DNA of 26,328 nucleotides, from positions 1-26,328 of IMG/VR virus record IMGVR_UViG_3300026278_000003. One strand, 5' to 3'. The position numbers were made by a program, and so were the translations under genes. The notes beneath the pieces are model-generated. The model saw nothing but the letters and a program-made list of their open reading frames with translations. It was not told where the DNA came from and ran no database searches. Shown piece by piece: positions 1 to 26,328 of this stretch (positions within the stretch are counted from its first letter, which is position 1; every line of letters begins with the position of its first letter). The stretch is from a virus.

Positions 1-196
1 GCTGTCGCCGATAGTTGTCCAACAAGGGCCGGCTCTCTCGCTTAACCAATCAGGGCGAGCGCGTGGTCGAAGGCGCGGGTGGCGGAGAGGGTGGGATTCT
101 GTTTTCACGTTCAACTGCGTTGTCAAAATACCACTTCTCAGGTTCAACGGACTAGTAGAACCTTGTGCATGACAACAATTTTGACAACACGGCTGT
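1..196. other. Non-coding left edge
   Basis: No convincing gene is seen on either strand. The right half (about 95-196) is less G+C-rich than the phage genes and holds the nested inverted repeat. The region follows the stop codon of the last minus-strand gene. It may be the end of the phage late operon or approach a prophage boundary, but no attachment-site partner or host gene is visible in the window to test that. Confidence 0.5.
119..188. repeat. Nested inverted repeat at the end of the late operon
   Basis: A perfect 11-base inverted repeat, GTTGTCAAAAT (119-129) and ATTTTGACAAC (178-188), is centred on 153.5. The palindrome ACTAGT (151-156) has exactly the same centre. Between them GGTTC (141-145) and GAACC (158-162) form an inner imperfect pair. 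Further copies of the same short words surround it: TGACAAC at 170-176 and 182-188, GTTGTCC at 14-20, GTTCAAC at 109-115 and 142-148. No open reading frame of useful length lies here. The pattern resembles a recombinase or regulator binding region with arm-type repeats, but no integrase gene is in view and there is no T-tract of an intrinsic terminator. The function is unknown. Confidence 0.6.
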
Positions 197-460
197 CTAT
201 GGCGTATAGACGATATCCGGCCCGCTAGGCGCGCTGTACCCAGCCAGAAACCAGAATCTCCCAACGTCTCCCGGTCCGGCCCCGTGGCCGACCCCCAGAA
301 CGCGGCATTCCGTCCAACCGCGCACCCACAGCGACTGCAGGTCCGTGACCGGCTCCGCCGCCCGCACGACCGACACGACCGGCCGCACCGACCCTAGCCG
401 CTCACGATGCAGCATCTCCCGGATCCAGCGCGCGGCCGTCTCCTCCTCATGCGTCCTCAT
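197..460 (-). CDS. Small hypothetical protein, last gene of the late operon
   Basis: An 87-residue protein starting MRTHEEE. The start is fixed by an ATGA overlap with the stop codon of the upstream tail hub gene, which also argues for translational coupling. The frame stays open much further upstream inside the hub gene, but that part is arginine/glycine-rich and is a shadow frame. The N-terminal part (1-45) is charged and probably helical; the rest has several Trp and Gly residues (a GRFWFLAGY stretch near the C-terminus) and no signal peptide or membrane segment. I do not recognise a family. Its position after the tail hub suggests a tail-tip or minor virion protein, but that is inference only. 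Confidence 0.65.
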   Translation of the reverse strand: MRTHEEETAARWIREMLHRERLGSVRPVVSVVRAAEPVTDLQSLWVRGWTECRVLGVGHGAGPGDVGRFWFLAGYSAPSGPDIVYTP

Positions 461-2907
461 GGTTCTGGCAGTACCTCCGTGAACATCGGGTAACCCGTCT
501 GGGAATAGCCCCCTAACAGACGCAGCGTGAAGTTCGCGCTGTGGAACGCCCGCCCGGCAGTGTTGCGCCCGACCGCGGCCGGATCCGAATCCGAGTCGAT
601 CTCCGCCTGAACGTCCTCGATCATCCATTTGCCCAGGCTGACAGGATCACCCGCAGAAATCGACAGCGACGGCACGGAAACCGGCGCGCGGCACGCGATC
701 CACGCCACAGCCCCCGGCACCGTCCAGCCGGCATGGAACTCCGCCTCGAACGACGCCGTCCTCGTGCGGTCGTATTCCCGGTCCCACATGCGGCGCGCGG
801 CCCGCGCGCAGCTGGCCAGAGACGACGCGAACGGCACCGTGTAGGGTGGGCTAATTTTCGGAATCAAACGTCCGTCGAACCCGGCGAACGAGCTGTCGGT
901 CAGTGCCCTCGGATGCGGCGACACCGTCGCCGAGAACGCGCCCTGCGTGGATCCGTCCGACGACGCCCCGTACACGGTCAACGAGTTGAACGGCATGCGG
1001 CGAATGTGGAACTCCGGGTCGCTCAAAACGTAAAACCGGCCGGCCGCCCAGCGGTCGGCGTCGGCCGCCGCTGGAAACAGAGACGAGTCCAGAACGAAAC
1101 ACACAGTCGGGTTGCCGGCCGCGGCGAACCCGCAGGACCACACGGCCCCCGTCCAGCGCACCGTCAGATCGCCGCCCTGCTGCACGCCGAACTGGTCGAT
1201 CAGCGACCGGATGCAATCGCCGACCGTGCAATCGCCGCCCGGCGTCTGCCAGATGTTGCCGTCGCTCCAGCCGTCGATCGTGATGGAATACAACCCGGAA
1301 TCGATCGCCATTTCCGCCGCCGAAAACCCGGCGCGCGCCAACAGATGCTCGAGCATCGCCCCAACCGTCCGCCGCGAGAACGACAGCGTGTGCGCGGCCG
1401 GAGTCTCGTCCAGGCGCCGCCACATGTCGTAGGCCACGATCTCGTCGTCGATCCACGCTCTGTTGTCGAGCCCTCCGGACTCCGAAATCCGCGTGAACCC
1501 GCGTATAACGGGCGAGTGCCGGTCGACGTACCCGTCGAACACAGGAACGCCGTTCTGCAGAATGCGCAACGTCGCATCCACAGCGAACAGCCGCTCGAAC
1601 TCGTTCGTCCTGTCCAGGCGCACCCGCGCCTCGTTGGCGCCCGGATGCCTTGACATCCGCACGTAAATCGATCTCCACGACGCGCTGGCGTCGATTGCCG
1701 TCATGTTCGGCACGCCGACAACCGCAGGGATGTCGATTTCAATCCCCCACAGCTCGGGCGTGTACACCCCGCTCGAGTCGGGCGTCAGAGATACCATAGG
1801 GACCAGCCGGGTGTCTGTGGCAGGATTCCACACCGTCCCAGAGTCGTTTGTAAACGATCCGACGCCTCCCGTTCCTCGCCATGTGTAGCCGATCGGCACG
1901 ACGGCCGACGACGGCACGGTTTTCGGGCCGTCCAGCTGCTCCGGACAAAACGCGAACTGGGCAGCCGCATAGCGGTTCCGGACAATCGCGAACCCGACCT
2001 GCATCGCCTGGTTCGGCGCGGCGATGTACAGCGGCGCCGATCCGCACTTGACGGCCTCTCCGCCGGATCCAGTGTCGATTTGGCATTGCAGGTCGCCCAG
2101 CCGCAGCAAAATGCAATTTTCCCTGCCCGGCCGCAGGCCGAAAATCCGATGCAGAGGACGCCCGTCGGCAACGGTTCCGCTCCCGCGCGCCACAACCGCC
2201 AAATACTGCGGTCCGAACGGGATCACCGTGAACGACACCGGGGCAGACAAATCGAATCCGGCGCCCCAGCCGAACAACAGCTTTTCGTGCCACTCGTTGT
2301 TCACGTAGGAGTAGAACGCCCCGTTCCCCTGCTGCCCGAACGCCAGCAGGTGCCGCCCGCCGAAAAACAACGTCAGCAGCCCGTCCACGCGCTCGTCGGC
2401 CGTCCCGAACGGCTGAATCGACACCGTGAACGACTCGTCGGCGGCCAGCGCGTCGTAGGTGCGCGCGATCCAGCACATGTCTCCGGGTAGCCGTCCGGCC
2501 AAATGCGACGGCACGGAAATCGAACCCAGCGCGCTGCCGTCCGACGGCAGCTGCGTCCAATGCCGCCGCGCGCCGCCCGGCAGAACAGACCCTATCTCCT
2601 CGAGCGTGCCGGCGACGTGCTGCAACCCCGTCAGCGGCACCCAGCGCGGAGCGTGGACGGCGTTCGTGTAGAGATCGGGCGCTAGCCCCGTGGGGCGCAA
2701 CAGAATCGCCCCCGTCTCCGCCTCGCGCCAAACCCCGGTCGGCTCGTTGCACGGCTGGTACCGGTTCGTCCACGTGTTCGACACCGAATCCCAGTGCGGC
2801 TGCAGAGACGCGAACTGCAACGCCGCCCCGCGCCGGGATATCGCATAGCCCGTCCGCTGCAGCTCCGTCCGAGGATGGTTCCGCAAAACCTGCACCGAGA
2901 ACGCCAA
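457..2907 (-). CDS. Tail hub / tail tip structural protein
   Basis: An 816-residue protein directly after the tape measure gene, where siphophages encode distal tail and hub proteins. The start is a TTG that immediately follows the tape measure TAG, with a good Shine-Dalgarno run (AAGGGGG) about seven bases upstream. The N-terminal half is beta-rich and Gly/Trp-rich. From about residue 435 there is a segment (ATLRILQNGVPVFDGYVDR and onward) of the type seen in gp27/gpD-like baseplate hub domains, followed by the long beta-sandwich-like C-terminal half. It is expected to form the ring at the tail tip that joins tube and adhesion proteins. The hub assignment rests on position and this short resemblance. 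It could instead be a fused Dit-Tal type protein. Confidence 0.7.
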   Translation of the reverse strand: MAFSVQVLRNHPRTELQRTGYAISRRGAALQFASLQPHWDSVSNTWTNRYQPCNEPTGVWREAETGAILLRPTGLAPDLYTNAVHAPRWVPLTGLQHVAGTLEEIGSVLPGGARRHWTQLPSDGSALGSISVPSHLAGRLPGDMCWIARTYDALAADESFTVSIQPFGTADERVDGLLTLFFGGRHLLAFGQQGNGAFYSYVNNEWHEKLLFGWGAGFDLSAPVSFTVIPFGPQYLAVVARGSGTVADGRPLHRIFGLRPGRENCILLRLGDLQCQIDTGSGGEAVKCGSAPLYIAAPNQAMQVGFAIVRNRYAAAQFAFCPEQLDGPKTVPSSAVVPIGYTWRGTGGVGSFTNDSGTVWNPATDTRLVPMVSLTPDSSGVYTPELWGIEIDIPAVVGVPNMTAIDASASWRSIYVRMSRHPGANEARVRLDRTNEFERLFAVDATLRILQNGVPVFDGYVDRHSPVIRGFTRISESGGLDNRAWIDDEIVAYDMWRRLDETPAAHTLSFSRRTVGAMLEHLLARAGFSAAEMAIDSGLYSITIDGWSDGNIWQTPGGDCTVGDCIRSLIDQFGVQQGGDLTVRWTGAVWSCGFAAAGNPTVCFVLDSSLFPAAADADRWAAGRFYVLSDPEFHIRRMPFNSLTVYGASSDGSTQGAFSATVSPHPRALTDSSFAGFDGRLIPKISPPYTVPFASSLASCARAARRMWDREYDRTRTASFEAEFHAGWTVPGAVAWIACRAPVSVPSLSISAGDPVSLGKWMIEDVQAEIDSDSDPAAVGRNTAGRAFHSANFTLRLLGGYSQTGYPMFTEVLPEP

Positions 2908-4206
2908 CTAAAACCCCCTTGCCGCCGACGCCACCACGTTTGCCGACATGTTTTGCAGGTCGCTCCGTTTGTGCGCTTTCCGGCCGCCCTGCATGCGCGA
3001 TACCACCCCGGCTACCTTGTCCGCATCCGATTCGCTGTAGCCCATCGCGATGGCGTTCTCCCGCGACGCGGCGGCGTTCGCGATCCGCTCCCGCTCGCGA
3101 ATCGCGTACGATTCCGGACTGAAGATGTTGTTGCGCGCCCACCAGTCGCCCGCGTTGTCGTACCCCGTGCTCTGCGCCTGTTTGTCCAGCCAGTCCGAAA
3201 CCGCGGATCCGATCTGCCAGCCGATTACCGCGGCGTCTAGTCCAAGCGCGAATTTCGTGAGCGCCATCGCCGCCGATCCGCTCGATGCGGCCAATCCTCT
3301 GCCCGCCGCTTCGGCCGCCAGGGCGCCCGCGCCCATCTGCGACAATTGCAGCGTGGCAGCCTGCACAGCCAGCCCGAACGCCGCCAGATGGGCCGCGGAC
3401 GACATGGCGCCCGCAGCCACCAGCCGCAAACCGGCGGCGCCGTCCGAATTGAACTTCGTGAACCAGTCCAGCATGCGGTTCGCCGCATCGACGAGCGGGA
3501 TCAGCGCCTCGGCGAGCCGCTGCCCAGTCGGAGCCAAGGCGTTGTAAAACCTCTCCAAGGCGTTCGCCAGAGACGTGGTCGGCAACGGCGGTGGAGCCGG
3601 ACGGCTCTCCGCCTCGGCCATGAACGCCTCCAGAAACGCGCGGGAATCCATGCCCGCTGCGTCCCGGATCGTCGATAACCCCAGCCGCCGCGCGGTTCCG
3701 GCCATCGGCATGCCGACCTGCATCAGCTGCTTGAGGTCCTCCCACTGCACCGTCGGCAGCGCGCCGATCTGCGCCAGCTGAAACGCCGCGCGCTCGCGGT
3801 CCGCCCCCGTCAAACCGGCTCCCATCCGGTCGAGTGCCCGCATCATCCGGATCACCGACTGCTCGCCGCCTTGCACCATGCCCACCCAGTTCTGGGCGAA
3901 CTGGCGCAGCATCGCGCCGGACGATTGCGCCTCCTCGGCGACGCGCTTGATCTGCTCCGCGAGTTGCGCGCCGGCCCGGTCCCCGACGGTCGCCATCAGC
4001 ACGCGCCGCAGCCGCTCGATCGATTCGTACGACGTGACGGCGGCGGCGGCGAACCCCGCCGTAGCCCCGCCGACCGCGAAAAACGCCTTGCGGTTCAATT
4101 CGATCGACTGCTGCAGCGACATCGCCTGCTGGCTGACGCGGTTCATCGCCGAGATCGCCTGCTCGGCCCCGCGCACGGCCATCTGGATCACTACCGCGTT
4201 AGCCAT
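2908..4206 (-). CDS. Tail tape measure protein (short)
   Basis: A 432-residue protein, Ala- and Met-rich and largely helical, with two hydrophobic segments (about 41-60 and 313-335), typical of tape measure proteins. These fill the tail tube, set its length and help DNA enter the cell. It starts with ATG, with GAGGGG five bases upstream, and overlaps by eight bases the stop of the frameshifted chaperone, the standard G-GT-H gene order. The protein is short for the family: at the usual 0.15 nm per residue a tail near 65 nm would be predicted. No lytic transglycosylase or peptidase domain is seen. The C-terminal part (from about 360) is charged and may be removed or exposed. Confidence 0.8.
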   Translation of the reverse strand: MANAVVIQMAVRGAEQAISAMNRVSQQAMSLQQSIELNRKAFFAVGGATAGFAAAAVTSYESIERLRRVLMATVGDRAGAQLAEQIKRVAEEAQSSGAMLRQFAQNWVGMVQGGEQSVIRMMRALDRMGAGLTGADRERAAFQLAQIGALPTVQWEDLKQLMQVGMPMAGTARRLGLSTIRDAAGMDSRAFLEAFMAEAESRPAPPPLPTTSLANALERFYNALAPTGQRLAEALIPLVDAANRMLDWFTKFNSDGAAGLRLVAAGAMSSAAHLAAFGLAVQAATLQLSQMGAGALAAEAAGRGLAASSGSAAMALTKFALGLDAAVIGWQIGSAVSDWLDKQAQSTGYDNAGDWWARNNIFSPESYAIRERERIANAAASRENAIAMGYSESDADKVAGVVSRMQGGRKAHKRSDLQNMSANVVASAARGF

Positions 4207-4782
4207 GTTTGCCCCTCGCCGCCTCCGCCCGCAAACCCTCGCAGATCATCTCGATGCCGGCGGCGCAGAACACCTCGTCCCACGTCCAACCCTCGCGCAG
4301 CAGCACCGTCGGCAGCCTCCCGGTGGCTCTCAAACAGTGCCAGCAGAGCTCGAGCCATCCGGGCCGCTCTCGGATAAAGGGTCCGCCGCCACCGCCGCGG
4401 CGGGCGCCGGAATCTCGGGATCTGCCAGCCCGACCGCCATCAGCGACGCGCCCACCAGCGCCAGAAACAGCACGCCGTGGTTCACCGCCAGCTGCGCCAC
4501 GTCCGTCTCGTCCAGCTGGGGCTGCCCCTCCTCGGTCTGCAGGCACCGGTGGACGAGGAGGATCTGCCCGACCGTTTTCAGGTCGAACTCCGCCTCGTCC
4601 TGCAAAAACGCCTTGTAATGATGAGCCCGCAGCTGTTTCTCCGGGTCGGGCAGATACACCGTCGAGCCGATCAGCCTCGCGTCCGGCCGCCCGCGCACCG
4701 TGTAGACCTCGCCCTGATACTCAACTGGAATCTCCCGCCACGTCGGAGGGTTGCTGAGCAATCGTTCGAACTTGTTCGCCAT
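4199..4782 (-). CDS. Tail assembly chaperone, -1 frameshift product (gpGT-like)
   Basis: The predicted fusion reads residues 1-136 in the frame starting at 4782, slips back one base at 4375-4381, and continues for 58 residues in the -1 frame (IRERPGWLELCWHC at the junction, GLRAEAARGKHG at the end), giving about 194 residues and ending at TAA 4201-4199. The extension has no plausible start of its own: the upstream part of its frame is arginine/glycine-rich shadow. The extension keeps ordinary protein composition (Trp, Leu, Glu, Cys) right up to the stop, which overlaps the tape measure start by eight bases. The role by analogy with lambda gpGT is to bind the tape measure through the T domain while the G domain recruits tube protein. 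Confidence 0.8.
4330..4782 (-). CDS. Tail assembly chaperone, short form (gpG-like)
   Basis: A 150-residue protein from the ATG at 4782, with AGGGGG upstream at good spacing. The N-terminal two-thirds (LPDPEKQLRAHHYKAFLQDE and following) is the folded part; the tail from about 120 is Ala/Pro/Ser-rich and low complexity. It sits between the tail tube candidate and the tape measure, the fixed place for tail assembly chaperones of long-tailed phages, which coat the tape measure until the tube polymerises. A heptanucleotide shift site near its end lets a share of ribosomes continue in the -1 frame to give the longer product. The family name is inferred from gene order and the frameshift, not from strong sequence recognition. 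Confidence 0.82.
   Translation of the reverse strand: MANKFERLLSNPPTWREIPVEYQGEVYTVRGRPDARLIGSTVYLPDPEKQLRAHHYKAFLQDEAEFDLKTVGQILLVHRCLQTEEGQPQLDETDVAQLAVNHGVLFLALVGASLMAVGLADPEIPAPAAAVAADPLSESGPDGSSSAGTV
4375..4381 (-). promoter_or_regulatory. Programmed -1 ribosomal frameshift site CCCTTTA
   Basis: Read on the minus strand the zero-frame codons are gac-cct-tta-tcc. The heptamer C-CCT-TTA fits the X-XXY-YYZ slippery rule exactly; after the slip the P- and A-site tRNAs would pair with CCC and TTT. The new frame is open for 58 codons into the start of the tape measure gene. A possible weak stem (AGAGC with GCTCT) lies just downstream. I see no strong pseudoknot. Confidence 0.8.
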
Positions 4783-4798
4783 GCCTGTCCCCCTACTC

Positions 4799-5254
4799 CT
4801 ACGGCACCGCCGCCGTCACGGTGAGGTCGCTGCCGTACGGCACCAGACGAAACGAGAGCGTGCTGGGCGAGTCGTGGATGAACTCGAAGTCCTCCACCAA
4901 GCCGTACCCCTGCACGCCTCCCGCCGCCGCTGTTGCGACGAACTTCACCACCACCCCTCCGATGCCGATCAGCTCAGATAACGGCTGAGATTTCGTCCCT
5001 GTCGTACCGATCGGCTTCTCGAGTTTCGTCTCTACGCTGATTTCCCAACTCAACTTCTTCGTTCGCTGCAACTCGAACGCGTCCTGCGCAGCGGAGTGGT
5101 CTTCCGTCCGGCGGTACATTCGCACGCGGCACCGATCCACCTTGAACGTCACCGCCGATCCGGTCACCGTCCGGACGGCGTTGCCGTCGTCGCCTGAGTT
5201 GGTCTGCTGGATCGAGAACGTCGCCCCGTCCAAAACGAGATTCTGTGCAACCAT
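4799..5254 (-). CDS. Major tail tube protein candidate
   Basis: A 151-residue protein from the ATG at 5254. A GTG at 5266 in the same frame would add four residues, and neither start has a clear Shine-Dalgarno site, so the exact start is open. The sequence is beta-rich with alternating hydrophobic residues (VTFKVDRCRVRMYRR, LSWEISVETKLEKPIG) and ends with a strand-rich segment, consistent with a tail tube fold. It lies directly upstream of the chaperone pair, where the major tail protein gene normally is. Expected role: hexameric rings stacked into the tail tube. The call comes mainly from gene order and size. Confidence 0.65.
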   Translation of the reverse strand: MVAQNLVLDGATFSIQQTNSGDDGNAVRTVTGSAVTFKVDRCRVRMYRRTEDHSAAQDAFELQRTKKLSWEISVETKLEKPIGTTGTKSQPLSELIGIGGVVVKFVATAAAGGVQGYGLVEDFEFIHDSPSTLSFRLVPYGSDLTVTAAVP

Positions 5255-5284
5255 GACGGATAACACGCGTGGGCGCCGGCTGCG

Positions 5285-8200
5285 TCAACCCGTCGACCAC
5301 GTCTTGCCGAAATCTCCTGACACCCGGCGCTCCACTGTCCCACCGTTGTCGAACACGAAATTCAACCTCCCGCGGGCCTCCGCCGCAACCTCCAAGCCTG
5401 CGCGCCCCTCGGGCGCCGTCACGATCGGCCCCACGTACGAGAACGTCGCCCCCCTGTCGGCAGACTTGTACAAACGGTGCGCCCCGTCTCGCCACAACGA
5501 CACGTAGATCAACCCGCTGCGTGCGCACACCGCAACCGCTGGGTTCGTCCCTGTACCTATCGCCACCGCCGTGCTCCAACTGTGCCCATAACTCGTCGAC
5601 CTCCGCGCATAAACCGTCGAATCCGCCTCATAACCGACTAGGACCTCCCCGTCCGAACCGCAGCAGCACTGGGCCCGCTGGCCCGTCGCAACGCTGAACA
5701 CAGCGACGCCCCCGGCCCTATCCCACCGTGCCAGCTCCACCTGTCCGTCGTGCGACCACGCCGCATACACATGCCCCGTCCGCTCGCACCGGCACGCGTG
5801 AACCTCGCCCGCCGCCAAAGCCGAATGCGGCGAAAACACCCAGCCCCACCAAGGCCGCACCGACGCGATCGACGCGCCCCGCAGCCGCACCTTGAACCCC
5901 GCCTCCGAGTTATCCACCGCGTGCCGGTGGAACCGCACCGTCCATCCCGCCAGCGCGCGCGAGCCGTCGAGCCAATCCGTCCCTGCGTCCGTTCGCAGCT
6001 CGGCCGCGTCCTGCGTCGGCCAGACGAGCCACCTAGGCTCGCACGCTGCATCGATTTGTCGCTGCACCCACGCCCCCGCCTCGTCCTGCAACGGAAACTG
6101 GCAGAGCGCCGGAACCTCGCGCAGCTCGTTGACCAGCGCGAGGTCCGGGCAGGGCCTGCCCGAAACGCGCCGCAGCCAGGCGCGCGTCTGCAACCTCGCG
6201 TCCGCCCGCGTCTGCCCTTCGATCGCGTCGAACAGCGCCGCCAGGCGCGCGTCCAAACCGTCCAACCGGTCGGCGCCCTCGAACATTTCGCGCGCCTCGC
6301 ATAGCAAATCCAGAGCCGTCGGCCGGTGCAGCGCGTCGGGAACCGCAACGGGCGTCTGCCGAACCTGCTCCGTCGAGGCGTCCCACCAGTCCCGTCCTCC
6401 GAGCCGAACGCACGGCCCGTCCGGCCACACCGAGGCCCACATGCCCTGCGTCTCGACAAACACGCTCGGCGCGCTGCCGGACCGATGGAAAACCGGCGTC
6501 TGCAAATCGACGCTCCCCGTCGGGTTCGCCGGCACAATCTCGAACCGCAGAACGGCGTGCTGGCGGCCCGTCCCCAGTGCGAACCCCGCGCTCCGCTCCG
6601 GATCCGCCATATAGGCCGACGAGACGCCCCCAGGCGCCAAATCGGCCCCCGTGTCCGAAACGATCCCCGCGCCCCCGTCTCTCGCCCACGATCCCGCGTA
6701 TGTCGACGAGGCCGTTTGCGGAACCGCCAGCGGAGAACTAGGCGGCGTCTGGCTGCGGTGCAGCTCGGCCGCCGTCCCGTCCGCACCGACCAGCAACACA
6801 CGCACCTCCGTCACCTGCGCCGCTGGCCAGTCGAGACCGATCTGCACGGCCTGGAACGGATACAACCACCGCTGCCCCGAGAACCGATCCATGTCCAGCT
6901 CGGCGACCCGCAGCCCCTGGTTCGATCCGTCGTAGCCGACGGTCACCGTCGTGCCGGAAAACGAGAGCGAGCATCCCGTCCCCGACCATGCGCCCGAACC
7001 CGCAGCGTCGTGCCTAACCGACGCCGGCGGCTCCGGCCGCAGAACCGCCGGGCGGCAAACCCCCACCCAGTGCGAGCGCGAGCCGGCGACGTACTGCGCC
7101 TCGAAAAACCCGCTCAGAAAGCCATCGACGCACGCGGCCGTCAGAGTTGTGCGCGTGCGCCGGCGCTCCGACTCCGGCAGAGACGGATGGTAGAGCCATT
7201 GCACGCGCAGCGGAACCCAATAATCGTCGCTGGACACTCGAGAGCCGTCCACGGGCCACTCCCACGGTTGCAGATCCCCCGACGCAGGCGCAGGAAACCA
7301 ATAGCCGTAGCTCCAGTGCGGATTCGCCCACGTGTTGATGTAGCAGGCGACCTCGTCCGAATGGTCCAGGTAGTCCAGCACGGGCCCGCGGTCCGTCAGC
7401 ACCGGATACGAACCAGAACGCGCTGTGAAGCACATCGACGGCCACGGCGCGATCGACGAGATCGACGACGACAGCGAATATGGGCATTTGACCGTCTGCG
7501 ACAACACGTCCTCGATCGCATGCGTTAGGCGCCCCCCCGGGTTGTTCGGGTCGGCCTCCCACGCCACCGTCGACAGCATCTCGGACATCGCCGGAAGCCG
7601 CTCGGTGTCTACGGTCTCGTCGCACACCGTCACCGGCGTCATGTACGCCGCACACGCCGTGCCGGTCGATATGCCGCGCGCGACGGCCCTCGGAAAGCCT
7701 CCTCGAACCCACAGCGCGGCGTACTCGTCGTTCTCCAGATCGAACCGGCGCGGCACGCTCGGCAGCAGCGTCACCGAGCAATAGCGGTTCCAGCCGCTGA
7801 ACGTCGATCCGCCGGTCCCTCCCCTGTGGGCCGACACCGAGCCGTCCCATGTCGTGGTCGCCGATGGGATGTCCAACGTCGGAATCGTGCACTGGCAGTC
7901 CTGCGGCGCAGGCGGCGACACCACCGTGCAACTGACGGGGAGCTCAACCCATGGCGCGTCGGCCGCCGGCCGAAACCGCCACCCGCCAGAACCGGCAACG
8001 GAGTGCGGCCCGACGCTTGGATACGTGCCCGTCGAACCCGGCTCGATCGAGCACACGGGCGGCTCGGCAGGCATCAACGACAGGCACTCCGCAGCCAGCG
8101 TCGCCGGAATGCCGAACAGCGGCACGCCGGCCGGCGCGATGTAGCCGCATGTGGTCGGGCTCGAATAAACGCCGGCGCCCGTCGACCACGCCTGCGCGCC

Positions 8201-8566
8201 GTCCAGGTAAAAACGCATCGCCGACCACGAGACGCGCCACAGCGGGGCCGACTCCGGCGGCGTCAAATGGACGGCCAACCCATCGATCTCCAGCAGCGCC
8301 TCGATCTGACCGTTGCCCGCGCCTCCGTACAGCCTGCCCGTGTCGACGCTGAGAGCAGGGATCTCGAGCTGCACGTATCTCGGTTGAACGCCGCGCCGCC
8401 CCGCCGTCAGCCGTATGCCGGTCAGCACCGTCGTTGGAGACGGCGCCCAGCGCGTCTCAATCGTCGCCGTCGCGCCGTCCGACATCATGACAGCGCCGCC
8501 CAGCTGGGCGTCGGCCGACACCCGCAGCTGGTACCGATCGCAACGCCAGATCAGTCCGGCCTGCAA
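5285..8566 (-). CDS. Large virion protein with C-terminal Asp-box (BNR) repeats
   Basis: A 1093-residue protein beginning at TTG 8566, supported by GAGGAGG just upstream. The body is Trp/Gly/Ser-rich and beta-rich, with a helical insert around 790-860. At the C-terminus three Asp-box-like motifs recur every 45-48 residues: STSYGHSW (990-997), SADRGATF (1035-1042) and SGDFGKTW (1083-1090), the S-x-D-x-G-x-T-W signature of sialidase-type beta-propellers. The protein ends three residues after the last one. No sialidase catalytic arginine set can be claimed. A likely role is host-surface recognition or carbohydrate binding in the tail or on the head-tail region. It is unusual that such a gene sits before the tail tube gene rather than after the tail hub. 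Confidence 0.6.
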   Translation of the reverse strand: MQAGLIWRCDRYQLRVSADAQLGGAVMMSDGATATIETRWAPSPTTVLTGIRLTAGRRGVQPRYVQLEIPALSVDTGRLYGGAGNGQIEALLEIDGLAVHLTPPESAPLWRVSWSAMRFYLDGAQAWSTGAGVYSSPTTCGYIAPAGVPLFGIPATLAAECLSLMPAEPPVCSIEPGSTGTYPSVGPHSVAGSGGWRFRPAADAPWVELPVSCTVVSPPAPQDCQCTIPTLDIPSATTTWDGSVSAHRGGTGGSTFSGWNRYCSVTLLPSVPRRFDLENDEYAALWVRGGFPRAVARGISTGTACAAYMTPVTVCDETVDTERLPAMSEMLSTVAWEADPNNPGGRLTHAIEDVLSQTVKCPYSLSSSISSIAPWPSMCFTARSGSYPVLTDRGPVLDYLDHSDEVACYINTWANPHWSYGYWFPAPASGDLQPWEWPVDGSRVSSDDYWVPLRVQWLYHPSLPESERRRTRTTLTAACVDGFLSGFFEAQYVAGSRSHWVGVCRPAVLRPEPPASVRHDAAGSGAWSGTGCSLSFSGTTVTVGYDGSNQGLRVAELDMDRFSGQRWLYPFQAVQIGLDWPAAQVTEVRVLLVGADGTAAELHRSQTPPSSPLAVPQTASSTYAGSWARDGGAGIVSDTGADLAPGGVSSAYMADPERSAGFALGTGRQHAVLRFEIVPANPTGSVDLQTPVFHRSGSAPSVFVETQGMWASVWPDGPCVRLGGRDWWDASTEQVRQTPVAVPDALHRPTALDLLCEAREMFEGADRLDGLDARLAALFDAIEGQTRADARLQTRAWLRRVSGRPCPDLALVNELREVPALCQFPLQDEAGAWVQRQIDAACEPRWLVWPTQDAAELRTDAGTDWLDGSRALAGWTVRFHRHAVDNSEAGFKVRLRGASIASVRPWWGWVFSPHSALAAGEVHACRCERTGHVYAAWSHDGQVELARWDRAGGVAVFSVATGQRAQCCCGSDGEVLVGYEADSTVYARRSTSYGHSWSTAVAIGTGTNPAVAVCARSGLIYVSLWRDGAHRLYKSADRGATFSYVGPIVTAPEGRAGLEVAAEARGRLNFVFDNGGTVERRVSGDFGKTWSTG

Positions 8567-8709
8567 TCGGCCTCCTCGCGCAGCCGCCGCGCCAGCACGT
8601 GCAGTCGCCCAATCAACTCCAAGACGTCCGCATCGGCGCCACGCACGGTCACCACCGCCTCCGACTCCGCCTCGCCTCCGAGGTCCAACTCAGCCTCGTA
8701 CCGTCTCAT
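8551..8709 (-). CDS. Small hypothetical protein (52 residues)
   Basis: The start ATG at 8709 overlaps the stop of the beta-helix-like gene as ATGA, and the last 16 bases overlap the TTG start of the 1093-residue gene. The protein begins MRRYEAELDLGGEAESEAVV and continues as a short strand-rich part followed by an amphipathic helix (ELIGRLHVLARRLREEAD). The tight overlaps on both sides and ordinary protein composition support a real gene; the longer open frame upstream of this ATG is Arg/Gly-rich shadow. No family is recognised. A small structural linker or chaperone for one of the two large neighbours is possible. Confidence 0.65.
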   Translation of the reverse strand: MRRYEAELDLGGEAESEAVVTVRGADADVLELIGRLHVLARRLREEADCRPD

Positions 8710-11042
8710 TTGACCAGCACGTCCACGTCCAACAGGTCGACGGCGTCGCCGTTGGCCAGCACCGCCGCCACGCGCAGCGGGTGAGAGCCCGGCGTCAGGG
8801 ACGCCGTGAACGAGTCGTCCATCTCGAGCCGAACGGTCTGCGGCACTCCCGTGCCCGATGCGGCCACCGACATCGGATGCCAGAGCGTCCTGGCCGGATC
8901 CCGCCGCACCATCGCGACCGAAGAGGCGCCGGTCAAATTCGGCCATGCGCTCGACGTGAACTCCACAGCCCGCCCGTCAACAGCCTTGTAATCGTAGCCT
9001 CGGGCAACAGTGATGACGGATCCCTCGACGACCGGCGACACCACCGTGATAACGGCATCACTAGAGAGGATGGATCTGATCGCCGATATCCCCGCGTTAT
9101 CCGGCGCCACGTAACTGGCGGCGGCTAGACGCGTAGATACGGGCACGTCAACGTTGGCAAGCAAATTGGTCAAGGCCGACGACGAGCCAGCCAAGCTCCT
9201 CACGTCGGCAACGACGCTCTGGGCCTGCGTGTACGCCCACTGGATGTAATCTGTCCCGGTTCCCGTCGGGTTTCCTCCCCTGCCCTTCATGCGCAGGATG
9301 GCTGGCTTTCTGGAACCGTACGGAAACTCGGCCGTCGGCGCCGGCACGAAGGAGATCCAAAGCCTCTGCATTGCCGCGCTGAACGCGTCCAGCCCGCTCC
9401 CGTCTGCTCTGACCGCTGTTGCCAGCACCGCCGAAGGCGACTCGAACGGCAGGCTCGAGTCGACCACGGCGAACGATGGAACCTCGGCGAACGAATACGA
9501 GCCCGATCCGAGTTTGACGTCGATTTGGATGTAAAACGGTTGCCCCGACATGATCTCGACCGGCAAGTCCACAAAATTGAGGGCCGCGTTCCACTCGAAC
9601 ACCGTCCTTTCGCACGACGGATACCCCAAAGCCTCGAAGTCGACGTCCGTGTCGGGGGACGTATAACCGCCTGCCGTGTAAAACCAGTGCCTGCCCGCCT
9701 GCCCGCCGTAGTTGTACATGGCGACGCAGGCCTTAACACCGGACGAGACGCCGACGCTCTTGTAGTTGAACACCTTCGTGGAGTCGGACGTGGAGGCCTC
9801 TTGGAACACGATGCTACCGCCGTCTCCAAAATCGACAGTCCCGCTGAAATTTCGGTCGATGTTCGACGTGCCTCCTATGTCGGCGGTGGACAGTATGGAT
9901 CCAGAGTAGCCGATGGTCGCGCTCAGGCACCCCTTGATCTTGCCTCCGAACTGCATGTTCCCCATCCCCATGAGCGGGTAGGCGCAACCGAACAAGATCG
10001 ACGTCGACGGCAGGTAGCAGTCGGCGCACAGACCCGAGATCGCCGTGCAACAAGAGAACACGGCGACGTCGAGGACGGACTTGACCAACCTCGCTACCGC
10101 GTTCGCGCAGGCCGTGAACACCGCACCCTCAACGTTTGTCCCTCTGCTGTAGTTGATCCCGTTTGCGCAACCGTGGAACGTCCCGTAAATCTGGTGCGCC
10201 TTCCCGAGCGTGTTCGTCAGTTGTCCGACGCCGTAACCTCCGGCGTTCGTGTAGTTGGTGGTCACGGTCGTGTTGACGACGTTGCCCCCGAACTCGATCA
10301 GCGGGCAGGCGTAGTTGCAGTCGAAAACGCATTCCGTGCCCGACGACCTCGTCGTGAGGATCATGATGTTGCTCGAGTGGTTGATGACGTAACACCCTGC
10401 TGGAGTCAAGGCGTTTAATGTACCGCTAAGTTGTAGCACCGCAGGATCCGAAGAGGACCCTCCGCCGATTGCGCTTATCGTGAACAGCTGGTCGCTCGTG
10501 TTGCCGGTCGTTGTCGGCCTGCACACGCACACATAATCACCAGCTGCCCATCCGTCAGCAGACACCTCTCCAAGCGTGCGGTCGAGCGTTATCGTGTTCG
10601 TTCCGCTCGACGCGTCGTTCAACAACCGGGCGTATCTGATCGACTTGACGGTCGGATGCAGTTTCACGGTCCGGTCGTTACCGGCGACCTTGATCTCCGA
10701 GGCGGTTCCGAGAAGGATCTTGAACACCGAGTTCGACGGCGCGGGAGAGCTTTTGCTGGCCCCGTGGATCAGACTCCCGTTCGAGGCGATTGTGAGGTCG
10801 TGCCCACCGACGCCGTCCATTTTCAGGACGCCTGTCCCAGCCCCGTTCGGCCCGCACAGGGTGCCGTTCACGGTCCCCGCGATCATGCCGGTCGCCATCG
10901 CGCTTTGATCGACGTCCATGTAGCACGTCTTGCCCGCGCTGATGATGAACGAGTCGCCGTCGGCAGGGATGGTGCCTCCCCATGCCGAAGCGGTCGACCA
11001 GTTGTCCGAACTACCAGATGGATTGAATGTCCGTATTGCCAT
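8706..11042 (-). CDS. Beta-helix-like tail spike / adhesion protein
   Basis: A 778-residue protein from the ATG at 11042. The N-terminus (SGSSDNWSTASAWGGTIPAD) and the long Gly/Ser/Thr/Cys-rich middle with short repeating strands resemble right-handed parallel beta-helix proteins used as tail spikes or surface-layer adhesins. The last 100 residues look like a compact Ig-like module (strands ending PGSHPLRVAAVLANGDAVDLLDVDVLV), of the type found in baseplate upper proteins. The coding DNA is less G+C-rich than neighbouring structural genes, which may reflect fast exchange of host-range modules or simply its amino-acid make-up. No catalytic residues can be pointed out. It lies between the tail terminator-like gene and the tube gene, an uncommon place for an adhesion protein. 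Confidence 0.5.
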   Translation of the reverse strand: MAIRTFNPSGSSDNWSTASAWGGTIPADGDSFIISAGKTCYMDVDQSAMATGMIAGTVNGTLCGPNGAGTGVLKMDGVGGHDLTIASNGSLIHGASKSSPAPSNSVFKILLGTASEIKVAGNDRTVKLHPTVKSIRYARLLNDASSGTNTITLDRTLGEVSADGWAAGDYVCVCRPTTTGNTSDQLFTISAIGGGSSSDPAVLQLSGTLNALTPAGCYVINHSSNIMILTTRSSGTECVFDCNYACPLIEFGGNVVNTTVTTNYTNAGGYGVGQLTNTLGKAHQIYGTFHGCANGINYSRGTNVEGAVFTACANAVARLVKSVLDVAVFSCCTAISGLCADCYLPSTSILFGCAYPLMGMGNMQFGGKIKGCLSATIGYSGSILSTADIGGTSNIDRNFSGTVDFGDGGSIVFQEASTSDSTKVFNYKSVGVSSGVKACVAMYNYGGQAGRHWFYTAGGYTSPDTDVDFEALGYPSCERTVFEWNAALNFVDLPVEIMSGQPFYIQIDVKLGSGSYSFAEVPSFAVVDSSLPFESPSAVLATAVRADGSGLDAFSAAMQRLWISFVPAPTAEFPYGSRKPAILRMKGRGGNPTGTGTDYIQWAYTQAQSVVADVRSLAGSSSALTNLLANVDVPVSTRLAAASYVAPDNAGISAIRSILSSDAVITVVSPVVEGSVITVARGYDYKAVDGRAVEFTSSAWPNLTGASSVAMVRRDPARTLWHPMSVAASGTGVPQTVRLEMDDSFTASLTPGSHPLRVAAVLANGDAVDLLDVDVLVK

Positions 11043-11074
11043 TGTCTAGACCCGCACAACTCCTAACCGCGGCA

Positions 11075-11461
11075 TCATCGGACTGTCCCCCTGTACGTCG
11101 CCGACACCGTCTGCCACACGCGCCCCTCGTCGTGACGCGCGTACCGCGCGACCCCGGTCCGCGCCAGGTGCACCGCGCGCCCGCCGGCCGTCGTCAACGC
11201 ACCGTGCAGAGCCGCGTCAGCCGTCTCAATTGCCGCGTCGGCGGCCGCCCCGCTCGTCGAGTCGTCGTGCGCCGCAACCGCCAGAACGATCTCCGTGTAG
11301 CCGCGCGCCTCGCCGCCCGTCAGCACGTCCTCGCCGCCGCCAACCGACACCGTCAGCCACGGCCCCGATACGCCCGACGGCGCCGCGTCAAGCCACACCT
11401 GCAGCCCCGCCGACTGCAGCCGGGACACCACCGCCGAGAGCGCCGCCTGCACCTCAGTCAT
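11075..11461 (-). CDS. Tail terminator / tail completion protein (DUF3168-like)
   Basis: A 128-residue protein starting at ATG 11461 with GGGAGG six bases upstream. It opens with a helix (MTEVQAALSAVVSRLQSAG), then strands including PWLTVSVGGGEDVL and a segment YTEIVLAVAAHDDSTSG with a following helix, the usual pattern of gpU/gp17-like tail terminators (DUF3168), which cap the tube and join it to the head. It overlaps the gp10-like gene by eight bases and stands last in the connector series. The assignment is by pattern and position. Confidence 0.65.
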   Translation of the reverse strand: MTEVQAALSAVVSRLQSAGLQVWLDAAPSGVSGPWLTVSVGGGEDVLTGGEARGYTEIVLAVAAHDDSTSGAAADAAIETADAALHGALTTAGGRAVHLARTGVARYARHDEGRVWQTVSATYRGTVR

Positions 11462-11975
11462 CCCGTGCCTCCCGCGATATCTCCGCCTCGACGATCTGCC
11501 GCCCGTTCCGCCGCGCCCACTCCAGCGCGTCAGCCATGAACAGATAGCCCGGCCTCAGCGCGTACCGGCCCGGCTCGTAGTGCGGCGTCTCGCCGGTTTT
11601 AACCTTGACCACGAACTCCGCAAACCCCGGCCGGCGCCCGAACATCGCCCCGTACTCGACGTAAATCCCGTACTCCACCCCGCACGCAACGTACGCCTCG
11701 CCCCGCTGCGCGCTGGTCGGCAAGCCCTCGGCAGGGCGCGCGCCCGGGCGCAGCGCCTTGGCCCTGGCCAGCGCCGCAGCCATGCCGCTCTGCCGGCTGG
11801 TAACCGTGTAGATCGACGATTTAAGCGCGCCCGTGTCCACCGGCACCCGGTCCTGAGCCTGCCGCTGGGCGCCGTACGCCAGCTTGCGGATCCCACGGTC
11901 CGCCGCCTCCGGCAGCGCCCGCGCCAGCTCCTCCAACCCGCGCAGGTCCACCCGGCTGTCCATGTCCAGCCTCAC
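11454..11975 (-). CDS. HK97 gp10-like head-tail / tail completion protein
   Basis: A 173-residue protein starting at GTG 11975, which overlaps the previous stop as GTGA and has GGAGG about seven bases upstream. It carries the recognisable gp10-family core: an N-terminal helix (LRGLEELARALPEAADRG), then QRQAQDRVPVDTGALKSSIY (about 36-55), then CGVEYGIYVEYG (about 93-104), and a long C-terminal helix. The VPVDTGALKSSI segment is the hallmark of this family of neck proteins acting between portal and tail. An internal ATG at 11963 is a possible alternative start. Confidence 0.85.
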   Translation of the reverse strand: MRLDMDSRVDLRGLEELARALPEAADRGIRKLAYGAQRQAQDRVPVDTGALKSSIYTVTSRQSGMAAALARAKALRPGARPAEGLPTSAQRGEAYVACGVEYGIYVEYGAMFGRRPGFAEFVVKVKTGETPHYEPGRYALRPGYLFMADALEWARRNGRQIVEAEISREARDD

Positions 11976-12328
11976 GACCCGGCCTCCTCCACAACCAGCG
12001 CCGATTTGAGCGGCGATCCGTCGTCGGCCGGACGCACGCCGTCCACCCGCAGATCACGCGCGCCGACGGCGATGCGGTCGCCGATCCGCACGTCCGCGCC
12101 CGCAGGCAGGTGCATCGTCAGCCCGGCCCAGCCCGCCAGAGTCCCGACGGTCTCGCCGGACACCGCCGCCTCCGCAGCCTCGATGCGGCACGCCACGCCC
12201 GACGCGACGACAGACAGTGTCTCCGTCCATCCGCCGGAGCCGTCGGACGTGCGCGATGGACGACGCACCTCGCAACGAGCGTCCAAAGCCGCCAGCAGCG
12301 AGTCCCGCACAAAATCGCCACGCCTCAT
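11972..12328 (-). CDS. Head-tail joining protein (head closure-like)
   Basis: A 118-residue, beta-rich protein. ATG 12328 overlaps the preceding stop as ATGA, so I prefer it to the GTG two codons upstream (12334). The N-terminus is a short helix (FVRDSLLAALDARCEV); the middle has the pattern GLTMHLPAGADVRIGDRIAV, which is typical for head closure / head-tail adaptor proteins of the SPP1 gp16 / HK97 type. Its place between the gp6-like connector and the gp10-like protein fits. Expected role: stopper ring beneath the portal connector. Confidence 0.75.
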   Translation of the reverse strand: MRRGDFVRDSLLAALDARCEVRRPSRTSDGSGGWTETLSVVASGVACRIEAAEAAVSGETVGTLAGWAGLTMHLPAGADVRIGDRIAVGARDLRVDGVRPADDGSPLKSALVVEEAGS

Positions 12329-12666
12329 CGCCACCCGTCCAGATGGTCCGGCAGCGTGCTCAACTCGATCGCCGACGCCGAGCCGGCCGACGAGTCGGCC
12401 CGCAACCGCTCCGCCAGCGACCGCAGCTCGCCCAGCGCGTGCTGCTCGGTCTCGTAGCCGCCGACGCGCACACGCCGAGCCAGCCTCGCCCGGTCCGCCA
12501 TGACGGCCTCGAGTGCCGCTGCAGCGGCGAGCCGCACGTCGCCGCCGGAGAGTGCCAAAAACGCCTCGATCTCCTCGTCCTCGAACAGCGGCTGAGCCAC
12601 GTCAGTGTCCGCCGTCAGCAGCCGCACGCAGCCGATCGGCGTGCCCAGATCGTATGTCGCGCTCAC
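12325..12666 (-). CDS. Head-tail connector (gp6-like adaptor)
   Basis: A 113-residue, mostly helical protein. GTG 12666 overlaps the upstream stop as GTGA and follows GGAGGG by three bases. The pattern GCVRLLTADTDVAQPLFEDE, then IEAFLALSGGDVRLAAAAALE, is that of the gp6-like/gp15-like adaptor family that docks on the portal ring: an early LLTxD segment, an F-x-D-E-E-I-x-A-F-L helix, and an Ala-rich helix. Confidence 0.8.
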   Translation of the reverse strand: MSATYDLGTPIGCVRLLTADTDVAQPLFEDEEIEAFLALSGGDVRLAAAAALEAVMADRARLARRVRVGGYETEQHALGELRSLAERLRADSSAGSASAIELSTLPDHLDGWR

Positions 12667-12896
12667 CGTCCCTCCGCGCGCTTTTTGGCCGGCTTAACCT
12701 GCTTCGCAACCGGCTTCGGCTCCTCGGCCGAAACCTGCTGCGCGGCCTCGGCGCCGGCGATCCGGAACGGCACCGCCCAACGGTTCACCACCGACTCCTC
12801 CAGATTGGCGATCTCCTCGGCCGGCGCCACAACGCCCACCGACAGCAGCGTGCCGTCGGCGCGCACCGGCCCGCGATCCTCGATTCGGTACATCAT
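12663..12896 (-). CDS. Small hypothetical protein in the connector region
   Basis: A 77-residue protein starting at one of two adjacent ATG codons (12896 or 12893), with a weak AGGG upstream. It has a strand-rich N-terminal part and a Lys/Ala/Pro/Glu-rich C-terminal tail (KPVAKQVKPAKKRAEGR) that is probably disordered and basic. It is the first gene after the capsid terminator, and its stop overlaps the start of the gp6-like connector gene. It may be a DNA-contacting or head-decoration protein, but no family is recognised. Confidence 0.6.
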   Translation of the reverse strand: MMYRIEDRGPVRADGTLLSVGVVAPAEEIANLEESVVNRWAVPFRIAGAEAAQQVSAEEPKPVAKQVKPAKKRAEGR

Positions 12897-12910
12897 GCCG
12901 ACCCTAACGC

Positions 12911-12926
12911 CGGAGCAAACGCTCCG
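12911..12926. repeat. Hairpin upstream of the connector genes
   Basis: The perfect inverted repeat CGGAGC-AAAC-GCTCCG lies between the capsid terminator and the next start codon. It lacks a T-tract on either strand, so it is not a standard terminator. It could be an operator, an RNA-processing stem or a second weak pause site. Confidence 0.45.
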
Positions 12927-12942
12927 TCAACCTCCCGCAAAC

Positions 12943-12968
12943 AGAAAACCCCGGCCATGAGGCCGGGG
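12943..12968 (-). terminator. Intrinsic terminator after the major capsid gene
   Basis: On the minus strand the stem CCCCGGCC-TCAT-GGCCGGGG (eight perfect pairs, four-base loop) is followed directly by TTTTCT. It starts 26 bases after the capsid stop codon. It would end or thin out the transcript before the connector and tail genes, giving more capsid than tail message. Confidence 0.85.
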
Positions 12969-12994
12969 CAGGAGTCGCCCAGAAGGAGGTTAGG

Positions 12995-13981
12995 CTACTG
13001 GAACCGCATCGTCGGAGCAGTGTATGTCGTCGACGCCACGATTTGGCGAACCGCGCCGGCGCCGAGCAGACGCACCGCGAACCCGATCCGCCGGCGGAAG
13101 TACTTGCCAACCAGCGGGTTCGTCGGGTCGTTGATCTGAGACTCGATCCGCAGCCCGCGATACGCCGGATTCACGTGCTGGCGCCGCCCGAGCGGCTTCG
13201 CGGCGGCGTCCACCACGGCGAAATAGCCCGCCGGAACGAACTCGCTGAACACGCAGCGCACGCCGCCGACGAGTGTGCCGCCGAGAGTGCCGCCGTCCAC
13301 CGCCTCGATGCGCCCCGGAGACGCGATCATCGTCGTCGACGAGTCCTGGATCTTCAGCACGTCGTCAGCCTGATAGATCGAGAACAGGCCGACGAACGGG
13401 CCCTTGAACCCATGCTCGGCCACGTCCTCCACGGCCTGCAGAATGTGGTCCCGCGACAGCGTGGTTGAGTTCACCCCGGCATAGTGAGAGTGCGCCGTCG
13501 AGAACGTTTTCTCGCCGTACGGCGGAACGTCCGTCTCCCCGTTGTAGAACGCCGCTGTGTACGGCGTGCCGATCGAGCCGGCAGTGCGAGGCCGGAATAC
13601 CGCCGCCATCGCTAAACCGGTCACACGCTGGGCGTCGCCCGCCATCGCCGCGTTCGCGTCGGCGAGGATGTCCTCCGCCAGCGAGTCCTCGACGCCGGTT
13701 TTCGTGTACGCCAGCATGGTGTCGAACGTGCGCAGCGGGAAAATCAGCTCGCGCTTCGCAACGCCCTGATAGTCCGGCAGCGCGCCCTGACCCTCCTCCT
13801 CGAAGAAGAGCGGGGCCTGCGGCACGCGCGCCTGCTCGCGGAAAACGTCCCAGCTCAGCATGTCGACGATCTCGTTCGGCGCCTGGTTGTAAACCGCCAG
13901 GCCGTCCGCGATCTCCTGCAGCAGCTGCGCCTGATTGACGATGTAGCCGTTGTCCCCGGTGTAAAGCCCTTGCAACGCCAT
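12995..13981 (-). CDS. Major capsid protein (HK97 fold)
   Basis: A 328-residue protein from ATG 13981, with GAGGTG just upstream. It has the order expected of an HK97-fold capsid protein without a large N-terminal delta domain: N-terminal arm (1-50), an E-loop-like acidic part (FFEEEGQGALPDYQGVAKRE), a long spine helix segment around 95-125, and peripheral and axial strands to the end (TLVGGVRCVFSEF, IGFAVRLLGAG). A scaffold-like protein is encoded separately two genes upstream, in keeping with the missing delta domain. It is followed by a strong terminator, as expected for a highly expressed gene. No prohead protease gene is seen. Confidence 0.85.
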   Translation of the reverse strand: MALQGLYTGDNGYIVNQAQLLQEIADGLAVYNQAPNEIVDMLSWDVFREQARVPQAPLFFEEEGQGALPDYQGVAKRELIFPLRTFDTMLAYTKTGVEDSLAEDILADANAAMAGDAQRVTGLAMAAVFRPRTAGSIGTPYTAAFYNGETDVPPYGEKTFSTAHSHYAGVNSTTLSRDHILQAVEDVAEHGFKGPFVGLFSIYQADDVLKIQDSSTTMIASPGRIEAVDGGTLGGTLVGGVRCVFSEFVPAGYFAVVDAAAKPLGRRQHVNPAYRGLRIESQINDPTNPLVGKYFRRRIGFAVRLLGAGAVRQIVASTTYTAPTMRFQ

Positions 13982-13989
13982 CTCTCACC

Positions 13990-14409
13990 TCACAAAAAGG
14001 CGACCGTGGTCGAGCCGCTGGCCTGCACCTTCGCGAGAGCGAGCTGCACGTTCACGGCGACCTTGGTCGCGGTCAGGGCCCGGGCGACGGGCTGCACGAT
14101 GTTGCCGGCGGTCGCAGGCGCCGTGGCCGTGAAACCGCCCGCCGTGCCGGACGTGAACAATCGCGCGCCGGGCGTGAACGACCAAGCCGGATTCTCCAGT
14201 CGGCCGATCTGCGCCACGCCGATCGTCTCGCCGGCGACGGCCCGCTCGAGTGCGAACCCAACGGCCTCGATCGGCGTCGCCGCGTCCGCGTCGGCGAGCA
14301 CCAGCTGGCCGGATCCGTTCAATCCGACGAGCTGCCCCGCCTCAATGGTCTGCGCGCACACGGCGCGGAACGCCGAGTCGCGGTTGTGGTTTCGAACATA
14401 TACAGGCAT
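13990..14409 (-). CDS. Head decoration / capsid cement-like protein
   Basis: A 139-residue protein from ATG 14409 with GGAGG eight bases upstream. It is rich in Gly, Ala, Thr and Val, with a pattern (QTIEAGQLVGLNGSGQLVLA, then IEAVGFALERAVAGETIGVA) matching DUF2190-type decoration or head-fibre proteins, which add a beta-sandwich to the outer capsid surface. It sits eight bases upstream of the capsid gene and abuts the scaffold-like gene. The family call is by pattern and place. Confidence 0.7.
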   Translation of the reverse strand: MPVYVRNHNRDSAFRAVCAQTIEAGQLVGLNGSGQLVLADADAATPIEAVGFALERAVAGETIGVAQIGRLENPAWSFTPGARLFTSGTAGGFTATAPATAGNIVQPVARALTATKVAVNVQLALAKVQASGSTTVAFL

Positions 14410-14978
14410 CAGTTAATCCTCCGTGTGGCCAAAAACGGGAACAGCTGCCGGGCGCGCTCATGTTTCGAGTCGTCCAGCCTCGCCGCCGCCCCTCCGGCCG
14501 GGTTGCCGGCCGCCTGTTTCGGAGCCGACTGCGCTTGGGCGCGCAGATACGGCTTCGCCTTCAAAACGGCCGATAGTGCGTCGTCGATGCCCTCGCCGTC
14601 CGCGCCGATCTCTGATCGGTCGACAAGGGCCAATGCGTCGTGCGGGTCGGCAAAACCCAGTTTCGACGCGGCGACGAGTAGCTTCGCGTCCAGCATCACG
14701 CGGGCCGCGTCCTGCGCCGCCCGTCGGCTCTCCTCCAGCTCGCGCCGCAATTTCTCCGTCTCCGACAGCTGCGCGTCCTCGATCGTTTTCAGCTTTGCGG
14801 CCAGCTCGGCGGCCTCCCGCCTCCGCGCTGCGGCCTCCGCGCGCACCCGTTTCAGCTCGGTCATCGCCGACTCTAAATCTTGAATTCCGACGCCCGGCTC
14901 CTGGCCGGTTTGCGCGCCGCCGGCGGTCTCCGGCTCCTGGCCGGCTGAAACCGCCGATTGAACATCGGTTTCGCTCAT
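14409..14978 (-). CDS. Scaffolding protein
   Basis: A 189-residue protein from ATG 14978 preceded by AGGGGGG. A Gln/Gly/Glu-rich, likely disordered N-terminus (1-35) is followed by a long charged coiled coil (about 38-95, LKRVRAEAAARRREAAELAA and onward) and a C-terminal part with basic residues. This is the usual build of phage internal scaffolds (DUF4355-like). It lies between the head morphogenesis gene and the decoration and capsid genes, which supports the call. Expected role: guides procapsid assembly and leaves the head before packaging. Confidence 0.75.
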   Translation of the reverse strand: MSETDVQSAVSAGQEPETAGGAQTGQEPGVGIQDLESAMTELKRVRAEAAARRREAAELAAKLKTIEDAQLSETEKLRRELEESRRAAQDAARVMLDAKLLVAASKLGFADPHDALALVDRSEIGADGEGIDDALSAVLKAKPYLRAQAQSAPKQAAGNPAGGAAARLDDSKHERARQLFPFLATRRIN

Positions 14979-14987
14979 ACAGCCCCC

Positions 14988-16028
14988 CTAACGACCGCCG
15001 CCGTCGTGCGTCAACCCCTCGCGCAGCGATTTCGCACTTCGCAGCCGCCGCTCCGGCCCCCAGTCGTGGCTGTGGACAAGCCGCACCATCGCCGACAGAG
15101 GCACGCCCGACTCGTACAGCTCGTAATGCGCCTCGCCGAGGATCTCCACCTGTTTCTCGGATGGTAGCCGCTCGAACGCCTCCTCTCCCGTGCCGCGCCG
15201 CTCGATCCCGTCGAACACCGGCACCGCCGCGCACCGGCACTGCACGTGCGTCCCGAACGGCTCGTCAATCGGGTGCACGGTCCCGTCCATCGCCCAGCAG
15301 ATCGGACACGTCCGCGAGTCCCGCGCCGAGTGCCACTCCCAGCCCTCAAGAATGTCCGCGTTTGCCCGGTAGTTTTCAAGCGCCGCCGACCGGTGGCTGC
15401 GCAGCGTCTCCGTCCGCGCGATCAGCAGCGCGCGGTCGCGCAGTTTCCCCGTGCGGCCCGTCAGCTCGGCCGCCACACCCTCCGGAGACGCACCCTCGAG
15501 CGCCGCAGCCAGCCGCCTAGCCGCCTCCCGCGGGTTCTCTCCACCCGCGACAGACGCCTCGATCGCGTCGCGCCCGGCCCGCGACGCCGCCTCCCCGAAC
15601 TGGTCGAACAGCCTCCTCAGCGGCGATCCGTCTCCGAGCGTGCCCACGAGGTTTGCCAGCGCCTCGTCCGGCGGCCGCGACCAAACGACCCCGATGCGCC
15701 CCGCGATCTCCTCCGCCATCTCGGCGGCCAGCTCGACAGCCGAACGCTGCAGAGACGCCGTCCGCTCCTCCGCAACCGCCGCGAACGCCTCCGCCGCCGC
15801 CCGCACCAGAAACAGCTGCTCCTCGTACCGCTCGATGGCCGCGTACCGCCAGTTCTCCGAACTCGGCGCCGACTCCAACCCGGCGGCGACGTCGGCCAAA
15901 CGCGCCAGCAGAAACCGCTCGAACGCGCGGTACGCCCTCAGAATCTCGAGCACGGCCTGCGTCTCCAGCGCTAACAGCCGCCGTTTGACCTCGTCGGCCG
16001 CCTCGTAGACCAGACCGCTTCGCCGCAC
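14988..16028 (-). CDS. Head morphogenesis protein (Mu gpF / SPP1 gp7 family)
   Basis: A 346-residue protein. The start is a GTG (16028) three bases after the portal stop; there is no strong Shine-Dalgarno site, so coupling to portal translation is likely. The C-terminal third carries the family signature: LLIARTETLRSHRSAALENY (about 210-229), then SRTCPICWAMDGTV, then FGTHVQCRCAAVPVF, with the paired CxxC and HxxCxC that probably bind a metal. The N-terminal part is helical and charged. Members are minor head proteins bound to the portal that enter the procapsid and affect DNA ejection. Confidence 0.88.
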   Translation of the reverse strand: MRRSGLVYEAADEVKRRLLALETQAVLEILRAYRAFERFLLARLADVAAGLESAPSSENWRYAAIERYEEQLFLVRAAAEAFAAVAEERTASLQRSAVELAAEMAEEIAGRIGVVWSRPPDEALANLVGTLGDGSPLRRLFDQFGEAASRAGRDAIEASVAGGENPREAARRLAAALEGASPEGVAAELTGRTGKLRDRALLIARTETLRSHRSAALENYRANADILEGWEWHSARDSRTCPICWAMDGTVHPIDEPFGTHVQCRCAAVPVFDGIERRGTGEEAFERLPSEKQVEILGEAHYELYESGVPLSAMVRLVHSHDWGPERRLRSAKSLREGLTHDGGGR

Positions 16029-16031
16029 GGG

Positions 16032-17231
16032 CTACAGCCCCCGCACGATGCTCGCCACCGCGGCCTCCGCCGCCTGCCGCCGCTCCTCGGCCAGCTGTGC
16101 CTCGTTCTCCTCGATCTCGCGCTCGTCGTATCCCAGCCGCCGCAAACGCATCCGGCGGCTCAGCCCGATCCGGCCCAGAGTCTCCGCGTTCGACAGCTCC
16201 TCCGACTCCGCAGACGGCATCGACGACCGCCACACGGGCGCGATCTGCCGCGGATCGACGCTGTAGCCGTCCAGCCGGAGCGCCGCCGCCATGGCGCGCG
16301 ACAGGCCAGCCGACCATGCCGCGCGGCGCCGGTCCGTTTTCGCCTGCAGCGGCCCGAACAGCACGCGCAGCGCGACGCCGCTTTGCCCCGTGAACGAACG
16401 GTCCACCTCCGCGAACGCGATCGGCGGCGTCTGGCTCACCGCGCAGATCGAGCGCCGGATCGCCTCCAAATGCTCCTCAACGTCCGGCTGGCTGCCGGAC
16501 CACTCGAGGAAATAGGCTCGCGCCCCCGCCGGCAGTCTCAAAACCGTGTTGAGCGAGCCGAAATCTCCCGACCCGCTCACGCCCTCGATCACCGGCGTCG
16601 GCTTAGCCCAATAGTCGATGATCCGCGTCTTTTTCGCGCGCACCCAGTCGTACTCGACGATCAGCTCGTGGACGCACTCGGCCTCGCCCTCGCCAACCGA
16701 TTGGCCCAGCAGCGCGCGGTTCGGCAACCACGCCGCCATCGATGGATCGATCCCGCGGGACGCCCAATCGCCGTTCGGCAGCCGGTACCGCACCTCGAGC
16801 CCGGCCAGCACGCTGCAGTCGTCCGGGTCCCACGTCGGGAAGCAGACAGACGGATCCAGAAACCCCAGTTCGGCGCCGCCCTCGCCGGCGCGCGCCTCGA
16901 CGACCAGATCGCCGTACACCATCGTCGTCAACACCGCGCGTGCAAACGCCGCGTGTCCGCCCGATCGGTCCCACACGTCCACGGCCGCCTGCGTCAGCCG
17001 CTCGGTGTCCGCGTCGTCCGAGCCGATCGCCTGCCAGCCTAGCTCGGGACCGACGGTCCACGCGGCAGCGATCTCGCACACCGGCCGCACGAGGTTGTGT
17101 CTCAACCGGCGAGGCGAACCGGACGGCTCCGTCGGAGCCGCGTCCACATAGCCCTGATACAGCCGCAAATTGTTCGCGTAGCGCGCGATCCGCTCGCGGT
17201 CGGCCTCGGGCGCCGTCCAGCCGCCGGTCAT
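16032..17231 (-). CDS. Portal protein (SPP1 gp6-like)
   Basis: A 399-residue protein from ATG 17231, chosen because GGAGGT lies five bases upstream. An in-frame GTG at 17276 would add 15 residues (VATLFDRVRAAWRSL) that look like a normal portal N-terminus, so the longer form cannot be excluded. The sequence shows the family pattern: RYANNLRLYQGYVDAAPTEP near the start, HNLVRPVCEIAAAWTVG, AFARAVLTTMVYGDLVVEA, an acidic strand-rich stem part, then QTPPIAFAEVDRSFTGQSGV and a charged C-terminal helix. It should form the twelve-subunit ring at one head vertex for packaging and tail docking. Confidence 0.85.
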   Translation of the reverse strand: MTGGWTAPEADRERIARYANNLRLYQGYVDAAPTEPSGSPRRLRHNLVRPVCEIAAAWTVGPELGWQAIGSDDADTERLTQAAVDVWDRSGGHAAFARAVLTTMVYGDLVVEARAGEGGAELGFLDPSVCFPTWDPDDCSVLAGLEVRYRLPNGDWASRGIDPSMAAWLPNRALLGQSVGEGEAECVHELIVEYDWVRAKKTRIIDYWAKPTPVIEGVSGSGDFGSLNTVLRLPAGARAYFLEWSGSQPDVEEHLEAIRRSICAVSQTPPIAFAEVDRSFTGQSGVALRVLFGPLQAKTDRRRAAWSAGLSRAMAAALRLDGYSVDPRQIAPVWRSSMPSAESEELSNAETLGRIGLSRRMRLRRLGYDEREIEENEAQLAEERRQAAEAAVASIVRGL

Positions 17232-17307
17232 GAGCGACCTCCATGCCGCTCGGACGCGATCAAACAGTGTAGCCACACGAAACCGATACGCCCGGCGCCC
17301 GGTTCCG

Positions 17308-18777
17308 TCAACCCCGCAGCCAGTCGGCGTACATCTCGTCGTCCCGCATGATCGGCCCCGACGCCGCCAAGAAGTTGAACGCCGACGCGGCTGCATCCGC
17401 CTGGTCGTCGTGCCCCCCGAACGGAAATGTCCGCAGCTCCTCTACGAAATCGGCGTCCCACGGCGCGCGCGCCAACGCCACGTTCCCCGCGCCAATCTGC
17501 GCCGCCAGCGGCCCGCAACGCACCGTTTTGTCGCCAGTCGGCCGCTCCACGCGCACATCGCGGCCAGCCAGCAGCCGCATGAAATGAGCCGCCAGCGATT
17601 TGCCGGCAGCCCCAGGATCCTGCGGCACGACCTGCACGGTCTCCTGGCCGTCGTGCCACGCCGTCCTGCGCATCAGCGCGTCCCGCTCCGCGCTGTCCAG
17701 CCGCTCCCGTACGACGTCCACGACGTACCAAACGCCCGCACCGTCCGGCCCCGCCATCAGCACGCCGGCCGTCCAGTCCCCGCGCCCAGACGTGGCCGCA
17801 ATGTCCCAGCCCCGCGCCCGAGGCAGCAGCGGCGGGATCTCGTCCACGATCCGCAGCCGGCTCACCTTGAACAGCGCGCCCTCACGCGGAGTCGGCCGCT
17901 GCTGGTATAGCGCCTCCCAGCTGTAATCGCCGTCCTCGCGCCGCATTACGTCCCGGCGCCGCTCAAGCTCCTCGACAGGCCAGCGCGACGGCCACAGAGC
18001 CTCGCCGGGCGCCCGGCCGAGCGGATCGTCCTCCTCGGCGATGGCCGGCAGCGACAGCACGCGCCACCTGCCCGGCTCGCTCGCGACCATCCGTGCGCAC
18101 ACGTCGTCGTGCCGCCAGCGCGTGGCCACCAGCACGATCGCGCCGCCCGGCTCTAAGCGTGTGTACAGATCGTCCGCGTACCAATCCCACGCGCGCTCCC
18201 TGAACGCCTCGCTCTCCGCGTCCTCGCGCGACCGGATCGGGTCGTCCACCACGATCAGCCGGAACCCCGCCCCAGTCGGCGGCGACCCGACGCCACGCGC
18301 CATCAAACAACCGCCCTCCTCGGTGTGCCACTCGTCGGCCGCCGCGGCGTCGTCCCGCATCCGCACGCCCATCTCCCGCGCCAAAGCCCTGCATTTGCGG
18401 CTCAGGCGCCGCGCGAAGCGCTCGTTGTAGCCGGTGACCAGCACCTGCGCCGACGGGTCCGCCAGCAGCGCGTACAGCGGGAACCTCACGCTGACCGTCT
18501 CCGATTTGCCGTGGCGCGGCGGCATGTGCACCGCCAGACGGTCGATCTCGCCGGCCCAAACCCGGTCGAGCTCCCGCGCGATCAGACGCACGTGTGCCGG
18601 ATACTCCCAACCGCGCGGCAGCGCGCTACGGATCCAACTCGCGAACGGCTCCGTCGTCGTGGCGGGCGAGGATTGCCGAGGCGGCCTCCAGCAGCCGGTA
18701 ACCCACGTCGCTGGCTGCCCTGAGTAAAGCCCCAATCGCCTCAACCCGTTCAGGTTCGATCCGCTCCATCTCTCCAT
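17308..18777 (-). CDS. Terminase large subunit
   Basis: The ATPase/nuclease motor that packages DNA. Counting from ATG 18777 (489 residues): Walker A PPRHGKS at 86-92, Walker B LIVVDD at 174-179, an ATR coupling segment near 218-220, and nuclease acidic residues at D325 (GWDIA), D387 (VPQDPGA) and D457/458 (GGHDDQADA). The start is uncertain. Conserved homology begins near residue 44 (PFASWIRSALPRGWEYP), and the first 40 residues overlap the small-subunit gene and look like shadow coding, yet there is no start codon between residues 16 and 62; TTG codons at 18744 and 18735 are alternatives. The gene overlaps the small subunit gene and precedes the portal gene. Confidence 0.9.
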   Translation of the reverse strand: MERWSGSNLNGLRRLGLYSGQPATWVTGCWRPPRQSSPATTTEPFASWIRSALPRGWEYPAHVRLIARELDRVWAGEIDRLAVHMPPRHGKSETVSVRFPLYALLADPSAQVLVTGYNERFARRLSRKCRALAREMGVRMRDDAAAADEWHTEEGGCLMARGVGSPPTGAGFRLIVVDDPIRSREDAESEAFRERAWDWYADDLYTRLEPGGAIVLVATRWRHDDVCARMVASEPGRWRVLSLPAIAEEDDPLGRAPGEALWPSRWPVEELERRRDVMRREDGDYSWEALYQQRPTPREGALFKVSRLRIVDEIPPLLPRARGWDIAATSGRGDWTAGVLMAGPDGAGVWYVVDVVRERLDSAERDALMRRTAWHDGQETVQVVPQDPGAAGKSLAAHFMRLLAGRDVRVERPTGDKTVRCGPLAAQIGAGNVALARAPWDADFVEELRTFPFGGHDDQADAAASAFNFLAASGPIMRDDEMYADWLRG

Positions 18778-19111
18778 CGCCGATGCGTTCCAGCAACCTC
18801 CGCGGCGTCGTCGCCATGGCGGCCATCAACCGCTCCAACTCCGCGACGAACGCCGCCTGCGCGAACCGGTGCGTGCCCGCGCCCGGCAGCTCGATTCCAC
18901 CGTTTTGTGCCAGAACGGCACACTGTTCCGATTTCGGAACGCCCGTGCCGTTTTCTGGCGCGTCCGGCTCAGGGCGCGGCAGCTCCAGATCCCGCGCCCA
19001 CCTCGCCACGGTCGAGGCGCCGATGCCGTAGCGCGAGGCCACCTGCCGGAACGAGTCGCCGCGGATCAGATCCGCGGCTGCGGCCGCCTTTATCCTCGGG
19101 TCGTACGCCAC
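18626..19111 (-). CDS. Terminase small subunit (HTH)
   Basis: A 161-residue protein from GTG 19111. Residues 1-42 hold a helix-turn-helix (AAADLIRGDSFRQVASRYGI then GASTVARWARDLELP) like those that recognise packaging sites. A linker is followed by a helical region (85-155) suited to ring assembly. Position directly before the large subunit and the overlapping reading frames support the call. The Shine-Dalgarno site is weak and the start lies four bases after the previous stop, suggesting coupled translation. Confidence 0.75.
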   Translation of the reverse strand: MAYDPRIKAAAAADLIRGDSFRQVASRYGIGASTVARWARDLELPRPEPDAPENGTGVPKSEQCAVLAQNGGIELPGAGTHRFAQAAFVAELERLMAAMATTPRRLLERIGDGEMERIEPERVEAIGALLRAASDVGYRLLEAASAILARHDDGAVRELDP

Positions 19112-19115
19112 TCCG

Positions 19116-19385
19116 TCAGCGCAGCTTCGCCCGCACCATCGTTGCCAACACGTCGCCCGCCAGATCGGCGACCTGCCGCAACTTTGCCTCGCACGCGGCC
19201 CGCTCCTCCGCCGTCAGCGGCGCGAGCGCCAGCAGTTCTGCCCGCTTCTCGGGCGGGATCGTGCACAGCCGGTCGGCCTGGGCGTCGACGTCCACGATCC
19301 CCAGACCATCGATCAGCCGGAACGCGGATTTGAGCGCGCCGGTCAAATTGACGCCGTTAAAGAGTTTTAGAAATTCCAGATTCAT
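19116..19385 (-). CDS. Hypothetical protein between lysis and packaging genes
   Basis: An 89-residue protein from ATG 19385, preceded by GGAGA at good spacing and overlapping the end of the holin-like gene by 29 bases. It is helical with an amphipathic N-terminus (MNLEFLKLFNGVNLTGALKS) and a charged C-terminal helix (LTAEERAACEAKLRQVADLA). No convincing membrane span is seen. It may be an accessory lysis or packaging protein. No family is recognised. Confidence 0.65.
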   Translation of the reverse strand: MNLEFLKLFNGVNLTGALKSAFRLIDGLGIVDVDAQADRLCTIPPEKRAELLALAPLTAEERAACEAKLRQVADLAGDVLATMVRAKLR

Positions 19386-19629
19386 GTCGGTTCTCCACGC
19401 GGCCGGGGCACCCCCGCACCGCCTCGGTCGTGCGCTCGACCGCCTCCGCGAGCTCGCGCAAACGGTTCGTCTGCTCGTCGATCTGCCGGCTCAGCCGGCT
19501 GGTGATCCAATACACGAGGGCCACCGATAGACCGGCGAACCCCAGTTTCTCCACGAGCGCGCCTGTGTCGAGCTGGGCGACCCACGCGCCCCACGCCAGC
19601 GAGTACAGCGCCGGAAACAGCTGGTTCAA
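19357..19629 (-). CDS. Holin-like small membrane protein
   Basis: A 90-residue protein from TTG 19629, which overlaps the endolysin stop as TTGA and has GGAGG upstream. The frame is open further upstream but only as shadow of the endolysin gene. A moderately hydrophobic N-terminal stretch (LFPALYSLAWGAWVAQL) and a clear membrane segment (GFAGLSVALVYWI, about 30-42) are followed by an amphipathic coiled coil (SRQIDEQTNRLRELAEAVER). Small size, the membrane segment with a charged tail, and direct linkage to an amidase suggest a holin or pore-associated lysis protein. The coiled coil could instead suggest a spanin-like role. Confidence 0.65.
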   Translation of the reverse strand: MNQLFPALYSLAWGAWVAQLDTGALVEKLGFAGLSVALVYWITSRLSRQIDEQTNRLRELAEAVERTTEAVRGCPGRVENRHESGISKTL

Positions 19630-20102
19630 CGTCCGATCTCCTCCAGCACCGCGCGCCGGAACGCGCGCATGTCCACCAGCCGCCCGGGGCACGATTTGCG
19701 GATCGGCGACGGCACCAGGCTCAGCGTCCACGCCTCCCGGTGGCCGATCACGCGGTTGGGATTGCGCAGAAACGCCTCGATGAGCCCGTGCCGCTCAAGG
19801 ATCCGCGCTGCCAGCTTGACGGCAGATGTCCATTGCTTCCATGTCGGCGCAGCCAGATCGCCGTGTCCCGACAGGCACACGTGAACGGTCGTTCGGTTGA
19901 ACAGGAACACGCCGGCGCCGATTTGACTCTCCGGCCGGCCCTGCTCGACGCTGCCGTCGAACCTGACCACCCAGTGGTATCCGATCCCGTTCCAGCCCTT
20001 GTTTTTGTGCCACGAATCGATGTCTGCAGCCGAGCAGTCGAACGGCCGGCCCTCGCGTGCGGCGGCCGCCGTGTGAACGACGACGTGTGTTACTCTGCGC
20101 AT
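19626..20102 (-). CDS. Endolysin: N-acetylmuramoyl-L-alanine amidase (Amidase_2)
   Basis: A 158-residue protein, the normal length for T7-lysozyme-like amidases, which cut the bond between MurNAc and L-Ala of peptidoglycan. Zinc ligands of the family can be placed: His10 (VVVHTAA), His121 (VIGHREA) and Cys138 (RKSCPG). The catalytic-site Tyr42 (GIGYHWVV) and Lys136, two before the Cys, also match. There is no signal peptide, so export would depend on the holin-like protein of the next gene, with which it shares a TTGA overlap. It overlaps the sigma factor gene by 13 bases. Confidence 0.92.
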   Translation of the reverse strand: MRRVTHVVVHTAAAAREGRPFDCSAADIDSWHKNKGWNGIGYHWVVRFDGSVEQGRPESQIGAGVFLFNRTTVHVCLSGHGDLAAPTWKQWTSAVKLAARILERHGLIEAFLRNPNRVIGHREAWTLSLVPSPIRKSCPGRLVDMRAFRRAVLEEIGR

Positions 20103-20590
20103 AGAATCATTTCAGTCTTGCGGCGCAGCCTGACAACGACGCGATGCACGGCCTGGCGGCTCACGCCGCGGCGCCTGCCGATCTCGGCCTGGCTGAGGCC
20201 GCCGGCCAATTGCGCCATCGTCTCCCGCTGGAGGTCCGTGCACGCCGAAGCGAACCGAACGACCGCCGAGGGCGATTTCGCCGCGGCGTTCTCGATCGCC
20301 TGCATGACGCCATCGAACAGCGTGGGCTGAAGGCGCCGCATCTCCGCCCGCCGCAGATCGATCAGCTTGTTCGTGACGACGACCCGGATCCATTTGCGCA
20401 GCGACCCGCGCGCGTCCGGATCGACGGACCTGCTGCACCGGATGAGATGCAGGCGAGCCTCCTGCGCCAGATCATCCCTGTCGTAGCCGGGCACCCGAAA
20501 GCCGCCGACAATTGCGGCGATGATCGGTTCCGCTTCTCTGAGGATGGCCTCCGCGGCTGCACCCATGGCATCACTAACGCTGCCGGTCAA
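20090..20590 (-). CDS. ECF-like RNA polymerase sigma factor
   Basis: A 166-residue protein from TTG 20590 (TTGA overlap with the upstream gene; an ATG nine codons in is an alternative). Region 2 is seen at about 34-86: GYDRDDLAQEARLHLIRC, then SLRKWIRVVVTNKLIDLRRA, including the DLxQE core. Region 4 lies at about 112-160 with the helix-turn-helix LSQAEIGRRRGVSRQAVHRV. Length and the two-domain build match group IV (ECF) sigma factors. Located immediately before the lysis, packaging and head genes, it may direct host RNA polymerase to late promoters. Alternatively it could be only a DNA-binding regulator using the same folds. Confidence 0.82.
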   Translation of the reverse strand: MTGSVSDAMGAAAEAILREAEPIIAAIVGGFRVPGYDRDDLAQEARLHLIRCSRSVDPDARGSLRKWIRVVVTNKLIDLRRAEMRRLQPTLFDGVMQAIENAAAKSPSAVVRFASACTDLQRETMAQLAGGLSQAEIGRRRGVSRQAVHRVVVRLRRKTEMILCAE

Positions 20591-20817
20591 CCCTCGTCAA
20601 CCGTCCCGAACAAATCGATGTTGAGCCGCCCCAGCCGCACCGCGTCGCAGGCGCGGCATCGGCGCACGGTCGCCAAATCTCTGACGTCCAAGCCGACCAG
20701 CCAGTCCTGGCCGCAGACGCGCTCGATCCTGTAGACGACGGACGCCCCGACCCACCGCGGCGACATCCGGTAGTCTCGGACCAAGTCCCCGGCGCGGAAT
20801 TTAGCCGGAAATTTCAT
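20587..20817 (-). CDS. Small hypothetical protein with Cys pair
   Basis: A 76-residue protein from ATG 20817, which overlaps the previous stop as ATGA and follows GGAGGG at five bases. It is strand-rich at the N-terminus (MKFPAKFRAGDLVRDYRMSP) and has the motif VRRCRACDAVRLGRLN (CxxC, about 51-66). A zinc-binding or small KOW/SH3-like fold is possible. It lies between the possible helicase-loader gene and the sigma factor gene. No family is recognised. Confidence 0.7.
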   Translation of the reverse strand: MKFPAKFRAGDLVRDYRMSPRWVGASVVYRIERVCGQDWLVGLDVRDLATVRRCRACDAVRLGRLNIDLFGTVDEG

Positions 20818-21277
20818 GGCAGCCCTCCGCGCCCTGTCAACCGCCTGGCCGCCCGCTCGATGGCGGCCTCCAAATCCTCGCGGCTCACGATCGCCAACTT
20901 GCTGCCGGGCAACTCCCGCCCCGCACCGAGCGCCGGCACGTCGCCGACGTAGAGACCGTTCTCCACAAGTTCCGGCGGTGACGCCCACCAGCAACCGTTG
21001 CCGTCCTGGGCGACCGTCAGACGGCGCATGCCGATTTCACGCTCCAGCCGCGCTCGGTCCTCGCGGCTCGAGAGGATCGCGCCCAGGATCTCGCTCGGAC
21101 TCGGAAACCACGCCTGCCGTTCCACCCAATCGTCCGCCGCTTGCGCGAGCTCCTCGGCGGTCACACCGTTGCGGGCCATCACCCGCAGCCAAACCTTCGC
21201 GGCGTTGCCGATGTCCGCCGGCGAGCCCTTGAGCACGCTCAGAACGGCCATTGCGTCCCGCACCGCCTCGGCCAGCG

Positions 21278-21281
<4 letters not shown>
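20814..21281 (-). CDS. Replication accessory protein, possible helicase loader
   Basis: A 155-residue protein from ATG 21281, fixed by ATGA overlap with the upstream gene and GGAGG six bases before it. The N-terminal part is helical and contains AAKVWLRVMARNGVTAEELA followed by WVERQAWFPSPSEILGAI, a pattern common in phage replisome organiser or helicase-loader/inhibitor proteins (lambda P or G39P-like in position). The C-terminal part (95-155) is different and charged. Its place directly behind the initiator-like gene mimics the O-P order of lambda-type phages. The functional call is tentative. Confidence 0.5.
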
Positions 21282-22148
<867 letters not shown>

Positions 22149-22156
<8 letters not shown>

Positions 22157-22601
22157 TTTCTCCTCTTCGGTGCGGAGACTCCATCTCCGCTATCCGGATC
22201 TCCACATAGCCCTCCAGGGCCCATCGCTTCGACGACAGCAGCTGCGCAACCTCCGCGTCGTCGCGCATGTAACCGCATTCCACTAAACGGTCCTCGATCG
22301 TTTTCACCAGGTTGCTCAGATCCGGCCTCGAGGTGTGCGGGATTGGACCGAGCCTGCGGTTCCGCAACGGCTCTGAGCGACGGTACGGCCACGCGAAGAC
22401 GATCGACAGGCTAAGCGGCCCCCGCAACGGACGTTCCGGGCGGTGCGGAGCGAGCGCCGCCATCCAGAACGCCTTGGCAGCGCACAGCTCGGGGCGGTCC
22501 GCCAAACGCAAACCGCCCCTCACGGCCACGATCCGCTTCCGCTGGTGCGTTGCCGTCGGAGCCGACGCGTCCACCTTCACGGCCACGCTCCGCAGCCTCA
22601 T
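22149..22601 (-). CDS. rusA: RusA-like Holliday junction resolvase (Asp-to-Ser in active site)
   Basis: A 150-residue protein from ATG 22601 (ATGA overlap with the recombinase gene). The RusA core is clear: [18 protein letters not shown] at 91-108 and MRDDAEVAQ at 112-120. Aligned to E. coli RusA by spacing, Asp94 corresponds to D70, Asp115 to D91 (21 apart in both) and Lys100 to K76, but the place of the essential D72 is Ser96. Thus two of three metal-binding acidic residues are kept. The protein may still cleave with altered metal use, or only bind junctions. Context with a Bet/RecT-type annealing protein fits phage recombination and debranching before packaging. Confidence 0.85.
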
Positions 22602-23674
22602 GCGCCGCCCGCCTTCGCGAACTCGATGAGCTGGAAGCCCGTCGTGAACCCTTTGTCCGCGCCAGCCTCCAAAACGTTCGCCGCGTCCAGGCCGCGGCTC
22701 GCGCACGCCGATTCGAAACGCACCCATTCGCCCGACTTCCAGACGAACCGCGATTTGAGCGCGTCAATCGTCGAAATAGATCGTTGTTCCGTATCGGCCT
22801 CGGACAAGGCGCCTCGAGTTTCGCCGGTAGGGTTTTCGGCCTTTTGCTCCTCCGCCTCGACCTCGGCCTCGCAACCTGGCACCACCCCGTCAAGATACGC
22901 CAGCACATCGTCCGCCGTCGTGCATCCAGCGTCGCGTGCCTCGCGCAGGAAATCCGACCACGGCGTTTCCCGCGCCGCCAAAACGGCCTTCATCTCGCGG
23001 AACTGCTTCGCCGTCATGCCGATCGCCTTCGCCCATTCGCCTAGCTCGACGCTGTCCGCTTTCGCCGCCGGGGCCGCGCTGCGTGCCGGGGCCTCCGCCT
23101 GGCCCATCTCCTCGGTCGTGTAGAGCCCCGAACTCTCCGCCGGAAACGCCTTGCGCAGCGCGAGCGCCTCGGCTACCTTCGCCAGCATCAGGTCCGGCAT
23201 TTTCGACCATAGACCGATCAGCCGGCCGTCTTTGCCGCGCTGGCAGTACGAGTCCCACCGTGCAACGGCGATCAGCGGCTCGGAGAACCCCTTGCGGATC
23301 ACGCCGACCTTCGCCGCCGCAGGAGGCTCGTCATCAAGCCACACGTCCCGCCAAACGCCGTCCCGGCCGCACCACCACGGGCCGATTTGCCCGGCGTAGT
23401 CGCCCGTGCGCTCGGCGATCAGTCGCAACCCGTCGATCGACACCTGGATCGCCATCGTCTCCCGCCCCGCGCGACTGTCCCACCGCTTGATCGCGTAGAT
23501 CTGCCGCGCGAACGGGTCCAGACCCGTACGGCCGCACTGGTGAATGAACAGCTTCAACTCGTCGTCGGTCGCGCCGTGCGCGATCGTGCGCTTGATCAAA
23601 TCGATCTGCTCGCGCGTGTAGCAGACCGGCGCCGACTGCGTTCCATTCGCAGCCGCGATTGCAACGTTGCTCAT
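22598..23674 (-). CDS. bet: RecT/Bet-family single-strand annealing protein
   Basis: A 358-residue protein from ATG 23674. Residues about 20-190 match the Bet/RecT recombinase core: [37 protein letters not shown], then [19 protein letters not shown], and [19 protein letters not shown]. The remaining 160 residues are an Ala/Glu-rich linker plus two helical parts ([20 protein letters not shown] and a C-terminal segment), longer than lambda Bet. It anneals complementary single strands during phage recombination. The usual partner 5'-3' exonuclease is not encoded next to it; the neighbours are the RusA-like gene and the HTH gene. Confidence 0.9.
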
Positions 23675-23682
23675 GCGATTGC

Positions 23683-24027
23683 CTACTCTGGTTTGTGAAC
23701 GTTTTTTGACGATTGGTCATGAAACATTGACTGTTCGCCGCCTTCGGAGGTATTCTTAAGACCTCCTGTGACGGCTACGCCGTCGTGTTCCCCAGCCCCC
23801 TCGAAAGCGGTTGGGGCTGCCCGGCTCAGACGCTTCGGCAGATAGCCGAGCGGCTTCTTCAAATAGCTTCGAACCGACTCCTCAGAGCACCCGAGCTGCG
23901 CCGCGATCTGCGACTTGCTCAGCCCGAGCGCCCGCAACTGGTGCAGCCGGCCGTGCTCGCGAATGAACTCCTCCGGCGACTCCGCCGCGAATAGAGGCTT
24001 TCCTCGTTCTGCCATATAACCAATCAT
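23683..24027 (-). CDS. Small HTH protein in the Cro/early regulator position
   Basis: Up to 114 residues from ATG 24027; ATG 24015 (MAERGK) is an alternative and may be the better start, because a TATGAT box covers the first ATG and a transcript from it would begin close to the second. Residues about 30-55 form a helix-turn-helix ([20 protein letters not shown]). The C-terminal half is Gly/Ser/Glu-rich and likely disordered. It is transcribed away from the repressor and leads the minus-strand early block, so it is a Cro-like or early-gene regulator by position. It is not a recognised Cro homologue; a resolvase-type HTH or replication regulator is also possible. Confidence 0.7.
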
Positions 24028-24068
24028 ACACCAATTGTTTCAGAAATGAAACACTAGCGGGAGGCATT
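24028..24068. promoter_or_regulatory. Divergent control region with operator dyad
   Basis: The 41 bases between the divergent HTH gene and repressor contain a perfect dyad, GTTTCA-GAAA-TGAAAC (24037-24052), the obvious operator candidate. On the minus strand a TATGAT box (24028-24023) could be a -10 element, which would place the dyad within its promoter. On the plus strand GGGAGG (24059-24064) precedes the repressor start. A related half site TGAAACA recurs at 23720-23726 inside the end of the HTH gene. Promoter hexamers on the repressor side are not clear. Confidence 0.65.
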
Positions 24069-24848
24069 TTGCAAAATATAGGCATGGCTGTCGGCGACAT
24101 CGGTAGGCGTGTGAGAGAAGCGCGCCTGAGTTTGGGCCCAGGTCGCATGCGCACCGTGGACCTTGCCCGGGCCGTTGGCATCTCGTCGCAACGGCTGTCC
24201 AACTACGAGACCGGTAGGAGCGATCCCCCGTACGAACTCACCGTTCAACTCGCAAACGCTCTCGGCGTCTCCCTCGACTGGCTCCTGGGCGAATCCAAGA
24301 TCATGAGGCCCAACCCCGTCATGTTCCAGCCGCCCGACCCCGACGCCGCAACCCTCGTCTCCAGAGACCACGCCCCGAAACAGGTGCGCGCCGCCGCAAC
24401 GGGCGGCACCGTCGCCCTGCCCGCCTGGCGTGGCGTGTCAGCTGGCTACGCCGACGAGATGATGTTCGAAGAACCGTCCGAGGTCACATACGAAGAGGTG
24501 CCCTTTTTCCTCGTCGAAGGCGACCCCTCAAGGTATCTGATCATCATCCCGAACGGCACCAGCCTCGCGCCCCGCATCGACATCGGAAACTGGGTCGTCA
24601 TCAAGCGGTCGACCGACATCCTGCCGAACGTGATCACGCTCGTCCGCAGCCCGGAAAACAAGCACTTCATCAAGGTCGTCAAACGCAAGGACAAGACGAT
24701 CGAACTGCATTCCATCGCCAACGGCTACCCGCCGATCGCCGTCGCCGATGGCTGGACCATCGTCGGCCATGCCGTCGCCATCTGGGACAAAGGCGCCCAA
24801 GGAGCCAAAAACATCGAATACGCAGGCGGCGCCCCGCTTAGAGCCTAG
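24069..24848 (+). CDS. CI-like repressor with S24 self-cleavage domain
   Basis: A 259-residue protein beginning at TTG 24069, preceded by GGGAGG at four bases; the ATG at 24084 has no site at normal spacing. The N-terminal XRE helix-turn-helix (about 28-75: RTVDLARAVGISSQRLSNYE, then a LGVSLDWLLGE end) binds operators. The C-terminal part is a LexA/CI-type S24 peptidase: a likely cleavage bond Ala125-Gly126 (GVSAGYA), nucleophile Ser165 (NGTSLAP) and Lys202 (FIKVVKRK), 37 residues apart as in LexA. It should maintain lysogeny and be inactivated in a RecA/SOS-dependent way. The divergent dyad is its expected binding site. Confidence 0.9.
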   Translation: MQNIGMAVGDIGRRVREARLSLGPGRMRTVDLARAVGISSQRLSNYETGRSDPPYELTVQLANALGVSLDWLLGESKIMRPNPVMFQPPDPDAATLVSRDHAPKQVRAAATGGTVALPAWRGVSAGYADEMMFEEPSEVTYEEVPFFLVEGDPSRYLIIIPNGTSLAPRIDIGNWVVIKRSTDILPNVITLVRSPENKHFIKVVKRKDKTIELHSIANGYPPIAVADGWTIVGHAVAIWDKGAQGAKNIEYAGGAPLRA

Positions 24849-24860
24849 TGAGGCAACAAA

Positions 24861-25622
24861 ATGCTCTTCAACAACCGCACGAAAACCTACGAGTACGGAT
24901 TGCGCCAGGTTCTTCAAGACAGAACGCTGACCAGCGACGAAATGAGGGATTTGTCGATCGTCGCTTCCAGATCGAACCTCTCGCCGCGAGAGGTCCACGA
25001 ATGCCATGTGCGCGTGCTTATAGAACTCGGTCAGGCGCTTCTGCAGCGGGAAGGCGTGACGAGGCAAAACTTGGCCGAGTTCGACAGACTGCTGGCTCTG
25101 CTTCAAGTCGATGCAAGCGAACTCGGGCCGGTGAGGAATGGGTTGGCGCAATACATGCTGAGATTTGCGCTCCAAGACGGCACTGCTCCGCGGCTGGATC
25201 CAGCCCAGTGGGGAGTGTTTGTCAAGCCTGGGGAAGTGGTTCACTTCTGCGCCGATGCCCGAGTCATGGAAGCCCGAGTTGTCAGGAGGCAGTTTTCTGG
25301 AGGCACCGCCGGCGTCAGCTTCCGTGTGGCAAAAGGCGTTTCCCTGCGGCTCGGAGGCATTCAAGGCTTCTCGACTCCGATCACTCAGGTGGTTCCAGTG
25401 GCTTTTGGCCGCTTAATAATGACCAACAGATCGGTTGCCCTACTGGCAGACAAGAAAGGCTTCAATGTTGAGTGGCGCAAGGTGTCCGGCTTCGAACCGT
25501 ATACCGACGGCATCCGCATATTCCTGACCACGCGATCGACCGCTCCCATGCTTCAATTCGACCATGAGCCGCTCGGAGTCTACGCCGCCGAAATCGCCAA
25601 CTTCTACTTGAACGCGCCATAG
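24861..25622 (+). CDS. TerB-like plus PH-like domain protein behind the repressor
   Basis: A 253-residue protein starting 12 bases after the repressor stop with GAGG upstream, so probably co-transcribed in the lysogen. Residues about 18-85 form a helical region (LTSDEMRDLSIVASRSNLSP, then GVTRQNLAEFDRLLALLQVD) that resembles TerB-like domains found in DnaQ-type and related proteins. Residues about 120-253 are strand-rich (FGRLIMTNRSVALLADKKGF, WRKVSGFEPYTDGIRIFLTT) and end in a helix, like bacterial PH/GRAM folds. No catalytic motif, signal peptide or membrane span is seen. Position suggests a lysogenic-conversion, exclusion or stress-sensing role. Both domain calls are by pattern and uncertain. 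Confidence 0.6.
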   Translation: MLFNNRTKTYEYGLRQVLQDRTLTSDEMRDLSIVASRSNLSPREVHECHVRVLIELGQALLQREGVTRQNLAEFDRLLALLQVDASELGPVRNGLAQYMLRFALQDGTAPRLDPAQWGVFVKPGEVVHFCADARVMEARVVRRQFSGGTAGVSFRVAKGVSLRLGGIQGFSTPITQVVPVAFGRLIMTNRSVALLADKKGFNVEWRKVSGFEPYTDGIRIFLTTRSTAPMLQFDHEPLGVYAAEIANFYLNAP

Positions 25623-25707
25623 CGCGCTGAATATGGTTCGGATTGCATTGAAATGACATTGGGAAATAGGATGGAATCGCTCTAAGAGATATTGCGAGGC
25701 GAAAAAC
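25623..25707. other. Intergenic gap before the serine protease gene
   Basis: Eighty-five bases of lower G+C content. TTGAAA-like and ATGGAA-like words appear at promoter-like spacing but are weak. GCGAGG about eight bases before the ATG is a plausible ribosome site. No terminator hairpin is evident, so read-through from the repressor transcript is possible. Confidence 0.4.
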
Positions 25708-26328
25708 ATGGAAACCACTAACATGGAAGAACAAGCAACCGCAAACCAGGTTGTCATGATGAAATTGAACGAGCTGCTCCAGATCTTCGAAGATAAGGCA
25801 GGAGCAGACATCCTGACCCTCGTTGCGCCCATGCATCCACCGGTCGACGAACTCCTTAAGAAAGCTGTCGAATCGAGAGCAAATAAACGTAAAAAACTCC
25901 TCGTGCTGATCGAAACTTTCGGCGGAAGCATCGCCCCGGTCGAAAGAATCGTCAAAGTCTTCCGCCGATATTACGACGACGTCGAATTCGTCGTCCCCGA
26001 CAAAGCCATGTCCGCCGGAACCGTGCTGGTTCTCTCTGGAGACAAAATCTATATGGACTACTTTTCGGTCTTGGGCCCAATCGATCCCCAGGTCCGAAAC
26101 GAAAATGGAAAGTACGTCCCTGCTAACGGATATCTCGCCCAATACCATCATCTTCAAAAAAGAAGCCAAAATGCAAGTCTGACAGAAGCCGAACTTGCTG
26201 TGCTTCTCAAGTTCGACCAAGCAGAAATCTATCAATACGAACAGGAAGTCCAATTGACAGTTGCCCTACTAAAAGAATGGCTGGTCAAGTATAAGTTCAA
26301 AGATTGGCGCCAAACTGAGACAAGGGGC
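25708..26328 (+). CDS. SDH-type ClpP/SppA-class serine protease, partial
   Basis: The frame opens at ATG 25708 (GCGAGG upstream) and runs off the right edge: 207 residues seen, 3' end missing. The family signature of serine dehydrogenase-like proteinases (SDH_sah, crotonase/ClpP fold) is clear: LIETFGGSIAPVERIVKVFR (68-87, the Gly-Gly oxyanion site at 72-73), then VVPDKAMSAGTVLVLSGDKI (95-114) with Ser102 as nucleophile, then VLGPIDPQ (121-128). The N-terminus (1-30) is helical, without signal peptide or membrane anchor, so it acts in the cytosol. Base composition is clearly less G+C-rich than the phage block, a sign of separate origin. It could be host flanking sequence or a phage-carried accessory gene. 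Confidence 0.85.
   Translation, partial: METTNMEEQATANQVVMMKLNELLQIFEDKAGADILTLVAPMHPPVDELLKKAVESRANKRKKLLVLIETFGGSIAPVERIVKVFRRYYDDVEFVVPDKAMSAGTVLVLSGDKIYMDYFSVLGPIDPQVRNENGKYVPANGYLAQYHHLQKRSQNASLTEAELAVLLKFDQAEIYQYEQEVQLTVALLKEWLVKYKFKDWRQTETRG

Follow-up and report, generated by a model that had tools for sequence, protein, structure and literature searches.

A rex-like slot behind a temperate phage repressor: two cargo genes, one of them the start of a putative exchangeable protease cassette

Accessory genes behind phage repressors

Genes that protect the host are among those carried by temperate phages in the slot 3' of the repressor. In phage lambda (RexA-RexB) and in the RexAB-type system of Pseudomonas putida (PMC12894663), the accessory genes are located directly 3' of the CI repressor and on the same strand. 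The immunity regions of Gifsy prophages harbor the defence genes GiPD474 and RemAIN, which vary between related prophages (PMC12724215), and BstA is an experimentally shown accessory defence gene carried by prophages (PMC8585504). The right end of the window, as the whole stretch of DNA analysed here is called (an entire IMG/VR virus record of 26,328 bases), has the arrangement of the Rex loci, with accessory genes following the repressor in the same direction. Rex systems, however, combine a DNA-binding protein with a membrane protein, whereas the cassette described below combines a ClpP-fold protease with a protein of ~68 aa and is known from sequence alone; no Rex family match was found for the window cargo in Pfam, PHROGs, NCBIfam, or PADLOC. 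GiPD474, RemAIN, and BstA are, like the window cargo, prophage accessory genes, with no similarity to it found or reported; they are defences demonstrated by experiment, in contrast to the cargo of the window, which has been read solely from its DNA.

Three plus-strand ORFs form the right end of the window:

24069..24848, plus strand: CI/LexA-type phage repressor, 259 aa, TTG start (HTH_3, 4e-10; Peptidase_S24, 6e-9; phrog_4, 5e-23)
24861..25622, plus strand: P0002, 253 aa, first cargo gene (predicted structure with pLDDT 85.2, Foldseek PH/FERM matches, repressor-adjoining relatives, partial PDC-S48 match)
25623..25707, plus strand: spacer of 85 nt between the two cargo genes
25708..26328, plus strand: P0003, N-terminal 207 aa of an SDH-type protease, its frame open at the record end (PF01972, 49.2 bits; phrog_11747, 5.8e-38; alignments)

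The label of the first gene comes from its PHROG match, phrog_4 being annotated as "transcriptional repressor", and from the Pfam HTH_3 and Peptidase_S24 domains. The ORF coordinates bear out the statement of an earlier note on this DNA that both cargo genes run in the direction of the repressor, the first of them 12 nt behind it (24849-24860). The fall in base composition that this note had also described was measured as a left-to-right drop in GC, the successive values being about 0.67, 0.60, 0.57, and 0.49. A plus-strand scan for promoters and terminators, including the 85-nt spacer, yielded no signal above shuffled expectation. The 12-nt spacer and the lack of a plus-strand terminator are compatible with read-through from the repressor gene, the presumed head of a lysogenic transcription unit. 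Since no promoter signal stands out, we can only infer expression of the cargo in the lysogen, where both genes would be co-transcribed with the repressor. The view of this region as a rex-like accessory slot is supported by SDH proteases and, independently, by P0002 relatives found behind the repressors of other phages. Close relatives of the window phage were sought through its repressor, with none found, and through RecT, which retrieved distant phages only, whose maps are uninformative for the repressor slot. At 23683-24027 on the minus strand, a small divergent ORF resembles by eye a short HTH protein and is possibly a regulator opposite the repressor.

The SDH-type protease and its small downstream partner

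The most useful finding concerns DNA past the window's end, namely a conserved cassette of a protease and a tiny protein, which is exchanged behind temperate phage repressors. The protease itself is represented in the window by P0003, whose PF01972 (SDH_protease) score of 49.2 bits exceeds the curated cut-off of 31.3. Its residues Gly72-Gly73, Ser102, and Asp126 are invariant among 68 aligned sequences. SDH in the Pfam name presumably stands for the Ser-Asp-His order of the catalytic residues, with which the conservation pattern observed here agrees. P0003 is 207 aa long as compared with about 290 in its relatives, leaving about 85-90 C-terminal residues beyond the record end. The near-invariant His of an "SHGR" motif (residue 236 of L035, a full-length relative 50% identical to P0003) and Asp255 both fall past this truncation point. 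The structure of L035 is predicted with confidence (pLDDT 94.5), and the solved structures that it matches best, the 1510-N stomatin-specific protease and ClpP, place it in the ClpP/SppA-clan fold. Being truncated and divergent, P0003 scores 56.6 bits against the NCBIfam equivalog NF047768, far under the 250-bit cut-off.

The identification of P0003 as a ClpP-fold SDH-type serine protease is sound, and its assignment to the cytosol, as proposed in the earlier note, is reasonable, neither P0002 nor P0003 having a strongly hydrophobic segment. The description of an SDH protease with intact motifs holds for the PF01972 match, the Gly-Gly pair, and Ser102; the gene is, however, incomplete, and with the conserved His beyond the record end P0003 cannot be said to have its active site intact. 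P0003 shares the Gly-Gly, Ser, and Asp residues with the SDH family Clp-fold serine proteinases (PF01972/NF047768), the name given by PGAP to the E. coli copies. What sets the phage-type copies apart from this family in general is a small partner of their own.

This partner emerged from the 29 viral and 80 genomic protease loci that were gathered, in each of which the ORF 3' of the protease was read. A partner was defined as an ORF of 45-110 aa starting -20 to +70 nt from the protease stop, the loci being made non-redundant at 80% identity. Such an ORF follows the protease in 76 of 80 non-redundant loci belonging to many phyla, with a median length of 68 aa and a median offset of 3.5 nt, while the same definition is satisfied behind 93 of 285 other long ORFs of the same loci. 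With split-half HMMs, the partner ORF adjoining the protease was recovered in 24 of 38 held-out loci for one half and in 27 of 38 for the other, and their sole match elsewhere (L062) proved to lie behind a protease with a split reading frame. The pN/pS ratios of 0.07-0.30, obtained from seven pairs of related copies after two pairs involving L019 were discarded (wrong frame), indicate that the partner ORF is under purifying selection. In 369 genomes of one class, a protease match was found in 12, and the small gene accompanies four of the five close copies and none of the distant ones. A Pfam scan of ten small partner proteins returned no family, and no DNA-binding domain, above cut-off.

A third gene adjoins the protease start in 19 loci and makes the unit one of three genes (L002, L036, L038, part of L041-L048, L050, L051, L053, L062, L065, L072, L106, and L114). 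Its product, a small basic protein ("GGLKGGKARAxxLSPEQRxEIAKKAAxARW"), occurs nowhere else in the fetched loci and belongs to no Pfam family. The protease is normally half of a two-gene cassette, with its ~68-aa partner encoded a few bases 3'. The partner gene expected for P0003 would fall past 26328, and an upstream basic-protein gene is not visible in the window. The constant gene order, the near-coupled translation, and the joint exchange described below argue for a direct action of the small protein on the protease, whether as inhibitor, adaptor, or substrate.

Repressor linkage, exchange, and possible role of the cassette

A CI/LexA-type repressor is encoded on the same strand at most 450 nt upstream of the protease in 12 of 24 viral loci, compared with none of 191 other genes of at least 100 aa in the same loci; these 12 linked loci represent about eight protease groups and are therefore not all independent. 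Linkage is a phage feature, as it is found in just one of the 80 genomic loci (L043). In E. coli lambdoid prophages, the genes are ordered cII, cro, then divergently cI, protease, a 56-aa ORF, and N, the protease cassette occupying the position of lambda rexAB. Protease DNA was detected in 17 E. coli genomes, with one copy on a prophage-bearing plasmid, and in three of these records the protease was seen to be linked to the repressor in this layout.

When phages whose repressors differ are compared at the DNA level, blocks of high identity appear that start where the repressor gene stops and finish a short way beyond the small ORF. The identity is 99.6% over 5763-7059 for L014/L016 (the L014 repressor ends at 5759 and the small ORF at 6949), 92% over 5735-6934 for L119/L120 (cI ends at 5747 and the small ORF at 6893), and 87% over 5796-7056 for L018/L019. 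From these block boundaries, the protease and small genes are seen to be swapped as one block between phages with different repressors. Conversely, one repressor can precede different genes: behind cI WP_001302016, strain LHM10-1 has the protease cassette, UPEC129 has two other genes, and O157:H7 MB9-1 has a further, different set. A DUF2335 gene comes next to a 98% identical cI in Z1323CEC0013, and an N-like gene directly follows a 92% identical cI in strain 400660, leaving the slot empty. The comparison spans filled, differently filled, and empty sites. In a set of E. coli prophages (L119, L168-L171), near-identical or identical cI genes were observed to precede the protease cassette, WP_001062368 plus DUF1828, DUF2335, or nothing. 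With such varied genes behind the same cI, the slot could be a source of further defence genes, and comparing the genes behind identical repressors offers a rule for finding more cassettes of this kind.

The protease also occurs away from the repressor, in phages L012, L013, L017, L028, and L033. In L010, L011, L013, L017, L032, and L033, the neighbours of the SDH-type protease are early genes, head genes, tail-end genes, or lysis genes. Those off the repressor slot may in some cases be structural or lytic proteases. In chromosomes, the protease and its small gene are found amid ordinary genes, and the chromosomal copies have no fixed neighbours apart from the small genes. Defence-like neighbours (single matches such as PD-Lambda-1, PDC-S11, or JetC) are a minority of 101 chromosomal neighbour genes, counted with no matched background, and a neighbourhood that is mostly ordinary with few defence-like genes neither proves nor rules out defence. 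Given these chromosomal and off-repressor copies, the protease and the small protein need not be a defence, and may serve in housekeeping proteolysis instead. A search of the open-access literature found no paper on SDH proteases as phage cargo. On plasmid pRgalIE4872c of Rhizobium gallicum (L118, 2069-6094), a P0003 relative with 53% identity is encoded alongside multiubiquitin, a ThiF-type E1, and DUF6527, a possible link of this protease with bacterial ubiquitin-like conjugation systems.

Defence is the first guess, given the published systems that reside in this slot, which are lambda and P. putida RexAB, GiPD474, and RemAIN. With about even confidence, we read the stretch as a temperate phage "rex slot", in which a repressor-led lysogenic unit has acquired its cargo genes independently and the protease would belong to an exclusion-type cassette. 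The repressor and cargo genes would be transcribed together in the lysogen, yielding a soluble Ser-Asp-His enzyme of the ClpP/SppA clan that the small, near-coupled partner would keep inactive or aim. An invading phage would alter the association of protease and partner, and the activated protease would then cut a host or phage protein, so that the invader is blocked or the infection aborted; P0002 would act apart from the protease, at the membrane surface, as a scaffold or sensor. A bolder and more tentative version is that the protease and its ~68-aa partner, sometimes with the upstream basic protein, constitute an undescribed immune module spanning phyla, which would be loaded repeatedly into the rex slot and whose ClpP-fold protease, held or targeted by the small protein, would be released on superinfection. 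The swapping of a protease and its constant tiny partner across unrelated phages makes an orphan protease family a candidate exclusion system, testable in E. coli.

The alternative that survives best, an unlikely one, is a regulator of the lysogenic switch, where the protease and its partner would tune induction by cleaving the repressor, an antirepressor, or a host regulator; the constant position behind the repressor in many phages would suit such a role, but the same cassette is found behind different repressors, and in chromosomes with no repressor nearby. Next comes a toxin-antitoxin or addiction module that would stabilise the prophage, with phage resistance as a side effect. We consider it improbable, despite the mobility of the unit, the close coupling of a small gene to an enzyme gene, and the patchy occurrence (found in 12 of 369 genomes of one class), as the small gene comes second, whereas toxin-antitoxin operons often begin with the antitoxin gene, and as the small protein has no DNA-binding domain above cut-off. 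There is a small chance that the protease belongs to the host, adjoining the prophage end, instead of being phage cargo: no gene follows it in the record, GC drops sharply, chromosomal copies are many, and in some other viral contigs the protease is likewise at the contig end. Repressor linkage in 12 viral loci argues against this, as do the lambdoid prophages, where the same slot has phage genes on both sides.

P0002 and its relation to the protease

In the rex slot with independently acquired cargo, as favoured here, P0002 is the other cargo gene. Its product has no match in Pfam, PHROGs, or NCBIfam. Residues 6-134 match positions 227-345 of the 411 positions of PDC-S48 (2.6e-10), a PADLOC profile for a phage defence candidate, and thus stay short of full length; P0002 differs from this profile by missing its N-terminal half and by possessing a PH-like domain. 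The profile itself matches in all 274 genomes via its N-terminal part, and these matches are uninformative. The P0002 model (pLDDT 85.2) comprises a five-helix N-domain and a PH-like beta barrel (strands 127-233) closed by a C-terminal capping helix (238-250). Foldseek returned PH, FERM, and one bacterial PH domain, with modest E-values and poor whole-chain superposition. The earlier note had described a TerB-like domain joined to a PH/GRAM-like one. The model and the Foldseek matches agree with the second part, the C-domain being predicted as PH/GRAM-like; a TerB-like N-domain is weakly supported, since P0002 has no Pfam match to TerB (PF05099) above cut-off and a Moraxella relative reaches 20.9 bits, under the cut-off of 24.4.

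A search for relatives of P0002 yielded 13 viral loci as well as phages of Bordetella avium. Two loci (L128 and L129) match the layout of the window, with an S24 repressor followed after 21 nt by a full-length P0002 relative, one more gene, and an integrase, and in L137 an HTH repressor is followed after 42 nt by the relative and a recombinase. Other ORFs lie between the repressor and the P0002 relative in L135 and the Bordetella phages, whereas L138-L140 have the relative transcribed divergently from an HTH gene. Eight relatives keep the PH-like domain, but their helical N-domain is replaced by hydrophobic segments. Transmembrane segments at this position suggest that P0002 is located at the membrane surface, where it probably acts as a scaffold or sensor and forms a separate one-gene element. 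Chromosomal searches for the P0002 family gave 0/369 genomes, in a search run without positive control, and 2/289.

Apart from the window, no protease locus among those fetched has a P0002-family gene, and no P0002-family locus has the protease. The earlier note had proposed that the two genes could act as a sensor and protease pair, to be looked for beside other phage repressors and to be given up if they did not co-occur elsewhere. Both families are indeed present beside such repressors, separately and never jointly, and the constant partner of the protease is the small downstream gene. A single two-component exclusion system, with P0002 as sensor and the protease as effector, is very improbable: the genes are adjacent, on one strand, and both behind the repressor, and each family recurs in that slot, but they share no locus elsewhere, are separated by 85 nt, and differ in GC, and the protease has another constant partner. 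P0002 and the protease are most likely two separate lysogeny cargo genes of one slot. A different setting was observed in L130 and L131, where P0002-like, membrane-anchored PH-like proteins are encoded at about 4600-5417, inside a tail operon of Mu-like appearance.
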